Shown here piece by piece: positions 1-64,000 of a DNA stretch of 64,000 nucleotides. Positions within the stretch are counted from its first letter, which is position 1, and each line of letters starts with the position of its first letter. The position numbers and the translations under genes are program-made. Below the pieces are notes generated by a model that saw only the letters and a program-made list of their open reading frames with translations, was not told the DNA's origin and ran no database searches. Source of the DNA: Candidatus Sulfotelmatobacter sp. (GTDB taxonomy: Bacteria > Acidobacteriota > Terriglobia > Terriglobales > Acidobacteriaceae); the NCBI GenBank assembly GCA_036500765.1, contig DASYBM010000008.1, positions 1 to 64,000 on the forward strand, written 5' to 3'.

Positions 1-170
1 GCGGTCAGTGCAGCGATTGCTTCCGGCGAGTGGTTTTCAAACGCCGCAAGCGGCACCACCTCGGTGTAGAAGCGGCGGACGGGGCCCTCGCCATACGCAA
101 GATGCTGCTGGCGCGTGGTCGCGGCCTGCCAGATCGGGTTCGCGAGTGCCGTATTCGCTGTGATGGCCAT
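1..170 (-). CDS. Partial CDS, possible GNAT-family N-acetyltransferase (N-terminus only)
   Basis: The reverse strand is open from an ATG at 170 to the left edge, giving 56 residues with no stop, so the gene continues outside the window. The N-terminus starts MAITANTALANPIWQAATT, followed by a segment with GEGPVRRFYTEVVPLAAFE. The pattern of an early NPIW, a short helix and a pattern like VVPLAAFE resembles the start of some GNAT acetyltransferases; this comes from memory of the family and the catalytic part is not visible. The downstream neighbours on the same strand are unrelated. The reading frame is well supported by codon usage; the function is uncertain. Confidence 0.45.
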   Translation of the reverse strand, partial: MAITANTALANPIWQAATTRQQHLAYGEGPVRRFYTEVVPLAAFENHSPEAIAALT

Positions 171-313
171 GCACCTAATGATGACTGAGGAAAGCCTCTC
201 GATGCGGAACTCGATTGCCAGCCATCGCGCGCGAGGGATTGAGTTACAAACGATGAACCCAAAGACTTACACCTCAGGCAGCCGCATCGCCAGGGAGGAG
301 TGGGCCTCAAGCA

Positions 314-1093
314 CTAGCGGAAGTGCAGATAACCCCAACGCTCCGGCACGTGCATGTTGATGACGCCCTGCGGCGACCACACCCAGTTGTCTTCCTTCGG
401 ATTGCCGGGCGTCCACTCCACGCGGCTGAAGTTGATGCGCCACACGGTGCCGGGCTGCGGCACGGGGACTGGCTGGCGGGAGTTGAAGGCGGTCAGAGGA
501 TAGGCTATCTCGAGTGTCCAGCCGCGGTCGGTATCGCCGGGATTGTTCAGCGTGCCTTGAACGGCGACCTCGGTCTTCAGTCCGGCGATGTCCCAACTGT
601 TGTCGGGCTTGCCGCCCTCGCTGTATGGCTTCGGCAGAAAGAGGTCCCAGCCGGTATTGAGCGCGTTCATCTCGAATTCGTAGTAGCTCTCCGTCTCCGG
701 CAGCGGTTTGATGAAGACTTCGAAGTCGTTGTCTTTGAAGATGACGGAATCATGTTTCGTCAGCGTGGCGGTGACGTTTGGCTCCTCTAACTCCGCGGCG
801 ATGTAGAGATAGTGGTCATCCCACAGCATCTTTGCGCGCGTGCGGAAACGCGGCGTGGGCTTCTGGGCATCCCCGGGCTTCTTGGCATCTTCGATGTCGA
901 CGAAATTGGAGGTCCACTTCGCCTTCTTCCACGCCGCGTCGTCCAGCTTGCCATCGATGCGGATCGGCGTTTTTGTGCGGTAGCAGTCATACGACAGCGG
1001 GGCAGGCGCAGGCTGTGCGTGTGCGGTCGTAGCGAGAAATGTTGCGAGGCAGATGGCCGTAAGTTTACCCATCGTCGGTAGCGTCTTGCCCAT
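314..1093 (-). CDS. Secreted carbohydrate-binding family 9-like protein
   Basis: A protein of 259 residues with an N-terminal signal peptide: a hydrophobic stretch LTAICLATFLATTAHA followed by QPAPAP. The mature part has the layout of CBM9-like domains: a PIRIDGKLDDAAWKKA motif near residue 45, a central KMLWDDHYLYIAAELEEP strand pair, DNDFEVFIKP, and a C-terminal WRINFSRVEW followed by a WGYLHF end. Such single-domain proteins are frequent in Acidobacteria and Bacteroidetes and are thought to bind sugars or cell-surface glycans; no catalytic residues are expected. An internal Met at residue 8 (genome position 1072) is an equally good start and gives a cleaner signal peptide. It is probably transcribed alone; a short repeat lies between it and prfA. 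Confidence 0.75.
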   Translation of the reverse strand: MGKTLPTMGKLTAICLATFLATTAHAQPAPAPLSYDCYRTKTPIRIDGKLDDAAWKKAKWTSNFVDIEDAKKPGDAQKPTPRFRTRAKMLWDDHYLYIAAELEEPNVTATLTKHDSVIFKDNDFEVFIKPLPETESYYEFEMNALNTGWDLFLPKPYSEGGKPDNSWDIAGLKTEVAVQGTLNNPGDTDRGWTLEIAYPLTAFNSRQPVPVPQPGTVWRINFSRVEWTPGNPKEDNWVWSPQGVINMHVPERWGYLHFR

Positions 1094-1127
1094 GGACCGT
1101 TGTTTCCAAAATATAGATCGCTGGCAC

Positions 1128-1165
1128 TACAGGTCCTTCGCTTCGCTCAGGATGACACGACCCGT
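1128..1165. repeat. Dispersed repeat, family B (TTCGCTCAGGATGACA type)
   Basis: The core TCGCTTCGCTCAGGATGACA occupies the spacer between the CBM9-like gene and prfA. Related copies lie at about 5975-6045, 12125-12172, 20855-20880 and 29028-29066, and inside dinG and lipB. Confidence 0.6.
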
Positions 1166-1169
1166 TGCA

Positions 1170-2249
1170 TTAGGCGATGTTGGCCGTCTCCGCCTTCAGC
1201 CGCTCCGCCTGGAAGTGCGCGACAACCGCATCGATCACCGGTTGCAGCCTGCCCTCCATGATCTCGGCGAGCTGGTGCAGAGTCAGGCCGATGCGGTGAT
1301 CGGTCAGGCGGTTCTGCGGGAAGTTATAGGTGCGGATCTTCTCTGACCGGTCTCCGGAGCCGACCTGCTGCTTGCGCTCCTGCGCGAGCGCAGCCTGCTG
1401 CTTCTCCTGCTCGACTTCGTAAAGGCGCGCACGCAGCACGCGCATGCCCTTCTCGCGGTTCTTGATCTGCGACTTCTCGTCCTGACAGCTCACCACGGTG
1501 CCGGTCGGGATGTGCGTGATGCGCACCGCCGAGTAGGTCGTGTTCACCGACTGGCCGCCGGGGCCGGAGGAGCAGAAGGTGTCGATGCGCAGATCTTTGG
1601 CTTCGATCTTGATGTCGACGTCTTCGGCTTCCGGCAGCACGGCGACGGTGACCGCCGAAGTGTGGACGCGCCCCTGCTGCTCGGTCGCGGGTACGCGCTG
1701 CACGCGGTGTACGCCGCTTTCGTATTTGAGCTGAGAGAAGACGCGGTTGCCTTCGATGATGGCGATGACTTCTTTCAGGCCGCCGGCAGACGATTCGGAA
1801 GATGACAGCACTTCGACCTTCCAGCGCTGCGTCTCGGCGTAGCGCGTGTACATGCGGAAGATTTCGGCGGCGAAGAGGGTGGCTTCGTCTCCGCCGGTGC
1901 CAGCGCGGATTTCGAGGATGATATTTTTTTCGTCGTTGGGATCTTTGGGCAGCAGCAGCACTTTCAAATCCGCTTCAACGGTGCCGACGCGGGCTTCGAG
2001 TTGCGTGAGTTCGTCCTGCGCATAGGCGCGCATCTCGGGATCTTTTTCGTCGGCCAGCATGGCCTTGCTGTCGGCGATCCCTTTGGTCAGGTCTTTGTAT
2101 TCGCGATATTTTTCGACAATGGGCGCGATTTCCGCATGGGCCTTGGCAGTCTTCTGGTAGCGCGCCGAATCGTTGACGATGTCGGGCGAGGCGAGAGCCT
2201 GGGTCAGCTCTTCGTAACGGGCTTCGATTTGATCGAGTCTCTCAAACAT
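1170..2249 (-). CDS. prfA: Peptide chain release factor 1
   Basis: Class I release factor of 359 residues, the usual length for RF1. It recognises UAA and UAG and triggers peptidyl-tRNA hydrolysis on the ribosome. The GGQ motif is visible in [17 protein letters not shown] near residue 230, and the RF1-type anticodon tripeptide PAT lies in [17 protein letters not shown] near residue 187, which separates it from RF2 (SPF). The start [15 protein letters not shown] matches family N-termini. The DUF1385 gene lies upstream on the same strand, a neighbour pairing seen in many bacteria, but here a four-helix-bundle gene is inserted between them. The methyltransferase gene prmC, often next, is not present downstream. 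Confidence 0.97.
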
Positions 2250-2257
2250 GGGAAAAC

Positions 2258-2287
2258 GTCTTCGGTCGTCGGTCTTCGGTCGTCAGC
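2258..2287. repeat. Left arm of inverted repeat bracketing a four-helix-bundle gene
   Basis: Tandem GGTCGTCGGTCTTCGGTCGT-type sequence directly upstream of prfA. Its reverse complement is closely matched at 2768-2797, on the far side of the four-helix-bundle gene. The same word family recurs as a direct array at 15820-15906 and inside der. Confidence 0.7.
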
Positions 2288-2295
2288 AAAAAGTG

Positions 2296-2658
2296 TCATG
2301 CCGCCTCTGAGAGTGCGTTCAGGAGGCCGGCCAAACTCTTGGCGACTTGAGTTGCGGCGCTCTGTAAACTGTGCGACTGCTCCGGCGATAAGTATTGTAG
2401 CTTGCCGGCCAGCAGGATTTGCGTTTCAAGCTCCATCAGCGATCCACGCGCGTGAAACAGAAACCGACTGAACTCCTTATCGGACCGGTGTCCCTTGCCT
2501 TCGGCGATATTGCTCGGCACCGAAACTGCGGCTCGACGCATTTGGCTGGCTAGTCCATAAAGCTCGTGTTTTGGGAATGCTTCTGTTCCCTGATAAACAA
2601 CTACGGCCAGTTCCATGGCTTGTTGCCAGACTCTCAATTCTCGGAAAGATGCGCTCAT
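2296..2658 (-). CDS. Four-helix-bundle protein (S23/IVP family)
   Basis: A protein of 120 residues that fits the whole length of the four-helix-bundle family (TIGR02436-like), relatives of which are encoded in 23S rRNA intervening sequences and include the Avd protein of diversity-generating retroelements. Diagnostic segments are FRELRVWQQAMELA, FPKHELYGLASQMRRAAVSV, PSNIAEGKG and FHARGSLMELETQI. No catalytic motif is known; family members form oligomers that bind nucleic acid. It separates prfA from DUF1385 and is bracketed by inverted repeats, which suggests it arrived as a unit. A second, frameshifted copy lies at 36867-37230. No reverse transcriptase or variable repeat is nearby, so it is not an obvious retroelement. 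Confidence 0.9.
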   Translation of the reverse strand: MSASFRELRVWQQAMELAVVVYQGTEAFPKHELYGLASQMRRAAVSVPSNIAEGKGHRSDKEFSRFLFHARGSLMELETQILLAGKLQYLSPEQSHSLQSAATQVAKSLAGLLNALSEAA

Positions 2659-2767
2659 CGGTTTCCTCCGAGTAAAAACGTTACGTCATATAACAATCCG
2701 CCGATCGCCGAATCGAAGAAATATTTTGCAGTGGTTCCAATCTGGTCCCATCAGCGTGTAGGGGTTA

Positions 2768-2797
2768 GCCGACGACCGAAGGCTGACGACCGACGAC
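2768..2797. repeat. Right arm of inverted repeat bracketing a four-helix-bundle gene
   Basis: Contains CCGACGACCGAAG and GCTGACGACCGACGAC, inverted matches to the array at 2258-2287. It abuts the stop of the DUF1385 gene. Confidence 0.7.
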
Positions 2798-2799
2798 CC

Positions 2800-3966
2800 C
2801 TAGGCAATCACCAACTCGCCGCCGCGCTCTTTTTCCAGCAACATGGCCTGGTCGAGGGCGGTGATGGCGCATTGGGCCATTTCGTCCGAGGGCGGTTTGG
2901 TGGTGATGCGCTGGAGCCACAGGCCGGGGGCGGTCATCAGGGCGAAGAGCGATCCGCGGTGTTTGGCGGCGAAGCGGATGATCTCGTAGGAGACTCCGGC
3001 GATGATGGGGAGCAGCGCGATGCGCGACGCGAAGCGAGCCCAGAACGTGGTCCACGGGATCAGCATGTAGAAGGCGATCGAGATCAGCATCACGGTCATG
3101 AGAAAGCTGGTGCCGCAGCGGGGATGGTACGTGGAATATTTCTGCACTTCTGTTGTCGTGAGCGGGTCACCGTTTTCGAAGGCGAAAACGGTTTTGTGTT
3201 CGGCGCCGTGATATTCGTAGACGCGTCGAATATCTTTCCAGAGAGATACGCCCCAGATGAAGAACAGGAAGAGAACGAGGCGGATGCCGCCGTCGATCAG
3301 GTTGAAAATAATTCTGCCGCCCAGGGCGGGGTCGATCTTTTTTAGCTCCGTCGCCGCCAGCAGGGGAAGATATTTGTACATGAAGATGAAGAAGGCGAGG
3401 GAGATGAGGAGATTGCCCATCGCCAGCCAGTTGCTGACGGTGGCGGCTTTTTCGCGGGAGTTGGTCGGTGCCGAGGATTTTGCTGCCGGCAGTTGGGAAG
3501 GTTCCGCCTTGCTTCGCTCGGCGGGACGGACGAATGCGTCCGTCCCCACGTGGTCCGTCCCCACATGGTCCGTCGTTGCCACATGAGAGTCTTCTTCCTG
3601 CATGATGTCTTCGATGGCTACGTTGGCGGAGAAGCGGAGGGCGCGGTAGCCGAGATTCATGGCGTAGCCGAGGGTCATTACGCCGCGTAGGATGGGCCAG
3701 GCCATCCACTTATGTTTTTCCGAGGGGCGCTCCAGCGGCTCGCTCATGGTGACGACTTCGCCGGAAGGTTTGCGGCAGGCGATCGCCCAGGCGTGCGGCG
3801 AGCGCATCATAACGCCTTCGAGCACGGCTTGTCCGCCGACCAGGGTTTCTTCTCCGCTCTCAAGGGCGGGCAGAAGTTGCACGGCGGCGAGGAATCGCAA
3901 GTAATTGGCTAGCTTACGCACGACTGTTGGATGCTCCTGGTATTGGATGCTGCTGGCAAAAGACAC
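2800..3966 (-). CDS. DUF1385 family integral membrane protein with an in-frame repeat insertion
   Basis: A protein of 388 residues with family hallmarks GGQAVLEGVMMRSP near residue 45, VYEYHGAEHKTVFAFE near residue 255 and YHPRCGTSFLM near 280, plus several membrane segments (about 180-200, 225-245, 285-310, 315-335). The biochemical role of DUF1385 is not established; conserved His, Glu and Cys residues suggest a metal site, and the gene commonly neighbours prfA. Residues about 128-157, containing DHVGTDHVGTDAFVRPAERS, are not family sequence. They are the translation of family A hairpin repeat DNA (nucleotides about 3496-3585) inserted between two membrane segments, in a loop where it may be tolerated. 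Start chosen at MSFASSIQYQ; later Met codons would truncate conserved sequence. Confidence 0.88.
   Translation of the reverse strand: MSFASSIQYQEHPTVVRKLANYLRFLAAVQLLPALESGEETLVGGQAVLEGVMMRSPHAWAIACRKPSGEVVTMSEPLERPSEKHKWMAWPILRGVMTLGYAMNLGYRALRFSANVAIEDIMQEEDSHVATTDHVGTDHVGTDAFVRPAERSKAEPSQLPAAKSSAPTNSREKAATVSNWLAMGNLLISLAFFIFMYKYLPLLAATELKKIDPALGGRIIFNLIDGGIRLVLFLFFIWGVSLWKDIRRVYEYHGAEHKTVFAFENGDPLTTTEVQKYSTYHPRCGTSFLMTVMLISIAFYMLIPWTTFWARFASRIALLPIIAGVSYEIIRFAAKHRGSLFALMTAPGLWLQRITTKPPSDEMAQCAITALDQAMLLEKERGGELVIA
3505..3580. repeat. Family A double-hairpin repeat inside the DUF1385 gene
   Basis: GGACGGACG-AATG-CGTCCGTCC (9-bp perfect stem) at about 3525-3546, preceded by GCTTCGCTCGGCG and followed by three near-tandem copies of GTCCGTCCCCACATG. 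It is read in frame as part of the protein. Confidence 0.85.
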
Positions 3967-4119
3967 GACGCAGGTTCTAGGGTATCACAGGCCTGGGCCG
4001 TTTAAGATTGCGATGTGGGCTGGCTAAGTTCAAGAAGCCGCAATAGTTAATGGGGGCGCACAGCGCGTGGGCGAGTCGCCCCCGCTACAGCCGGCGGGAC
4101 GCCGGCGCTACGGAGATGC

Positions 4120-5922
4120 ATGCTGAAGTTCGCGACTACCTGCGAGGCGATTGCCGGGACTACGAAGAAGCTGCTGAAGACTGGGATCGTAGCGGATTAT
4201 TTGAAGTCTCGCACGATCGAGGAGGCGGCGGTGTCGGCGGTGTTTCTTTCGGGGCGCGCGTTTCCGGCGTGGGAAGAGACTACGCTGCAAGTTGGCGGGC
4301 GAGCGCTGTGGCGGATCGTCGAGAAGTTGTCGGGAAAAGACGAGGGCGTGCTGACGGCGGCTTATCGGAAGCATGGCGACTTGGGAGCGGTCGCGGGAGA
4401 GATGCTTTTCCCGCGCGAGGGTCAAGGCCTCGATTTGTTAGCAGTAGAGCGCATGTTTCGTGAGATTGCGGCGGCACGGGGTCCGGCAGCGAAGGCGGTG
4501 ATGGTTCGCGATCTGCTTTCGCGGGCTACGCCGCTCGAAGCGAAGTACGTCGTGAAGATCATGACCGGCGATCTGCGGATCGGGCTGAAAGAGAGCCTGG
4601 TTGAGGAGGCGATTGCGCGAGCTTACGGGGGCACGTTGGCAGAAGTGCAGCGTGCCAATATGCTGCTGGGCGATCTCGGGGAGACGGTGCGGTTGGCGGC
4701 GCAGGGCAGGCTGGGCGAAGCGAAGATGCGGATGTTCCATCCGCTGGGATTCATGCTGGCCAGTCCGATTGAGTCGGCGGAAGAAGGGCTGAATTATTTT
4801 GCGGAAGCGGCGGTTGAAGATAAGTATGACGGCATTCGCGCGCAGGCGCATGTGGCGGAGGGCGAGGTGAAAATTTTTTCGCGCACGCGGGATGAAATCA
4901 CGGAGTCGTTCCCCGAGTTGCCGGAGGCGCTGGCTGGGCTGCGGCAGGATGCGATTCTCGACGGAGAGATCGTTGCCTGGGAATATCCCGAACATCTTTC
5001 GGATGCGCGGGAAATAGTGGATGGCGCGGTTTCCGACGCCGGCGAGCGGAAGGCGATGAACCCGAATGCGATGGAAATGGATGCGATGAAGCTGGGCCGG
5101 GCGCGGCCATTTACTTTCCTTCAACAGAGGCTGGGAAGAAAGAAAGTCAGCGAGGAATTGCTGCGGGAGATTCCGGTGGCGTTCCTGGCATTCGATGTGC
5201 TTTATGCGGGCGGGGAGTTGGTGATGGATCGTCCGCTGCGGGAGCGGGCAGGGATTTTGGATGTATTGCTGGCTGAACGCAAAACCCTTAACCACAGAGG
5301 GCACAGAGGATCACAGGGGTTGCTCGGCTTCGAGAAGGGAGGATCGAAGTTCGCGGCTCAGGTTATTCGAGCACCCGTTTTCCGCGCGGCATCGCCTGAC
5401 GAACTAGAAGTGCTTTTCGCCGCGGCGCAGGAGCGCGGGAATGAAGGGTTGATGATCAAGGATCTCGACTCGGTCTATTCTCCCGGCAAGCGCGGCAAGG
5501 CGTGGCTGAAGATGAAGCGGGAACTGGCGACGCTCGATGTGGTTGTGACCGCGGTCGAGTATGGGCACGGCAAGCGCATCGGCGTGCTCAGCGACTATAC
5601 GTTTGCGGTCTGGGACAGAAGGGCAGACTCGAGTGAAGCCAAGCTCGTGAACATCGGCAAGGCCTATTCTGGTTTGACCGACGCCGAGATCGCCGAGATG
5701 ACGCAGTGGTTTCTGGAGCACGCTGTTGAAGATCAGGGATTCAGGCTCGTAGTCGAGCCGAAGATCGTGCTGGAAGTGGCGTTCAACAATATGATGAAGT
5801 CCGACCGGCACGAGAGCGGATACGCGCTGCGGTTCCCGAGGATTGTGCGGCTGCGTCCGGATAAATCGGCGGAAGAGGCGGACACGCTGGAGCGGGCGCG
5901 GGAAATTTTCGAGAATCAGTAA
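4120..5922 (+). CDS. ATP-dependent DNA ligase
   Basis: A protein of 600 residues with an N-terminal DNA-binding domain (about 1-200), then nucleotidyltransferase motif I DKYDGIR with the adenylated Lys at residue 235, motif ILDGEIVAWE, motif IV EGLMIKD, motif V WLKMKRE, and a C-terminal OB domain ending KPDKSAEE-like. It seals nicks in duplex DNA using ATP. The length and N-terminal domain resemble archaeal-type LigB/Lig1 enzymes found in some bacteria rather than LigD; there is no polymerase or phosphoesterase domain. The essential NAD-dependent LigA is also present at 53412-55442, so this enzyme is probably a repair ligase. Residues about 387-407 contain NHRGHRGSQG, translated from a family D (CACAGAGG) repeat between motifs III and IV. 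Confidence 0.93.
   Translation: MLKFATTCEAIAGTTKKLLKTGIVADYLKSRTIEEAAVSAVFLSGRAFPAWEETTLQVGGRALWRIVEKLSGKDEGVLTAAYRKHGDLGAVAGEMLFPREGQGLDLLAVERMFREIAAARGPAAKAVMVRDLLSRATPLEAKYVVKIMTGDLRIGLKESLVEEAIARAYGGTLAEVQRANMLLGDLGETVRLAAQGRLGEAKMRMFHPLGFMLASPIESAEEGLNYFAEAAVEDKYDGIRAQAHVAEGEVKIFSRTRDEITESFPELPEALAGLRQDAILDGEIVAWEYPEHLSDAREIVDGAVSDAGERKAMNPNAMEMDAMKLGRARPFTFLQQRLGRKKVSEELLREIPVAFLAFDVLYAGGELVMDRPLRERAGILDVLLAERKTLNHRGHRGSQGLLGFEKGGSKFAAQVIRAPVFRAASPDELEVLFAAAQERGNEGLMIKDLDSVYSPGKRGKAWLKMKRELATLDVVVTAVEYGHGKRIGVLSDYTFAVWDRRADSSEAKLVNIGKAYSGLTDAEIAEMTQWFLEHAVEDQGFRLVVEPKIVLEVAFNNMMKSDRHESGYALRFPRIVRLRPDKSAEEADTLERAREIFENQ
5284..5325. repeat. Family D repeat (ACCACAGAGGGCACAGAGG type) inside the ATP-ligase gene
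   Basis: Tandem CACAGAGG units read in frame. Related sequence is seen in der (about 30675-30705, reverse orientation) and in the gap before lpdA (about 58846-58872). Confidence 0.65.
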
Positions 5923-5964
5923 CTTTCAACCATCTAGTCGACATCTTGGCTTTCGCGCCGCGCC

Positions 5965-6050
5965 CGTTGAGCGTGAGATCCCTTCGACTTCGCTCAGGGC
6001 AGGCTCTTCGCTCCGCCTGAAAAACGGCTGCACTCAGGATGACACCGCAG
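5965..6050. repeat. Family B repeat after the ATP-ligase gene
   Basis: CCCTTCGACTTCGCTCAGGG and, further on, CTGCACTCAGGATGACACC, in the convergent gap between the ligase and the NTF2-like gene. Confidence 0.6.
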
Positions 6051-6086
6051 TCCGGAAAGCCAAACTTCACCACTGCCAATCAATAA

Positions 6087-6545
6087 TCAATGAGACATAG
6101 ACGTTGCCGACGCGGCGACGCATACCCAAGAACCGCCCCGGCTGACCCAGGTATCGACGAAACGATCGCGCTCAACGTAAGACTTGCCGTTCTTGACTTC
6201 CCTTCTGCGAAAGACTCCGGTGGCGACGGCGACGTCGCCGAACACATAGACGGAAATCGATTCAGGCTCGGCTTGTTGTTCGTCGGATGGGGCCGAGGCG
6301 TCGATGCTCGCGAGAAATCCCGAACGGGATTGAAGACTGCCATCGTCATTCACGAGAACGATCGAGTCGTGCAGGATTTCAGTCAGCGCTTTCTTATCGC
6401 GAAACTTATAGGCCTGATTCCAGGCCTTCTCGAGGGCGATGATTTTGGACACTGCGGCATCCGATTTGTCCTGGGCGGCAAGCGGGGCGACCGGGATTAA
6501 AGCGGCGAAGATTAAGCCCAAGGCATAGGGATACATCAGCTTCAT
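6087..6545 (-). CDS. Secreted NTF2-like (SnoaL/DUF4440-type) protein, paralogue 1
   Basis: From the ATG at 6545 the protein has 152 residues: a signal peptide (MKLMYPYALGLIFAALI, cleavage after PLAAQ) and one NTF2-like cone domain with IIALEKAWNQAYKFRDKKAL, HDSIVLVNDDGSLQSRSGFL and a C-terminal DTWVSRGGSWVCVAA. This fold is used for small-molecule binding or as a non-enzymatic scaffold; no specific ligand can be inferred. The frame is open further upstream to 6731, but those residues look non-conserved and would bury the signal peptide. Two homologues, at 20964-21413 and 21545-22006, share the DTW.....WVCVA end. It may be translated from its own promoter in the 220-base gap after the CDF gene. 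Confidence 0.8.
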   Translation of the reverse strand: MKLMYPYALGLIFAALIPVAPLAAQDKSDAAVSKIIALEKAWNQAYKFRDKKALTEILHDSIVLVNDDGSLQSRSGFLASIDASAPSDEQQAEPESISVYVFGDVAVATGVFRRREVKNGKSYVERDRFVDTWVSRGGSWVCVAASATSMSH

Positions 6546-6767
6546 AAAACGACTATCGGCTGGGATGGGGATGTGCTTGAGCATTTGAGCTTTCTTGTAA
6601 CGATCGGATTTCGGCAAAGTCAAAACCGGCGCGGCAGGCGGCACGGGTTCCCACTCTTCGCAAAGAACGCAGTATGCGGCACCTTCAATGTTGATTGCGC
6701 CGGTAAAGTCGAAAGCACGCGCCCACGGCATTTTAATGCCTTGCGCTGAATTTGGACAGGCTGTTCG

Positions 6768-7718
6768 TTAATGGCTATGGTGGTGCTCCTGGCTCTCGCT
6801 TACCGGGATCACGCAACCGTGGGCCACTTCGCAGACGGCGTGCTCGAACTGGATGGTGGTGTGGACGATGCGGAAATCGTGAGTGAGGCGTTCTTTCACG
6901 TCGCGCAGAATGCGCTCGCTGACCGACGGTGGAATGTCAGCGATCGATACGTGGCAGGAGAGCGCGTGGGATTCCGAGCCGATGCTCCAGACGTGCAGGT
7001 CGTGAACGTCATTGACGCCTTCGACCGAACAGATCGAGGCTGCGATTTTATCCAGTTGCATGCCGCGGGGCGTGCCTTCGAGCAGGATGTTGAGCGTCTC
7101 GCGCACGATGCCAAAGCCCGACCAGAGGATCAGGACGCCGATACCGAAGGAGAGAGCAGAATCGATCCAATATTGCCCGGTGGCTAAAATCGCCCAGCCG
7201 CCGGCGATGACGGCGGCGGTTGATAGTGTGTCGCCGACTTCATGCAGCAAAGCGCTGCGAATGTTGACGTCACCGCTGGAGGCTCCGCTTCGAGCCGAGC
7301 GATAAAGCAGGAGCGCGATTGCGCCATTCATCACTACGCCGGCGGCTGCAACCCACATCATGACGGTGGCCTGCACGGGTTGGGGATGCTGCACGCGCCG
7401 GAAGGCTTCGTAGAAGATGAAGAAGGAAACCGCGACCAGCGAGGTAGCGTTGACCAGCGCAGCGAGCACGCCGGCGCGATGATATCCATAGGTCTTGGTG
7501 GCGCTGGCCGGACGCGCCTGAAAATAGACCGCAACCAGCGAGAGCAGCAGGGCCAGAAAGTCGGAAAGATTATGACCGGCTTCGGAGAGCAGCGCCAGGG
7601 AATGGGCGCGGATGCCGGCCACGACCAGCAGCACGATGTAGGCCAGGGTCACACCCAGCGAGGTCTTCAGAACTCGGGTCGTGGTCGCGCCACCTGTGCC
7701 ATGACTGTGCCCGTGCAT
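6768..7718 (-). CDS. Cation diffusion facilitator family metal exporter (ZitB/CzcD-like)
   Basis: A protein of 316 residues from the ATG at 7718, which begins MHGHSHGTGG, a His-rich metal-binding N-terminus typical of Zn exporters. Six membrane segments follow. The metal site is visible as HNLSD in the second helix and HEVGD in the fifth (two HxxxD motifs, the Zn-selective signature). The cytoplasmic C-terminal ferredoxin-like domain contains DVHDLHVWSI and ends with the His-rich EHHHSH. The protein exports Zn2+, Co2+ or Cd2+ from the cytoplasm in exchange for protons. The frame is open to 7808 but the extension lacks family similarity. It is divergently arranged with cheA. Confidence 0.93.
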   Translation of the reverse strand: MHGHSHGTGGATTTRVLKTSLGVTLAYIVLLVVAGIRAHSLALLSEAGHNLSDFLALLLSLVAVYFQARPASATKTYGYHRAGVLAALVNATSLVAVSFFIFYEAFRRVQHPQPVQATVMMWVAAAGVVMNGAIALLLYRSARSGASSGDVNIRSALLHEVGDTLSTAAVIAGGWAILATGQYWIDSALSFGIGVLILWSGFGIVRETLNILLEGTPRGMQLDKIAASICSVEGVNDVHDLHVWSIGSESHALSCHVSIADIPPSVSERILRDVKERLTHDFRIVHTTIQFEHAVCEVAHGCVIPVSESQEHHHSH

Positions 7719-7852
7719 GCTTCCAGTGTAAGGGTGCTGAAGACGGGCTTCAAGGGAAGGCGGGCCGTCGTATTCCGCAACGTCCGAAGGAGGCTGGAGG
7801 CGTCGCACGCTTAAGTTGTTTCCGCAGGCAGCCGATGTGGAGCAGAGACTCT

Positions 7853-10258
7853 ATGGACGAGATCGTTAAGGATTTTCTTATCGAGAGCGGCGAGAACCTG
7901 GACCGACTGGATCAGGAACTGGTGAAACTGGAGAGCGAGCCCTCGTCCAAGGAATTGTTAGACAGCGTCTTCCGGACGATTCATACCATTAAGGGGACGT
8001 GCGGTTTTCTGGGCTTTACCCGGCTGGAAAAGCTGACGCACGCGGGCGAGAACCTGTTGTCACGGCTGCGCGACGGCGAAATCGGGCTGAATGCGAAAGT
8101 CACCAGTGGTTTGCTGGCCATGGTCGACGGAGTGCGGCAAATGCTAGCCGCTATTCAGGATTCGGGCCATGACGGCGAGGAAAATTATGCGCCACTGATC
8201 GCAGCACTGGGACGCTTGCAAGTCGAGCAGGCTGTTGGAGCAATGCCCGAAGCGGACGCAGCCCGCGTGACTGCCGGCGACAACTCGGGTGAGATTCGCA
8301 TCCTTCCGGCGGGGGAGCCCGATTGCAGGCTTGGTCCTCAAGAGTCGACGGAGCGGCCTGGCCAAATCGCGGCGCGGGGACCGATTGCACCGGTCGTGGT
8401 GGAACCCGCTGTGTCGGGGCAGCAAGCGCCGGAAAGCCGCAATCCTGAGCCCGGCAATCCTGAGTCCGGCAATTCTGAGTCGCGCAATCCTGAGTCCGGC
8501 AATCCTGAGTCTTCGGTCGAAACCATCCGCGTTGCAGTTACGCTGCTCGACCGGCTGATGAATCTGGTGGGCGAGCTGGTGCTGGCGCGGAACCAGTTGC
8601 TGCAACTCTCCGGCCGTTCGCAGGATGCCGGATTTCAGGCGGTCGCCCAGCGGATGAATCTGATCGCCACGGAGTTGCAGGGGGAAGTGATGAAGACCCG
8701 CATGCAGCCGATTGGCAATATCTGGAACAAGTTTCCGCGCACGGTTCGCGATCTTGCGCTCAGTTGCGGCAAGGAAGTCCGGCTCGAAATGGAGGGGCAG
8801 GACACGGAACTGGACCGAACCATCATTGAAGCGATCAAGGATCCTCTGACGCACCTGGTGCGCAATTCCGTGGATCACGGCGTGGAATGCGCGGCGGTGC
8901 GCCGGCGCGCGGGTAAGGACGCCGCTGGTCTGCTCAAGTTGCGGGCGTTTCACGAGGGCGGGCAGGTCAATATCGAGATCAGCGACGACGGCGCCGGTCT
9001 CGATGTGGACCGCATCCGGCAGAAGGCCATCGAGCGCGGACTCATTCCGAAGCCAGCCGCGTCGAACCAGACTTCGGCGCAGGCTTCGGCGCAGGCTTCG
9101 GCGCAGGTCTCGGGCATGGCCGAGCGGGACGTTTTCAATCTGATTTTCCTTCCCGGATTCTCGACCGCCGAAAAAGTCAGCAACGTGTCTGGTCGCGGAG
9201 TGGGCATGGATGTGGTGAAAACGAACGTCGAGAAAATCGGCGGCACGGTCGACATTCAGTCGACTCCGGGGCGGGGCACTTCCGTGCGGGTGAAAATTCC
9301 GCTGACCCTGGCCATTATTCCAGCGCTGATCGTGACTTGCGGCGGCGAACGGTTCGCCATTCCGCAAGTCAGCTTGTCGGAACTGGTGCGGCTGGACGCG
9401 GAGGAGCGGGAAACAAAAATCGAACTAGTTCATGGCGCGCCGGTGTACCGGCTGCGGGGACGTTTATTGCCGCTGGTGTATCTGGATCGGGAACTCGGAA
9501 TTGGCCAGGGCGAGCAAGAAGCCAGTTCTCCCGCCGCCATCAACATCGTCGTGTTACAGGCGGAGGAGCAGCAGTTCGGCCTGATCGTGGACGAAATTAC
9601 CGACACCGAGGAAATCGTGGTCAAGCCGCTGGGCAAGCAACTCAAGGGCATCAGCGCATACGCGGGCGCGACCATTATGGGGGACGGGCGAGTCGCGTTA
9701 ATTCTCGATGTGCCGGGACTGGCGCAGAAGGCGCGGGTGATCGCCGAAGGACAGGAATTCGGTCATGATGAAGGGCGCTGCGGAGCCGCCGCCCAAGCCT
9801 TCCGCGAAGAACATGCTCTGTTGCTGGCCGGGAATGGAATCGAGGGGAGGGTAGCGATTCCACTTTCGATGGTAGCGCGGCTCGAGGAATTTCCCAAGTC
9901 GGTGGTGGAACTCGCCGCCGCTCAGGAAGTGATGCAGTATCGCGGACAGATCGTACCGCTGGTGCGCCTGTCCCAGATCTTCCCCAGTTCGAGCGAGGCG
10001 GAGATGCAGGAGCCGGATCGTTCCATTCAGGTTGTGGTTTATTCGGAGGGCAAACATACGGTCGGCCTGATCGTGGATCGCATCATCGACATCGTGGAAG
10101 AGCGGGCCATGGTTGAGTCGCTCACTCCGCGCGCTGGAATTGTGGGCTCGTTCGTGACTCAGCGCCACGTGACCGATCTGCTGGACCTGCCCGCGATCGT
10201 GCGCGCCGCTGTTCCCGGATTACTGGATGGACTTGATTCGCAGGCGGGCGGAATATAG
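7853..10258 (+). CDS. cheA: Chemotaxis histidine kinase CheA with tandem C-terminal CheW domains
   Basis: From the ATG at 7853 the protein has 801 residues. In order: Hpt domain with phospho-accepting His44 in TIHTIKGTCGF; a long low-complexity linker without a recognisable CheY-binding P2 domain; the P3 dimerisation helices (LMNLVGELVLARNQLLQL); a HATPase domain with HLVRNSVDHGVE, DDGAGLD and GRGVGMDVV; and then two CheW-like domains (about 485-620 and 640-790). CheA passes phosphate to CheY and CheB under control of MCP arrays. Duplication of the CheW domain at the C-terminus is uncommon. The linker carries five 15-base repeats and the ATP-binding domain has an Ala/Gln/Ser repeat. cheW and an MCP follow in the same direction; cheY, cheB and cheR are not in the window. 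Confidence 0.95.
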   Translation: MDEIVKDFLIESGENLDRLDQELVKLESEPSSKELLDSVFRTIHTIKGTCGFLGFTRLEKLTHAGENLLSRLRDGEIGLNAKVTSGLLAMVDGVRQMLAAIQDSGHDGEENYAPLIAALGRLQVEQAVGAMPEADAARVTAGDNSGEIRILPAGEPDCRLGPQESTERPGQIAARGPIAPVVVEPAVSGQQAPESRNPEPGNPESGNSESRNPESGNPESSVETIRVAVTLLDRLMNLVGELVLARNQLLQLSGRSQDAGFQAVAQRMNLIATELQGEVMKTRMQPIGNIWNKFPRTVRDLALSCGKEVRLEMEGQDTELDRTIIEAIKDPLTHLVRNSVDHGVECAAVRRRAGKDAAGLLKLRAFHEGGQVNIEISDDGAGLDVDRIRQKAIERGLIPKPAASNQTSAQASAQASAQVSGMAERDVFNLIFLPGFSTAEKVSNVSGRGVGMDVVKTNVEKIGGTVDIQSTPGRGTSVRVKIPLTLAIIPALIVTCGGERFAIPQVSLSELVRLDAEERETKIELVHGAPVYRLRGRLLPLVYLDRELGIGQGEQEASSPAAINIVVLQAEEQQFGLIVDEITDTEEIVVKPLGKQLKGISAYAGATIMGDGRVALILDVPGLAQKARVIAEGQEFGHDEGRCGAAAQAFREEHALLLAGNGIEGRVAIPLSMVARLEEFPKSVVELAAAQEVMQYRGQIVPLVRLSQIFPSSSEAEMQEPDRSIQVVVYSEGKHTVGLIVDRIIDIVEERAMVESLTPRAGIVGSFVTQRHVTDLLDLPAIVRAAVPGLLDGLDSQAGGI
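8441..8515 (+). repeat. Five tandem 15-base repeats in the cheA linker
   Basis: Units of AATCCTGAGTCCGGC at 8441, 8456, 8471, 8486 and 8501, each with small changes, encoding a repeated NPESG-type pentapeptide between the Hpt and P3 domains. The copy number is likely to vary by slippage. Confidence 0.92.
9071..9106 (+). repeat. Three tandem 12-base repeats in the cheA ATP-binding domain
   Basis: GCTTCGGCGCAG-like units encode repeated SAQA between KPAA and the GMAERDVF segment, that is, in the region of the ATP lid where loop length varies among CheA proteins. Confidence 0.85.
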
Positions 10259-10269
10259 GAGCGATTGCA

Positions 10270-10764
10270 TTGGCGTTGCAACCTGTCTACACATTGTCGC
10301 AACCGTTCTGCACGTTACAGTTCTGCACCTTCCTGCTGAACGGATATTTATTCGGAGTGCCCGTGCCCGAGGTGCAGGAAGTGATCCGGTATCAGCCGAT
10401 AACGCCGGTGCCGCTGGCGCCTCCGGCCGTGGTAGGCATGATCAACCTGCGGGGACAGATCGTGCTCGCCATCGATCTGCGGCACAGGCTGGCGCTGGAG
10501 AAACGTTGCGAGGGTGAACTGCCCATGAACGTGGTCGTGCGCACGCCGGATGGCGCCGTCAGCCTGCTGGTGGATGAGATCGGGGATGTGATTGAAGTCG
10601 ACCACTCGACCTTCGAAGCTCCCCCGGAAACGCTGCGCGGCGCGGTGCGCGCGATGATTCTTGGGGTGCACAAACTGGATCACCGGCTGCTGCATTTACT
10701 CGACACCGGGAAAGCCTGCCAGGTACCCGACGCGGGCGACAGCCCGGTGAATGACCACCTCTAG
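10270..10764 (+). CDS. cheW: Chemotaxis adaptor protein CheW
   Basis: A protein of 164 residues, a single CheW domain: FLLNGYLFGVPVPEVQEV, the conserved GMINLRGQIVLAIDLRHRL segment, and SLLVDEIGDVIEVD. CheW couples receptors to CheA in the chemoreceptor array. It begins 11 bases after the cheA stop and is surely co-transcribed; the upstream AGGAGCGATTG may serve as the ribosome binding site for an early start, and the first residues (LQPVYTLSQPFC) are poorly conserved so the exact start is uncertain. The MCP gene follows after about 125 bases. Confidence 0.93.
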   Translation: MALQPVYTLSQPFCTLQFCTFLLNGYLFGVPVPEVQEVIRYQPITPVPLAPPAVVGMINLRGQIVLAIDLRHRLALEKRCEGELPMNVVVRTPDGAVSLLVDEIGDVIEVDHSTFEAPPETLRGAVRAMILGVHKLDHRLLHLLDTGKACQVPDAGDSPVNDHL

Positions 10765-10888
10765 CGGAAGCGGAACTGCCATCCACGAAATTGGAACTGC
10801 CGCCACCGGTTGAAGCCCTTTGGCCACGCTGCCGATGAGGAACCTATGTCGGTGAATGGGCTGGGGCGCACTCGCCGGAGGCAAAACC

Positions 10889-12067
10889 ATGCGATTTACA
10901 CTCGGCAAGAAACTTGGTTTGGGTTTTGGGGCGGTGCTCGGGTTGATGGTCTTGAGCACGGCGCTCAGCTACTACAAGCTGACCTGGATCATGGCCATAT
11001 GCGAACTGGTCGCGCTCATCGTTGGTATCGGGATGGCGCTCCATCTGGGCCGTCGCATTTCCCGGACGACGCAATCGCTGGTGAACCAGGCGGAGGCCAT
11101 TGCGGCGGGCGACCTGAGCCAGATCGATCTGGAAGTGCCTGGCGAAGACGAACTGGGAGAGCTGACCAAGGCCATCAACAAAGTGAACCACAGCCTGAGA
11201 AGCATGATCCTCGCTATCGCGGAGAATGCCCAGCACGTGGCTTCGGCCAGCCAACAACTCTCCACGAGCAGCCAGCAGATATCGGCTAACTCGGAGGGAA
11301 CGTCAGCTCAAGCCAATATAGTGTCCGAGGCGACCCAGCAGGTGAGCCAGAATCTGAAGAGTCTGTCGCATGGCGCCACGGAAATGACATCGACCATCCA
11401 GTCGATCGCCGCCAATGCGCATGAAGCGGCTACGGTGGCTTCCGGCGCCATGCAGACTGCGGAGGCCGCTAATTCCACGGTGGGAAAACTGGGCGCCTCC
11501 AGCGCGGAGATTGGGGAAGTGATTAAAGTCATCACCTCGATCGCGCAGCAAACCAACCTGCTGGCGCTCAATGCCACCATCGAAGCGGCGCGCGCAGGCG
11601 AGGCGGGAAAAGGTTTCGCGGTGGTAGCCAACGAGGTAAAAGAGTTGGCCAAGCAGACGGCCAAAGCGACGGAGGACATCAGTCGCAAAATTACCGCCAT
11701 TCAAACCGATACCAAGGGTGCGGTGGAGGCGATCGGCTCGATCACCACCGTCATCGGCATGGTCAATGACATATCGGCGACGATTGCAACGGCCGTTGAA
11801 GAGCAGAGCGCGACCACTACCGAGATGACGCGGAACGTGGCCGATGCGGCCAAAGGATCGGAGGAGATCACGCGCAACATCGAGGGCGTGGCGCACGGGG
11901 CTCAAAGCACCTCTGGTAGTGCGCAGGAGTCGCAGCAGGCTGCCAACGAACTCCTGGAGATGGCGGAACAACTGCGCCGTCTGGTTTCGCAATTCAAGAT
12001 CAACGGCGGCCGCAGCTACCGCGCTCAAGCCGCCTTCAAGAGCATGGCCGCGTCCGCGGGAAAGTAA
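10889..12067 (+). CDS. Methyl-accepting chemotaxis protein lacking a ligand-binding domain
   Basis: From ATG at 10889, preceded by CGGAGGC, the protein has 392 residues. [19 protein letters not shown] begins membrane segment 1 (about 8-27); only about five residues (YYKLT) separate it from membrane segment 2 (about 33-52), so the periplasmic sensor seen in ordinary MCPs is absent. A HAMP domain (about 53-105) and a full signalling region follow, with the hairpin tip [19 protein letters not shown] and [15 protein letters not shown]. It should still assemble with CheA and CheW, but its stimulus must be sensed in the membrane, via HAMP, or through partner proteins. The first helix resembles that of 4HB-type MCPs, so an internal loss of that domain is plausible. 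No C-terminal CheR/CheB pentapeptide is seen. Confidence 0.93.
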
Positions 12068-12119
12068 GGCGCGCGCAGGAACGATGCCGGGCTGAGACTA
12101 ATTCCCAACGAGGCCATTT

Positions 12120-12175
12120 GCGCGGAGATCCTTCACTTCGCCTGAACAACGGCTCCGTTCAGGATGACAATCAAG
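12120..12175. repeat. Family B repeat after the MCP gene
   Basis: GATCCTTCACTTCGCCTGAA, then CGGCTCCGTTCAGGATGACA, fill the convergent gap between the MCP gene and the c-di-GMP gene. Confidence 0.6.
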
Positions 12176-12220
12176 TTGGATGACAACAGCGATCCATTCC
12201 TGAGATCACACTGTTGTTCA

Positions 12221-15061
12221 TTAGATTTTCTTGGTCAGGCTGTCGATGTAGCGGTTGTTGAAGTATGTGGTTGTTTTCTGGACGAACTCGAGAATTTTGA
12301 ACATGCGTTCGCGGCCTTCGCGATTCACTTCGCGGAACTGGACGGCAATGCCGGAACCTGGATCCAGTCGCAGCACCACACCTTCCGCCGACAAACCAGC
12401 GTCGTCCATGGAGAATCCCAGCTTGATTTTGCTGCCCGGCGGAAGGATGGTGCTGGTTTCCACGAAACAGCCTCCCATGCTGAGGTCGGTGACATTGGCG
12501 AATACAGGAGTTTTTCCAGCTTCGGTTTGCATTTCGATAGTGACCCGGCACTTCAGGCGGGGATGGGAACGGCGGTCTTTATAGGAAAGCTCTTTCTGTT
12601 TTTCAAGGTACATGCGGCGGTCGGCTTGAGTGAGCAGTTGCTCGGCGTCTTTGCCGTCTTCGGGATACAGCGCGCGCCCGACACTGAGCGAGAGAATATC
12701 TTCGCCGCAGACTTCGCTTCCCGCCTGGCGGGCCAAGGCGCGCATTTGCTCCGCTTTTTTACTCGCGGCCTCGGGGGTGAGCCCGGGCGCGATCACGACG
12801 AATTCGTCTCCGCCCATGCGGGCGACGTAGTCATATTCGCGGCAGCTATCTTTGAGGGCCTGGGCGAACAGACGTAATACGCGGTTGCCCTCCAGATGGC
12901 CGAAGCGGTCGTTGATCTGCTTGAAGCCGTCCATGTCGGAGACCATTACGGTCAGCGTGGAGTCGTCGCGCTTGCAGCGGGCGAGGTCACGATCCAGTTG
13001 CAGAAAGAGCGAACGCGCGTTGGGCAGGCCGGTAAGGTAGTCGGTGGTGGCGGAGCTTTCCGCCTGCTGATACTTGAGAGCGTTCTCGATCGACAAGGCC
13101 ATCTTGCCGCTGACCGCGAGCAGAATACGCAGATGGTCGGTGGAGAAGGCGTCACGGTCGGCGCGATACAGCGCGAGCACGCCGATGACTCCGGCGATGC
13201 CCTCCAGGGGCACGGCCAGCGCCGAACGGAGCGTGCTGAATTTTGAAGGATCGTTCAGGTATCCCGGTTCGACCGACGGGTTGCCGTTGATGATCGGCTT
13301 GCGGTTGTGCGCCACCCAGCCCGAGAGGCCGTCGCCGATGGGGATTCGCAGCGAGGAAAAGAGGCGATAGTTGTCGCCGTTTACGTACTCGGGAATGAGT
13401 TCGGCGTCGCGTTTGATGTAGATCGCGATCGCGTCATAGGGAACCATGGGCTTGAGTTTCACCGAGAAGACCGAGAGCGTCTCGGTCAGGCTGAGCGATG
13501 CGCCGAGGTCCTGGCTTAGTTCGAAGAGCGATTGCGCTTCTTGCCTGGCGGCGGCGATGGAGGATAGGAAAGTCGTTTCACCTCCCGCGTAATCCGGGAC
13601 ATTGGTGGCGTTCTCAAATCCCGCTGCCGGTTCGTGCCCGCGCTCGATCTTGATCGAAGTGGAGAGCGGGCCGTTGGGATCCTGCGCCGATTTGGCTACA
13701 GCCAACCGCTCCAGATATTGATAGCGTTTTTGCAGAACGTCGACCACACGCGGATCAAACGACTTTCCGGATTCGGCCGCGAGTTTCTGTATGACTTCGC
13801 GCATGGGCAGAGCGCGGCGGTATTGCCGGTCTGAAGCCAGAGCGTCGAGATAATCTACGGCCGAAAGGATGCGGGCGCCGATAGGGATTTCCGCGCCCTT
13901 TAGTCCCATGGGGTAGCCGGAGCCGTCCCACTTTTCGTGGTGAGCGCGGACGATCGGCACCACCGGATACGGGAAGCGCACGCGCTCAAGAATCTCGGCG
14001 CCGACGAGCGTGTGAATTTTCATCTTCTCGAATTCTTCCGGCGTGAGGCGGCCCGGCTTTGAGATGATGTGCTCGGGTACCGCCAGCTTTCCAATGTCGT
14101 GCAGCAGAGCGGCCGCGTGGAGCGCCTCGAGTTCAGGGCCGGTCACGCCCAACTCCTTGGCCACTTCAATGGCGTAGACGCGGACGCGCTGGAGGTGCTC
14201 GTGCGTAGTGTGGTCTTTGGCTTCGATGGCCATGGCCAGGGCTTCGATCGTCCGCAGATGCAGGTTTGCCATGTCCTCGACGTGGCGCTTCTCGTCTTCC
14301 AGTTTGCCGAGATAAAGGCGATACGAGCGGTAGATGACGTAAACGGCGGGCACCAGCAGCAGCGAGGTTTCCCAGTTGAAGGTGTGATTCAGCCAGGCCA
14401 CCGAGCCGGCGATTCCAGCTCCGACCAGATAGTAGGGGAACGACCAGAAATAACAGTCCACCAGAATTCGGATGAGCGGCCGGCGCTCGGTCAGCGAGAT
14501 GACTGTCGCGATGGAGCCGGCGTTGGCGATGAAATAAACGATCGCGGCCAGCACCAGCAAGAGTGGATGATTCGGCAGAAGCCGGTTTGTCAGAGGATGG
14601 TGATAGACGACGTAGGCCAGCGCCGTTGAAAGCGAGCCCGCGCACACATTGAACGTCACCTGAATCGCTTTGGGGCGCTCGGGATAAAGGCATTGGGCCA
14701 GCATCGAGACGGCGCCCAGAATCAGCGTCTCGCTATAGCTGAGTTCCAGGATGCCGATGAGGATGAAAAGAAAATTTACCGACAGCGTGCCCGTGATGCC
14801 GGGCAGATTCACCTTGAGCCGCGAGGCCAGGATGGCGATGCACAGGTAGCAGATGAACTCCGCGATGTTCTTACTGGTCTGGTGAACGCCGCCGAGAATC
14901 AGCGTGGCCAGTCCGGCGATCACTACGACACTGATGAACAGCTTGGCCGGTAGAGACAGAGATCTCCACGAGCGCGAGTGCGCGGGCAGAGCTATGGGAG
15001 CGCTGGTGACGCCAGTCATCATGCGAGTAAACACACGCTGGCCCGAGGGACAGCCAGCCAC
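12221..15061 (-). CDS. Membrane cyclic-di-GMP protein: HD-GYP, GAF, GGDEF and PilZ domains in one chain
   Basis: A protein of 946 residues from a GTG at 15061; ATG codons at 15022 and 15019 are plausible alternatives. The N-terminal third (about 38-250) has about eight membrane segments. The HD-GYP phosphodiesterase domain follows (HD at 321-322 in LLHDIGK; HHEKWDGSGYP with GYP at 382-384), then GAF (about 510-660), a GGDEF cyclase domain with intact GGDEF (750-754) and an inhibitory-site RxxD (741-744) exactly five residues before it, and a C-terminal PilZ domain with RxxxR (831-835) and DLSMGG (859-864). So synthesis, breakdown, product inhibition and effector binding of c-di-GMP are all encoded in one protein. 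It lies convergent to the chemotaxis genes and may link to motility or to the PilT-like ATPase elsewhere in the window. Confidence 0.94.
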   Translation of the reverse strand: MAGCPSGQRVFTRMMTGVTSAPIALPAHSRSWRSLSLPAKLFISVVVIAGLATLILGGVHQTSKNIAEFICYLCIAILASRLKVNLPGITGTLSVNFLFILIGILELSYSETLILGAVSMLAQCLYPERPKAIQVTFNVCAGSLSTALAYVVYHHPLTNRLLPNHPLLLVLAAIVYFIANAGSIATVISLTERRPLIRILVDCYFWSFPYYLVGAGIAGSVAWLNHTFNWETSLLLVPAVYVIYRSYRLYLGKLEDEKRHVEDMANLHLRTIEALAMAIEAKDHTTHEHLQRVRVYAIEVAKELGVTGPELEALHAAALLHDIGKLAVPEHIISKPGRLTPEEFEKMKIHTLVGAEILERVRFPYPVVPIVRAHHEKWDGSGYPMGLKGAEIPIGARILSAVDYLDALASDRQYRRALPMREVIQKLAAESGKSFDPRVVDVLQKRYQYLERLAVAKSAQDPNGPLSTSIKIERGHEPAAGFENATNVPDYAGGETTFLSSIAAARQEAQSLFELSQDLGASLSLTETLSVFSVKLKPMVPYDAIAIYIKRDAELIPEYVNGDNYRLFSSLRIPIGDGLSGWVAHNRKPIINGNPSVEPGYLNDPSKFSTLRSALAVPLEGIAGVIGVLALYRADRDAFSTDHLRILLAVSGKMALSIENALKYQQAESSATTDYLTGLPNARSLFLQLDRDLARCKRDDSTLTVMVSDMDGFKQINDRFGHLEGNRVLRLFAQALKDSCREYDYVARMGGDEFVVIAPGLTPEAASKKAEQMRALARQAGSEVCGEDILSLSVGRALYPEDGKDAEQLLTQADRRMYLEKQKELSYKDRRSHPRLKCRVTIEMQTEAGKTPVFANVTDLSMGGCFVETSTILPPGSKIKLGFSMDDAGLSAEGVVLRLDPGSGIAVQFREVNREGRERMFKILEFVQKTTTYFNNRYIDSLTKKI

Positions 15062-15270
15062 TCTGGAAGGTACCAGCTAACGTGTTTAGAAACAATGATT
15101 TAGGTTGCCACGGCGCAAACTTCAGTAACCTGCCTGGGTGACTTTGGTCGCAGGTTTCCGGATGGTTTGCGAGCGGACAATCGGCTCGCGGCGAGTAAGT
15201 TCAAGCGCTGCTTCGAGTTCAGAGCTTCCCGACGACGCGGCTAGCATACCGTGCCAGAGAGGTGGGAAAC

Positions 15271-15816
15271 TCACACGGAGTGCGAAACGTCTTCTTCGGT
15301 TACGTCTGCGCCTGTGCTCGTCGTGGCGGCGGTGGTCGAGGACTTGCCGCGGCGCATGGCTACGATTCCGGTGCGGACCATCTCGAGAACGCCGTAGGGA
15401 CGCAGGACTTCGAGCAGGCCGTCGATTTTGTCTTCGGCTCCGGTGATTTCGATGGTCAGCGAGTCGGGGGCTACGTCGACGACGCGGGCGCGAAAGACGC
15501 TGGCCAGTTCCAGCACGTGCGAGCGCGCATCGTGCGTGGCCGCGACTTTGATCATCGCCAGGTCGCGGATGATCGCCGGCTGGTTGGTGATGTTTTCCAC
15601 GAGCAGCACGTTGACGAGCTTGTAGAGATTGGCCTCGATGCGGCGCGCCTGATCGTGGTCGGCGTCGACGGTGATGGTCATGCGCGAGACTTCGGGCTTC
15701 TCGGTGCGGCCAACTGTGAGCGAATCGATATTGAAAGCGCGACGGCGAAACAGCGAGGCCACGCGGGTCAGGACGCCTGGTTTATTTTCTACGTAGACTA
15801 CGTAAGTGTTTAGCAT
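15271..15816 (-). CDS. ilvN: Acetolactate synthase small (regulatory) subunit
   Basis: A protein of 181 residues. The N-terminal ACT domain is clear: LNTYVVYVENKPGVLTRVAS, FRRRAFNIDSLTVGRTEK, SRMTITVD. The second half (ALS_ss_C) has HDARSHVLELASVFRARVVDV and GLLEVLRPYGVLEMVRTG. It binds valine and makes the large subunit IlvB sensitive to feedback inhibition. It lies directly downstream of ilvB on the same strand, separated by about 110 bases filled by a tandem repeat array. The last 20 residues are a low-complexity Ser/Thr/Ala tail. Also called ilvH in some species. Confidence 0.96.
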   Translation of the reverse strand: MLNTYVVYVENKPGVLTRVASLFRRRAFNIDSLTVGRTEKPEVSRMTITVDADHDQARRIEANLYKLVNVLLVENITNQPAIIRDLAMIKVAATHDARSHVLELASVFRARVVDVAPDSLTIEITGAEDKIDGLLEVLRPYGVLEMVRTGIVAMRRGKSSTTAATTSTGADVTEEDVSHSV

Positions 15817-15819
15817 GGC

Positions 15820-15906
15820 GGTCGTTAGTCGTTAGTCGTCAGTCGTTAGCCGTTGGTCGTTAGTCGTCGGTCTTCGGTCGTCGGCCTTCGGTCTTCGGTC
15901 GTCGGC
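15820..15906 (+). repeat. Tandem array of GTCGTTAGTC/GTCGTCGGTC words between ilvB and ilvN
   Basis: Roughly a dozen imperfect 7-10 base units (GTCGTTAGTC, GTCGTCAGTC, GTCTTCGGTC, GTCGTCGGTC) fill the gap between the two acetolactate synthase genes. The same words form the inverted arms around the four-helix-bundle gene at 2.3 kb and an in-frame insert in der. Confidence 0.85.
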
Positions 15907-15925
15907 TATCTCCTTTCAGTCTCGT

Positions 15926-17647
15926 TTATTCGTCCCCTGCGGTTTCCACTATTTTGCTGGGGCGGCGGATCATTTCGTGCAGCGATGCTCCTGCCGCGAC
16001 CATGGGATAGACCGTGTCTTCCTGCTCGACGCGGAAGTTGATGAGCACCGGGCCATCGTGCTGCTGCGCCTGATGCACCGAAGGCACGACCTGCGAGCGC
16101 CCGCTCACGGTCATGCTCTTGATGCCGTACGCTTCGCCTAGCTTTGCGAAATCCGGATTCAGGAGCGGCGTCGCGGCGTAGTTGCGCTCGTAGAAAAATT
16201 CCTGCCACTGGCGCACCATGCCTAGGAAGCCGTTGTTGATGATGGCGATGTTCACTTTCAACTTTTCCTGGACAATGGTCGCGAGTTCGCACAACGTCAT
16301 CTGGAAGCCGCCATCGCCCACCACGACCCACACTTCGGCTTCCGGCCGCGCGACCTTGGCGCCGATGGCGGCGGGTAAGGCGAAGCCCATCGTTCCCAGG
16401 CCGCCGGAGGTGATCAGACTGCGCGCTTTTTCGTGCTTGTAGTATTGCGCTTCCCACATCTGGTGCTGGCCGACGTCGGTGACTACGACGGTTTCTACGT
16501 CGCGGGTCTCGCGCCACAGATCGTTGATCACGTGCGCGGCGTAGAGATGTCCGCTGTCGGGAAGGTTCTGGATGTCGCGCACGGCCGCGTCGCCCTTTAA
16601 TTTGTCGATGGAATCGAGCCACTCGCTGCGGTCGATGGATTCGACGTGCGGCAGCAACTCATGCAGAACTTCGCGAAGATCGCCGACCAGGGGGACATCC
16701 ACTTTGACGTTTTTATTTATTTCCGCCGGGTCGATCTCGATGTGAATCTTTTTCGCGTTCGAGGCGTAGGTTTTCAAATTGCCGGTGACGCGATCGTCGA
16801 AGCGCATGCCGAAGGCGAGAAGCAAGTCGGCTTCCTGAATCGTATGGTTGACCCAAGCCTCGCCGTGCATGCCCATCATGCCGAGGTTCAGCGGATGCGA
16901 GGCCGGGAACGCTCCCAACCCGAGCAGCGTTAGTGCTACAGGAATGCCGGTACGCTCGGCAAAGTCGCGAACCTCATTCATCGCTCCGGAAATGATGATG
17001 CCATGACCGGCTAGAATTACGGGGCGCTTGGAGTTGTGAATTAACTCGAGGGCCTGTTCATACTCCTTCTTTTCGGGCGACAGGTCGGGGCGATATCCCG
17101 GCAGTTGCGGCTTGGCGGCATCCCAGTCGAATTCGGCGGTGGTCTGCTGCGCATCTTTGGTGATGTCGATCAGCACAGGGCCGGGCCTGCCGGAGCGAGC
17201 CACATAAAAAGCTTCGCGAACGGTACGCGCCACTTCGCTCGCATGCGTTACCAGATAGTTGTGCTTGGTGATCGGAAGCGTTACGCCGGTGATATCTGTT
17301 TCCTGGAAGGCGTCGGAGCCGATCAACTTGCTGCCGACTTGTCCAGTAATGCAGACGATAGGCGATGAATCAAGCATGGCGGTGGCGATTCCCGTGACCA
17401 TGTTGGTTGCGCCCGGGCCGGAAGTGGCGACGGCGACTCCGACTTTGCCGCTGGCGCGCGCGTAGCCGTCAGCCATATGGGTCGCGCCTTGCTCATGGCG
17501 CACCAGGATGTGATGGATCTTGCTGCCCTTGAGCGCGTCGTAGGCGGGAAGAATGGCTCCGCCGGGATAGCCGAAAACCGTGGTCACGCCTTCGCGTTCC
17601 AGGCACTCCCAGAGGATGCTGGCGCCGGTCATATTCTTGGTGGTCAT
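15926..17647 (-). CDS. ilvB: Acetolactate synthase large (catalytic) subunit
   Basis: A protein of 573 residues, full length for the biosynthetic enzyme. It condenses two pyruvates, or pyruvate and 2-oxobutyrate, in the first common step of Val, Leu and Ile synthesis. Visible features: the N-terminal VFGYPGGAILPAYDAL; the catalytic Glu in HEQGATHMADGYARASGK; the FAD/middle domain LGLGAFPASHPLNLGMMGMHG; and the TPP motif GDGGFQMTLCELATIVQ ending NIAIINN. A leader peptide with consecutive Val and Leu codons and an intrinsic terminator lie upstream, indicating attenuation control. ilvN follows. Confidence 0.97.
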   Translation of the reverse strand: MTTKNMTGASILWECLEREGVTTVFGYPGGAILPAYDALKGSKIHHILVRHEQGATHMADGYARASGKVGVAVATSGPGATNMVTGIATAMLDSSPIVCITGQVGSKLIGSDAFQETDITGVTLPITKHNYLVTHASEVARTVREAFYVARSGRPGPVLIDITKDAQQTTAEFDWDAAKPQLPGYRPDLSPEKKEYEQALELIHNSKRPVILAGHGIIISGAMNEVRDFAERTGIPVALTLLGLGAFPASHPLNLGMMGMHGEAWVNHTIQEADLLLAFGMRFDDRVTGNLKTYASNAKKIHIEIDPAEINKNVKVDVPLVGDLREVLHELLPHVESIDRSEWLDSIDKLKGDAAVRDIQNLPDSGHLYAAHVINDLWRETRDVETVVVTDVGQHQMWEAQYYKHEKARSLITSGGLGTMGFALPAAIGAKVARPEAEVWVVVGDGGFQMTLCELATIVQEKLKVNIAIINNGFLGMVRQWQEFFYERNYAATPLLNPDFAKLGEAYGIKSMTVSGRSQVVPSVHQAQQHDGPVLINFRVEQEDTVYPMVAAGASLHEMIRRPSKIVETAGDE

Positions 17648-17675
17648 AAATCTTGTCCTTCATTGCACTCTGCGG

Positions 17676-17697
17676 GGCCGGACGAATGCGTCCGGCC
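17676..17697. repeat. Family A hairpin in the ilvB leader
   Basis: GGCCGGACG-AATG-CGTCCGGCC, a perfect 9-bp stem with the usual AATG loop, between the attenuator and the ilvB start. The arms differ from the common GGACGGACG form on both sides, so pairing is kept. Confidence 0.85.
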
Positions 17698-17710
17698 CTA
17701 CGTGATTCCC

Positions 17711-17752
17711 TAAAAGCAAAACCCACCGGGCCAGCATTTCTGGCGGGGCGGG
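17711..17752 (-). terminator. ilvB: Putative intrinsic terminator/attenuator ahead of ilvB
   Basis: Read on the reverse strand, CCCGCC pairs with GGTGGG around an inner stem GCCAG/CTGGC, followed at once by TTTTGCTTTT. It lies 30 bases after the stop of the leader peptide and 64 bases before ilvB. The 5' side of the hairpin overlaps AATCCCGC, which is exactly complementary to GCGGGATT just after the Val-Val-Leu-Leu codons of the leader, so an exclusive alternative fold exists. Confidence 0.6.
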
Positions 17753-17781
17753 ATTCGGGAGCCGTCAAGATTTCGCGTTTC

Positions 17782-17874
17782 TCAGCTCGCTGGTTCCCTC
17801 CACACCGGAGAGAGGGGAAAAAATCCCGCTCTCAACAGTACGACACGAAATCGATGCAAATAGCAGTTGTTCAT
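17782..17874 (-). CDS. Leader peptide of ilvB with Val-Val-Leu-Leu control codons
   Basis: A 30-residue open frame with ATG at 17872-17874 and TGA at 17782-17784. Codons 11-14 (about 17833-17844) are GTC GTA CTG TTG, encoding Val-Val-Leu-Leu within the segment CYLHRFRVVLLRAGF. All four are products of the pathway that the next gene starts, as expected of a transcription-attenuation leader. The ribosome binding site is weak (GAGAC). A TTGACA hexamer lies about 40 bases upstream of the start. The frame is too short to prove by coding statistics, but the codon run, position and following terminator-like hairpin make a consistent set. Confidence 0.6.
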   Translation of the reverse strand: MNNCYLHRFRVVLLRAGFFPLSPVWREPAS

Positions 17875-17880
17875 CGCTGT

Positions 17881-17917
17881 CTCAAATCATTCCTGTATCA
17901 AATCATGCCTGTGTCAA
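17881..17917 (-). promoter_or_regulatory. Probable ilvB promoter region with duplicated ACAGG-ATGATTTGA
   Basis: On the reverse strand a perfect -35 hexamer TTGACA (17912-17917) is followed by two direct copies of ACAGG.ATGATTTGA. A good -10 box is not obvious. The duplicated element may be an operator. The rest of the gap to 18041 shows no gene. Confidence 0.4.
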
Positions 17918-18041
17918 GAGGTGCAGTGATGGTATCGAAGGCGGGGATGGGGTGCAAGCGGAAAGTCCGCGACGGCAGTTCGCGAGAAAAGCGCTTCCGT
18001 ATTGCCGAGGGCGGTTTCGGACCACGATGTGAGCCAGCGTT

Positions 18042-18374
18042 CTAGAGATTTTCCTGGATGAAGCGGGGACTGAGGTGAATATCGAATTGCACCAGCGGTG
18101 AATCGCCGACCGCTTTGAAGCTGTGGATCTCGCCAGCCTTGATGACGAAGATGTCTCCCGCGCCGCCCTCGAAGGTTTGGCCGTTTACGGTCCACACTCC
18201 GCGGCCTTCACGAATGAACTGGATTTCGTCATAGGGATGGCGGTGCGGCCCCGGCCCCGATCCGGGTTTTCCGTGGAACAGGAACACCGAAACAGCAGCG
18301 TTGCCCTGCTCAGCTCCGATAAACTCGTGCGAACTACCAACAAAGGGCAGGTTCTCCTGGCGGACGTGATACAT
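18042..18374 (-). CDS. Small cupin-domain protein
   Basis: From ATG at 18374, with AGGAGA nine bases upstream, the protein has 110 residues and is one cupin barrel: cupin motif 1 in GPGPHRHPYDEIQFIREGRG and motif 2 in GDIFVIKAGEIHSFKAVGD. The metal-binding set is H-x-H, a Glu and a later His (HRH, E of DE, H of IHS), all present. Small cupins bind sugars, other small molecules or serve as isomerases; the substrate cannot be told. It lies immediately downstream of the MurU-like gene on the same strand, so it could act on a sugar intermediate, but this is only suggested by position. Confidence 0.85.
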   Translation of the reverse strand: MYHVRQENLPFVGSSHEFIGAEQGNAAVSVFLFHGKPGSGPGPHRHPYDEIQFIREGRGVWTVNGQTFEGGAGDIFVIKAGEIHSFKAVGDSPLVQFDIHLSPRFIQENL

Positions 18375-18444
18375 TGCGTCACTCTCCTGGCCGGATTGGA
18401 TGACGTTGGACGCGGTTTGGTTCCGGGCGACGTGTGATGTACGG

Positions 18445-19218
18445 CTAAATCTCAACCAGCCCTTGCTGCACATCCTTGGCAGCTTGCGCCACGCTTTCGG
18501 GCCGGCCCAGATCGCGCCAATAATAGTCGTCGGCGCGAAAGGCCAGAATCTTTTCTCCTTCTCGTGCCAGGCGCAGGTAAGAATTGATAATTGAGAACGC
18601 CCCGTCCTCGGTGATTCGGGAGAGAAGGCTCGAAGAAATTACGTGCACGCCGGAGAAGGCGAGCGCCTGCATCTCATGCGGATTTCCGGCTAATTCGGCG
18701 GCGTTATCGTCTGTACGGCGGCCGCACAGTTGGCGATGCCCGTCGAACAGAAGATAGCGTGAGCTTTTGCGTTCCTGCACGGCCAGCGTAGCGAGCGCGC
18801 GCTTCTCTCGATGAGCTTGCAGCATGCGGTTCAGGTCGATGGTGCTGACGACATCTACGTTGTGCACAACGATCGGCTCATTCGAATGGGTGGAATTCTC
18901 CAGAAAAAACCACGCCGCCTGCTTGAGGCCGCCACCGGTATCGAGCAAGGTTTCTTCGCGCGAGATTTCAATCCGCATGCCGAAGTTATTGTTCTTCTTC
19001 AGATACTCAGCCACCATGTCGGCGAAGTGATGCACGTTGACGATGACTTCGGAAATGCCGAAGGTGCGCAGACGGCGGATCGTGATTTCAAGCATGGTAT
19101 GACCGGCCACTTCCACCAGGGCTTTGGGACGATCGTCGGTGAGGGGACGCAGGCGCGTCCCCAGGCCGGCGGCCAGAACCATCGCTCTCATCCTCATTGT
19201 CGTTGTCATTATTGTCAT
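18445..19218 (-). CDS. murU: Sugar nucleotidyltransferase, MurU-like
   Basis: A protein of 257 residues of the NTP-transferase family. Signature: AMVLAAGLGTRLRPLTDDRPKAL near the N-terminus, the metal Asp in VVHNVDVVSTIDL, and the C-terminal YYWRDLGRPESV. Its 4-base overlap with an AmgK-like sugar kinase makes it the likely MurU partner, which converts N-acetylmuramate 1-phosphate to UDP-MurNAc and so returns cell-wall sugar to peptidoglycan synthesis without going through de novo UDP-GlcNAc. Several Met codons lie at the start (MTIMTTTMRMRAMVLAAG); MRMRAMVLAAG is the most family-like and would remove the overlap. A mannose-1-phosphate guanylyltransferase role cannot be excluded. Confidence 0.83.
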   Translation of the reverse strand: MTIMTTTMRMRAMVLAAGLGTRLRPLTDDRPKALVEVAGHTMLEITIRRLRTFGISEVIVNVHHFADMVAEYLKKNNNFGMRIEISREETLLDTGGGLKQAAWFFLENSTHSNEPIVVHNVDVVSTIDLNRMLQAHREKRALATLAVQERKSSRYLLFDGHRQLCGRRTDDNAAELAGNPHEMQALAFSGVHVISSSLLSRITEDGAFSIINSYLRLAREGEKILAFRADDYYWRDLGRPESVAQAAKDVQQGLVEI

Positions 19219-20699
19219 TGCGGGGATTTCGCCGGAATCGATTTCCCGGCGGCAGCAGCTTCGGATTCCATTCTTTCCAGCTCGCGGTGCTGCACGACAA
19301 CGGCAACGCCGCTACGCGCGCGCAACCGCTTCGCGACTTGTTCGGCGAGGTACACGGAGCGATGCTGGCCGCCGGTGCATCCAAATGAAACCATCAAATG
19401 TTTGAAGCTGCGTTGCCGATAGTTATTCACGCTGGCATCCACCAGCGACATCACGCTGGCCAGAAACTGATGCACGCTTTCCTGCTGGTTCAGATAGTCG
19501 ATCACCGGCGCGTCGCGGCCCGTGAGCACCTTGAAGCGCTCTTCGCGTCCAGGATTGGGCAGGCTGCGTCCATCGAAAATGAATCCGCCGCCGTTCCCGC
19601 TTTCGTCTTTCGGCAGGCCGCGATGAAAGGAAAAACTGACAATGCGCACGACTAGATTATCCGCATCCGAGGCGAGGCCTTGCAGCTTCTCCGAGGCGAG
19701 CATGCTGTGAAAAGCGTCCATGAGCGTCGGCAGGGCGATAGGCAGGTTTACATGATGCAGCAGCCAGCGCAGATTTTTCAGCGCGTACGGCACGCTCTGC
19801 AAGAAGTGAACTTTGCGTTCGTAAAATCCGCGGAATCCGTAGGCTCCCAGCGCCTGCATGATGCGGATGTAGACGTAAGCGTAATAGTGCCGCATGAAGG
19901 CTGCGCGGGTTAAATCGTGATTCCCCCCGGCGTAGCCGGGCAGCACGTCTAGATAATGATCCAGAAGCTGTTGGCGCAGATCCGGCGGCAGATCGGCCTT
20001 GGCGTCGTAAAGGAGGGAAGCGACGTCATATTGCAGCGCGCCCTTGCGTCCGCCCTGATAGTCGAGAAAAAACGGTTGACCATCGCGGAGCATGATGTTG
20101 CGCGACTGGAAATCGCGATAGAGAAAATAATCCCGCTCCGCGCTCAACAGGAAGCTGGTGAGGTTGTCGAAGTCGTCTTCGAGCGCCTGCTCGCTGAACG
20201 GAACGCCCGCCAAGCGAAGAAAATAGTATTTAAAATAATTCAGGTCCCATGCGATCGACTGCCGGTCGAAACTTCCGCGCGGATAGCATACTTTGTAGTT
20301 CAGGTCGCGTCCGGCCTCGATTTGAAAACGCGGCAGGATGCCGATGACTTTGCGATAGGCGTCAACCGCGGGGACGGCAATTTGTCCGCCCTGGCGATGT
20401 TTCGACAAAAATTCAAAAAGCGTAGTGCTGCCGAGATCTTCTTCGAGATAAGCGCCGCGATCCAAATCTGCGGCGTAGATTTCCGGCACGGGCAAAGAGT
20501 GCTTGCGAAAATGCCGGGAGAATTCGAGAAAGGCCGCATTCTCTTCGCGCACGTCGTAGAGAATGCCGATGGCGCTGACTTTGCCGGTGGCCAGACGTAC
20601 GATTTGCCGCCCCGAGCCGCCCAGTTGCCCTTGCAGCGGCTGGACGTGCTCAACTGGCGAGTGGAAGCGCTGCTCGAATAGCTTTTTGAGAATGTCCAT
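19215..20699 (-). CDS. amgK: AmgK-like amino-sugar kinase fused to a RapZ C-terminal domain
   Basis: A protein of 494 residues with two parts. Residues 1 to about 340 form an aminoglycoside-phosphotransferase-type kinase: YRDFQSRNIML (catalytic Asp and Asn) and FFLDYQGGRKGALQYDVASLL (metal Asp), close to the AmgK pattern, an anomeric kinase for MurNAc and GlcNAc. Residues about 348-494 match the C-terminal domain of RapZ: VVRIVSFSFHRGLP, DGRSLPNPGR, LTGRDAPVIDYL and SFGCTGGQHRSVYLAE. In Enterobacteria this domain senses glucosamine-6-phosphate and controls GlmS synthesis. The fusion is seen in some other phyla and suggests that kinase activity responds to an amino-sugar signal. The next gene, MurU-like, overlaps by 4 bases. 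Confidence 0.88.
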   Translation of the reverse strand: MDILKKLFEQRFHSPVEHVQPLQGQLGGSGRQIVRLATGKVSAIGILYDVREENAAFLEFSRHFRKHSLPVPEIYAADLDRGAYLEEDLGSTTLFEFLSKHRQGGQIAVPAVDAYRKVIGILPRFQIEAGRDLNYKVCYPRGSFDRQSIAWDLNYFKYYFLRLAGVPFSEQALEDDFDNLTSFLLSAERDYFLYRDFQSRNIMLRDGQPFFLDYQGGRKGALQYDVASLLYDAKADLPPDLRQQLLDHYLDVLPGYAGGNHDLTRAAFMRHYYAYVYIRIMQALGAYGFRGFYERKVHFLQSVPYALKNLRWLLHHVNLPIALPTLMDAFHSMLASEKLQGLASDADNLVVRIVSFSFHRGLPKDESGNGGGFIFDGRSLPNPGREERFKVLTGRDAPVIDYLNQQESVHQFLASVMSLVDASVNNYRQRSFKHLMVSFGCTGGQHRSVYLAEQVAKRLRARSGVAVVVQHRELERMESEAAAAGKSIPAKSPQ

Positions 20700-20963
20700 T
20701 TGACGCTGCCGAGCGGTTTAGAGATGACGATTCATCCACTTTTATTTACTAAAGATATCATCGAAGGGCAGAAGCAAAATGCCCTGAGCATCCGCAGACG
20801 AAACATCGGTAATGGTGAACCTTTCAGCTCCACGTCCCGCATCGGGGGGCAGGGATCCCTTCGAGTTTCGCTCGGAAGGATAGGGCGGCGAAAACAAGCG
20901 AAACTGCCCCAATGCCACGAAGTCGCATTCAAGCGGGAAAGATCGATTGCCGATGTACCCCAC

Positions 20964-21413
20964 ATGAAAACCCATGCGGCACTGTTCATGTGGATGATGT
21001 TTGTCGGGACGGCGGTGACCCCGCTGCGGGCGCAAGTCATTGACGAAGCGGCAACCCGAAGCAAAATCCTGGCCCTCGAACATGCCTGGGACCGGGCGGT
21101 CGAGTCCAACGACCTGAAAGGACTGGATTCCCTATTCGACAACGCGCTGGTGTATATCACCCAGGACGGCACGTTGTTGACGAAAGCGGATTTTCTTTTG
21201 AGCGTGAGAGCCATGCGTCTGGAGAAGGTGGTGACGGAGTCGATGAGCGTGCAGGTGTTCGGGGATACTGCGATCGTGACCGGAGTCTACCGATCGAGCG
21301 AATTCAAGAATGGCAAGCTGATCCTGCGGCGCGGTCGTTTTCTCAACACATGGGTGTACAAGGATGGATCGTGGATCTGCGTCGCGGCCGAGGACACGCC
21401 GATGGTGCAGTAA
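20964..21413 (+). CDS. Secreted NTF2-like protein, paralogue 2
   Basis: From ATG at 20964 the protein has 149 residues, with a signal peptide (HAALFMWMMFVGTAVTPLRAQ) and a single NTF2-like domain: ILALEHAWDRAVESNDLKGL, DNALVYITQDGTLLTKADFL and a C-terminal FLNTWVYKDGSWICVAAED. It is homologous to the following gene and to that at 6087-6545. The reading frame stays open to 20700, but the extension contains a family B repeat fragment and no similarity, so the internal Met is preferred. Function unknown; the fold is used for small ligands or as an SnoaL-like enzyme, and no catalytic residues are evident. Confidence 0.8.
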   Translation: MKTHAALFMWMMFVGTAVTPLRAQVIDEAATRSKILALEHAWDRAVESNDLKGLDSLFDNALVYITQDGTLLTKADFLLSVRAMRLEKVVTESMSVQVFGDTAIVTGVYRSSEFKNGKLILRRGRFLNTWVYKDGSWICVAAEDTPMVQ

Positions 21414-21544
21414 AAGGGGCGCTTTTCGCACCCGCCACGCGGTTGCGGAATTCGGCCGGCCCGCGGAATAGAAACAAACACTTGTCCCCTCGCAGGCGTG
21501 CCGTTAGAGTGCAGTTATTGCTAGCTTCACCCCGAGGCAAGAGC

Positions 21545-22006
21545 ATGAAACGGAGCGCCACTTTCGTCATCTTAGGCTGCATCTGTATTGCGGCCTGCGC
21601 TGCGGCGCAAAGCGAGAGCGAGGCGGCCGCGAAGTCGAAGATCGTCGCGCTGGAGCAGTTATGGAATCAGGCGTACAAGTCGGGCGACACGAGAGCGCTG
21701 GATTCCATTCTGGACGATGCGATCGTGCTGGTAAACGATGACGGCTCGGTGCAAACCAAGTCGGAATTTCTGGCGAGCGTGAAGACGGCTGCTCCTGAAC
21801 CCAGTGCCCAGCAGCAACAAGTGCCTCCGGAATCATTCAAAGTAAATGTTTATGGGAATGTGGCTATCGCGACCGGAGTGATGAAGGTGAAAGGCGTGGA
21901 GAACGGCAAGTCGTATACTCGGCGCGAACGTTTTGTCGATACCTGGCTGTTCAAGCGCGGGAACTGGGTGTGCGTGGGCACCGACGCGACGCCGGTTCTG
22001 CACTGA
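21545..22006 (+). CDS. Secreted NTF2-like protein, paralogue 3
   Basis: A protein of 153 residues from ATG at 21545, beginning MKRSATFVILGCICIAACAA. The CIAAC stretch could be a lipobox-like cleavage site, though cleavage after AAAQ by signal peptidase I is equally possible. The domain has IVALEQLWNQAYKSGDTRAL, DDAIVLVNDDGSVQTKSEFL and DTWLFKRGNWVCVGTD. It is closer to paralogue 1 (VLVNDDGS-Q.KS.FLAS) than to its immediate neighbour. Tandem position with paralogue 2 suggests duplication. No function can be assigned. Confidence 0.8.
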   Translation: MKRSATFVILGCICIAACAAAQSESEAAAKSKIVALEQLWNQAYKSGDTRALDSILDDAIVLVNDDGSVQTKSEFLASVKTAAPEPSAQQQQVPPESFKVNVYGNVAIATGVMKVKGVENGKSYTRRERFVDTWLFKRGNWVCVGTDATPVLH

Positions 22007-22237
22007 GTTCTCCCTAAAACATTCCGACACATTCTGGCCTTGATCTGCGTGGAATTACACTAGAAATAGTATCTGAAAAAACGGACGAAGACGGTAGCCA
22101 TGCTATTTGTCTGTTTGCGAATTTGTCTTTTTCCGAGCCAGGGCGCAGGGGCTGACAAGGGTCATCTCAATTGCCGGACGTCGTCGAAATACTGGAGAGG
22201 AACGGGTGGGTTCACTCGCCGTGAAAGTTCGGCGAAA

Positions 22238-22277
22238 GTCCCCACTTCTCGCAAAGGAGGCGAGAAATGGGGCACCC
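22238..22277. repeat. Family C hairpin upstream of trmFO
   Basis: CCCCACTTCTCGC and GCGAGAAATGGGGCACCC form a stem around AAAGGAG. A second copy is inside trmFO. The rest of the gap 22007-22307 shows no gene; its reading frame is open but without similarity. Confidence 0.8.
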
Positions 22278-22307
22278 GCGGTTCGTCGACATTTCAATAG
22301 TGATTCC

Positions 22308-23741
22308 ATGAGGAACAAGATTCGCATTATCGGGGCCGGACTGGCGGGGTCGGAGGCGGCGTGGCAGTGTGCGCGGCGCGGGCTCGAGGTGGAGTTGTTG
22401 GAGATGCGGCCGGTACGGACGACGCCGGCGCATCAGACGGCGGATTTTGCGGAGCTGGTGTGCTCGAATTCGCTGAAGTCGGATAGTGAGAACACAGCTC
22501 CGTGGCTGCTGAAAGAGGAGATGCGGCGGGCAGGATCGCTCCTGCTGGAGATTGCGCGAGCGTGCGCGGTGCCGGCGGGGCATGCGTTGGCAGTGGATCG
22601 GGTGGCGTTTGCGGCGCGGGTGACGGAGGCGATCGGGCGCGAGCGGCGGATCACGGTTCGGCGGGAGGAAGTTACCGCGATTGAAGAGGCGGGGGAGATC
22701 ACGATTATTGCTACTGGGCCACTGACTTCGGAGGTGCTGGCGGCGGAGATTGGGCGGCTGAGCCGAGGACCGCAAGACCCCACTTCGCGCGCAGAGAGCG
22801 CGCGAGAAATGGGGCACCCGGCTCCAGATAATCCCGATCCACAGCAGCTGGTTCCGCACCCGCAAGAGAGTGCGCATCTTTACTTCTACGATTCGATTAG
22901 TCCGATTGTGGAGGCGGACTCGATTGATATGGGGCGCGTATATTTGGCGGCGCGCTATGACAAGGGGTCGGCGGATTACATTAACTGTCCGATGACGGCG
23001 GAGGAATATGGAGTGTTTTACGATGCGCTGCTGGCGGCGCAATCGGTGGAGGAGCGGGATTGGGAGAAGTTGAATTATTTTGAGAGCTGTCTGCCGATTG
23101 AGGAGATTGCGCGGCGCGGACGGGATACGCTGCGCTTTGGTCCGATGAAGCCGGTGGGATTGATTAATCCGCGGACAGGCAGGATGCCGTATGCGGTGGT
23201 GCAGTTGCGGCAGGAAAATCTGCGGGCGGATTCATACAACCTGGTGGGATTTCAGAATCATTTGAAGTTTGGCGAGCAGGCGCGGGTGCTGCGGCTGATT
23301 CCGGGTTTGGAGAATGCGCGGTTTCTGCGCTATGGGCAGATTCATCGCAATACGTACATCAATTCGCCGACGCTGTTGCGCGAGACGCTGCAGATGAAGG
23401 TGCATCCTCGGGTTTTCTTTGCCGGGCAGATTTGCGGGGTGGAGGGATATGTGGAGTCGATTGCCACCGGATTGTTGGCTGGGATGCATGCTTCGGCGTT
23501 GGCTTCGGACGTCGAAATCGGGCCTGCGCCGCGGGCTTCGGCGTTTGGATCGCTGACGCATTATGTGACGCATGCAGATGCGAAGAATTTTCAGCCGGCG
23601 AATATCACGTTTGATTTGCTGCCGGCGCTGGAGAGGAAGATTCGCGACCGGAAGGAGCGGCATCGGGTGCAGTGTGAGATGGCTTTGCGGGCGTTTGACC
23701 GGTGGTTTTCCGATGTGGGAGCGGCGGCCGTGAAGATCTGA
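22308..23741 (+). CDS. trmFO: Methylenetetrahydrofolate-tRNA-(uracil-54-C5)-methyltransferase, FAD/folate-dependent
   Basis: A protein of 477 residues that makes ribothymidine at position 54 of tRNA using 5,10-methylenetetrahydrofolate and FADH2. The start MRNKIRIIGAGLAGSEAAW contains the FAD-binding GxGxxGxE. Other family segments: ELVCSNSLKSD, APWLLKEEMRRAGSLLL, YDKGSADYINCPMTAEEY, RFGPMKPVGL, the C-terminal FFAGQICGVEGYVESIATGL and SLTHYVTHAD. The catalytic Cys lies in NCPMT. Residues about 151-184, including RGPQDPTSRAESAREMGHPA, are an insertion from a family C hairpin. The frame is open upstream to 22107, but that stretch is another copy of the same repeat, so the ATG at 22308 is chosen. 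Confidence 0.95.
   Translation: MRNKIRIIGAGLAGSEAAWQCARRGLEVELLEMRPVRTTPAHQTADFAELVCSNSLKSDSENTAPWLLKEEMRRAGSLLLEIARACAVPAGHALAVDRVAFAARVTEAIGRERRITVRREEVTAIEEAGEITIIATGPLTSEVLAAEIGRLSRGPQDPTSRAESAREMGHPAPDNPDPQQLVPHPQESAHLYFYDSISPIVEADSIDMGRVYLAARYDKGSADYINCPMTAEEYGVFYDALLAAQSVEERDWEKLNYFESCLPIEEIARRGRDTLRFGPMKPVGLINPRTGRMPYAVVQLRQENLRADSYNLVGFQNHLKFGEQARVLRLIPGLENARFLRYGQIHRNTYINSPTLLRETLQMKVHPRVFFAGQICGVEGYVESIATGLLAGMHASALASDVEIGPAPRASAFGSLTHYVTHADAKNFQPANITFDLLPALERKIRDRKERHRVQCEMALRAFDRWFSDVGAAAVKI
22771..22825. repeat. Family C hairpin inside trmFO
   Basis: CCCCACTTCGCGCGC and GCGCGCGAGAAATGGGGCACCC pair as a stem and are read in frame, with the same ends as the copy just upstream of the gene. 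Confidence 0.85.
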
Positions 23742-23749
23742 AGTCAGAG

Positions 23750-23797
23750 CATCGCCGAGCTTCGCTCGGCGGACGGACGAATGCGTCCGTCCCCACG
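23750..23797. repeat. Family A double hairpin after trmFO
   Basis: CGCCGAG-CTTCG-CTCGGCG followed by GGACGGACG-AATG-CGTCCGTCC and CCCCAC: the complete two-hairpin form. The remaining gap to 23957 has a related GGACGGGCGAGGCGCCTGCC segment. Confidence 0.88.
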
Positions 23798-23957
23798 CAA
23801 ACAAGTGCAAGGTAAGAACTACCGCGCTTCGCTTTGGGGGACGGGCGAGGCGCCTGCCCTCCACGAATTCTCTGCAACAAAAAGATGCTCGCTTTCGTAT
23901 TAACTACAAGAGGCTTGGGGATTACCTTCTCTTTCGGGCTGCGTCCAACTTAGTGTT

Positions 23958-25217
23958 ATGACCGTTCGGGATCTTATTTTCGATGTGCTTCGAACCTTGT
24001 GGGCGCATAAATTGCGGGCTTTTTTGACCATGTTCGGAATTGCATGGGGGATTGTTTCGATTGTGCTGATGGTGGCGGCGGGCGAGGGGTTGCGGAAGGG
24101 TCAGGAAGCGCAGGCGCGGAACCTGGGCAAGGACGTGATGATCGTGTTTCATGGCCGCACCAGCCTACAGGCGGGTGGAACCCATGCTGGGCGCGTGGTT
24201 CACTGGGAGGACCAGGATGTGCCGGTAGTGCAGGCGGAGTCTCCCGATTGCGAGTATGCGATTCCGGAGCTGGAGCAGGACACGGTGCGCGTGCACTCTA
24301 ATTTCAATAATGCGGCGTTCACGGTGACAGGATCGCACCCACCGTTTGGTTATATTCGCAGCCTCGATGTGGGCGCGGGAAGGTTCTATGACTGGGATGA
24401 TATGCGCGAGGGCAGGCGGGTGGCATTTCTGGGGTCGGATGCCGCCAAGCAGTTGTTCCCCGGGCGCAATCCGGTGGGCGATACGATTTATCTGAATGAT
24501 TTTCCGTATAACGTGATTGGCGTGATGGCGAAGAAGAAGCAGGATTCCAGCTATGACGGCTGGGATGTGAATAAAGTTTTCGTGCCGTTTGCCGCGATGC
24601 GACGCGATTTTCCGGATAAGCCTCCCGGGACCGACACGACGTTCGATCAATTGCTGGTGACGCCGAAATCGGTGGGGCAGCATGAGGCTTGCAAGCATGA
24701 AGTGCGCGCGGCGCTGGCACGGATGCATCGCTACGATCCGCGCGATAAGGAGGCGTGTCCGATCTGGGATACGGTGCAGGAGGCGCAGGCGTTCAAGACG
24801 ATGACGGATGGGATGAAATTTTTTCTGGGCGCAGTCGGGATTGTGACGCTGCTGCTGGGCGGAATCGGTGTGATGAACGTGATGCTGGTGGCGGTGCGGG
24901 AGCGGACGCGGGAGATTGGCGTGCGGAAAGCGATTGGCGCTCCGGCGGGCACGATCCTGCGGCAGTTTTTTATTGAGGCGCTGATCATTGCGCTGCTGAG
25001 CGGCGGGATTGGGCTGGGCGTGGCGTTCGGATTTTGCGCGCTCGTGAATATGTTGCCGATGCCGGACTTTTTTGCCGGGCTGATTCCGAGTTGGACGTCG
25101 GGGCTGGTTGCGGCTGGGCTGCTGGGAGCGATTGCGGTAGGAGCGGCGCTGTATCCGGCGCGGAAGGCGGCGTCGATTGATCCGATTGAGGCGTTGCGAT
25201 ATGAGGCGGGAGGATAG
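23958..25217 (+). CDS. MacB-type ABC transporter permease (first of a pair)
   Basis: A protein of 419 residues. The N-terminal membrane segment (LRAFLTMFGIAWGIVSIVLMV), a large periplasmic MacB_PCD-like domain (about 45-275), and three C-terminal membrane segments of the FtsX domain with GGIGVMNVMLVAVRERTREIGVRKAIGA and the terminal LYPARKAASIDPIEALRYE. Such permeases work with an ABC ATPase and usually a periplasmic adaptor to move lipids, peptides or macrolides out of the periplasm. No ATPase or adaptor is adjacent here. The next gene is a homologous permease in the same direction, and both may use an ATPase encoded elsewhere. Confidence 0.92.
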   Translation: MTVRDLIFDVLRTLWAHKLRAFLTMFGIAWGIVSIVLMVAAGEGLRKGQEAQARNLGKDVMIVFHGRTSLQAGGTHAGRVVHWEDQDVPVVQAESPDCEYAIPELEQDTVRVHSNFNNAAFTVTGSHPPFGYIRSLDVGAGRFYDWDDMREGRRVAFLGSDAAKQLFPGRNPVGDTIYLNDFPYNVIGVMAKKKQDSSYDGWDVNKVFVPFAAMRRDFPDKPPGTDTTFDQLLVTPKSVGQHEACKHEVRAALARMHRYDPRDKEACPIWDTVQEAQAFKTMTDGMKFFLGAVGIVTLLLGGIGVMNVMLVAVRERTREIGVRKAIGAPAGTILRQFFIEALIIALLSGGIGLGVAFGFCALVNMLPMPDFFAGLIPSWTSGLVAAGLLGAIAVGAALYPARKAASIDPIEALRYEAGG

Positions 25218-25227
25218 GGATCATTGT

Positions 25228-25311
25228 GTAATTTTGTAATTTGGTAATTGAGTAATTGAAAACACCGGACATCGAGTTTTCAATTCCCCAATTACTCAAT
25301 TTCACAATTAC
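25228..25311. repeat. AT-rich inverted repeat between the two permease genes
   Basis: Left arm 25228-25264 (TAATTGAGTAATTGAAAAC at its end) and right arm 25275-25311 (GTTTTCAATTCCCCAATTAC) are near-complements. A close relative of both arms lies at 60433-60540. Confidence 0.88.
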
Positions 25312-25324
25312 TCGATTCTCTTTC

Positions 25325-26581
25325 ATGCTGATTGAAATCATTCTCGAGGCCTGGGTCGCGCTGAAGCGGAATGTTACCCGCAGCTTTCTTACCATGCTGG
25401 GGGTCGTGTGGGGGATCGCGACGGTGACGCTGCTGATTGCGTATGGCAACAGCTTTCGCAGCGTGCTGGTGCATGGGTTCGACGCGTTCGGCAAGGGCGC
25501 GGTGATCTGCTGGCCACAGCAGACGAGCGAGCAGCCGGGCGGGCAGCGGGCGGGAAAAAAAGTTGTGCTGGAACAGGCCGATCTCGACATGGTGAAGCAG
25601 ACGGCACCGCTCGTGAAGCATGTTTGCCTGGAAACAGTGCGGCGGCCGGGAATTGCTTATGGCGACCGCATGGTCGGGACGGCGCCGGTGCGAGGAGTTT
25701 GTCCGGAATACGGCGAGATGCGGAACGAGGTGCCGTCGGAAGGGCGATGGATTGACGCCGAGGATGAGATGGAACGGCGGCGGGTGATTTTTCTGGGCGG
25801 ACGGTTAAAGGAAGAATTATTCAGCGGGCGGCCGGCGGTGGGTGAGACGGTGCAGGTCGCGGGCGTACGCTTCACAGTGATTGGCGTGATGGCGCGGAAG
25901 ATTCAGCTCAGCAATTATTTTTCCAGCGACGACGAATCATCGTGGATTCCTTATTCGTCGGCGGGCGATTTGTGGAACACCCGCTATGCGGCGGTGATGG
26001 TGTTTGAGCCGATCGCGCCGCAATTTGAAAAGAAAGCTATGGCGCAGGTTCTGGCGGCGGTGGCGACACGGCAGAATTTTTCGCCGACCGATCCGAAAGC
26101 GTTCCAGATGTTTGGGCGCGACGAATTTCGGCCGGTGATCGATGCGCTGACGATCGGGCTGCAGGTGCTGCTGACTTTTATTGGCACGCTGACTTTGGGG
26201 ATCGGCGGGGTCGGCGTGATGAACATCATGCTCGTATCGGTGGACGAGCGCATTCGCGAGATTGGACTCAGGCGTGCGCTGGGGGCGCGCAAGCGTCACA
26301 TCAAGCTGCAGTTTTTGGCGGAGACGCTGCTGATCATGCTGATCGGCGGCGCGATCGGCGTGTTGTTGTCGTACGTGATCGCCTGGTCGGTGGGGACGTT
26401 GCCGATGATGGGACCGTTGTTCGAGGACGATTCCGGGCAGGGCGATATTCATCTGAAGATTTCGCTGATGACGGTATTTTTATCGGGCGCGGTGTTGCTG
26501 GTGGTGGGCGTGGTCAGCGGATTGGTGCCGGCGCTGCGGGCGTCGAAGCTGGACCCGGTGGAGGCGCTGCGGTATGAGTAG
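25325..26581 (+). CDS. MacB-type ABC transporter permease (second of a pair)
   Basis: From ATG at 25325 the protein has 418 residues, starting MLIEIILEAWVALKRNVTRSF. Same layout as the previous gene: N-terminal membrane segment TMLGVVWGIATVTLLIA, periplasmic domain, and C-terminal FtsX domain with GVGVMNIMLVSVDERIREIGL and ALRASKLDPVEALRYE. The two permeases probably form a heterodimer. The frame is open to 25256, but those codons are the right half of the AT-rich inverted repeat, so the internal ATG is preferred. Confidence 0.92.
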   Translation: MLIEIILEAWVALKRNVTRSFLTMLGVVWGIATVTLLIAYGNSFRSVLVHGFDAFGKGAVICWPQQTSEQPGGQRAGKKVVLEQADLDMVKQTAPLVKHVCLETVRRPGIAYGDRMVGTAPVRGVCPEYGEMRNEVPSEGRWIDAEDEMERRRVIFLGGRLKEELFSGRPAVGETVQVAGVRFTVIGVMARKIQLSNYFSSDDESSWIPYSSAGDLWNTRYAAVMVFEPIAPQFEKKAMAQVLAAVATRQNFSPTDPKAFQMFGRDEFRPVIDALTIGLQVLLTFIGTLTLGIGGVGVMNIMLVSVDERIREIGLRRALGARKRHIKLQFLAETLLIMLIGGAIGVLLSYVIAWSVGTLPMMGPLFEDDSGQGDIHLKISLMTVFLSGAVLLVVGVVSGLVPALRASKLDPVEALRYE

Positions 26582-26594
26582 CGCCTAGCGGCCG

Positions 26595-26702
26595 GACGGC
26601 CAGGGCTAAAGCCCCGCATCGCTTTTAACGCATGACGCGGCCCTAAAGGGCCGCTCTTCCACGAGAAACCGTTCTTCCACAAAGGGCCGCTCTTCCACGA
26701 AT
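26595..26702. repeat. GGGCCGCTCTTCCACGA-type repeat
   Basis: CTAAAGGGCCGCTCTTCCAC, then GTTCTTCCACAAAGGGCCGCTCTTCCACGA, duplicated units in the gap before the membrane protein gene. A short form of the same ending (CCCTCCACGA) is seen near 23860 and 47128. Confidence 0.65.
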
Positions 26703-26782
26703 TGATTTGCACCGCATCTTCGTTCGCAGTACCTTGGTTCGCAGTAATTTGCTGCTGGGGCAATTTCGCCCCGAGGTGCTGC

Positions 26783-27892
26783 TTGCCGATTTCCGCCATC
26801 GATACCATCACGCTTGCCTTTCAACACACCAGGCAACAACTCATACAACCATTTCGCTTTGGGCAGTGGACCCGTCTGGCGTTGGTGGGGTTGCTGGCGG
26901 GAGAGATGGGATCGGGCGGGTTTAACTTTCCTTCCAATTTCAATATTCCGCAACAAGGCGGATCGTCGCGCCATTTCGTGAATCCTCTTACAGATCGGTT
27001 TCCGCAGATCGATCCCGCAATTCTGGCGGGAGTGATTGCGACGCTCGTCGTAACCGGCTTTATCCTGGCGATCGTGCTGCTGTACGTGAGCAGCGTGATG
27101 CGGTTCATTCTGTTCGATAGCGTGCTGGCGAAGGACTGCCATATTCGGCAGGGCTGGAGCCGCAGGACGGGCCCGGGCTGGCGATATTTTTGGTGGCAAC
27201 TGGGTTACATGATGGTCGTGCTCGGGGGACTGGCAGTGTTCGTGGGTATTCCCGCGGCCTTTGCCTACGCCTTGGGGTGGTTTAGCCAGCCTGGGGAGCA
27301 CGCTCTAGGACTGGTGCTGGGCGGGATTGCGTTGTTCTTCGTAATGTTCGCTGTCTTCGTGGTGACGGCGGTGGTGCATGTGCTGACCAAAGATTTTGTG
27401 GTGCCGCAGATGGCGCTGGAGGGAATTGGAGCCATCGAGGGGTGGCGACGTTTGTGGCCGATGATCAAGGCGGAGAAGGGCGGCTACGCCGGGTACATTG
27501 GGATGAAGATCGCACTGGCGATCGGGGCAGGGATCGTAATTGGCATCGCGTCGTTGATTCTGGGATTGATCATTGCGATTCCGACCGTGGCCTTGACGCT
27601 GGTTGCGGTGCTCACCGGGAAAAGCGTTGGACTGACCTGGAATGTTTTTACCATTACGGTGGCGGTGGTGGTGGGAAGCATTCTGTTCGCGGCTTTCATG
27701 TATTTGGTCGGGCTGATTGCGGTGCCGGCGATCGTTTTCTTCCCGGCGTATTCGATTTATTTCTTTGCGGCGAGGTATCGACCGCTGGGGATGGTTTTGT
27801 ATCCGCCCTCGGCGGCGGCAGGGCCGGCTTCGGAGGGCGGGCCTCCGCCGGAACCACCGCCACTGTCACTCACTCCTGAACCGATTGGGTAG
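26783..27892 (+). CDS. Polytopic membrane protein (DUF7544-like)
   Basis: From a TTG at 26783 (GAGGTG just upstream) the protein has 369 residues. It starts LPISAIDTITLAFQHTRQQL, a common form for this family, followed by FRFGQWTRLALVGLLAG. About six hydrophobic segments follow (for example VIATLVVTGFILAIVLLYV, IALFFVMFAVFVVTAVV and the Gly/Ile-rich IALAIGAGIVIGIASLILG). The segment KDFVVPQMALEGIGAIEGWR is typical of the domain. The tail is Pro-rich. No transport or enzymatic function is established. The frame extends 27 codons upstream without similarity. Confidence 0.75.
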   Translation: MPISAIDTITLAFQHTRQQLIQPFRFGQWTRLALVGLLAGEMGSGGFNFPSNFNIPQQGGSSRHFVNPLTDRFPQIDPAILAGVIATLVVTGFILAIVLLYVSSVMRFILFDSVLAKDCHIRQGWSRRTGPGWRYFWWQLGYMMVVLGGLAVFVGIPAAFAYALGWFSQPGEHALGLVLGGIALFFVMFAVFVVTAVVHVLTKDFVVPQMALEGIGAIEGWRRLWPMIKAEKGGYAGYIGMKIALAIGAGIVIGIASLILGLIIAIPTVALTLVAVLTGKSVGLTWNVFTITVAVVVGSILFAAFMYLVGLIAVPAIVFFPAYSIYFFAARYRPLGMVLYPPSAAAGPASEGGPPPEPPPLSLTPEPIG

Positions 27893-27897
27893 TGCCG

Positions 27898-27950
27898 CAC
27901 CTCGCTGCGCTCGGCGGGACGGACGAATGCGTCCGTCCCCACATGGGTCG
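27898..27950. repeat. Family A double hairpin
   Basis: CTCGCTGCGCTCGGCG then GGGACGGACG-AATG-CGTCCGTCCC and CCACATG, in the convergent gap between the membrane protein and an outer-membrane-type gene. Confidence 0.85.
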
Positions 27951-27984
27951 TCCCTAGATGGCGGCGTTTTCTCACACTTCCCTT

Positions 27985-28776
27985 CTATTTCTTTCCGTGG
28001 GGCCAACTGAAGCGGCGGCCTATTATGCATTTGACGATCAAGTGATCGGTGGAACGCGTGGTACCGACACCGACGCCGAAGTTGAACTCCCATTGGGGGG
28101 CGAAGTTGATGTCGATCGCTGGGACGAATTGCTGCTGCTGATCGCGGAGCGGGTCGAATCCTGCGAGTGAGCCGTAGGCGGCGTAGTACTCCAGCCCGCC
28201 GGCAATTTTCTTCGTGAAGTCGTAACTGACTTTTGCGTTAGGGGAAAACTCGACGCCTTTGTTGACGCTGGGGCCGTGAAACGAGCGGTCCAGCGCGGGA
28301 TTGAAGCTCAAGTACCAGGGGCCGATTTTCTTGTCGATGATGGGACGGATTTCCCACGTCCAGGTATCGGGCGAGAAAGCGGCGCGCTGGTAACCGAATT
28401 CCGTCGACAAACTCACACCGACTGGCCAGTGCCACTTCTCCGGGGCGCGGACGCGCGGGCGAATGTGATCGCCAACCCATTGCCAGCCGCCGTCCGGTTG
28501 AATGCTGGAGAAGAGATAGAAACCGACTTCCGCCCAATCGTTGATGCCCTGCGTGAGTTCGAGCGTTTCGTGCTCAGCGTGATTGGTCGGGAGCATGCCG
28601 TCAATGACGGTCTTGCTGCCGTCGACGGTGAAGTTCGAATGAATTTCGATCATGGTAGAGCGCGGGGCCTGGGTCTCGGAGCCATAGACCTGGATTTCGT
28701 AGTTGTCCTGGGCGCGGACGAAGGGCGCGAGGAGGCTCAAGAGTGCGAGGAGCGCAAGTCGCGGCGTGAGAGTCAT
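27985..28776 (-). CDS. Secreted hypothetical protein, possibly an outer-membrane beta-barrel
   Basis: From ATG at 28776 the protein has 263 residues: signal peptide (LALLALLSLLAPFVRAQ) then NYEIQVYGSETQAPRSTMIEIHSNF. The rest is rich in alternating hydrophobic/polar strands and aromatic residues (WAEVGFYLFSSIQ, FGYQRAAFSPDTWTWEIRP, WYLSFNPAL, WEFNFGVGVGTT), consistent with a beta-barrel, and it ends in an aromatic-containing IIGRRFSWPHGKK. It resembles acidobacterial proteins annotated only as hypothetical. No domain of known function is recognised. Confidence 0.75.
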   Translation of the reverse strand: MTLTPRLALLALLSLLAPFVRAQDNYEIQVYGSETQAPRSTMIEIHSNFTVDGSKTVIDGMLPTNHAEHETLELTQGINDWAEVGFYLFSSIQPDGGWQWVGDHIRPRVRAPEKWHWPVGVSLSTEFGYQRAAFSPDTWTWEIRPIIDKKIGPWYLSFNPALDRSFHGPSVNKGVEFSPNAKVSYDFTKKIAGGLEYYAAYGSLAGFDPLRDQQQQFVPAIDINFAPQWEFNFGVGVGTTRSTDHLIVKCIIGRRFSWPHGKK

Positions 28777-28867
28777 GGCACTATGGATTGCGCAGGGATG
28801 GCGGCTCATGCGACCACTGCATCAATGATGCAGGGGGACGATGGAAAGTGGCAAGGAAACGGTCGTT

Positions 28868-28966
28868 CGATCCCTCATGTTCTATTACTCCCGATCTTCG
28901 TCTATTACTCCCGATCTTCGTCATTCCCCGTTTTTTTCATTCCCCATTTTTTGTCGCTTCCGATCC
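28868..28966. repeat. Short tandem repeats and family B fragment upstream of exbD
   Basis: TATTACTCCCGATCTTCGTC occurs twice in a row, followed by two copies of ATTCCCC with T-runs. A family B piece (GCAGGTTCCTCGTCGCCTTC, then GGAATGACAAA) follows at 29028-29066. The 390-base gap 28777-29166 holds no convincing gene. Confidence 0.8.
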
Positions 28967-29166
28967 TCGGCCTTGTCATTTTCGAGCGAACCGAGAAACC
29001 TGCTGTTTTGCTGCTTCCGGCAGACAGCAGGTTCCTCGTCGCCTTCGCTCCTCGGAATGACAAATCTTCGAAACTCCTTCGGCCCAATGAGCGCGAACAG
29101 CAGGAACTCTCGCGGTGCGGCGGTGTCTGATGTTGCAGACGTGCGTGGCCGAGAGGAGCAATCGCG

Positions 29167-29610
29167 ATGGCATTTGCAATGGGAGGCGCCGGTGCGCGCG
29201 GGCCGCAGATTAATGTTACGCCGCTGATTGATGTGTTGCTGACATTGATCATCATGTTCATGCTGGTGGTGTCGATGGACAAGGAGTATCAGGAGAAGAC
29301 GCAGATTCCGCAGCCGAATCAGAAGCAGACGGCGCCGGAAACGCAGTCGCGGACGATTGTGATTGAGGTGATCTGGACAGCGAAGGATGTTCCGCCGACG
29401 GTGAAGATCAACAAGGAAGACGTGCGCTGGGAGGATCTGGATGTGCGGCTGGCGCAGATTTATTTGAAGCGTGCGGAGAAGGTGGCGTTCGTCCGTGGCG
29501 ATGCGGATGTGGATTTTCAGTATGTGGCGGATGTGATCGATCGGGCGCATCATGCGGGAGTGCAGCGGGTGGGGTTGCTGACGAAGGGGCAGGCGATGGC
29601 AGGCGAGTGA
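29167..29610 (+). CDS. exbD: ExbD/TolR family biopolymer transport protein (orphan)
   Basis: A protein of 147 residues with GAGGAG about ten bases upstream of the ATG. A single N-terminal membrane helix carries the conserved proton-pathway Asp: INVTPLIDVLLTLIIMFMLVV. The periplasmic part has VKINKEDVRWEDLDVRL, VAFVRGDADVDFQYVADVID and VGLLTKGQ, the usual ExbD fold. With ExbB and TonB it couples proton motive force to outer-membrane transport. No exbB or tonB lies within the window, so the partner is elsewhere. Confidence 0.93.
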   Translation: MAFAMGGAGARGPQINVTPLIDVLLTLIIMFMLVVSMDKEYQEKTQIPQPNQKQTAPETQSRTIVIEVIWTAKDVPPTVKINKEDVRWEDLDVRLAQIYLKRAEKVAFVRGDADVDFQYVADVIDRAHHAGVQRVGLLTKGQAMAGE

Positions 29611-29649
29611 ATCGACATTAGATTTCGGCAGCGCCTCGACTTTCCGCTC

Positions 29650-29690
29650 GCTGCGCTTGCTGGACGGACGAAGGCGTCCGTCCCCACATG
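29650..29690. repeat. Family A double hairpin after exbD
   Basis: GCTCGCTGCGCTTGC then GGACGGACG-AAGG-CGTCCGTCC and CCCCACATG. The loop is AAGG in place of AATG while the arms are unchanged. Confidence 0.85.
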
Positions 29691-29739
29691 GGCTGTGCCA
29701 ACATGGTCGTTGTCGGCTTCCCGCTGTTTCCTGCTTCTT

Positions 29740-31251
29740 CTACTTTGATTCTCTGGCTTTGTTCTTAATCCAGATGGGGGTGCCGAGGAAGCCGAAGGCT
29801 TCTCGGATTTGGTTTTCGAGGAAGCGCTGGTAGGAGAAATGGAGTTTCACGGCTCGGTTGGTGAAGAGGACGAAGGTGGGAGGAGCGACGGAGGCTTGCG
29901 TCATGTAGAGGATTTTCACTCGCTGGCGCATGGGGACGGAGGCTCGTTCGAAATCCACGCGTTCGAGGAATCGATTCATCTGGCCGGTGGTGACGCGCTT
30001 GCGACGTTCGGTGGCGACTTCTTCGAGCAGAGGGAAGATTTTCTCGGTGCCCTTGCCGCTTTGCGCGGAGATGAAGACGATGGGCGCGTAGTTCAGGAAT
30101 TTTAGTTCGTAGCGCAGGCGTTCTTCGTAGGCGTCGCGGTCGCCGGGGCGTTTGGATTCGCGCATGCGTTCGGCTTTGGTGGGGCGCGACGGTTTGTCTT
30201 TTCCGCTAATTACTAAATCCCATTTGTTGACGACGATGATGATGGAGCGTCCGCCCTCGTGCGCGAGCCCGGCGATGGAGGCGTCGAGCTGGCTGACGCC
30301 TTCGGTGGCATCGATGACGAGCAGGGCGATGTCGGCGCCTTCGAGATGCTTGCGGGCCATGACGACGGAAAGTTTTTCAGCCATCAAATGCGTCTTGCCT
30401 TTACGGCGGATGCCGGCGGTGTCTATGAAGCGGAAGCGGCGTCCGTTGTGCTCGACGATTTCGTCGACGGCGTCGCGCGTGGTGCCGGGGATGGGCGAGA
30501 CGATGGCGCGATCGGAGGCGGTGAGGCAGTTGAGGAGGGTGGATTTGCCGACGTTGGGATGGCCGATGATAGCGACTTTGGTTTCGTGGGCGGACGATGG
30601 CGCGTCGTCGTCGGTCGTTGGTCGTTGGTCGTCGGAACCGTCGTTGGTCGTTGGTCGTTGGTCGTTGGCCTCTGTGCGCTCTGTGTCTTCGGCGGTTAAG
30701 TTTTCTGCAGGGAGGGCTTCGACCACCGCGTCCAGCAGGTCGTCGATGCCGCGGCCGTGTTCGGCGGAGATGGGGAACATCTTTTTCACGCCGAGGCGGT
30801 GGAAATCGTTGATCAGGTTAGATTGTTTTTCGGTGTCGACTTTGTTCACAGCTACGAATAGCGGGCGGTTGGCTTTGCGGAGCAGACGGACGAGTTCGAG
30901 GTCGGGGCCGGCGAGTTCGGTGCGTCCGTCGACGACCATGACGATGGCGGCGGCTTCGTCGAGCGCGACGCGGGCCTGACGGTAGATTTCAGATGGGATC
31001 AGATCTTTTTCTTCCGGCAGGATGCCGCCGGTGTCGACGATGCGCAGGTGGCGACCTTCCCATTCGGCATCGCCGTAAAGGCGGTCGCGGGTGATGCCGG
31101 GCTCGTCGCCGACGATGGCGCGGCGGGAACCTACGATGCGGTTGAAGAGCGTGGACTTACCCACGTTGGGGCGTCCGACAATGGCGATTGTGGGAATGCC
31201 GGCGGCGGTAGTGGCGATGGTGCTGGTCGAGTTGTAGGTGGGTTGGGTCAA
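29740..31251 (-). CDS. der: Ribosome-assembly GTPase Der (EngA) with a repeat-derived linker
   Basis: Two G domains in tandem followed by a KH-like domain, the unique Der layout. G domain 1: IVGRPNVGKSTLFNRI, DTGG, NKVD; G domain 2: IIGHPNVGKSTLLNCL, DTAG, NKWD. Der binds the 50S subunit and is essential. The linker between the G domains holds LTAEDTERTEANDQRPTTND and SDDQRPTTDDD (about 30590-30712), translated from family D and GTCGTTGGTC-type repeats. The start is uncertain: the frame runs to 31395, but 31290-31395 is repeat DNA. I prefer TTG at 31251 (LTQPTYNSTST), which gives 503 residues. It is divergent from dinG. Confidence 0.93.
   Translation of the reverse strand: MTQPTYNSTSTIATTAAGIPTIAIVGRPNVGKSTLFNRIVGSRRAIVGDEPGITRDRLYGDAEWEGRHLRIVDTGGILPEEKDLIPSEIYRQARVALDEAAAIVMVVDGRTELAGPDLELVRLLRKANRPLFVAVNKVDTEKQSNLINDFHRLGVKKMFPISAEHGRGIDDLLDAVVEALPAENLTAEDTERTEANDQRPTTNDGSDDQRPTTDDDAPSSAHETKVAIIGHPNVGKSTLLNCLTASDRAIVSPIPGTTRDAVDEIVEHNGRRFRFIDTAGIRRKGKTHLMAEKLSVVMARKHLEGADIALLVIDATEGVSQLDASIAGLAHEGGRSIIIVVNKWDLVISGKDKPSRPTKAERMRESKRPGDRDAYEERLRYELKFLNYAPIVFISAQSGKGTEKIFPLLEEVATERRKRVTTGQMNRFLERVDFERASVPMRQRVKILYMTQASVAPPTFVLFTNRAVKLHFSYQRFLENQIREAFGFLGTPIWIKNKARESK
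30598..30710. repeat. Repeat insertion in the der linker
   Basis: Array of GTCGTTGGTCGTTGGTCGTC units followed by CTCTGTGCGCTCTGTGTCTT and CGGCGGTTAAG (family D reversed). No stop codon arises in the der frame. Confidence 0.85.
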
Positions 31252-31286
31252 AATAACTTTATGTGGTGAAAAGATTGTGTCGAGAC

Positions 31287-31400
31287 AGCCGTCCCCGACT
31301 GTCCTTGCTGTGGCAAGACCCCAATGGTTCCCGTATTTGTGGAGGGGCTGCCGACTCTTCGAGTCGGCTGGACAGCCGAGGGCGGCTGTCCCCACATGAA
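31287..31400. repeat. Family A double hairpin between der and dinG
   Basis: CCGACTC-TTC-GAGTCGG at 31351-31367, then GGACAGCCG-AGGG-CGGCTGTCC at 31370-31391 and CCCCACATG. Both stems are perfect although the arm sequences differ from those of other copies. Confidence 0.88.
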
Positions 31401-31426
31401 CTGGGAAGTTCTATTATAGAGACTCC

Positions 31427-33559
31427 TTGGCTTCTACAACTTCAAATCGGACGGAGCAGCGTGGGGAAGATGCGACGTTGCATCAATTTTTTGGGCCTGG
31501 TGGAGTGCTGTCGCGGACGCATCCAGCGTATGAATTTCGGCGCGGGCAATTGCAAATGGCGCAGGCGGTCGAGCAGGCGCTGGGGGAAAAGCGGCACCTG
31601 ATCGTGGAAGCGGGCACGGGCACGGGGAAAACCTTGGCCTATCTGATGCCGGTGATCCGGTCGGGGAAGCGGGTCATCATTTCGACCGGGACGAAGAATC
31701 TGCAGGAACAACTGTTTTACAAAGACTTGCCGTTCCTGGAGGAAGCGCTGTTCGGAGACGCTGCCGGCGAACAGCAGGTTTCTCGTTCCGCTCGAAATGA
31801 CAAAGAAAATATTCGAAATGACAAAGAGAGTGCAGGCGTCAAACGGAGCACGGGCCGGCTTTCGGTTTGCTATATGAAGGGGCGCAGCAATTATTTGTGC
31901 CGCAAGAAATTGTATGACCTGACGGATCAGGCGGTGCTGAGCGGGTTGGAGGAGATTGAGCAATATCGCGCCATCGCTGCCTGGGAGAAGGCGACTTCGA
32001 CCGGCGATCGCGCCGAATTGGCCGAACTGCCCGAGGCTAGCCTGCTCTGGCACAAGCTGGACGCGCGGGCCGACGCTTGCACTGGGCAGAAGTGCAGCGA
32101 GTTTGAGCGCTGCTTCATCACCGAGATGCGACGCAAAGCGATGGAGAGCGACATCATTATCGTCAACCATCATCTTTTTTTTGCGGATCTTGCCATCAAA
32201 TTGCAGGCCGACGGTGCGCCCGATGCGGGCGTCTTGCCGGAGGCGGCGGCGGTGATTTTTGATGAAGCTCATGAACTGGAAGATGTCGCGGGAAATTACT
32301 TCGGCATCTCGGTGAGCAATCTGCGGATGGAGGAGTTGGCGCGGGATGTCGAGATCTCGATGCAGCGCAATCAGATGCTGTCGGCATCGCTTAGCGGGGC
32401 GCTGGGGAGTTTGCGGGAGCGCTCGCAATTTTTCTTTTCGTTGCTTCCGGCCGGTGAGGGACGGTTTGCGTTCGATACGCGGCGCGAGTTTCTGGAGGAG
32501 AATGGGGACGAATTTGGGGCGCTGAATCATGCGTTGACGCGGCTTGCCGGGGAACTGGAAGGTTTGCCGCAGAAACCGGAAGAAGTTTTCAACTTCGTGC
32601 GCAGGGCGCAGGAGATTCAGGCGCAGTTGGGATTTGCGATGGAGGCGGAAGATCGCAATACGGTTTTTTGGATTGAGCGGCGAGGTAGAACATTTTCACT
32701 ACGGAGTCAGCGAGGCACAGAAAAGGCTGCGGAAAACGCACACGGTCGACAGAATGTTTTTTTGCAGGCGACACCGATTGATGTTGGTCCTATCTTGCGG
32801 GAATGCCTGTGGTCGAAGCTGGAGTGCGCCGTCCTGACTTCGGCGACGCTGGCGGTGGGCGGTGGCTTCGAATATATTCGTCAGCGGCTCGGGTTTGAAC
32901 ATGCCCGCGAGTTGGTGCTGCCTTCGCACTTCGATTATCAGAGTCAGGCGGTGCTTTATGTGCCCCCGGATTTGCCCGATCCGCGTGCGCCGCAATTCAC
33001 TGCCGTTGCAGCCGAGCGCATTCGCCGGTTGCTGGAGATCACGCGCGGACGGGCGTTCGTGCTGTTCACGAGCTACGCGCAGATGAATGACATTTATCAG
33101 CGGCTGCTGGGGGAAGTGGGGTTTCCTCTGTTGAAACAGGGGGACGCGCCGAAGAGCTCGCTGCTCGATGAGTTTCGGCTGACGCCGAATGCGGTGTTGT
33201 TCGCGACGTCTTCATTTTGGCAGGGAGTGGATGTGCAAGGGGAACAGTTGAGTTGCGTGATCATCGATCGGCTGCCGTTTGCGGTGCCGAGCGATCCGGT
33301 GGTGGCGGCGCGGGTGAAGGCGATCGATGCTGACGGGGGGAACGCGTTCTTTCAGTATCAGGTGCCGTCGGCGGTCATCACGCTGAAGCAGGGTTTCGGG
33401 CGGCTGATCCGGTCGCTGCATGACCGCGGACTGCTGGTGCTGCTGGACAATCGCATACTGAAGAAGCAGTATGGGAAAGTGTTTGTGGAGAGCCTGCCGA
33501 ACTATAAGAGGACGACGGATGTGAAAGTGGTGGAGGAGTTTTTCGGGGTGGGAACGTAG
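31427..33559 (+). CDS. dinG: DinG/XPD-family ATP-dependent DNA helicase
   Basis: A protein of 710 residues from a TTG start. Walker A in EAGTGTGKT (about 61-69), a DEAH box in VIFDEAHELEDVAGNY, motif VI-like LKQGFGRLIRS near the end, and four Cys (NYLC, ACTGQKC, RCF) placed to bind a 4Fe-4S cluster as in XPD and DinG. It unwinds DNA 5'-3' and acts on R-loops and repair intermediates. Two segments look inserted: about residues 110-144 (EQQVSRSARNDKENIRND, a family B repeat) just before the Fe-S domain, and about 418-441 (TFSLRSQRGTEKAAENAHG) before the conserved NVFLQATPID. Start choice is tentative since no strong ribosome binding site is seen. Confidence 0.93.
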   Translation: MASTTSNRTEQRGEDATLHQFFGPGGVLSRTHPAYEFRRGQLQMAQAVEQALGEKRHLIVEAGTGTGKTLAYLMPVIRSGKRVIISTGTKNLQEQLFYKDLPFLEEALFGDAAGEQQVSRSARNDKENIRNDKESAGVKRSTGRLSVCYMKGRSNYLCRKKLYDLTDQAVLSGLEEIEQYRAIAAWEKATSTGDRAELAELPEASLLWHKLDARADACTGQKCSEFERCFITEMRRKAMESDIIIVNHHLFFADLAIKLQADGAPDAGVLPEAAAVIFDEAHELEDVAGNYFGISVSNLRMEELARDVEISMQRNQMLSASLSGALGSLRERSQFFFSLLPAGEGRFAFDTRREFLEENGDEFGALNHALTRLAGELEGLPQKPEEVFNFVRRAQEIQAQLGFAMEAEDRNTVFWIERRGRTFSLRSQRGTEKAAENAHGRQNVFLQATPIDVGPILRECLWSKLECAVLTSATLAVGGGFEYIRQRLGFEHARELVLPSHFDYQSQAVLYVPPDLPDPRAPQFTAVAAERIRRLLEITRGRAFVLFTSYAQMNDIYQRLLGEVGFPLLKQGDAPKSSLLDEFRLTPNAVLFATSSFWQGVDVQGEQLSCVIIDRLPFAVPSDPVVAARVKAIDADGGNAFFQYQVPSAVITLKQGFGRLIRSLHDRGLLVLLDNRILKKQYGKVFVESLPNYKRTTDVKVVEEFFGVGT
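31765..31845. repeat. Family B repeat inside dinG
   Basis: CAGCAGGTTTCTCGTTCCGC, then CGAAATGACAAAG twice. Matches the copy at 29028-29066 and is read in frame. Confidence 0.75.
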
Positions 33560-33584
33560 CTAGGTGGACGAAGCCAATCTGCAA

Positions 33585-33980
33585 TCACCTGAGCAATCGC
33601 ATGCCCGCATCGGTTGCCGCAACCTTATCGAATGTAAATGTCCGCTCGCAGCCGGCAGCATTCGCACAGCGTTCGACTAAGTAATCCGCGAAATCGGCGC
33701 GTCCGGCAGAAAATTGGCGCAAGGCCTGCCGCACCAAATCGGTGCGCTCCACCACAAGTGTCTTGGCTCGCAAGAGCGACTCGAGCACGCTTACGATCTC
33801 GTCACGTGTGGAACTGTACGACGTCTGCAGGACCCATGCCAGTTCGGCGACGACAACCAGGGCAATGAAACCCGGCTCTTCCGCCGAGAGCGACTCGATC
33901 AACTTTGTGGCCGTTCGAGTTTGCGCCGGATCATCCTGGGTCACGTATCGGACGATGATGTTCGTGTCCAAACCGGTCAT
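33585..33980 (-). CDS. vapC: VapC-type PIN-domain toxin
   Basis: A protein of 131 residues, a PIN-domain ribonuclease. The acidic active-site residues are visible: Asp5 (GLDTN), Glu46 (VVAELAWVL), Asp99 (RADFADYL) and Asp118 (TFDKVA). It overlaps the AbrB-type antitoxin gene by 4 bases, the standard toxin-antitoxin arrangement. Free toxin would cut specific RNAs (often tRNA or rRNA) and stop growth. All active-site residues are intact, so it is likely functional. The convergent neighbour is dinG. Confidence 0.93.
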   Translation of the reverse strand: MTGLDTNIIVRYVTQDDPAQTRTATKLIESLSAEEPGFIALVVVAELAWVLQTSYSSTRDEIVSVLESLLRAKTLVVERTDLVRQALRQFSAGRADFADYLVERCANAAGCERTFTFDKVAATDAGMRLLR

Positions 33981-34237
33981 CGCTTCGAGCGCCCATTTGA
34001 TTGAGACGCGGCCCAGGCGACGGCGGCGTTCATTTCCTCAATCGATACGGGCTTGCGGCCTTTCTTGTAGAGCATCCCCTTCAGGTCCCGCACGGACCCC
34101 GTGACCGGAACGATCTCGAACTTGCGCGGCTCCGTCTGTACGAATTCGATGCGATCGCCCGGCTCGAGCCCAAGTTTCTCGCGGACCTGTACCGGGATGG
34201 TGATTTGCCCTTTGGAAGTGATGGTTGCGGATGCCAT
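33977..34237 (-). CDS. vapB: AbrB-family antitoxin of the VapBC pair
   Basis: A protein of 86 residues. The N-terminal swapped-hairpin AbrB domain reads ATITSKGQITIPVQVREKLG and LEPGDRIEFVQTE; the C-terminal tail (VRDLKGMLYKKGRKPVSIEE) should bind the PIN toxin. AAGGAG lies about seven bases before the ATG. A perfect inverted repeat upstream (34258-34281) is the expected operator for autorepression by the toxin-antitoxin complex. Confidence 0.93.
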   Translation of the reverse strand: MASATITSKGQITIPVQVREKLGLEPGDRIEFVQTEPRKFEIVPVTGSVRDLKGMLYKKGRKPVSIEEMNAAVAWAASQSNGRSKR

Positions 34238-34238
34238 A

Positions 34239-34281
34239 ATTCCTTACTCCTTGACGGATTCCTTACATTATAGTAAGGAAT
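34239..34281 (-). promoter_or_regulatory. Palindromic operator of the VapBC operon
   Basis: ATTCCTTAC-ATTATA-GTAAGGAAT (34258-34281) is a perfect 9-bp inverted repeat, with a third half-site ATTCCTTAC at 34239-34247. The central TATA-like spacer could hold the -10 box, so binding would block transcription. Confidence 0.75.
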
Positions 34282-34320
34282 TTGCCATTTAGTCAACCCA
34301 TGACTTCCGCTTCTTGTTGC

Positions 34321-36276
34321 CTATTTCTCTTCTTCTGCCATTTCGGGCCCGGCTATTACTCCGACCATCATTCCCGACGGCTCCGCTTTCGTGTGATAGA
34401 CGCGCTCGGTGGCTTTCACGAAGTCCGCGGGCTTGGCATCGGGGATGTTGACGAAGGTTTGCGGGTTCCGGTCGGTGAGGGGAAACCAGGAACTTTGCAA
34501 CTGCACCATGATGCGATGGCCGCGGCGGAAGGTGTGGTTGACGTCCTGCATAGTGAAATTGATCTCTTCGACTTTGCCGGGAGTGAAGGGGTCGGGCTTT
34601 TCGAAGCTGTGGCGGAATTTTCCGCGGAAGGGCTCGCCGCGGACTAATTGCTGATAACCGCCCATCGTGAACGACGGTGCGCCCACGTCTTTGCGCGGTT
34701 TATCGCGATCTTCAGGACGCGGCGCGTCCTGCTTACTATCAGGATAATCCGTCGGATAGACGTCGATCAGCTTTACGTCCCAGTCGGAGTCGGTGCCACT
34801 GGTGGAAACGAAAAGGCGCGGCGAGATCGGACCGGCGATAGTTATATCTTCCTGCAGAACGGGCGTCTGATAAACAACGACATCGGTGCGACGGTCGGCG
34901 AAGCGCTGGTCCGAGAGCATGTATTCCTGGGGAACATTGAGCGCGGCGTAACTTACGAACGGCACGGGCTTGGCTGGATCGCTCACATATTCGTCGAACG
35001 AGGCCGATTCAGTGGGCGGTTTGAACGAAAGATCACCATTGGCGTGGAGGTAGAGAGTTTTCGGCTCGGCATTTTTCGGAGGCCAGGCGGAATATTGCCG
35101 CCACACATTCGTGCCGGTTTCAAAGACATAGGCCTTCGGAAGTTTGGCGTCGCCGTTGCCTTTGAGGTGCTGCTCGAAGAAGGGGAAGAGAATGTTCTTG
35201 CGATAATACTCGCCGGTGTTCGAAGCAAAGTCGACGCGGCCAAGATGCTCGCCGTCGTAGCGGGCCCAGCCGCCATGAACCCATGGGCCGATCACGAGCG
35301 CGTTGAAAATGCCGGAATTATTTTTATCGATGGCATGAAAGGTTGAGAAGGGGCCTTGCAGATCTTCGGCATCAAACCATCCGCCGACGGTGAGGACGGC
35401 GCAATGAATGTTCTTCATGTGCGGCGCGAGATTGCGCGCCTTCCAGTAGTCGTCATAGGTGTCGTGCTTCACCTGGTCGTCCCAGAGAGCGCTCTTGCCC
35501 TCGAGATATTTTTGTAGACTCGCTAACGGACCGGCGTTTAAATAAAATTCGTAGGCGTCTTTCGTTCCCCAGTCGAAAGGGACGAAGGTTTTCGGCGGGA
35601 GCTGGGGATTTTCCTGCGGCTTGAACGAGCTGTAGAAGCCGAAATTCGCGGCCAGCATGAAGGCGCCGCCGTGGTAGGCGTCGTCGCCCATGAAGAGGTC
35701 GGTCATAGGAGCCTGCGGCGATGCGGCTTTCAGCGCGGGATGCGAGTCGATGATGCTGGCGGAGGTGAAAAAGCCGGGGTACGAGATTCCCCAGATCCCG
35801 GCATTACCGTTGTTGTTGGGAACATTCTTGAGCAGCCAGTCGATGCTGTCGTAAAGATCGGTGCTGTCGTCGACATCCTGTTTGGACTTCTTGTTGTCGA
35901 TGTGCGGGCGCATCTCGACGAAAGTACCCTCCGACATGTAGCGGCCGCGCACATCCTGAAATACGAAGATGTATCCTGCCTTGTCGAACTCAGGGGATGG
36001 GCCAAGCTGCGTGCGGTAGAGGTCGACGCCGTACGGTCCGACACTGTAAGGGGTGCGGTTGATCAGGAACGGGTAGGTGCGAGAACTATCTTTGGGAACG
36101 TAGACGGAGGTAAACAAATGGACGCCGTCGCGCATGGCGATGCGATATTCGTACTTCGTGTAGTGTTCCTTGGCTTCGTAGTCGGGGGCTGTGGCGTCCG
36201 GCCGATTTTGCGCAAAAAGACTGGCCGTCAGCGCCAGGGCAAACAGGAATGCGAGAGGGGACTTGCGCGGCAGCAT
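34321..36276 (-). CDS. Secreted CocE/NonD-family alpha/beta hydrolase
   Basis: A protein of 651 residues with signal peptide SPLAFLFALALTASLFAQ. Peptidase S15/CocE fold: YRIAMRDGVHLFTSVYVPKD, the oxyanion region VFQDVRGRYMSEGTF, the nucleophile Ser in GIWGISYPGF, and the C-terminal jelly-roll domain with FVSTSGTDSDWDVKLIDVYP and RGHRIMVQLQSSWFPL. This matches alpha-amino-acid ester hydrolases and related secreted acyl hydrolases; the true substrate cannot be read from sequence. It is divergent from queD and apparently monocistronic. Confidence 0.92.
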   Translation of the reverse strand: MLPRKSPLAFLFALALTASLFAQNRPDATAPDYEAKEHYTKYEYRIAMRDGVHLFTSVYVPKDSSRTYPFLINRTPYSVGPYGVDLYRTQLGPSPEFDKAGYIFVFQDVRGRYMSEGTFVEMRPHIDNKKSKQDVDDSTDLYDSIDWLLKNVPNNNGNAGIWGISYPGFFTSASIIDSHPALKAASPQAPMTDLFMGDDAYHGGAFMLAANFGFYSSFKPQENPQLPPKTFVPFDWGTKDAYEFYLNAGPLASLQKYLEGKSALWDDQVKHDTYDDYWKARNLAPHMKNIHCAVLTVGGWFDAEDLQGPFSTFHAIDKNNSGIFNALVIGPWVHGGWARYDGEHLGRVDFASNTGEYYRKNILFPFFEQHLKGNGDAKLPKAYVFETGTNVWRQYSAWPPKNAEPKTLYLHANGDLSFKPPTESASFDEYVSDPAKPVPFVSYAALNVPQEYMLSDQRFADRRTDVVVYQTPVLQEDITIAGPISPRLFVSTSGTDSDWDVKLIDVYPTDYPDSKQDAPRPEDRDKPRKDVGAPSFTMGGYQQLVRGEPFRGKFRHSFEKPDPFTPGKVEEINFTMQDVNHTFRRGHRIMVQLQSSWFPLTDRNPQTFVNIPDAKPADFVKATERVYHTKAEPSGMMVGVIAGPEMAEEEK

Positions 36277-36434
36277 GCGTGCTCCTTGGGATTAAACGAG
36301 GAATAGGCAAGCTACATTTCCTTGGGGCGTGAGTCAAGCGGCGCCCGCTTCGAGTCCGGCGGTACAATGGAGCATTGGGCATAGAGCAAAGTAGCGTGGC
36401 CGGCCCTGAATCGCGGCCCGGCTGCTGGGGGATC

Positions 36435-36812
36435 ATGTTCGAAGTCACGGTGGAAGACACTTTCGCGGCGGGGCATTACCTGCGCAATTACAAGGGCAAG
36501 TGCGAGAATCCGCACGGCCACAACTATAAGATACGGGTGACGCTCGCCGGGGCCGAGTTGGACAAAGCTGGTCTGCTGCTCGACTTCAAAGATCTGCGCG
36601 AGGTGATGAAGCACGTGATTGAGCGTCTCGACCACCAGATGATCAATGAGATTGAGCCCTTCACTGTGATCAATCCGTCGGCGGAAAATTTGGCAAAGTA
36701 TTTCTACGATGAGTCGAACACGCGGCTGCAAAGCGTGACTGGCGGGCGGGTGTGGGTGAAGGACGTGACGGTTTTCGAGACGGATACGACGACCGCGAAA
36801 TACAGTGAGTAA
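36435..36812 (+). CDS. queD: 6-carboxytetrahydropterin synthase
   Basis: A protein of 125 residues from ATG at 36435 (MFEVTVEDTFAAGHYL). It converts 7,8-dihydroneopterin triphosphate to 6-carboxytetrahydropterin, step two of preQ0 synthesis. The zinc His residues are in AAGHYL and NPHGHNY and the catalytic Cys in GKCENPHGH; the substrate-binding Glu/Asp segment is ERLDHQMIN. The frame runs 20 codons further upstream without similarity. queE and queC follow, with a four-helix-bundle pseudogene between queD and queE. Confidence 0.94.
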   Translation: MFEVTVEDTFAAGHYLRNYKGKCENPHGHNYKIRVTLAGAELDKAGLLLDFKDLREVMKHVIERLDHQMINEIEPFTVINPSAENLAKYFYDESNTRLQSVTGGRVWVKDVTVFETDTTTAKYSE

Positions 36813-36813
36813 T

Positions 36814-36840
36814 CAGTCGCCAGCCCCCAGTTGCCAGTGA
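36814..36840. repeat. Left arm of inverted repeat bracketing the second four-helix-bundle gene
   Basis: Contains GCCAGCCCCCAGTTGCCAG. The reverse complement of 37231-37263 matches about 21 of 24 bases. The arms are unlike those around the first four-helix-bundle gene. Confidence 0.82.
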
Positions 36841-36866
36841 AGATACAGCAGGGAAGGATCTAGCGC

Positions 36867-37230
36867 TTGGGGCGATCTTACAAGGACCTGTTTGCCCGGC
36901 AGAAATCGATGGAGCTTGTAACGGCGCGAGCGACAGCCACCTTTCCGAAAGATGAGCTATTTGGAATTACCTCACAGGTGCGCCGCGCCGCCGCGTCTAT
37001 TCCGAGCAACATTGCTGAGGGGCAGGGCAGACTGTCGGAAAAGGAGTTCCGATATTTTCTGGGGCAGGGGAGAGGTTCTCTGATGGAAATCGAAACGCAA
37101 CTCCCAGATCGCAGAGAATCTCGGCTACTTGCAAAAGGAAACCACCAGCAAGCTGTTGGAGTTGTGCGGCGAAGTCGGTCGCATCGTTAACGGACTCTTG
37201 CCCTCGGTCTCTAAGCAAGCGGGAGCCTGA
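36867..37230 (+). pseudogene. Four-helix-bundle protein gene, frameshifted
   Basis: From a TTG, GRSYKDLFARQKSMELVT, FPKDELFGITSQVRRAAASI, PSNIAEGQGRLSEKEFRYF and GRGSLMEIETQL follow the family closely. After ETQL the frame is lost at a CCC run (about 37107-37109); removing one C restores QIAENLGYLQKETTSKLLE and a natural end at TGA 37228-37230. The segment FARQKSMELVTARATATFP also lacks three to four residues relative to typical members. The gene is therefore a recent pseudogene or affected by a sequencing error. It lies inside the queD-queE gap between inverted repeats. Confidence 0.88.
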
Positions 37231-37263
37231 GGCGGGGGGCTGGCAACTGGAGGCTGGCAGCTG
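37231..37263. repeat. Right arm of inverted repeat bracketing the second four-helix-bundle gene
   Basis: GGGCTGGCAACTGGAGGCTG, starting directly at the stop codon of the pseudogene and ending at the queE start. Confidence 0.82.
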
Positions 37264-37266
37264 TTC

Positions 37267-37950
37267 ATGCAGATCACTGAGATTTATAAATCATTGCAGG
37301 GGGAGTCGACGTACGCGGGGCTGTCGTGCGTTTTTGTGCGGTTGACAGGGTGCAATCTGCGGTGTTCCTGGTGCGACAGCGAGTACACCTTTCAGGGCGG
37401 TCGCAAGATGGAGATGGAAGCGGTGCTCGCCGAGGTTTCGCGGCTGAGTCCGGGCGGAGGGCTAGTAGAGATAACCGGCGGCGAGCCTATGCTGCAAGAG
37501 CGGGAAGTGGTTCCGCTGATGCAGCGGCTTCTGGATAACGGATATCAGGTTCTGCTGGAAACGAGCGGAGAGCGGCCGCTGGCGCGGGTTCCGGCGGGCG
37601 TTGTCAAGATCGTCGACGTGAAGTGTCCGAACTCGGGCGAGGGTGATACGTTTTGCATGGAAAACGTGGAGACGCTATCGCCCCGAGATGAAGTCAAGTT
37701 CGTGCTGAGCAGCCGGACGGATTACGACTTTGCGCGGAAGTTCACCCAGCGGCATCATCTTGCGGAGCGCGTGAATGCGGTCCTATTCTCGCCCGCATTC
37801 CGCAAAGACGCGACCGGCGGGCGCGACAGCTCGCATTGCCTGCTCGATCCGCGGGAATTGGCAGAGTGGATGATTGCGGACGATGTGCCGGCGCGGCTGG
37901 GATTGCAGTTGCATAAGTTCATATGGGACCCGGCATTGAAAGGAGTCTAG
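37267..37950 (+). CDS. queE: 7-carboxy-7-deazaguanine synthase (radical SAM)
   Basis: A protein of 227 residues. The radical-SAM cluster motif is GCNLRCSWCDSEYTF, a CxxxCxxC arrangement, preceded by QGESTYAGLSCVFVRLTG, both typical of QueE. ITGGEPMLQE is the SAM-binding GGE motif. It converts 6-carboxytetrahydropterin to 7-carboxy-7-deazaguanine. The start MQITEIYKSLQGE is family-like, and the upstream repeat arm ends just before it, leaving no clear Shine-Dalgarno sequence. Confidence 0.96.
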   Translation: MQITEIYKSLQGESTYAGLSCVFVRLTGCNLRCSWCDSEYTFQGGRKMEMEAVLAEVSRLSPGGGLVEITGGEPMLQEREVVPLMQRLLDNGYQVLLETSGERPLARVPAGVVKIVDVKCPNSGEGDTFCMENVETLSPRDEVKFVLSSRTDYDFARKFTQRHHLAERVNAVLFSPAFRKDATGGRDSSHCLLDPRELAEWMIADDVPARLGLQLHKFIWDPALKGV

Positions 37951-37957
37951 GAAGAAA

Positions 37958-38048
37958 TTGTTGATTGACGATTTTTTGATTGTCGATTAAAAACCGCAAG
38001 GCCTCGGAGCCTTTTTCGAATCAACAATCAAAAATCGACAATCATCAA
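37958..38048. repeat. AT-rich inverted repeat between queE and queC
   Basis: Left arm 37958-37988 (TTGTTGATTGACGATTTTTT) and right arm 38018-38048 (AATCAACAATCAAAAATCGA) are near-complements flanking a 29-base spacer with its own small hairpin (AGGCCTCGGAGCCT). Confidence 0.88.
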
Positions 38049-38063
38049 TGGCGATTTCACAGG

Positions 38064-38741
38064 ATGGCTCCTTCTACTCAATCTCGCGCCGTGGTTCTGC
38101 TCAGCGGAGGCATGGACTCTTGCGTGTGCGCCGCTTTGGCGGTACGGGACTACGAGGTTGCCGCGGTGCACATCAGCTATGGCCAGCGCACCGAGGAGCG
38201 GGAGCGACAGTCGTTTCTGGCCATCTGCCAGCGGCTGAAGATTGCAGATAAACTTATGGTGCGAAACGAGGCCTTGCGTGCGATTGGCGGTTCGGCGCTG
38301 ACCGACGATGCCATCGACGTGCCTGCGGCCGGCGAAGTTGGGCATAGCGTCCCGGTCACGTACGTGCCCTTCCGCAACGCACACTTCCTGGCGGTCGCGG
38401 TGAGCTGGGCGGAGGTGCTGGGCGCGGAAAAGGTGTACATTGGCGCTGTTGAACCGGATAGCTCGGGCTATCCCGATTGCCGTCCGGCTTATTACAAGGC
38501 GTTCAATGAAGTGGCGAGAACCGGCACGAAGGACGGACGGATCGAAATTGTGACTCCACTGATCGCCATGCGCAAAGCCGAGATTGTGCGCCTCGGCCTT
38601 GAACTGGGTGCGCCGTTCGATTTAACTTGGTCATGTTACAGCCGCCAGGATCGGGCTTGCGGTAAGTGTGACAGCTGCGCGTTGCGCCTGCGTGCCTTCG
38701 CGGCGGCGGGAGTGCAGGATCCAATTCCGTACGCGGACTAG
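38064..38741 (+). CDS. queC: 7-cyano-7-deazaguanine (preQ0) synthase
   Basis: A protein of 225 residues from ATG at 38064. ATP-pyrophosphatase P-loop VVLLSGGMDSCVCA near the N-terminus; the zinc site is CYSRQDRACGKCDSCALR with four Cys. It converts carboxy-deazaguanine to preQ0, the precursor of queuosine in tRNA. An upstream frame to 37980 consists of inverted-repeat sequence and is rejected as the start. Together with queD and queE it completes the path from dihydroneopterin triphosphate to preQ0; queF and tgt are not in the window. Confidence 0.95.
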   Translation: MAPSTQSRAVVLLSGGMDSCVCAALAVRDYEVAAVHISYGQRTEERERQSFLAICQRLKIADKLMVRNEALRAIGGSALTDDAIDVPAAGEVGHSVPVTYVPFRNAHFLAVAVSWAEVLGAEKVYIGAVEPDSSGYPDCRPAYYKAFNEVARTGTKDGRIEIVTPLIAMRKAEIVRLGLELGAPFDLTWSCYSRQDRACGKCDSCALRLRAFAAAGVQDPIPYAD

Positions 38742-38811
38742 AGGGGTGGTTGGGAAGATCTTGATGCTTTCGAGAAGTGGCCAGCAAAATTCGGATTTGC
38801 CGGGAGGCAAG

Positions 38812-39960
38812 ATGAAAAAATATTTTGGAATTCTTCTATTCGCAATACTGGCGCTGGGACTGTGCGTACCTCCCGTCTTCGCCCAGGCTTCGGGGTCGGT
38901 GAAAGGCGTCGTCAAAGATGCGCAGGGCAACCCGATCGTTGACGGAATCGTGGTCTACGCCAATATGGATAACGGTCAGAAGTACGTCCTTAAGACCAAC
39001 AAGAAAGGTGAATATTTCTCGCTGGGGCTGACGCCCGGCAAGTACAACATCACGATTTATAAGAACGCGGACGATCAGAAAGCGGGCAAGGAACTGGATC
39101 ATCTCAACGGGTTCCCGGTGAACACCAGTGAAAATGTTCAGGACTTCGATCTGAAGAAAGATCAGGAAGATGCCGCCAAGGGCAAGGGTGTTTCCGCCGA
39201 GCAGATGAAGCAAATGCAGGAGGCGCAAGCTAAACAGACCAAGGAAGTGAACACAGTCAAAGCGTTGAACGAAAAGCTCACCGCGGCCAAAACGGCCGCC
39301 GACGCAGGCGACTACGAAACGGCGATCGCTGCGCTCACCGAAGCTACACAGATGGATGCGAGCCGCGACGTGATCTGGTTCAAGCTCGGCGATTACTATC
39401 GAATGTCGGCGCCCAAACAAACGGATCCGGCAGAAAAACAGAAGCGCCTGGATTCGGCTGTCGAGGCTTATCAGAAGGCCGTCGACATTAAGAAGAACAC
39501 GACGAACGACAAGGATCCGAAGGCCGTCTCGAACCTGGCTGCCTACTACAACAACCTGGCGGACGCTTACGCCAAAGCGAAAAAAATCGATGATGCCGTA
39601 AAGACCTATGAACTGGCGGCGCAGACCGACCCGGCCGCGGCGGCGCAGGCTTACTTCAATATCGGGGCCGTCCTCACGAATGCCGGCAGGCCGGACGAGG
39701 CCAATGCCGCCTTCGATAAATGCATTGCCGCCGATCCCAACCGGGCGGAAGCTTATTATCAGAAAGGCATAAATTTGCTGGCGAAGGCCACGCTGCAGGG
39801 CGACAAGCAGGTTGCGGCGCCGGGAACCGTCGAAGCTTTCCAGAAGTATCTGGAGCTTGCGCCGACCGGGCCGAATGCCCAGAGTGCGAAGGACTTGTTG
39901 GCGAGCCTCGGTTCGTCGGTGGAAACCACCTTCGGGAAGAAGAAAACTCCGAAGAAATAG
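38812..39960 (+). CDS. Secreted protein with carboxypeptidase-regulatory-like and TPR domains
   Basis: From ATG at 38812, preceded by GGGAGG, the protein has 382 residues. Signal peptide KKYFGILLFAILALGLCVPP ending VFAQA; then a beta-sandwich regulatory domain (GSVKGVVKDAQGNPIVDGIVVYANMDNG, LGLTPGKYNITIYK), a charged coiled segment (about 100-140) and four to five TPR units (AADAGDYETAIAALTEA, YYNNLADAYAKAKKIDDAV, AYFNIGAVLTNAGRPDEANAA). It ends in a Lys-rich tail. It is probably a periplasmic or surface scaffold; no enzyme motif is seen. An intrinsic terminator follows. Confidence 0.88.
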   Translation: MKKYFGILLFAILALGLCVPPVFAQASGSVKGVVKDAQGNPIVDGIVVYANMDNGQKYVLKTNKKGEYFSLGLTPGKYNITIYKNADDQKAGKELDHLNGFPVNTSENVQDFDLKKDQEDAAKGKGVSAEQMKQMQEAQAKQTKEVNTVKALNEKLTAAKTAADAGDYETAIAALTEATQMDASRDVIWFKLGDYYRMSAPKQTDPAEKQKRLDSAVEAYQKAVDIKKNTTNDKDPKAVSNLAAYYNNLADAYAKAKKIDDAVKTYELAAQTDPAAAAQAYFNIGAVLTNAGRPDEANAAFDKCIAADPNRAEAYYQKGINLLAKATLQGDKQVAAPGTVEAFQKYLELAPTGPNAQSAKDLLASLGSSVETTFGKKKTPKK

Positions 39961-39999
39961 TTACTTAGGTATCCATTTTTCGCATGCAAGTTTGCAAGA

Positions 40000-40026
40000 G
40001 GCGGCTCAATTCGAGCCGCCCTTTTT
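40000..40026 (+). terminator. Rho-independent terminator after the TPR protein gene
   Basis: GGCGGCTC-AATTC-GAGCCGCC followed by CTTTTTG, 40 bases after the stop codon. Confidence 0.9.
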
Positions 40027-40161
40027 GCAGGTCTTGGAAGAGGTTACCAAGGTCTATGTACTTGCTGTCCTTCTTGGCTGGCCTGCGGCGGGTTAAAGTT
40101 AACCATCTAAGTTTTTTCTTCCCAATCTGTGGTGCGTGCGATTCCTAAGGTGTGAGGACGA

Positions 40162-41307
40162 ATGGCAGCACCGACCATTGCCCCGATTACCGTTGCGTTA
40201 GAAGGTTTTTCTGGAACCGGCAGAGTCGCCACCCCAGCGCTGCTGGGGGCCATGCTGCGCGCCGCAGAGAAAATCAGCGACCTGATCTTCTCCCCCGGGC
40301 GCCCGCCGCAGGTCCAGGTCTACGGCCAGATGATTCCGGTGCAGGTGCCGGGGCTCACCTTTCTAACGCCCGACGACACACGCCACATCGCCGCCGACCT
40401 GATTGGGGACAACAAGCAGGCCATTACCACCCTGCGCGAGCATGGAGCTTGCGACATCTCTTTCGGATTGTCTGGCGTAGCCCGTTTCCGCGTCAACATT
40501 TTCATTCAGCGCGGCAGTTGCGCGGTGGTGATGCGAGTGATTCCTACGGCCATTCCGGACTTCGCGGCGTTGCGGCTGCCGCCACAGCTTACAGATGTCA
40601 CCAAACTGAGAGATGGAATCGTGCTGGTGACGGGGGCGGCGGGCTCGGGCAAATCGTCCACTCTGGCGGTGCTGCTCGACGCCATCAACCGCGAGAAGTA
40701 CTACCACATCATCACCGTCGAAGATCCGATCGAGTTTTTGCACAATCACAAGTGTTCCACGATTCATCAGCGGGAGCTGCACAGCGACACGCCTAGTTTT
40801 GCCCACGCCTTGCGGTCGGCGATGCGGCAGGCTCCGAAAGTCATTCTGGTCGGTGAGATGTGCGACCGGGAGACGATTGAGATCGTGCTGGAGGCAGCCG
40901 AGACCGGGCACTTAGTGTTCTCCAGCGTCAACACAGTCGACACATCGAAAACAGTGGAGCGAGTCGTCAGCTCGTTCTCGCCGGCGGAGCAGCAGTCAGT
41001 GCGTGAGCGTTTTGCCAAGTCGTTCCGCTATATCGTCTGTCAGCGCCTGATTTCGAAGCAAGATCGCAGCGGACGCGTCGCTGCGTTCGAAATTCTGAAA
41101 GCGAACGCCCGCACTCGCGAGTGCATAGAAAAAGGGGAGCGCGAAAACAAGTGTTTGCTCGATGCCATCAAAGCCGGCGTGTCTGAGGGGATGCAGCATT
41201 TCGATGGCGAGATTGCGCAACTGGTTCAGGATCGCGTGATTGATCTTGAAACTGGCCTGTCGTTCGCCAGCAATCCCGGAGCGCTGGGCCAGGAACTGGC
41301 CCGGTAA
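40162..41307 (+). CDS. PilT-like type IV pilus retraction ATPase, divergent
   Basis: A protein of 381 residues of the secretion-ATPase superfamily. N-terminal PAS-like domain (about 25-135), Walker A GAAGSGKSSTL near residue 160, Asp box ITVEDPIEF, Walker B VILVGEMCDRETIEIVLEAAETGHLVF. Two departures from typical PilT: GPTGSGKS is GAAGSGKS, and the His box, usually GTLHT, reads SSVNT with Asn in place of His. The C-terminal AIRNLIR motif is absent. These changes suggest a PilU-like accessory or reduced-activity motor. It is followed by moeA, with which it has no functional link, and no pil genes are nearby. Confidence 0.87.
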   Translation: MAAPTIAPITVALEGFSGTGRVATPALLGAMLRAAEKISDLIFSPGRPPQVQVYGQMIPVQVPGLTFLTPDDTRHIAADLIGDNKQAITTLREHGACDISFGLSGVARFRVNIFIQRGSCAVVMRVIPTAIPDFAALRLPPQLTDVTKLRDGIVLVTGAAGSGKSSTLAVLLDAINREKYYHIITVEDPIEFLHNHKCSTIHQRELHSDTPSFAHALRSAMRQAPKVILVGEMCDRETIEIVLEAAETGHLVFSSVNTVDTSKTVERVVSSFSPAEQQSVRERFAKSFRYIVCQRLISKQDRSGRVAAFEILKANARTRECIEKGERENKCLLDAIKAGVSEGMQHFDGEIAQLVQDRVIDLETGLSFASNPGALGQELAR

Positions 41308-41375
41308 ATTCCCGAGTTCAGGATGAATCTGGACCTTCTCGGTTTCTTTTCTTCGTCTCTAGTATCATCAGTCCG

Positions 41376-42629
41376 ATGTCCGCCACGCCCGTAAACTCCA
41401 CGGTTCTGCGCTTTGAAGACGCCCGCAGAGTGGTCGAGGAGCGGGCGGCGCTGGTTCGAGTTCGGGAAACGGAATCCGTCGATCTGATCTCCGCTGCCGG
41501 CCGCGCGCTTGCCGAATCCGTTGTGGCGGATCGCGACTTGCCTCCTTTCCCGCGGTCCACTCGTGATGGCTATGCCGTGCGCTCGACGGACTTGAGTGAA
41601 GTTCCTACAACGCTCACGGTGATCGCTGAAATCAAAGCGGGAGAGAAGCTGGAGAACATTCCGGCGAACATCGGCCGGGGGCAGACCGCATCGATCATGA
41701 CTGGGGCCCCAGTTCCCGCTGGCGCGGACGCGGTAGTGATGGTCGAGCACACATCGCAGCGGGGGCAACGAGTCGAGATCAGTAGAGGTGCCGCGCCGGG
41801 AGAAAATATTGTTCCCTGCGGGGCCGAGGCGCGGGCGGGAAGTGTTTTGGTCGATCGCGGCGCCCGATTGAATGAGGCGGCGATTGCGCTGGCAGCTTCT
41901 GTGGGCAAATCGCGTTTGCAGGTTCACAAGCGCCCGAAAGTGGCTGTACTGATCACCGGGGACGAGATCGTGGATGTCGACGCAACACCCGGCCCTACGC
42001 AGATTCGCAACTCGAACAGCTATTCGCTGGCCGCACAGATACGACAGGCTGGCGGCGAGCCCGTGCTGCTGCCCGTGGCTACGGACGAAGCAAAGGGTCT
42101 GCGAAGGTTGATCGAGGAAGGACTGAAGTCCGACCTGCTGCTGCTGACGGGCGGCGTCTCTATGGGCCGGTACGATTTGGTTGAGCAGGTCTTGTCGGAA
42201 TTGCGCGCTGAATTCTTTTTCACTGGCGCGAAAATTCAGCCCGGCCGTCCCGTCGTATTCGGCAAGTGTGGTGCGGTCGGCCGCGAAACTCCGACATATT
42301 TCTTCGGCCTCCCCGGAAATCCGGTCTCAACTATGGTGACTTTCGAACTGTTCGCGCGGCCCATGCTTGAGGCGCTTGCGGGCGTGTCGCCGCGCACACT
42401 GAGATTTCTACATGCACGCCTGAAGAAGGAAATCCGGGTGAAGACGGGGCTCAAACGTTTTCTTCCCGCGATGCTCTCCGGAGAATTCGAACACTCGCAA
42501 GTCGAGTTGGTGGAATGGCAAGGATCGGGCGACATCGCCGCCACTGCTCGCGCCAATTGCTATATCGTTGTACCCGACGACCGGGAGCGGATTCTGGCGG
42601 AAGAGTTTGTTGCAGTGATGCTGCGTTGA
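41376..42629 (+). CDS. moeA: Molybdopterin molybdenumtransferase
   Basis: A protein of 417 residues, full length. It inserts molybdate into adenylated molybdopterin, the last step of cofactor assembly. Conserved parts: LPPFPRSTRDGYAVRS, GRGQTASIMTGAPVPAGADAVV, VAVLITGDEIVD, NSNSYSLAAQI, TGGVSMGRYDLV and FGLPGNPVSTMVTFE. It leads a set with moaC and mog reading the same way. The next gene is about 210 bases away because of a large inverted repeat. Confidence 0.96.
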   Translation: MSATPVNSTVLRFEDARRVVEERAALVRVRETESVDLISAAGRALAESVVADRDLPPFPRSTRDGYAVRSTDLSEVPTTLTVIAEIKAGEKLENIPANIGRGQTASIMTGAPVPAGADAVVMVEHTSQRGQRVEISRGAAPGENIVPCGAEARAGSVLVDRGARLNEAAIALAASVGKSRLQVHKRPKVAVLITGDEIVDVDATPGPTQIRNSNSYSLAAQIRQAGGEPVLLPVATDEAKGLRRLIEEGLKSDLLLLTGGVSMGRYDLVEQVLSELRAEFFFTGAKIQPGRPVVFGKCGAVGRETPTYFFGLPGNPVSTMVTFELFARPMLEALAGVSPRTLRFLHARLKKEIRVKTGLKRFLPAMLSGEFEHSQVELVEWQGSGDIAATARANCYIVVPDDRERILAEEFVAVMLR

Positions 42630-42634
42630 TTCAT

Positions 42635-42812
42635 GTAGGACGGAAGCTCTTGTCCGTCGCAGTTGATCTTGTTTTTGCCGTCGCAGTTGATCTTGTTTTT
42701 GCCGTTTGCATTTGCGCTTGCAAAAAATTGGGATGGGGAGTCAAAGTCAAAAATCAAGATCAAGATCAACTTCAAGATCAACGGCGACGGACAGGAGTGT
42801 CCGTCCTACACG
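42635..42812. repeat. Nested inverted repeat with a 24-base tandem duplication between moeA and moaC
   Basis: Outer arms GTAGGACGGAAGCTCTTGTC (42636) and GACAGGAGTGTCCGTCCTAC (ending 42810) pair. Inside the left arm, CGTCGCAGTTGATCTTGTTT-TTGC occurs twice (about 42656-42704), facing TCAAGATCAAGATCAAC on the right. It contains no open frame of note. Confidence 0.85.
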
Positions 42813-42839
42813 CGCTGTCTTGTAAGATAGGATTTCGGC

Positions 42840-43310
42840 ATGGCGAAGAAATTATCCCATTATGACGGGGCGGGACGGGCGCGCATGGTGGACGTTTCGG
42901 GCAAGTCGGCGACGAAGCGCGAGGCTGAGGCCAGCGCATTCGTCGCGATGACTCCGGCGGTGCTCGCGGCGCTGCCGCAAAATCCCAAGGGCGATGCGCT
43001 CGAAGTGGCGCGCATCGCCGGCATCATGGCGGCGAAGCGTACGGCCGAATTGATTCCTATGTGTCATCCCTTGCCGCTGGCGCTCGTTGATGTCGAGTTG
43101 CGGCTGTGCGAGAATGGCGTCGCCATCACCTCTAAAGCCGCGACTACGGCGGAAACCGGCGTCGAAATGGAGGCCCTGGTCGCCGCCAGCGTGGCCGCGC
43201 TCACTGTCTACGATATGTGCAAGGGCGTGGACAAGAGCATTGCGATTCGCGAAATTGTGTTGGAACGGAAAAGCGGCGGCAAGAGCGGAGAGTATCGGCG
43301 CACGAAGTAG
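42840..43310 (+). CDS. moaC: Cyclic pyranopterin monophosphate synthase
   Basis: A protein of 156 residues, the standard MoaC size. Together with MoaA it converts GTP-derived 3',8-cH2GTP into cyclic pyranopterin. Motifs: RMVDVSGKSATKREAEAS, AGIMAAKRTAELIPMCHPL, AATTAETGVEMEALVAAS and LTVYDMCKGVDKSI, with the active-site Lys and His present. The response-regulator gene starts 11 bases after its stop. Confidence 0.96.
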   Translation: MAKKLSHYDGAGRARMVDVSGKSATKREAEASAFVAMTPAVLAALPQNPKGDALEVARIAGIMAAKRTAELIPMCHPLPLALVDVELRLCENGVAITSKAATTAETGVEMEALVAASVAALTVYDMCKGVDKSIAIREIVLERKSGGKSGEYRRTK

Positions 43311-43321
43311 AAGTATCAGTA

Positions 43322-44197
43322 ATGACTGCAAACGGAATGGCGAATAACGTCAAGCTGCTCGTGGTGGACGACAATCCGATGGTACTGGCGATGTTGCAGC
43401 AGGCGCTGACCCCGCTGGCGCAGGTCACGACAGCGACCGACGCCGCCGACGCACTCCTGAAAGCTGTTGATGATACTCCCGATCTGCTGGTGTGCGATTA
43501 CAAAATGCCCGGGATGGATGGACGGCAACTGGTCGAAAAACTGAAGAGCCGGCCGGCGACGGCTAATTTTTCGACCGTGTTGATGGCCAGTAAAGCGGAT
43601 ATCGCGGAGCGGCTCTCGCCCGTGGACGCGGCGGATGACTATCTGGAGAAGCCGTTTTTTCTGAAAGATGCCACGCGGCGCATCAAACGTTTGATTGACC
43701 GGCTGGCTTTGGAGAAAATGGCGAAGACCGCGCCGAAAGATGGCGTGGTGCGTGGCAGTCTCACCCAGATGAACGTGATCGATCTGATGCAGTCGCTCGA
43801 GATGGGACGCAAGAGTTGCCAGCTTTCGCTGAGCAATGAAGGTGATGAATGCGAAGTATTTTTTGTCGAAGGCCAGGTGAAACACGCGACCTACGGAGAT
43901 CTGGTGGGCGATCCGGCTGTGTTCAAAGTGCTGCGCTGGACGGGCGGAAATTTCCAGCTCGACTTCGAAGGCAAGACCAATAAAGAAACCACGCAACTCA
44001 ATACTCAGGGACTGCTGATGGAAGGGCTGCGATTGCTCGACGAATCCTCGCGCGAGGGCGGTGGGGAAACGGAAGCGGCGCAGGCTGAGGCGCCTGTCGC
44101 CGCGACGCCGCCAGCAAGTGCACCAGCGCCGGCTCCGAGTACGGCGCCGGCCGCGGGCCGACGGGAAGAAGAGGAAGATGTTCTCCTCGATGGTTAA
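43322..44197 (+). CDS. Response regulator with C-terminal DUF4388 (PATAN-type) domain
   Basis: A protein of 291 residues from ATG at 43322. Receiver domain about 8-125: VKLLVVDDNPMV (acidic pair), the phosphorylated Asp in LLVCDYKMPGMDG, the Ser in VLMASKAD and the Lys in DYLEKPF. The second half (about 145-250) has VRGSLTQMNVIDLMQSLEMG, CEVFFVEGQVKHATYGD and LRWTGGNFQLDF, the DUF4388 pattern found in gliding and gene-control proteins. The tail is Ala/Pro-rich. It sits between moaC and mog and starts a few bases from both, so it is co-transcribed with cofactor genes without a clear reason. Confidence 0.92.
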   Translation: MTANGMANNVKLLVVDDNPMVLAMLQQALTPLAQVTTATDAADALLKAVDDTPDLLVCDYKMPGMDGRQLVEKLKSRPATANFSTVLMASKADIAERLSPVDAADDYLEKPFFLKDATRRIKRLIDRLALEKMAKTAPKDGVVRGSLTQMNVIDLMQSLEMGRKSCQLSLSNEGDECEVFFVEGQVKHATYGDLVGDPAVFKVLRWTGGNFQLDFEGKTNKETTQLNTQGLLMEGLRLLDESSREGGGETEAAQAEAPVAATPPASAPAPAPSTAPAAGRREEEEDVLLDG

Positions 44198-44199
44198 GC

Positions 44200-44709
44200 A
44201 TGACGGGTAAACCATCGGCGGCTGAGCCACACGGACTGACCGTTGCGGTTGTGACAATCAGCGATTCTTGCGCTCGCGGGGAACGCCAGGACGCATCTGG
44301 TCCGGCGGTGGCGCAACTTCTTGAGAAGCTTCACTTCTCGGTGGAAGTGCGCGTAGTCGTTCCGGACGATCCCATACAAATTCAAAATCTGCTGATTCGG
44401 CTGGGGCGCGAGGTGCGGCTCGTCGTGACTACCGGCGGAACGGGGATCGCTGAGCGCGATTTCACGCCAGAAGCGACTACGGCGGTGTGCGATCGGATGC
44501 TTGACGGCGTGGCGGAGCTGATGCGTCGCGTGGGTTCGCAGAAGACTCCGTTTGCGGCGCTGAGCCGGGGCGTATGTGGAGTACGGGGGAAAGCTTTGAT
44601 TCTGAATCTGCCGGGGAGTCCTGCGGGGGCGGTGGAGTCATTGGAGGCCGTGGCAGGGCTGATTCCGCATGCGATTGAGTTACTGGGTGGGAAGACCGAG
44701 CACGAGTAG
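44200..44709 (+). CDS. mog: Molybdopterin adenylyltransferase (MogA/MoaB family)
   Basis: A protein of 169 residues that starts two bases after the response-regulator stop. VAVVTISDSCARGERQDASGP, the MPT-binding LVVTTGGTGIAERDFTPEAT and LILNLPGSPAGAVESLEA are the family signatures. It adenylates molybdopterin before MoeA inserts molybdate. With moeA and moaC it forms most of a cofactor operon; moaA, moaD and moaE are missing from the window. Confidence 0.95.
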   Translation: MTGKPSAAEPHGLTVAVVTISDSCARGERQDASGPAVAQLLEKLHFSVEVRVVVPDDPIQIQNLLIRLGREVRLVVTTGGTGIAERDFTPEATTAVCDRMLDGVAELMRRVGSQKTPFAALSRGVCGVRGKALILNLPGSPAGAVESLEAVAGLIPHAIELLGGKTEHE

Positions 44710-44749
44710 CGGGCGCGAAGAGCTACTGTTGCTGATGAGAACGTCAAAA

Positions 44750-44782
44750 CCTGGACGGGCGAATGCGCCCGTCCCCACACAA
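44750..44782. repeat. Family A hairpin after mog
   Basis: GGACGGGCG-AATG-CGCCCGTCC and CCCCACAC. Both arms carry the same substitution (GGG/CCC), keeping the stem. Confidence 0.85.
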
Positions 44783-44817
44783 GCAGCGCGCCTCACACAA
44801 GCAAATCTCCCACACAT

Positions 44818-46257
44818 TTACTTCGCTTTCCCTGGGCCCAGAATCGCTCGGCCGGGGAAAACATCAGGGACGAGTTGGCCGTCGTCAATCAATACTGTTC
44901 CTCCGACCAGTTCGTAGTGCACACCGACACTTGGTTCCATAGGTTTCTCGAACGTGGAGCGGTCGGCGATGGTTTGGGGATCGAAGACGACGATGTCGGC
45001 GTCGGCGCCTTCGTGGAGACGTCCTTTCTGGCGCGCGAAGGGGGTGGAGCGCTCCAGCATCTGCGCGGGCATCAGACTCATTTTGCGAATCGCTTCCATT
45101 AGGGTGAGCGTCTTTTTCTCCCGGACATATTGCGCGATGATGCGCGAATAAGTTCCGGCGTTGCGGGGATGGCCTTCGATGCCGTCGCTGGCGATCATGA
45201 CCAGCGGGTTGGGGATGATGGCGTCGACGGTAGCCTGCTTGTTGGCGAAGATGAGAACCCACTGCTTCTTGCTAGAGGCATGCAGCTGCTCGAAGCGCTC
45301 TTTCGTAAGGTGCTCGCCAGTCTCGGGAAGAACGAGATTGCCGTAGTCGATGCCCTGCTGTTCGCGCCAGCCGGGATTGAACACCGCGGAATTGATAGCG
45401 GTCATGCCGGCGATGTAAGGATAGGCTTCGGCGGTGACGTCGAGGCCGCGGGCGCGCGCACCTTCGATCAGCGAAAGGCATTCCATCGAGTCGGCCAGGC
45501 AAGTGCTATTGATGTGAACAACGTGCAGAGGAGCGCCGGTAATCGCCGCGGCGCCGATAACTTCTTCGACGGACTCAATCGCGGACCCGGGCTCGACGAG
45601 GCCCGCACCGCGAACGTGGGTGTAGACCGGCAGCTTACGCTCGGCGGCAACGCGGAAAATGTCGATGACTTCGAGGCGCGTGGCGCCGGGAGTGTATGCA
45701 ATGCCCATGCCGACGCCGAGAGCTCCGGCATCGATCTCGTCACGCAGGCGCTGCTGAATGCGGGCGATTTGCTCGGGAGTAGCGTGCCGATCGGTGGCGG
45801 GACCGCTCTGGGGAAGGATGGTTCCTTCCGGCAAGGGGTCGCCGAAAATTAGAGAGCGGGCGGCGACGTGACTGGCGGTAGTGCCGTAGTTGATGAGCGA
45901 GTGTCCCTGCTTTCGGTTTAGAAACTGGGTCACGTCGGGCGCGCCGATTTCCATTTCCAGCGCGGTGGTTACGCCGTCGAAGGCCTTCACGCGCTGGCTC
46001 GTAATTTCCTGGGCGTGCTGGTGCAGGTCGATGAAGCCGGGGGCTACGACGAGGCCGGCGGCGGGGATGATGCGGCGTCCGTTCAGCGGAGTCACGGAGA
46101 TGCGGGCGATTTTTCCGTCGCGTATGCCAACGTTGCGGATGGCATCGAGTGAGGTTTCAGGATCGATGACGCGGCCGCCTTCGAGGACGAGGTCATATTG
46201 CTGGGCTGTGGCGAGAGTGGCAGCGAGAAGCCAGAGAGTCAGGAACAATTTCGGCAT
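44818..46257 (-). CDS. Secreted D-aminoacylase-like amidohydrolase
   Basis: A protein of 479 residues, with signal peptide PKLFLTLWLLAATLATAQ. Amidohydrolase fold: DLVLEGGRVIDPETSLDAI, the metal HxH of APGFIDLHQHAQE, THVRGAG, HVVHINST, and MIASDGIEGHPRNAGTYSR with the catalytic Asp, followed by a C-terminal GADADIVVFDPQTI. It is closest to N-acyl-D-amino-acid deacylases and dihydroorotase-like enzymes. Export suggests action on periplasmic acyl- or cell-wall-derived D-amino acids. The substrate is not determined. Confidence 0.9.
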   Translation of the reverse strand: MPKLFLTLWLLAATLATAQQYDLVLEGGRVIDPETSLDAIRNVGIRDGKIARISVTPLNGRRIIPAAGLVVAPGFIDLHQHAQEITSQRVKAFDGVTTALEMEIGAPDVTQFLNRKQGHSLINYGTTASHVAARSLIFGDPLPEGTILPQSGPATDRHATPEQIARIQQRLRDEIDAGALGVGMGIAYTPGATRLEVIDIFRVAAERKLPVYTHVRGAGLVEPGSAIESVEEVIGAAAITGAPLHVVHINSTCLADSMECLSLIEGARARGLDVTAEAYPYIAGMTAINSAVFNPGWREQQGIDYGNLVLPETGEHLTKERFEQLHASSKKQWVLIFANKQATVDAIIPNPLVMIASDGIEGHPRNAGTYSRIIAQYVREKKTLTLMEAIRKMSLMPAQMLERSTPFARQKGRLHEGADADIVVFDPQTIADRSTFEKPMEPSVGVHYELVGGTVLIDDGQLVPDVFPGRAILGPGKAK

Positions 46258-46304
46258 GCGGCTGCGATGATAGCAGGACTAGGGCCGTCACTGGGTGCGG
46301 CAGC

Positions 46305-46360
46305 CCCGACAAAAACCCTCGCGGCCTGGACAGCCGAGGGCAGTGTCCTCACACAACCTC
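46305..46360. repeat. Degenerate family A copy
   Basis: CCCTCGCGGCCTGGACAGCC, then GAGGGCAGTGTCCTCACAC, in the divergent gap between the amidohydrolase and the DedA-like gene. The stem is imperfect. Confidence 0.5.
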
Positions 46361-46421
46361 CGGCCCGCACAACCTCACTCGACTGACACATCGATTTCGA
46401 TCACGTACACTAGCTGTTTCC

Positions 46422-47042
46422 TTGAAAACCATCGGACACATCCTGGCTCGCTACACGGCGTGGATCCTGGGCATGATGAAGGTGCTGGGGATCTGGGGCG
46501 TCTTTGTGATTGCCTTCGCCGATAGCGCGCTCTTGGGGATGCCGGTAGATTTTGTGGTCGCCACCTACGTTTATCAGGACCGGAGGCGGATGCTGCTGTA
46601 CATTGCAATGGCTTCGCTGGGATCGGCGCTGGGGAGCATTCCGCTGTATCTGGTGGGCTATCTGGGCGGAGAGAAAGTGCTGCGCAAGCGAATTTCGGAA
46701 GAGCGCTTTCAGAAGATTCATCGATCGTTCGAGGAACATGAATTCTGGGCATTGATGTTTCCGGGGATGTTGCCGCCGCCGTTGCCGTTCAAGATTTTCG
46801 TCTTAGCTGCGGCTGTGTTTGAGATGCGGTTTCGCGATTTTTTGGTGGCGATTTTTCTGGGAAGGTGTGTGCGCTTCGGCGTGCTGTCGGCGCTCGTGCT
46901 CTGGTTTGGGCCGCAGATTTTGGGATTGTTGGGTGGAGCGGTGAAGCAGCACTGGGTTTGGATCGTTGGGACGGTTGTAGCGGGAGTGTGCTTGTGGCTC
47001 GCGATACGGCTGCGGCGCGATTCTGCGGCGGGCTCTAACTAA
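46422..47042 (+). CDS. DedA/VTT-domain membrane protein
   Basis: A protein of 206 residues from a TTG. The VTT domain has FVIAFADSALLGMPVDFVVA, GSALGSIPLYLVGYLGGEKV and the conserved GMLPPPLPFKIFVLAA, followed by IFLGRCVRFGVLSALVLWFG. Four to five membrane segments. DedA-family proteins act as proton-coupled lipid transporters or flippases (undecaprenyl phosphate, phosphatidylethanolamine). The Gly-x-Pro-Pro-Pro turn replaces the more usual R-x3-P form. The start lacks a clear ribosome binding site. Confidence 0.88.
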   Translation: MKTIGHILARYTAWILGMMKVLGIWGVFVIAFADSALLGMPVDFVVATYVYQDRRRMLLYIAMASLGSALGSIPLYLVGYLGGEKVLRKRISEERFQKIHRSFEEHEFWALMFPGMLPPPLPFKIFVLAAAVFEMRFRDFLVAIFLGRCVRFGVLSALVLWFGPQILGLLGGAVKQHWVWIVGTVVAGVCLWLAIRLRRDSAAGSN

Positions 47043-47079
47043 TTGGAAGGCGAGATAAAGTTCGAACCAACGGACTGCG

Positions 47080-47136
47080 CTGCCGCGACAAAAACCGTCG
47101 CGGCTGGGGCGGGCTAGGCGCCCGCCCCTCCACGAG
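47080..47136. repeat. Degenerate repeat with GGCGGGCTAGGCGCCCGCC stem
   Basis: GGGCGGGCTAGGCGCCCGCC then CCTCCACGAG. It has the layout of family A (AACCGTCGCGGCTGG flank) with a different arm and a CTCCACGAG end. Confidence 0.6.
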
Positions 47137-47142
47137 CATCGT

Positions 47143-47667
47143 TTAGGCGGCGGTGGGGTCGGCTTTGTGCAGCCGTTCCGAAACGGCGGTAATTGCGAAC
47201 GGAGTGGCGAACATTGCGGCGGTGAACAGCAAGTCGCCAGCAACGGCGCGGCGGAAGAATGGGATGCCGGCTTCATAGCAGGTCATCAGGCCAGCGAAGG
47301 TGCGCGGATACATTTCCCAGGCAAGCCAGACCGCGAAGTTACTTACTACAAAAAACACGATCGACCCGCCGAGCGCGGAACCCAGAATCCGAAACGCCCC
47401 GGCGTTCTGCCTGAGAGTCGTACCCAGCCAGAGCATGGCGGCATACCACGCCCAGGTTACAAGATGATCCCAGCTGAAAGGATAGCGGTAGACAAGCATG
47501 GTCAGGATTAAGTCGGAGGCAGCGAGGAGCGCGAGCGGAATCCAAAGGCGACGGCGCGGCGCGCGAGCTCCGAAAAACAGAAGCGATGCGCCCACAGGAG
47601 TGAATGCCATGGGATGCGGGATGAACCGGAACACTAACGCGAATACAACAAATACGTAGGCCAACAT
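47143..47667 (-). CDS. Small membrane protein (DUF6580-like, ECF-type substrate-binding fold)
   Basis: A protein of 174 residues with five to six hydrophobic segments: YVFVVFALVFRFIPHPMAFTP, VGASLLFFGA, LWIPLALLAASDLILTML, GSALGGSIVFFVVSNFAVWL and the end LLFTAAMFATPFAITAVSE. The pattern NF(A)PVGA / SD / SNFAVWL is that of the DUF6580 putative transport family. GAGGTGA lies eight bases upstream of the ATG. No cobalamin or other riboswitch is recognised in the 120-base leader. The substrate is unknown. Confidence 0.82.
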   Translation of the reverse strand: MLAYVFVVFALVFRFIPHPMAFTPVGASLLFFGARAPRRRLWIPLALLAASDLILTMLVYRYPFSWDHLVTWAWYAAMLWLGTTLRQNAGAFRILGSALGGSIVFFVVSNFAVWLAWEMYPRTFAGLMTCYEAGIPFFRRAVAGDLLFTAAMFATPFAITAVSERLHKADPTAA

Positions 47668-47786
47668 GAAATCACCTCATACCCGAATTCTTATTCTGGG
47701 CGCTGGCGGGGCCGGCGTCAAGCGAGGACCTGTGGGCCGAACATCGCCGAGGAAACGCAGAGGAAGGAATCGTTCCTCCTTGCGGC

Positions 47787-48878
47787 TCAATCGGTGGGCC
47801 AAAAGGGCCCAGGTTCGCGAACCACGATTTGACCGTTCTTAGTCTCGAAGACATCGCCGACCACATGCAGATTCTGGTCGAGTTCAACAGCCTTGCTTAA
47901 GCCGCCACGACCGCGCGAGAGCGAACGCGAAATACCGGCATAGCGTAGGTCCTGAAACAGAACGATGTAACCCGGCTTCGGCGGCGGCAGAGTTTCAGTC
48001 TCGGTGATGGGATATTGCGCCCAATCCAGGAAAACGCGGCCGATGTAAGATTTTTTGGCAGCGAGCGTGACCGGAGTCTCCTCTGGTTTATAGCGAATTT
48101 CCATGCGGCCTTCAGGATCAACCTCAGGCGTGAGCGAATTCACCGGGGCGAGCGCGAAGAAGGCAGGCGTCTCGACCACGCCGTCCCAGTGAAAGGGATC
48201 GACCCATTTTGGATAGGCCGAGGCGCGCAGGGGATCGGCACCGTGATAGGTGCGGGCTTCGAGTGCATGGACTGCGCGGCGGTGTTCGTAGTCGCGCACT
48301 CCCCACATCAGCACGACGCCGATCAGCGCGAGTGTGGCAGAGAGGCGGCCACGAGGACCATGACTGCGCGCGCCGATTTCGCGGTCGATCAATCCGAAGA
48401 GCGAGGGGATAATCAGTCCCAAGATCAGAAATGCCAGCATGACCGGCTCGACGATGAAGACGATGTCCCAGGAATACCACTTCTCGGAAAAGGGCCAGAA
48501 GGGGCGAACGCCGTAATTGTTGGTGAAGTCGAGCAGGATGTGGCTCAATCCGGCGATGCAGGCATAAACGCAAAGCAGGCCCCAGCGCGGCCGGAGGCTA
48601 GGATCGTTTTCGTTCAATCCAATTTTGCGTCCACGGATGCGCCAGATGAGATAGACGAAGCCGACTACGATCAGGGCGTCGAGCGGAACTCCGAGGAAAG
48701 AGTGGGTGAAGCCGCGATGGTGGGCGAAACCAAAGGCCGACCCGCGAAAACTTTCGAGCACATCCAGGTCGGGCGCCTCGGCGGCGAGCGTCATGGTGAG
48801 CGTAGCCAGGGCGGTCTTGCGGTTGAAGCCGGCGCGTCCCAGGCAGGCGCCGGTCAGAAAGTGAGTAATCGGTTCCAA
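47787..48878 (-). CDS. Membrane-bound metal-dependent hydrolase (YdjM/DUF457 family)
   Basis: From a TTG at 48878 (LEPITHFLTGACLGRAGF) the protein has 363 residues. The conserved His/Asp set is visible: TH near the start, EAPDLDVL, HHRGFTHSFLG and HILLDFTNNYG, expected to bind metal; membrane segments follow (DIVFIVEPVMLAFLILGLI, SATLALIGVVLMWGV). A C-terminal soluble part of about 170 residues has no recognised domain. YdjM-like proteins are thought to be inner-membrane hydrolases related to phospholipase C; the substrate is unknown. The frame is open to 48920 with no conserved residues upstream. Confidence 0.87.
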   Translation of the reverse strand: MEPITHFLTGACLGRAGFNRKTALATLTMTLAAEAPDLDVLESFRGSAFGFAHHRGFTHSFLGVPLDALIVVGFVYLIWRIRGRKIGLNENDPSLRPRWGLLCVYACIAGLSHILLDFTNNYGVRPFWPFSEKWYSWDIVFIVEPVMLAFLILGLIIPSLFGLIDREIGARSHGPRGRLSATLALIGVVLMWGVRDYEHRRAVHALEARTYHGADPLRASAYPKWVDPFHWDGVVETPAFFALAPVNSLTPEVDPEGRMEIRYKPEETPVTLAAKKSYIGRVFLDWAQYPITETETLPPPKPGYIVLFQDLRYAGISRSLSRGRGGLSKAVELDQNLHVVGDVFETKNGQIVVREPGPFWPTD

Positions 48879-48964
48879 TTGGTTCGAGGAATTGTATTGT
48901 GCTGGGCTGCGATGCGTCACCAGGGAAGCATCGGGAGACTCAGCGACGTTATTGGACGCGGGGA

Positions 48965-49942
48965 TTAGAGAGACGACGCAAAGTAATTCGCGCGCGGCGG
49001 CATCAGCAGCGTGAGTGCATCGGGCACGACACTAATTTCCGCAGGGAGCGTGCCCAGGAGTTCGCCATCGGCCTCCACGTAGATCCTGCGCGGCGTTCGG
49101 GATGAGTTCCGCTGGGGCATATACGTGCAGGCGACGCTCGTGCTGTGAGCAAGATCAATGCCGGGAACCGAACAGCGCAGACGCAGCAGGCCGCGAGTCA
49201 CGTATGCCAGATAAGCCAGGCGACTGGCAGTCCGGCAGAAAACCAGACGGTTGTCGTTCCGGTCGAGAGACGCTCCGGGAGCAAGTTCTTGCAGCACTCC
49301 ACCGAAGTTGCGGATGCGGACGGCCATCAGTTCGGTGACTTCGGCGCGATGGATCGAGTCCGATCCGGCTTCCATGTACTCGGCGACAAAGCGCGTCATG
49401 GGATAGTTAAACCAAAGCTGCCAGGCTTTGGCATAGTAGGCGCCCATGCCCATGCGCTGCTTGGTTCCGGTATGAAGCTTGTAGAAGAGGTGCGCGTCGG
49501 CGCCGATTCCCGCGGCGACCAGAAAATATCGCGATCCAGGATTTCCATTGAGATCGGCGAAGTTAACGCGGCCAAGCGGGATGCGGCGCGGCACGGCATG
49601 CAGCGACGCCTGGGCTGCCTCGACTACTTTGAGTGGAAGTTGAATGTCGTGAGCCAGGGCATTCGCCGTCCCCAGGGGCAAGATAGCCAATGCCGCGGGC
49701 GAGTGGGCGACGACTTGGGCGATGTTGTGAATGGTGCCGTCGCCACCGCAGGCAAAAATGGTATCGCAACCGCATTCGATGGCCCGGCGGGTTTCTTCCA
49801 CTCCATGACGGGTCGACTCGGTGGGAACCAGCTCCGCGTCTACGCCCGCTACTCTCAGGAGAGCGAGGGCGGATTCCAATTCTCGCCGGCGTTGATGGCT
49901 GCCGCCGGAATCCGGATTGTAGAGCAATGCAGCCTTGCGCAT
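48965..49942 (-). CDS. Diacylglycerol kinase-family lipid kinase
   Basis: A protein of 325 residues. N-terminal ATP-binding domain with ALLYNPDSGGSHQRR, the signature FACGGDGTIHNIAQVV and ILPLGTANALAHDIQLP; the C-terminal beta domain has VAAGIGADAHLFY and IRNFGGVLQELAPGASLDD-like LDRNDNRLVF. It phosphorylates a lipid such as diacylglycerol, or a sphingoid base. Same strand as the YdjM-like gene 86 bases downstream. The 318-base gap 49943-50260 beyond its start holds no clear gene. Confidence 0.93.
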   Translation of the reverse strand: MRKAALLYNPDSGGSHQRRRELESALALLRVAGVDAELVPTESTRHGVEETRRAIECGCDTIFACGGDGTIHNIAQVVAHSPAALAILPLGTANALAHDIQLPLKVVEAAQASLHAVPRRIPLGRVNFADLNGNPGSRYFLVAAGIGADAHLFYKLHTGTKQRMGMGAYYAKAWQLWFNYPMTRFVAEYMEAGSDSIHRAEVTELMAVRIRNFGGVLQELAPGASLDRNDNRLVFCRTASRLAYLAYVTRGLLRLRCSVPGIDLAHSTSVACTYMPQRNSSRTPRRIYVEADGELLGTLPAEISVVPDALTLLMPPRANYFASSL

Positions 49943-50140
49943 AAGTTTCTTGGAGTAGCGTTGAGTGACCGTTTGAAGCCGTTCGCCGAAAGTGGATTGT
50001 ACTTGACGCGAGCGGACACAGAGAGGTTCTTCAGTGTGCCAGGTTTACTCAGGGTGAGCCCCACTCCACATACCGAAGGTATCTTTCTGGAGCAACAGGT
50101 GGCCTAAACATGGACAAGCAACTCAGGCATCAGTGCCGAC

Positions 50141-50188
50141 ATAAGCTTGGCAATCGCCTTGTTTTGTCATAAGCTTGGCGGCAATCGC
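50141..50188 (+). repeat. Short direct repeat ATAAGCTTGGC..CAATCGC
   Basis: Two copies at 50141-50157 and 50169-50188 in the divergent gap between the lipid kinase and a secreted TPR gene. They could be operator sites or a small duplication. Confidence 0.7.
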
Positions 50189-50260
50189 AGGGCGTGTTTT
50201 CTTCAGCCGATCCTGTCGTTGGGGCTCGAATTTCAAAATCGAATCAGGAGGGTCAACCAG

Positions 50261-51931
50261 ATGAAAATTCTGGCGCAGATGCTATGCGGTACGTTTTTGA
50301 GCGGCGCTTTGCTTTGCCTTCACGCGACGGCGCAGAATGCCGATGCCCACGGCGCTCACATGCCGAGCCATGCGGTCACGCTGGTCAGCGGACTCGGCGA
50401 TCTCCATCACCCTGTTTCCACGCACAACGCTGAGGCGCAGCAGTTCTTCGATCAGGGATTGCGCTTCATCTACGCCTTTAATCACGACGAAGCCGCGCGA
50501 TCATTTCAGCACGCGGCAGAACTTGATCCCAAGCTGGCGATAGCCTACTGGGGCGTCGCTGAAGCGGTAGGACCGAATTACAACGATCCCGCCGATCCCG
50601 AGCGTTATAAGAAGGCGCACGACGCGGCACAGAAGGCTGTGGACCTGTCCGCCGACGGTTCACCTAGCGAGCGGGCTTACATCCAGGCGATGGCCAAGCG
50701 CTTCCCTGCCGATCCTAATTCTGATCTGAAGCAAGCCGCGGAAGATTATCACGACGCGATGCGGCAGGTCTCCGCCGAATTTCCCGACGATCTCGACGCG
50801 GCCACGCTTTTCGCGGAGTCGGGTATGAACCTGCATCCCTGGGGACTCTGGCATCAGGACGGTACACCCGAAGCCGGCACGGAAGAAATCGTGGCCACGC
50901 TCGAATCGGTGATGAAGCGCGACCCCAATCATCTCGGCGCGATCCACTACTACATCCACACCGTGGAGGCGTCCAATAATCCTGAGCGCGCGCTGGCCGG
51001 GGCAAATAAACTGGCTGCGCTCGCGCCCGGCGCGGGACACATCGTGCACATGCCGGCACATGTCTACATTCGCACCGGCGACTATGATGCCGCGGTCAAG
51101 ACCAACGAACAGGCTGCCGAGGTCGATCGCGCCTACATCAAGGCGACTGGCGCGCAGGGCATTTATCCGATGATGTATTACAGCCACAACCTGCACTTCG
51201 TGGCCATGTGCGGCGCCATGAATGGACGCTACTCCGAGGCGCGCCAGAATGCAGACCTGCTGGCCGCCAACGTCGGACCGTATGTGAAAGACATGCCGCC
51301 GCTGGAGGGTTTTATGACGATCCCTATGGCGGTGGAGGTTCGCTTCCATCATTGGAACGAAATTCTGAAGATGCCGGCGCCCGACGCGAGCATGAAGACC
51401 GCGACGGTCTTCTGGCACTTTGGCCGCGGCCTGGCGCTGGCGGGAACCGGCAAAATGACGGAGGCGGAAGCGGAGTACAAGATTGTCGCCGATGCCGAAG
51501 CCGCCACACCGCCGGATGTCATCTTTCAGATGCCGATCAACAACAAGGCGAAAGACATCATGAAAATCGCCGAGGATGTCGTGGGCGCGAAGATTGCCGT
51601 CGCCAAGAAAGATAACGCCGCGGCGATCGCTATGCTTCGCGATGCGGTCGGGATTCAGGACAAGCTCAAATATGGCGAGCCGCCCGACTGGTTCTTTCCC
51701 GTGCGGGAGTCTCTGGGAGCGGCGCTGCTGCTGAACGGTGATGCAACGGCAGCGGAAAAAGTATTTCGCGAAGATCTCGACCGCAATCCGCGAAATCCTC
51801 GCTCGCTGTGGGGATTGCACCAGGCCCTGCTAAAGCAGAATCGCGACTACGACGCGGGGTTCGTTCAGAAACAGTTTGAGGCGAATTGGAAAGGCGGAGT
51901 GCAGGCGTTGAAGCTGGATGATCTGGTCTAG
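50261..51931 (+). CDS. Secreted tetratricopeptide-repeat protein
   Basis: From ATG at 50261 with AGGAGG ten bases upstream; 556 residues. Signal peptide KILAQMLCGTFLSGALLCLH to ATAQ. Then DLHHPVSTHNAEAQQFFDQGL, a typical opening of this acidobacterial TPR family, and repeated helix pairs (NHDEAARSFQHAAELDPKLAIAYW, GAIHYYIHTVEASNNPERAL, AEAEYKIVADAEA, LLLNGDATAAEKVFREDL). His-rich sites (HHPVSTHN, HIVHMPAHVYI, HNLHFVAM) hint at metal binding. Function unknown. Confidence 0.87.
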   Translation: MKILAQMLCGTFLSGALLCLHATAQNADAHGAHMPSHAVTLVSGLGDLHHPVSTHNAEAQQFFDQGLRFIYAFNHDEAARSFQHAAELDPKLAIAYWGVAEAVGPNYNDPADPERYKKAHDAAQKAVDLSADGSPSERAYIQAMAKRFPADPNSDLKQAAEDYHDAMRQVSAEFPDDLDAATLFAESGMNLHPWGLWHQDGTPEAGTEEIVATLESVMKRDPNHLGAIHYYIHTVEASNNPERALAGANKLAALAPGAGHIVHMPAHVYIRTGDYDAAVKTNEQAAEVDRAYIKATGAQGIYPMMYYSHNLHFVAMCGAMNGRYSEARQNADLLAANVGPYVKDMPPLEGFMTIPMAVEVRFHHWNEILKMPAPDASMKTATVFWHFGRGLALAGTGKMTEAEAEYKIVADAEAATPPDVIFQMPINNKAKDIMKIAEDVVGAKIAVAKKDNAAAIAMLRDAVGIQDKLKYGEPPDWFFPVRESLGAALLLNGDATAAEKVFREDLDRNPRNPRSLWGLHQALLKQNRDYDAGFVQKQFEANWKGGVQALKLDDLV

Positions 51932-51948
51932 CACGGGTCACGTAGCAA

Positions 51949-51992
51949 CAGACGCCTCGGCTGTCCCGCCAATGCCGAGGCGTCTGTCGCTA
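51949..51992. terminator. Long hairpin after the TPR gene
   Basis: CAGACGCCTCGGC and GCCGAGGCGTCTG form a perfect 13-bp stem around TGTCCCGCCAAT. No T-run follows, so it may stabilise the transcript end or be another dispersed hairpin. It could terminate transcription only with Rho. Confidence 0.55.
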
Positions 51993-52111
51993 AGTGCTTC
52001 TCTCGCTGGATCTAATATTAGGGAAGCTGTGGAGTCATTGGGCTCTATAACACTCGTCCTGCCATGGGATAAAGTATCCGGTGTTGTAACCTTCCGGTGG
52101 GAGTTCAAATT

Positions 52112-53257
52112 ATGAAATGTTTCGCAGCCGTCATCATTGCTCTATTCCTCTGTTCATCCGTCGCCGTGGGCCAATGTACGCTGCCCGGAACTCCGTCGGC
52201 CGGCACGATCGATTCTACTTTCGACGCATACGCGACGCAGAACGGCCCTGGCTGGACCGGAGCGGACGGCACGTATTCCCTGCCTTTGCCCGACGGAACG
52301 AATCTGTGGATGTGGTCTGATTCCTATATTGGAACGGTGAATCCGACCACCCGCATGCGCAGCGGCGATCTGTTCTCGGCGCACAACTCGCTGACGATTT
52401 TGAATCAGTCCACCGGATCGTGGACCACCGTCGGCTATCCGCCAAAGACGACTTCCTACTTTGCGCCCAAAAGCAAGAGCGACTGGTTCTGGCAGGGAGA
52501 CGGAATTGTCACCGAGCCGACCACGGGAACATATCAAATCAAAATCATGCTGCTGGAGTGGACCGGCGCGTTCAAGTTAGTTGGGCACTCCGTGGCAACG
52601 CTTTCGTGGCCGAGTCTCTCTATCGTTTCCATCACGCCGGTGACCGGCCTCGATACGAGCCTGGAGTGGGGAACGAAAATTCTGCAAGTCGGAAATTATT
52701 ACTACATTTATGGATTGAAAGATCCGGGAACCAATACGAAGACGCCCTACCTGGCGCGGACCACCTCCGTCAACAATCTGACCAACGCCTCGAAGTGGCA
52801 GTTCTGGAATGCAGCACAAAAGAAGTGGCTGGCGGGAGAATCGAATGCCACCGCCATGCAAGGCGTGGCCGCGGTGACACCGGAATATTCCGTCGACCCA
52901 ATGAGCTACAACGGGGGCACATTTTATCTAATGGCGGGGATGGATCCCCAGCACCCGGCATATCCGTTGTGGGACGCGGTGACGACCTGGTATTCATGCT
53001 CGCCGCAGGGACCGTGGACCAATAAGACCACCGTCTACACAACGCCAGAAGCAGGAGCCAATGGATGTAAAGTCGGCACTCTGGTCACGTACAACGCGAA
53101 GGCGCATATGGAATTTACCGATGCGGATGGAATTCTGATGTCCTACAACGTGAACGCCAACGACTCCTCCGATCTGGTTTGCGCCGATGACTACAAGCCC
53201 CGCTTCGTGCGCGTGCAGATACCGGGCGTTACCGACGCAACGGACGACGCCAGGTAG
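52112..53257 (+). CDS. Secreted beta-propeller-like protein (DUF5005-type)
   Basis: A protein of 381 residues from ATG at 52112 (KCFAAVIIALFLCSSVAVGQ signal peptide). The mature part is rich in aromatic and Asp residues in repeats: WTGADGTYSLPLPDGTNLWM, WMWSDSYIGTVNP, WFWQGDGIVTE, YYIYGLKDP, MAGMDPQHPAYPLWD. The opening with DG-(T)YS-LPDG-LW-SD matches DUF5005/five-bladed propeller domains of polysaccharide-active proteins. No catalytic acid pair can be assigned with confidence. It is likely transcribed alone. Confidence 0.75.
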   Translation: MKCFAAVIIALFLCSSVAVGQCTLPGTPSAGTIDSTFDAYATQNGPGWTGADGTYSLPLPDGTNLWMWSDSYIGTVNPTTRMRSGDLFSAHNSLTILNQSTGSWTTVGYPPKTTSYFAPKSKSDWFWQGDGIVTEPTTGTYQIKIMLLEWTGAFKLVGHSVATLSWPSLSIVSITPVTGLDTSLEWGTKILQVGNYYYIYGLKDPGTNTKTPYLARTTSVNNLTNASKWQFWNAAQKKWLAGESNATAMQGVAAVTPEYSVDPMSYNGGTFYLMAGMDPQHPAYPLWDAVTTWYSCSPQGPWTNKTTVYTTPEAGANGCKVGTLVTYNAKAHMEFTDADGILMSYNVNANDSSDLVCADDYKPRFVRVQIPGVTDATDDAR

Positions 53258-53287
53258 TTTGAGAAGACGGTTGGAACCGAACGCGTA

Positions 53288-55442
<2,155 letters not shown>

Positions 55443-55457
55443 TCCCAATTTTTTCTA

Positions 55458-55961
55458 CTATGAATATCCCTCATCGATTTCACACAGTTTCAGCGCCTCC
55501 CGCATCCTTGCCCAGGTCACATCCAGCGTTTCCGGCAGAATCCGCGTCTCCGCTACGACCGACACGAAATTCGCATCCGCCACCCATCTCGGCAGCTCGT
55601 GCATGTGAATGTGTCCCGCAATTCCAGCGCCGGCGGCCTTCCCGATATTCATCCCCAGATTAATACCGTCCGGATGATAGAGTTCGCGCAGCACCGACTC
55701 CATTTTTTGCGAAAGCGCCATCATCTCTTGCGCCGCCTCGACTGGTAGCTTGCGCAACTCATCCAAGTGAGCGTAGGGCACGATCATCACGTGACCCGGC
55801 GTATACGGATACGCGTTCAGAATGACATAGCAATTTTGCCCGCGATAGACAATGAAAACCTTCGCGTCATCTTCCTTCGGCGCGTCGCAAAACACGCACC
55901 CAGCGGCCTTTTCTGTGGAAGAGACATAGGCATACCGCCACGGGGTCCAGAGGTAATCCAT
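55458..55961 (-). CDS. HIT-family (histidine triad) hydrolase
   Basis: From ATG at 55961 (MDYLWTPWRYAYVSS) the protein has 167 residues. CVFCDAPKED holds the N-terminal zinc-type Cys pair; NAYPYTPGHVMIVPYAHLDE and the histidine triad GHIHMHELPRW complete the domain. Such proteins hydrolyse nucleoside phosphoramidates or dinucleoside polyphosphates (Ap4A), and the WTPWR start is typical of the Ap4A-phosphorylase-like HIT subfamily. It is convergent with ligA. Confidence 0.93.
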   Translation of the reverse strand: MDYLWTPWRYAYVSSTEKAAGCVFCDAPKEDDAKVFIVYRGQNCYVILNAYPYTPGHVMIVPYAHLDELRKLPVEAAQEMMALSQKMESVLRELYHPDGINLGMNIGKAAGAGIAGHIHMHELPRWVADANFVSVVAETRILPETLDVTWARMREALKLCEIDEGYS

Positions 55962-56007
55962 AGCAGGGCAGGTTAGCAGATGCACGCGGACGATGGAAAT
56001 GATCGAA

Positions 56008-56096
56008 GCAGTCAGCAGTCAGCATTTGGCACTCAGTCCATCAGTCGCGGTTTCGAACTGGCTGCATGCTGAATGCTGACTGCTGAGTGCTGAATC
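56008..56096. repeat. Inverted repeat of CAGTCAGCAGTC words
   Basis: Left arm 56008-56036 (GCAGTCAGCAGTCAGCATTT) and right arm 56062-56096 (GAATGCTGACTGCTGAGTGC) are near-complements with a 25-base spacer, in the divergent gap between the HIT gene and rpsA. Confidence 0.85.
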
Positions 56097-56135
56097 TGCG
56101 CTGAAACCTTCCTGTAACAATCGGCCGCTTTGCGT

Positions 56136-56165
56136 TTGACACTGTTCGCGCACGATTGCTATAGT
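56136..56165 (+). promoter_or_regulatory. Sigma-70-type promoter of rpsA
   Basis: TTGACA at 56136-56141 and TATAGT at 56160-56165, with an 18-base spacer. The 150-base leader before the TTG start could support autoregulation by S1, as known in other bacteria. Confidence 0.7.
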
Positions 56166-56319
56166 CGAAGAGTTCCCATTGGACGCGGGTTCTCTGTGAA
56201 AACGTCCGACAGCTGGGATTGTCCAAGCTCATTCGCCAGGGTGAGCCCACCACAACCAAACGACTCATCCAGCAGTCCGCAAAGCAGGCCCCGCATCCCG
56301 TCATCAGAGAGGCCTAACC

Positions 56320-58236
56320 TTGTTCGACGAGACCACCGCCCACAACTCCGATTCCAACTCTTCTGTCGCAACCGAAACCGAGCCGACGACAGAGCAGCAG
56401 CACCAGCCCGAAGCGACGCAGGCTGCCGCCACCACCGACCATTCCACCGAGATGCAAGCTTCTTCCGCTGTCACCGACAACACAGATAGGCTTGGGGAAG
56501 ACAAGTCTGCCGACGACAAGAGTGCGGAAGAGAAGACTGGCGAAGAGAAGTCCGCCGCCAGCGAGGACTTCGCATCTGTGCTTGAGAGTTTCACCACCGA
56601 GGCCGAAGAGGCGGTGAGTGAAGATCGCGTCATCAAGGGCACGGTGCTGAAGCTGACGGGAACGCATGTGGTCGTCGATATCGGCGCCAAGTCCGAAGGG
56701 CTGTTATCTCTGGCGGAAGTGCTCGATCACGAGGGCAAGCCGAAGTTCAAGCCCGGCGACGAGATCGATGTGATGCGCGACAAAGGCCCGTCCGAAGAAG
56801 GTTACATTAACCTCTCGCACCAGAAGGCGCAGCGCATTCACGCCTGGGAAGAAATCGAAAAGGCTTACAACGAGAAGAAGCCGATTCAAGCCGTTGTAGT
56901 TGACCGCATTAAAGGAGGGCTGACCGTCGACATTCTGGGCGCGCACGCCTTCCTGCCCGGCTCGCAAGTCGACCTGCGGCCCATCCGCAACCTCGACGGC
57001 ATGAAAGGCCAGACGCTCGAAGTTGCGGTCATCAAACTGAACAAGAAGCGCGGCAACATCGTCGTCTCCCGTAAAGACCTGCTCGAAGGCGAGCAGAACG
57101 AGAAGCGCTCCAAGACTCTCGAGCATCTGGAAGAAGGATCGGTTCTCACCGGCGTGGTCAAAAACCTCACCGAATACGGGGCGTTTGTCGATCTCGGCGG
57201 CCTCGACGGCCTGCTGCACATTACCGACATGTCCTGGGGACGCCTCACCCATCCCAAAGATCTGGTCAACGTCGGAGATCAGATTCAGGTGAAAGTGCTG
57301 AAGTACGACAAAGACAAACAGCGCGTTTCGCTGGGATTCAAGCAACTCACGCCCGACCCTTGGCTTGATGCCGAGCACCGCTATCCGGAGGGTGCACATG
57401 TGGGCGGCCGCGTCATCAGCGTCACTGACTACGGCGCGTTCGTCGAACTCGAACAAGGCATCGAAGGCCTGGTACACGTCAGCGAAATGACATGGTCGAA
57501 ACGCATGAAGCATCCGTCGAAACTGGTTAATGTCGGCGATCAGGTGGAGTGCGTGGTAATCAACGTGAATCCCACCGAGCGGCGCATCTCGCTGGGCATG
57601 CGTCAACTGGCCGCCAATCCATGGGATTCGCTCCATGAAAAGTTCCCGGTCGGAATGACGGTCGAGGGCCGGGTTCGCAACCTGACCGACTTTGGCGCAT
57701 TTATCGAAATCGAAGACGGCATTGACGGGCTGGTTCACGTCAGCAATCTGAGCTGGACCAAGCGCGTGAAGCATCCTTCGGAAGTATTGAAGAAGGGCGA
57801 TCGCGTGAAGGCGGTGGTTCTCGCGATCGAACCGGACAAGCGTCGCTTGTCGCTGGGCGTGAAGCAACTGCAACCGGATATCTGGGAATCCTTCTTCCAG
57901 ACTCACCATATCGGCGACGTGGTCCACGGCAAAGTCTTGCGTGTAGCCGCATTCGGAGCATTCGTCGAAATCGCCGAGGGCGTGGAAGGCCTATGCCACA
58001 AGTCCGAAGCCACTGACGATAACGGCCAACCAATTCATTTGGAGCCGGGCCTGGAGCACGATTTTAAGATCATCAAGATGAATCCGGAAGAAAAGAAAGT
58101 AGGACTCAGCATCCGCGCTGTCGGCGAAGAAGCCTCGCGCTCCGAAGTGGAAGCCTACAAGCAGCCGGTTTCGAGCACCAGTTCCACCATCGGCGAACTC
58201 ATCAACTGGAAACGCGCCAGCAACGAAGGCAACTAA
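56320..58236 (+). CDS. rpsA: Ribosomal protein S1 with an acidic N-terminal extension
   Basis: A protein of 638 residues from TTG at 56320 (GAGAGG upstream). Six S1 domains start near residues 105, 190, 275, 360, 447 and 534; domains 3-5 carry the typical GAFVDLGG.DGLLHITDMSW and VKVL.YD..K.RVSLG segments. S1 binds mRNA on the 30S subunit and is needed for translation of weak-Shine-Dalgarno messages, relevant here because many starts lack one. The first 95 residues are low-complexity Ser/Thr/Glu (for example TETEPTTEQQHQPEATQAAA), unlike E. coli S1, and are probably disordered. Confidence 0.95.
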   Translation: MFDETTAHNSDSNSSVATETEPTTEQQHQPEATQAAATTDHSTEMQASSAVTDNTDRLGEDKSADDKSAEEKTGEEKSAASEDFASVLESFTTEAEEAVSEDRVIKGTVLKLTGTHVVVDIGAKSEGLLSLAEVLDHEGKPKFKPGDEIDVMRDKGPSEEGYINLSHQKAQRIHAWEEIEKAYNEKKPIQAVVVDRIKGGLTVDILGAHAFLPGSQVDLRPIRNLDGMKGQTLEVAVIKLNKKRGNIVVSRKDLLEGEQNEKRSKTLEHLEEGSVLTGVVKNLTEYGAFVDLGGLDGLLHITDMSWGRLTHPKDLVNVGDQIQVKVLKYDKDKQRVSLGFKQLTPDPWLDAEHRYPEGAHVGGRVISVTDYGAFVELEQGIEGLVHVSEMTWSKRMKHPSKLVNVGDQVECVVINVNPTERRISLGMRQLAANPWDSLHEKFPVGMTVEGRVRNLTDFGAFIEIEDGIDGLVHVSNLSWTKRVKHPSEVLKKGDRVKAVVLAIEPDKRRLSLGVKQLQPDIWESFFQTHHIGDVVHGKVLRVAAFGAFVEIAEGVEGLCHKSEATDDNGQPIHLEPGLEHDFKIIKMNPEEKKVGLSIRAVGEEASRSEVEAYKQPVSSTSSTIGELINWKRASNEGN

Positions 58237-58344
58237 CGGCGCGCGCTTTTCCTCTTAATATCCGCAGCGCAGGTCGGCGGCCTCGGTTGGATCGGGGCCG
58301 CCTAAGTTCCTGCTGGCGCAGATCGCGGAAGAGGAGATGAGCCG

Positions 58345-58716
58345 ATGCCAAGTGAATCCAGGATGTTCATTCAGTTGTCCGACATTTTGGGCGTGGAATT
58401 CGAATGTCCGAAGTGCCAGGCAAAGATTCTATATCCGATCAAGCGGCACTATGACCCACTGCCGGAGGGCTGTCCGAGTTGCGGACAACTATGGTTTAAC
58501 GAAAATCCAGATCTGCCGGCCGGTCAGCCCAGGATCGTCGAGCTTGTCCAGAAGACGCTCATCAGCCTGCATAACATCTCTGAAACTGCGGCCATTCGAA
58601 CGCGAGTTCGCTTGAACATTCAGGACCTGTCTCAAGAAGAAGAAGTACCGAATGCCGAAACCAGGAAACCGGCGGAAACGGACAACAATTCTGGGGAAAA
58701 CGCCAAAGCATCATAG
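58345..58716 (+). CDS. Small zinc-ribbon protein of unknown function
   Basis: A protein of 123 residues with GAGGAG about 13 bases upstream. FECPKCQAKILYPI and EGCPSCGQLWF give a four-Cys zinc ribbon (residues about 21-46). The remainder (IVELVQKTLISLHNISETAA) is predicted helical with an acidic, disordered tail. I recognise no family. It could be a regulator or an RNA-binding accessory of the upstream rpsA, with which it may be co-transcribed, but this is only position. Confidence 0.75.
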   Translation: MPSESRMFIQLSDILGVEFECPKCQAKILYPIKRHYDPLPEGCPSCGQLWFNENPDLPAGQPRIVELVQKTLISLHNISETAAIRTRVRLNIQDLSQEEEVPNAETRKPAETDNNSGENAKAS

Positions 58717-58845
58717 TGTTTCGGCGGGCGCCAGACCGTTAGCGATTGAACCTGCGTAGCCGGGTTTCGTTTCTTGGCGTTCTTTGCTGCATTCCTTAGT
58801 TGCGATTTTAGAGCCGTTGAACTATGGCGGCGCCACGAAGAAAAA

Positions 58846-58872
58846 ACCCTTAACCGCAAAGAGCCCAAAGGT
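58846..58872. repeat. Family D copy upstream of lpdA
   Basis: AACCCTTAACCGCAAAGAGC-CCAAAGG. The rest of the 299-base gap 58717-59015 shows no gene; a TTGGCCC..TAGAAT pair near 58941-58972 may be the lpdA promoter. Confidence 0.55.
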
Positions 58873-59015
58873 ATCGAGCGCGAATTCGGGACACTATCAG
58901 ACGCTCCAGTACTAATTTAAGATCAGTGCGCTCCGCTCGATTGGCCCTTGATCCCGCCCTGTTCTAGAATCATTCGTTTGCCCTAACACATCTCTTCTTA
59001 CTGAGGATTATTGCC

Positions 59016-60431
59016 TTGCCCGATACTCTGTACGACATCGCCATCATCGGCAGCGGCCCCGCCGGATACACGGCCGCCATTCGCGCCGGCCAATACGGCC
59101 TGAAGACCGCGCTCATCGAAAAAGATGGATTCCTGGGCGGCACCTGCCTGCACGTCGGTTGCATCCCGACGAAGGCGCTGCTGTTCAATGCCGAACTCTG
59201 GGACCACCTCAAAGAAGCGAAAGAATTCGGAATCGACGGCGTCGACGCCCGCAAACTGAATTGGGCCGCGATTCAGGATCGCAAAGGAAAAATTGTGGCC
59301 AAACACGCCAAAGGCCTCGAATTCCTGATGAAGAAGAATAAGGTGCAGACCGTAAAAGGTTACGGCAAGCTCACCGGCCCGGCACAAAGCGGAGTGTTCA
59401 CAGTTGAAGTCTCAGACAATGGCAAGTCCAGCCACATCAAGGCGAAGAATGTAATTCTCGCCACCGGCTCGGAAGCCCGCATGCTGCCAGGCCTCGAGGC
59501 GAACGACCGCGTTCTCACCAACATCGAAATCTTGAGCCTGAAAGAGTTGCCGAAATCAATTGTGATCGTCGGGGCCGGCGCCGTAGGCGTAGAGTTCGCC
59601 TCGATCTACCGTTCGTTCGATTGCGAAGTCACGATCGTCGAAATGCTGCCGCGACTGGTTCCGATCGAAGATGAAGAAGTCTCGAAAGAACTGGCGCGCG
59701 TCTACCGCAAGCGCGGCATCAACTTCCACACCAGCGCGAAGGTCGACAAAGTTGAGAACACGAAGGCGGGAATCGCTGTGACCATTACCGCCGAAGGCAA
59801 GCAACAAAAGATCGAGGCCGAGAAAATCCTGATCGCCGTTGGCCGCAAGCCGCGGACGCAAAATATCGGCCTCGAGAAAACAAAAATCAAGCCCGACCGC
59901 GAATTCATCAAAACCGATTCCTGGATGCAGACCTCCGAACCCGGCATCTACGCGGTCGGTGACATCGTGCTCGGCACGCCGCAACTGGCCCACGTCGGCG
60001 CCATGGAAGCTCTCGTCGCAGTCGCGAAAATCGCCGGCAAGCCCGGCAAGCCCATCAACCCCGAGCACATTCCCGGCGCCACGTACTGCCATCCCGAAAT
60101 CGGCAGCGTCGGCCTCACCGAAACCAAAGCCCGCGAAGCCGGATACAACGTGAAGATTGGCAAGTTTCCCTTCACCGCCAACTCGCGCGCCTCGATCGTT
60201 GGCCAGCATGAAGGCTTCATCAAAATCGTCTCTGATGCAGACTACGGCGAAATTCTCGGCGTTCACATCATCGGACCCCAAGCGACCGAGTTGATCGCCG
60301 AAGCCGTCACCGCCATGGAACTCGAAGCCACTGTCGAAGACTTAATGTGGACCATCCACGCCCACCCCACGTTGGCCGAAGCCATGCTGGACGCGTCGAA
60401 CAGTGTGTATGGGATTGCAATCAACGCATGA
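59016..60431 (+). CDS. lpdA: Dihydrolipoyl dehydrogenase
   Basis: A protein of 471 residues from a TTG (CTGAGGA upstream). FAD site IAIIGSGPAGYTAAIRAGQ; redox disulphide in GGTCLHVGCIPTKALL; NAD domain IVGAGAVGVEFASIY; FAD-contact YAVGDIV; and the dimer-interface HAHPTLAEAM with the catalytic His-Glu pair. It reoxidises dihydrolipoamide in pyruvate and 2-oxoglutarate dehydrogenase complexes. lipB and pdhA follow, forming a lipoate-linked cluster. Confidence 0.97.
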   Translation: MPDTLYDIAIIGSGPAGYTAAIRAGQYGLKTALIEKDGFLGGTCLHVGCIPTKALLFNAELWDHLKEAKEFGIDGVDARKLNWAAIQDRKGKIVAKHAKGLEFLMKKNKVQTVKGYGKLTGPAQSGVFTVEVSDNGKSSHIKAKNVILATGSEARMLPGLEANDRVLTNIEILSLKELPKSIVIVGAGAVGVEFASIYRSFDCEVTIVEMLPRLVPIEDEEVSKELARVYRKRGINFHTSAKVDKVENTKAGIAVTITAEGKQQKIEAEKILIAVGRKPRTQNIGLEKTKIKPDREFIKTDSWMQTSEPGIYAVGDIVLGTPQLAHVGAMEALVAVAKIAGKPGKPINPEHIPGATYCHPEIGSVGLTETKAREAGYNVKIGKFPFTANSRASIVGQHEGFIKIVSDADYGEILGVHIIGPQATELIAEAVTAMELEATVEDLMWTIHAHPTLAEAMLDASNSVYGIAINA

Positions 60432-60432
60432 G

Positions 60433-60540
60433 AAAATTGAGTAATTGGGGAATTTAGTAATTGAGTAAATTTCAAACCCGAGAAATTAAGGTCTTGAGAT
60501 TTCAAATTATCCAATTACCAAATTTCCCAATTACTCAATG
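60433..60540. repeat. AT-rich inverted repeat between lpdA and lipB
   Basis: Left arm 60433-60475 (ATTGAGTAATTGGGGAATTT) and right arm 60499-60540 (AAATTTCCCAATTACTCAAT) agree at about 36 of 42 bases as inverted copies. The right arm runs into the lipB start codon and belongs to the same family as that at 25228-25311. Confidence 0.9.
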
Positions 60541-61419
60541 ATTTCGGTCGTCCAACTCGGCACCGTCAACTACGCCGTTGGCCTTCGCCTGCAGCAACAA
60601 CTAGTCGCCCTGCGCAAGGAAGAAAAAATCGGCGACATCCTCCTCCTGCTGGAGCACACGCCGGTGATCACACTAGGCCGCAACGCGAAAGCCGGCAACG
60701 TCATCGCCTCCCCCGAACTGCTTGCCCAGCGCGGCGTCGAACTCTTCGAATGCGATCGCGGCGGCGACGTTACCTTTCACGGCCCCGGCCAACTCGTCGG
60801 CTATCCCGTCTTCGACCTCCGCTCTCACGCTCGTGGAAGGCCGGACGCCCCCATCCACCCGGACGAGTCGAAGACTCGTCCTTTAGTTCCCCTGCGCAAA
60901 ACCCTAGGCGTAATCGACTTTGTCCGCCGCCTTGAAGAAGTCCTGATCCGCACCTGCGCCGACTTCGCAATTCCCGGCAAGCGCGTCGCGGGCCTAACCG
61001 GCGTCTGGACCGATCCCGATTCTTCGGTCCCACTAAACGTATTGTCATCCCGAGCGAAAGAGAACGATCCGAAGGATCGTTCTCTGCAGTCGAGGGACCT
61101 GCTTTTTGCCGGCAATGCAACAAATACCGAAGCCAAACTTGCCGCCATCGGCGTCCACATCTCCCGCTCCGTCACCTCGCACGGCTTCGCGCTCAACGTA
61201 AACACCGACCTCAGCTACTTCAACCTGATCGTCCCCTGCGGCATCACCTCAAAGCCGGTGACATCGATGCGAGAACAACTCGGTAAGCCTCTCGACTTGA
61301 ACGCCGTAGCCGAATCCATCTCCCGCAACTTCGGCACGGTATTTCAAAGCCAGATCCTTTGGGTCGAGAGCCTTGACGCTCTCCATGCCGGAGATGCGTG
61401 CTCGTTGAGCAATCCCTAG
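60538..61419 (+). CDS. lipB: Octanoyl-[acyl-carrier-protein] transferase with two repeat-derived insertions
   Basis: A protein of 293 residues; LipB is normally about 210-230. It moves octanoate from ACP to lipoyl domains. Family parts: LLLLEHTPVITLGRNAKAGN, ERGGDVTFHGPGQLVGYPVF (here DRGG), the catalytic Lys in AKLAAIGVHISR and TSHGFALNVNTDLSYF, and the nucleophilic Cys in LIVPCGI. Insertion 1 (about residues 98-120; GRPDAPIHPDESKTRPLVP) comes from a family A hairpin; insertion 2 (about 162-198; LSSRAKENDPKDRSLQSRDL) from a family B hairpin. Both fall between conserved blocks. The ATG follows directly on an AT-rich repeat arm without a Shine-Dalgarno sequence. Confidence 0.93.
   Translation: MISVVQLGTVNYAVGLRLQQQLVALRKEEKIGDILLLLEHTPVITLGRNAKAGNVIASPELLAQRGVELFECDRGGDVTFHGPGQLVGYPVFDLRSHARGRPDAPIHPDESKTRPLVPLRKTLGVIDFVRRLEEVLIRTCADFAIPGKRVAGLTGVWTDPDSSVPLNVLSSRAKENDPKDRSLQSRDLLFAGNATNTEAKLAAIGVHISRSVTSHGFALNVNTDLSYFNLIVPCGITSKPVTSMREQLGKPLDLNAVAESISRNFGTVFQSQILWVESLDALHAGDACSLSNP
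60835..60893. repeat. Family A-type hairpin inside lipB
   Basis: GGACGAGTC-GAA-GACTCGTCC, a perfect 9-bp stem at 60861-60881, read in frame. Confidence 0.8.
61045..61112. repeat. Family B hairpin inside lipB
   Basis: TGTCATCCCGAGCGAAAG then AGAGAACGATCC-GAA-GGATCGTTCTCT (perfect 12-bp stem, 61059-61085) and GAGGGACCTGCTTTT. It matches, in reverse, the copies at 29028-29066 and in dinG. Confidence 0.85.
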
Positions 61420-61476
61420 CACTTTCCCCCGCACTCGCGATACCATCAAGAGTCGCGCCAAGCGCAAGCATTCATC

Positions 61477-62829
61477 ATGGCAACCAAGAAAAAATCCAGT
61501 CCCAAGCACAGCTCAAATGGCAACGCACCGCGCAAAGGTCGTGTGGGGACGGGCGCAGCCGCCCGTCCCGTCGAGCGCAACTCGACGAAGGGAAATAATT
61601 CTTCTAACAAGGACCTCCGCACCTACTCGATCCCCGACCTGCGCCTTGAGCACCCCGACTTCACCGTCCGCCAAGCCATCGAAAAAGATAAAGACGGTAC
61701 CGAACACGTTCGCTACGAGGTGCAAGGTAATCTCGACACGCCAGTCCCGCCCATCCGCGACTCGAAATATTTGAGCAAGCAGCAGTGCATCGAGATCTAC
61801 CGCTTCATGCTGCTCAACCGCAAAATGGAGGTCGCGCTCGAAAATCTCTACAAGCAAGGCAAAGTCGTCGGCGGAGTTTATTTCGGACTCGGCCAGGAAG
61901 CCTGCTCCTGCGCCTCCGCCTACGCACTCGATAAAGACGACTGGTTCGCGCCCATGATCCGCAACCAGGGCTCGTTGCTAGTCCGCGGCTTCGCCGCCCG
62001 CGACACCATGATGCAGTACATGGCCAAAGCCGATTCGCCCACCCGCGGCCGCGATGGCACTTCGCACTTCGGCGATATCGAAAAGCGCAACATGGTTTCG
62101 CCCATCTCCATGCTCGGCGATTTGATTCCCGTGCTTTCCGGCGTCGCCCTCGGCGCGCGCCTGCAAGGCCGCAACGTCGCCGTCATGACCTACATCGGTG
62201 ACGGAGGCCAGTCCACCGGCGTCACTTACGAAGGCATCAATTTCGCCGCCGTGCAAAATCTCGGCCTCGTGCTCTTTGTCGAATCAAATCTCTGGGCCTA
62301 CTCCACGCCGAGCGAAATGCAGTACCGCTGCAAGGATCTCGCCGAGCGCGCCATCGGATACGGCATCCCCGGCGTGATCGTCGACGGCACTGACGCCTGC
62401 CAGGTCTATGACGCCGCGCACGAAGCGGTAGACCGCGCCCACCGCGGCGAAGGCCCCACCATGATCGAAGCCAAAATGATGCGCATGAAAGGCCACGCCA
62501 TCCACGACGCCGCCGCGTATGTGCCCAAAGAAATGCTCGCGTACTGGAAAAAGCGCGACCCCATCGCGAGATTTGAGAATTATTTAGTGAAAGAAAAGAA
62601 ATGGCTGAGCGCTAAAGAAAACGAAGCGTTGATTGCAGAAGTCGAACGCATCATTGAAGCCGAACGCGAGATCGCCGTCAACTCTCCGATGCCAACAGCA
62701 GAGTCCGCCGAAGGCGGCGTCTATTGCGAAGACGGCTGCCACGAGATCAAACCGAAATATGGCATGCCAAAAGTAAAGGAAGGAACTGGCGGCTACAAGG
62801 AAACCGAAGCAGCGGTACACTTGAAGTAA
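61477..62829 (+). CDS. pdhA: Pyruvate dehydrogenase E1 component, alpha subunit
   Basis: A protein of 450 residues. After an N-terminal extension of about 110 residues come the E1-alpha blocks: MLLNRKMEVALENLYKQGKV, QEACSCASAYALDKDDWFAP, the phosphate/TPP region SPISMLGDLIPVLSGVALG and the TPP motif GDGGQSTGVTYEGINFAAVQ with the later N in FVESNLWAYST. It decarboxylates pyruvate with the beta subunit, which is not in the window. Residues about 18-40 (GRVGTGAAARPVERNSTKG) derive from a family A double hairpin. It ends a cluster lpdA-lipB-pdhA. Confidence 0.94.
   Translation: MATKKKSSPKHSSNGNAPRKGRVGTGAAARPVERNSTKGNNSSNKDLRTYSIPDLRLEHPDFTVRQAIEKDKDGTEHVRYEVQGNLDTPVPPIRDSKYLSKQQCIEIYRFMLLNRKMEVALENLYKQGKVVGGVYFGLGQEACSCASAYALDKDDWFAPMIRNQGSLLVRGFAARDTMMQYMAKADSPTRGRDGTSHFGDIEKRNMVSPISMLGDLIPVLSGVALGARLQGRNVAVMTYIGDGGQSTGVTYEGINFAAVQNLGLVLFVESNLWAYSTPSEMQYRCKDLAERAIGYGIPGVIVDGTDACQVYDAAHEAVDRAHRGEGPTMIEAKMMRMKGHAIHDAAAYVPKEMLAYWKKRDPIARFENYLVKEKKWLSAKENEALIAEVERIIEAEREIAVNSPMPTAESAEGGVYCEDGCHEIKPKYGMPKVKEGTGGYKETEAAVHLK
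61541..61590. repeat. Family A double hairpin inside pdhA
   Basis: GTGGGGACGGGCG-CAGC-CGCCCGTCCC then CGTCGAG-CGCAA-CTCGACG: both hairpins of the family in inverted order, read in frame near the N-terminus. Confidence 0.85.
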
Positions 62830-62832
62830 TGC

Positions 62833-63540
62833 CTACGTCGTGGGCCCTTCCTTGCCCAGACGCTTTGTTGCTCGTTTCGGCTGAAGTTTGCGCTCCCGTT
62901 TCTCGGGAAGCGCTGCTGCGGATTCGTTACGCCCGATCGTGAGTATTGCCGGCTTGCAAAGAACTTCCCGGATCACCATCTGCGATAACATCTTTCTGGT
63001 TACGGCTGCTCGTGCGAGGATCGCAGTGTCAGAAGTCAACGCGATCACATGCTCACCACTTTCGACTCGGCCGGCGTCACAGGCCAAGGCGATGGCTTGG
63101 ACGCAAAGACTCATGCTTCCGCAAAACATATTCAACGTTTCTCCAAGCAGGTTAAAACCACGCCCCACCGTCGTTTGCAGCGCTGCTCCCGGCTCCACTG
63201 CATCGAACGGTAAATGCGCTCTAACAAGGGGAATTTTGTGCGACTCCATCAATGCTTCAATCTCGCCCGCAATAGTCGCCTCGTAGGGTTTGCTGTTGGA
63301 GTCGGTAAATGTTTTTCCGGCCGGGAACGTCACGGCGACCAAACCTATGTGCGCGTATTCTTGGTGAACCCAGAAATTTTCGACCGCACGCTTGACGCCT
63401 TCTCCGTAAGCCGTGAAGATTACAAGTTTCCCAATGCTCTGTTGCACGGCAGCCTGGAAAGCGATCTTAAGACAATCGTCAAGATTGTCCCTTCCCTCCT
63501 GAAGAAAGTAAGTCGTCTGAGCGATGAAACTCTTGGTCAT
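62833..63540 (-). CDS. Pyruvate-kinase C-terminal-domain-like protein
   Basis: A protein of 235 residues. TTYFLQEGRDNLDDCLKIAF, KLVIFTAYGEGVKRAVENFW, HIGLVAVTFPAG and a later MCVQAIALACDAGRV-like segment (SLCVQAIALACDAGRVESGE) followed by ALTSDTAI fit stand-alone versions of the pyruvate kinase alpha/beta domain found in archaea and some bacteria. No catalytic kinase domain is present, so enzyme activity is not expected; an effector-binding role is possible. The tail is basic (KRERKLQPKRATKRLGKE). It overlaps the next gene by 4 bases and is convergent with pdhA. Confidence 0.7.
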   Translation of the reverse strand: MTKSFIAQTTYFLQEGRDNLDDCLKIAFQAAVQQSIGKLVIFTAYGEGVKRAVENFWVHQEYAHIGLVAVTFPAGKTFTDSNSKPYEATIAGEIEALMESHKIPLVRAHLPFDAVEPGAALQTTVGRGFNLLGETLNMFCGSMSLCVQAIALACDAGRVESGEHVIALTSDTAILARAAVTRKMLSQMVIREVLCKPAILTIGRNESAAALPEKRERKLQPKRATKRLGKEGPTT

Positions 63541-64000
63541 TTCCCTTTGATCCTGAAGCCTAGAATGTTCGTGAACGGTTTTCCTGTTTTGCGATGCTTC
63601 AAAACTGCGCGAATAAAAGAAAAAGCTTCGACACGCTGCAGATCCAAACCACCAATCTCCTCTTGCGCGTAATGAGGCTCGCGCGCTTGATAATGCATGT
63701 GGAGTCCACTACAGGTGTCAATTCTAAGCTCTAGTGGGTCGTCAGGCGAGCCTCGCAGCGCGCGGCCAAATGTATCTACGGACTCTGTGTGGCCATAGTG
63801 ATAAGCCCACTGAACCTTTCTGCTGATCATCAATCCGGCGATCTTGTCATAGCTCTCCCAGATACGAATATGCTTGCGATCTTTAAAATCGACAATCATC
63901 TCGACCTGCCAGCCAAGAGGCGGCGCGATTACTTCCCACGCGGCTTCTTGCACGCTGCAGTCAGACGGGGTCTTGAGCTTTGAAAGCTTAAGCTCGAAGT
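63537..64000 (-). CDS. Partial hypothetical protein (C-terminal part)
   Basis: The reverse strand is open from the right edge to a stop at 63537, giving at least 154 residues. A GTG at 63953 is a possible internal start, but the frame continues to the edge (FELKLSKLKTPSDCS before it), so the gene most likely starts outside. Visible segments: VIAPPLGWQVEMIVDFKDRK, MISRKVQWAYHYGHTESVDT and DTCSGLHMHYQAREPHY. I recognise no family. It overlaps the pyruvate-kinase-like gene by 4 bases, so the two are probably one operon. Confidence 0.7.
   Translation of the reverse strand, partial: FELKLSKLKTPSDCSVQEAAWEVIAPPLGWQVEMIVDFKDRKHIRIWESYDKIAGLMISRKVQWAYHYGHTESVDTFGRALRGSPDDPLELRIDTCSGLHMHYQAREPHYAQEEIGGLDLQRVEAFSFIRAVLKHRKTGKPFTNILGFRIKGK

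Follow-up and report, generated by a model that had tools for sequence, protein, structure and literature searches.

A kinase fused to a RapZ-type C-terminal domain, with a MurU-like nucleotidyltransferase encoded downstream, in Candidatus Sulfotelmatobacter and other bacteria

The genes for AmgK and MurU are adjacent in Pseudomonas putida (PMC5371407), and passages on Caulobacter give them consecutive locus tags (PMC13046382). In the proteobacteria discussed in passages of PMC5371407, MurQ and AmgK-MurU form an either/or choice, and excerpts of PMC7670621 report that Tannerella forsythia runs both routes. RapZ of Escherichia coli is the closest described relative of the other domain considered here. 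Its pocket residues have been defined in passages of PMC5737377 and PMC9841335, the former of which also describes Trp191 as a contact to the RapZ N-domain and residues 179 to 182 as a strand needed for self-interaction of the C-domain. Among the open-access papers listed for our searches, none deals with a fusion between a kinase and the RapZ C-terminal domain (RapZ_C); subscription papers, or papers using other wording, may describe one.

The window, i.e., the whole 64,000-nt stretch analysed here, comes from a soil acidobacterium, a Candidatus Sulfotelmatobacter sp. (contig DASYBM010000008.1), and the first-pass annotation had placed in it a sugar kinase fused to a RapZ domain, beside a MurU-like gene. 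The proposed fusion corresponds to a single open frame of 494 aa at 19215-20699 on the minus strand, with two Pfam domains above their curated cut-offs: APH at residues 51 to 257 (3.6e-12) and PapZ_C (PF22740, the RapZ C-terminal domain) at residues 350 to 475 (1.4e-35; 122.5 bits versus a cut-off of 27). The RapZ signature SFGCTGGQHRSV that had been read from the C-terminal part was found there, and the AlphaFold model of the fused protein had a mean pLDDT of 92.5. The features of the locus, all on the minus strand, are as follows.

18445 to 19218, minus strand: MurU-like nucleotidyltransferase, 257 aa (Pfam NTP_transferase, 1.6e-29; best NCBIfam match MurU)
19215 to 19218, minus strand: ATGA overlap between the kinase stop codon and the first ATG of the nucleotidyltransferase frame (sequence)
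19215 to 20699, minus strand: kinase-RapZ_C fusion gene, 494 aa (open frame; Pfam APH and PF22740; AlphaFold model)
19260 to 19676, minus strand: RapZ C-terminal domain, about residues 342 to 480 (PF22740; 5o5s fold match)
19356 to 19382, minus strand: anion-pocket loop with C-x5-R, G440-CTGGQHRS448 (read at these bases)
19584 to 19598, minus strand: fusion-specific loop G368-N-G-G-G372 (read at these bases)
19680 to 20699, minus strand: AmgK-like APH-fold kinase part, about residues 1 to 340 (Pfam APH; NCBIfam AmgK models; 3csv)
20097 to 20117, minus strand: kinase loop R195-D-F-Q-S-R-N201 (read at these bases; invariant in a 66-row alignment)

The fusion was confirmed as real and not a local oddity. 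A kinase-only scan of 84,980 species, in which the C-domain was not used, gave at least 581 confirmed kinase stretches, and of the best 80 loci, which were examined, 79 carried the RapZ domain in frame while the 80th was ended by the contig end; this conservation excludes chance. In 68 of these best 80 loci, a co-directional nucleotidyltransferase gene followed downstream. Within the window's genus, the kinase was present in 22/25 genomes (3 of the 22 as pieces at contig ends). Seven Bacteroidota had no adjacent partner within more than 5.5 kb of downstream DNA, and in six of these the orthologue was encoded elsewhere. Of the kinase-free members of the family, 20 were tested and none had a partner orthologue; the best score there was 97 bits versus 252 to 354 bits for full-length orthologues. 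The suggested link between kinase and nucleotidyltransferase is thus backed by gene order and by co-occurrence across phyla. Bacteroides ihuae, a control genome, gave no RapZ_C match, indicating either that the fusion is not in every Bacteroides or that it was missed there. A TsaE-kinase of S. meliloti also has a nucleotidyltransferase next downstream.

Quick trees, both returned with long-branch warnings, separated fused from canonical C-domains by a single branch (support 100; 66 fused and 29 canonical sequences, sampled partly at random) and did the same for fused and standalone kinases (support 100; 12 of 20 standalone kinases included, the other 8 and the S. meliloti kinase having been left out by a motif filter). 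These trees are compatible with one fusion event. When the neighbours in 48 loci were clustered, any other gene family accompanied the pair in at most 5 of them; the ORF caller used was crude and dropped some true genes (it saw the kinase in 40 and the partner in 32 of the 48). Gene order thus offers no additional pointer to peptidoglycan metabolism. A cupin gene at 18042-18473 was considered as a third operon member and rejected, having no homologue in the other loci scanned. An acetolactate synthase gene accompanies the pair at just one further locus (L121). No Rfam match was obtained across the window, and the repeats around the locus showed nothing of note.

The N-terminal half had been described as AmgK-like, and the Pfam, fold, and model matches bear this out. 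In a fold search with the AlphaFold model, the kinase part matched 3csv best (Z 28.9, 2.9 Å, 309 residues aligned), itself a putative aminoglycoside phosphotransferase, followed by corramycin phosphotransferase, an antibiotic kinase (Z 26.5); choline kinases (Z about 20), N-acetylhexosamine 1-kinase (19.8), and LicA (19.6) also aligned. The AmgK equivalog models were the only NCBIfam kinase models matched, with 49.4 and 45.9 bits for the window protein versus cut-offs of 500 or 550, and both were matched by all 66 aligned fused relatives (best 2.6e-24). The loop R195-D-F-Q-S-R-N201 is what we take to be the APH-type catalytic loop; its invariance is partly by construction, since one of the two scan peptides (WDLNYFK, YRDFQSRN) contains it and the filters acted on the same loop. 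Two fused proteins, L152 and L175, fell outside the alignments after this filter, L175 reading RDFQARN. The fused kinase therefore shares with AmgK the APH fold and an APH-type loop, whose conservation is no extra evidence given the search patterns, and differs from it in bearing a RapZ C-domain and in scoring well under the equivalog cut-offs.

For the adjoining gene, which had been called MurU-like, the two MurU models were indeed the top NCBIfam matches, at 125 and 120.9 bits versus cut-offs of 250 and 370. The mannose-1-phosphate guanylyltransferase model came next, only 6 to 10 bits behind (114.9), and the heptose-1-phosphate guanylyltransferase model scored 68.1. Both MurU models were matched by 34/34 selected partners, hand-picked from those with at least 250 bits on our own profile, with a best E-value of 2.7e-46 compared to 3.6e-33 for the other named activities; all 34 also matched the mannose-1-phosphate and heptose-1-phosphate models. 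Residues A16-A17-G18, G20, R22, N120, D122, and D236, presumably the nucleotidyltransferase signature and Asp residues, were invariant in this set. Judging from homologues, the true start of the protein could be a later in-frame ATG (codons 4, 8, 10, 12, and so on).

The RapZ-type domain matched 5o5s both within the full model (Z 19.2, 1.6 Å, 123 residues aligned) and when folded alone (Z 20.2, 1.4 Å over 123 residues, 38% identity). A G-x-GGG insert was present in 66/66 rows of the fused alignment and in none of 41 canonical domains, and GCTGG-x-HRS was found in 79 of 80 fused frames (the window and 79 loci), the exception being L119, ended by the contig end; both counts are independent of the filters used in the following comparison. 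There, 102 unique fused domains were set against 41 unique canonical ones, taking only sequences with G-x-TGG-x-HRS (Cys, Asp182, and residue 190 left free) and defining the fused class partly by GGG. The loop Cys and Asp182, Asp376 in the window protein, were invariant in 102/102 and 41/41, and the E. coli pocket residue His190 was Gly in 102/102 fused domains (G384 in the window). Apart from His190, the RapZ anion pocket is retained: the anion loop, Asp376, Arg378, Asn382-Pro383, and His471 were invariant in 66/66 fused rows. Trp191 has become Arg or Lys, and position 170 is Lys in 35/102 and Arg in 12/102 fused domains (H359 in the window). The self-interaction strand survives as F373-D376, which also forms a strand in the AlphaFold model. 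The domain thus resembles RapZ in sequence, fold, anion loop, and dimer strand, and differs in the exchanges at His190 and Trp191, the added loop, the kinase fusion, and the missing N-terminal ATPase domain. Given the invariant Gly in place of His190 and the additional G-x-GGG loop, GlcN6P cannot be transferred from E. coli as the ligand.

Domains, folds, gene order, and co-occurrence were established from the sequence and the predicted structure; which sugar, nucleotide, and ligand are involved, and in which direction any regulation works, we infer in what follows. We favor, with a probability of roughly 50%, a two-gene nucleotide-sugar module working via 1-phosphorylation, with the RapZ domain as its sugar-phosphate-binding part. 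The kinase half would use ATP to phosphorylate a free sugar at its anomeric carbon, an amino sugar such as MurNAc or GlcNAc being the likeliest candidate. The adjacent nucleotidyltransferase would then couple the resulting sugar-1-phosphate to a nucleotide, with UMP the likeliest, yielding an envelope precursor. The RapZ C-domain would most likely respond to a phosphorylated sugar by adjusting or assembling the kinase. The fusion with its partner gene order, the co-occurrence, the AmgK and MurU model matches, and the presence of AnmK in the window's genome all point this way. As in the AmgK-MurU pairs of Pseudomonas and Caulobacter, and reportedly of T. forsythia, an APH-fold kinase directly precedes an NTP_transferase-fold partner for which MurU models come first, and the MurU-type neighbor recurs in the loci examined; unlike in those pairs, MurQ coexists in many fusion carriers (over cut-off in 34/59, the window's genome included). 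MurQ was rejected as an indicator of an AmgK-type pathway, being also present in 20/20 non-carriers of the family. Against the module as outlined stand the AmgK score of 49 bits versus 500, the MurU score of 125 versus 250 with the mannose model close behind, the antibiotic kinase second in the fold list, the coexistence with MurQ, and the loss of the pocket His190.

The same kinase and nucleotidyltransferase chemistry might instead act on another substrate. This could be mannose, heptose, or a hexosamine destined for a glycan, but also a natural product or, by analogy with LicA-LicC, an amino-alcohol. Corramycin phosphotransferase, choline kinases, LicA, and N-acetylhexosamine 1-kinase all align with the kinase, the partner and its 34 relatives match the mannose and heptose models, and MurQ is present in the genome; yet MurU models come first for the window protein and give the best E-values among relatives, 3csv ranks above the other folds (though only a putative aminoglycoside phosphotransferase), and the GlcN6P binding of the E. 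coli domain points toward amino sugars. We rate another substrate as rather unlikely. That the RapZ domain is an assembly device only, dimerizing the kinase with no regulatory ligand, would fit the preserved self-interaction strand known from passages on E. coli RapZ, but the residues invariant in all 66 fused rows go beyond what a dimer interface needs, and we regard this as quite improbable. C-x5-R-S is the phosphate-binding motif of Cys-dependent phosphatases, and the invariant C-T-G-G-x-H-R-S loop fits it, C441-R447 sitting between strand 434-441 and helix 447-460 by alignment and the AlphaFold model. The domain might thus itself be an enzyme that removes or moves a phosphate, e.g., of MurNAc-6P or GlcNAc-6P, to supply free sugar to the kinase, as a built-in counterpart of MupP. 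Besides the invariant Cys and Asp, both free in the selection pattern, the presence of AnmK, the maker of MurNAc-6P, in 54/59 carriers speaks for such catalysis, as do passages of PMC9841335 in which C247A and C247S both abolish E. coli RapZ activity and the authors suggest a catalytic -SH, and in which the CTD structure with GlcN6P had density for "likely a chemically transformed product". Lost RapZ activity need not mean lost catalysis, however, because all E. coli variants tested there, apparently C247 included, also failed to bind GlmZ (PMC9841335), and the passages on RapZ report no measured enzyme activity. No Cys-phosphatase was among the C-domain fold matches listed (RapZ, then phosphofructokinase at Z 6.8 and below, methyltransferases, and P-loop kinases), a list that says nothing either way about a convergent catalytic loop. 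Overall, we consider an enzymatic domain unlikely. The same low odds apply to its broader form, in which the RapZ C-domain would at root be a module for processing amino-sugar phosphates through a catalytic Cys-X5-Arg loop, the kinase fusion in several phyla would take sugar-6-phosphate to sugar-1-phosphate by dephosphorylation and then rephosphorylation, and the RNA-regulatory role in E. coli would have co-opted this pocket later.

Database names imply, for two Bacteroidota copies, a role as an RNase adapter that hands a small RNA over to RNase E: Parabacteroides distasonis WP_005858754.1 and Bacteroides finegoldii WP_237923178.1 are both called "RNase adapter RapZ", even though they lack the RapZ ATPase half. 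Parabacteroides belongs to the same family as T. forsythia. The two entries do not differ from the window protein in build: they have the same two domains, with 43% identity across 95% of the query, and are likewise followed by a nucleotidyltransferase. The basic residues at position 170 in some fused domains would also suit RNA handling. Against this, the RapZ ATPase domain PF03668 was absent from the Pfam matches of the fused protein, which scored 115.9 bits on the RapZ equivalog model versus a cut-off of 244, and the window's genome already has a separate canonical RapZ (its sole PF03668 match, at C4:1941490). Of the E. coli GlmZ-handling residues, neither K170 nor H190 is found in the window protein (H359, G384); H190 to Ala is reported to abolish GlmZ cleavage in E. 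coli, and the N-domain contact Trp191 is now Arg or Lys. The ATPase domain was found in 0/29 FCB-group carrier genomes, an absence less than certain because Bacillus subtilis, whose RapZ homologue we take to be YvcJ, was not among the control genomes with a match, making a search miss possible. The fused protein was the only RapZ-type C-domain found in 33/48 carrier genomes (completeness unstated). The missing C-terminal basic RNA-binding tail was dropped as an argument against RNA binding, most of the 41 canonical relatives lacking 282-283. An RNA-adapter role is highly improbable for the fused protein, and for the two database entries the name is unlikely to be the function.

If the module reading is true, a large set of proteins (the scan confirmed at least 581 kinase stretches, and we examined the best 80) risks being misnamed as RNA adapters. 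The fused proteins would provide RapZ research with a natural experiment, a metabolite pocket without an RNA job, and would make two points about E. coli RapZ directly testable: the ligand or reaction of its pocket, and why Cys247 cannot be Ser. PMC5371407 links MurNAc salvage to the intrinsic resistance of Pseudomonas to fosfomycin. The fused proteins would be part of sugar salvage for the envelope, and the fusion may show how Bacteroidota and Acidobacteriota salvage MurNAc.

The fused gene, its neighbor and the canonical RapZ of the same genome were located as follows.

19215-20699, minus strand: kinase-RapZ_C fusion gene, open frame of 494 codons
18445-19218, minus strand: NTP_transferase gene (Pfam, 1.6e-29)
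C4:1941115-1941948: canonical RapZ with ATPase and C-terminal domains, sole copy

In the fused protein, residues 51-257 matched APH (3.6e-12) and residues 350-475 matched PapZ_C, the RapZ C-terminal domain (1.4e-35), both above the Pfam cut-off. The first ATG of the NTP_transferase frame shares 4 nt with the kinase stop, and the true start may be a later in-frame ATG. A cupin gene (18042-18473, minus strand), not found at the other scanned loci, overlaps the nucleotidyltransferase gene end by 29 nt, and tandem DUF4440 frames (20700-21413 and 21350-22006, plus strand) diverge from the kinase gene. Elsewhere in the window, 23958-27892 (plus strand) holds two MacB/FtsX-type permease genes and then a DUF7544 gene, and 12221-15061 (minus strand) encodes a 946-aa protein with HD, GAF, GGDEF and PilZ domains in a single chain, a set that is, to our knowledge, uncommon among cyclic-di-GMP proteins.

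The fusion is genuine and extends far beyond what the first-pass annotation could see. Clear kinase orthologues (>400 bits, identity ≥61%) were found in 10/396 genomes of the phylum, the remaining 266 matches scoring ≤126.5 bits, and the RapZ motif was seen in none of the 12 weaker matches readable by the motif filter (20 sequences fetched). The kinase was found in 22 of the 25 genomes from the window's genus, in three of them as pieces. A kinase-only scan of 84,980 species gave at least 589 stretches, at least 581 of them confirmed, and among the best 80 of these the RapZ domain was in frame at 79, while the remaining locus stops at a contig end. Record titles among the 80 were Acidobacteria, Elusimicrobia, Bacteroidetes, Ignavibacteria, Calditrichaeota, Neomarinimicrobiota, KSB1, one Deferribacteres MAG and one Opitutae MAG. 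Since MAGs make up nearly all of these records, single taxon assignments can be wrong. One close relative (L093, 1404-2978, on a contig shared with L008) has a Gln/Ala/Lys-rich repetitive extension of ~40 to 50 residues after the RapZ domain. In a plasmid collection, four records, all Bacteroidota, covered ≥80% of the fused protein; the two annotated copies, from Parabacteroides and Bacteroides, both named "RNase adapter RapZ", showed 43% identity over 95%, and a nucleotidyltransferase follows each of them. The Bacteroidota copies NZ_OY725790.1 91859-93289 and NZ_OY725912.1 64119-65549 (L173, L174) are named "RNase adapter RapZ" and have a sugar kinase where RapZ would have its ATPase domain; the label is possibly a systematic misannotation. 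No RapZ_C match was detected in Bacteroides ihuae, one of the control genomes, so that, barring a miss by the search, the fusion is not universal in that group. No paper on the fusion was found in the literature searched.

In quick trees of sampled rows, both with long-branch warnings, one branch (support 100) split 66 fused from 29 canonical C-domains, and 56 fused and 12 standalone kinases fell on opposite sides of one branch (support 100), as a single fusion event would give. The canonical RapZ ATPase domain was not found in 33/48 carriers of the fused kinase outside Acidobacteriaceae, by a search that may miss some RapZ and in genomes whose completeness was not given. These 33, each with a single detected RapZ-type C-domain, include all 29 titled Bacteroidota, Ignavibacteria, Calditrichota, Neomarinimicrobiota or KSB1, among which Mariniphaga anaerophila DSM 26910 is the sole record not titled MAG. 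All 11 carriers titled Elusimicrobia had the ATPase domain.

A same-strand downstream nucleotidyltransferase was present at 68/80 loci (one at 1082 nt, two truncated by a contig end). At the other 12, the contig left <30 nt in three, 763 nt at locus L131, 1350 nt at locus L139, and >5.5 kb in seven, all titled Bacteroidota. We searched 36 selected genomes with a profile built from 34 partners. Of these, 13 were carriers whose neighbor was missing or partial, three were carriers from the window's family, and 20 were non-carriers, taken from the top of the list of 120 phylum genomes without a kinase match. Six of the seven Bacteroidota carriers had a partner orthologue at another site (252 to 326 bits), and the seventh (G475) had no match to the profile. 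The other six of the 13 gave three good matches (281 to 333 bits) and three with pieces only (139 to 239 bits). The partner was found in 3/3 carriers of the window's family (338 to 354 bits) and in 0/20 non-carriers (top score 97 bits). Kinase and partner thus travel together even when apart.

Both NCBIfam AmgK models were matched by all 66 aligned fused proteins (best 2.6e-24), and both MurU models by all 34 selected partners (best 2.7e-46). The window kinase scored 49 bits against an AmgK cut-off of 500 and its partner 125 bits against a MurU cut-off of 250, with a mannose-1-phosphate guanylyltransferase model close behind (114.9 bits); in both arrangement and fold the pair is similar to AmgK and MurU, and the two proteins cannot be classed as members. 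AmgK and MurU are reported to adjoin in P. putida (PMC5371407) and to have consecutive tags in Caulobacter (PMC13046382), and a TsaE-kinase of S. meliloti likewise sits before a nucleotidyltransferase. AnmK was found in 54/59 carriers, including this genome. MurQ was above cut-off in 34/59 carriers, which counts against a simple AmgK-MurU reading, given that the two routes are said to be mutually exclusive in proteobacteria (PMC5371407). MurQ was also present in 20/20 non-carrier relatives, and Tannerella forsythia, for which an AmgK-MurU pathway is reported (PMC13046382), reportedly possesses both routes (PMC7670621).

An AlphaFold model of the fused protein (alignment of 66 fused proteins) had a mean pLDDT of 92.5 and a pTM of 0.73, making the relative domain placement less sure than each single fold. 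The kinase was closest in fold to 3csv (Z 28.9, 2.9 Å, 309 residues, 20% identity), which is a putative aminoglycoside phosphotransferase of Silicibacter. Corramycin phosphotransferase came second at Z 26.5, ahead of choline kinases at Z ~20 and of N-acetylhexosamine 1-kinase at Z 19.8. Folded alone (pLDDT 94), the C-domain matched E. coli RapZ-CTD 5o5s (Z 20.2, 1.4 Å over 123 residues, 38% identity), and the next match after RapZ was phosphofructokinase (Z 6.8).

E. coli RapZ is reported to bind GlcN6P through this domain (PMC7073468), the proposed site being an anion pocket of H190, T248, G249, H252 and R253 with C247 nearby (PMC5737377, PMC9841335). The GCTGG-x-HRS loop was present in 79/80 fused frames, the exception (L119) being truncated by a contig end. 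Position 190 was Gly in all 102 unique fused sequences, compared to His (29), Tyr (7) or Asn (5) in 41 canonical domains, and the fused domains, unlike canonical RapZ, have an extra G-x-GGG loop. Since H190A is reported to abolish GlmZ cleavage in E. coli (PMC9841335), a GlmZ-like role is unlikely. Arg or Lys replaces Trp191, which touches the RapZ N-domain (PMC5737377), fitting the absence of that domain from the fused protein. As a guess, the fused pocket could be wider, for a bulkier sugar phosphate.

We favor, at roughly even odds (about 0.5), a two-gene sugar-activation module with the RapZ domain as its sugar-phosphate-binding part. The proposed salvage kinase tuned by amino-sugar level is supported in its kind of chemistry, through the model matches and the pairing, and not in its substrate; putative regulation by amino-sugar level is plausible. 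The slim MurU lead and a natural-product kinase as second-best fold match hold our estimate there, and lend some weight to the same chemistry on another substrate, a less probable alternative; that the RapZ domain is solely an assembly device appears improbable.

The loop C-x5-R-S is the phosphate loop of Cys-dependent phosphatases. The fused-domain C-T-G-G-x-H-R-S fits it, and the model places it between strand and helix. Independently, even C247S is reported to be inactive in E. coli RapZ, where the authors suggest a catalytic thiol, and a CTD structure with GlcN6P showed what is probably a chemically transformed product of this ligand (PMC9841335). However, the tested variants are reported to have lost RNA binding too (PMC9841335), and no phosphatase relative was among the fold matches listed, so that we consider catalysis by the C-domain improbable, though slightly less so than a pure assembly role. 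If catalytic, it would provide the MurNAc-6P phosphatase step, which in Pseudomonas is reported to be filled by MupP (PMC5371407).
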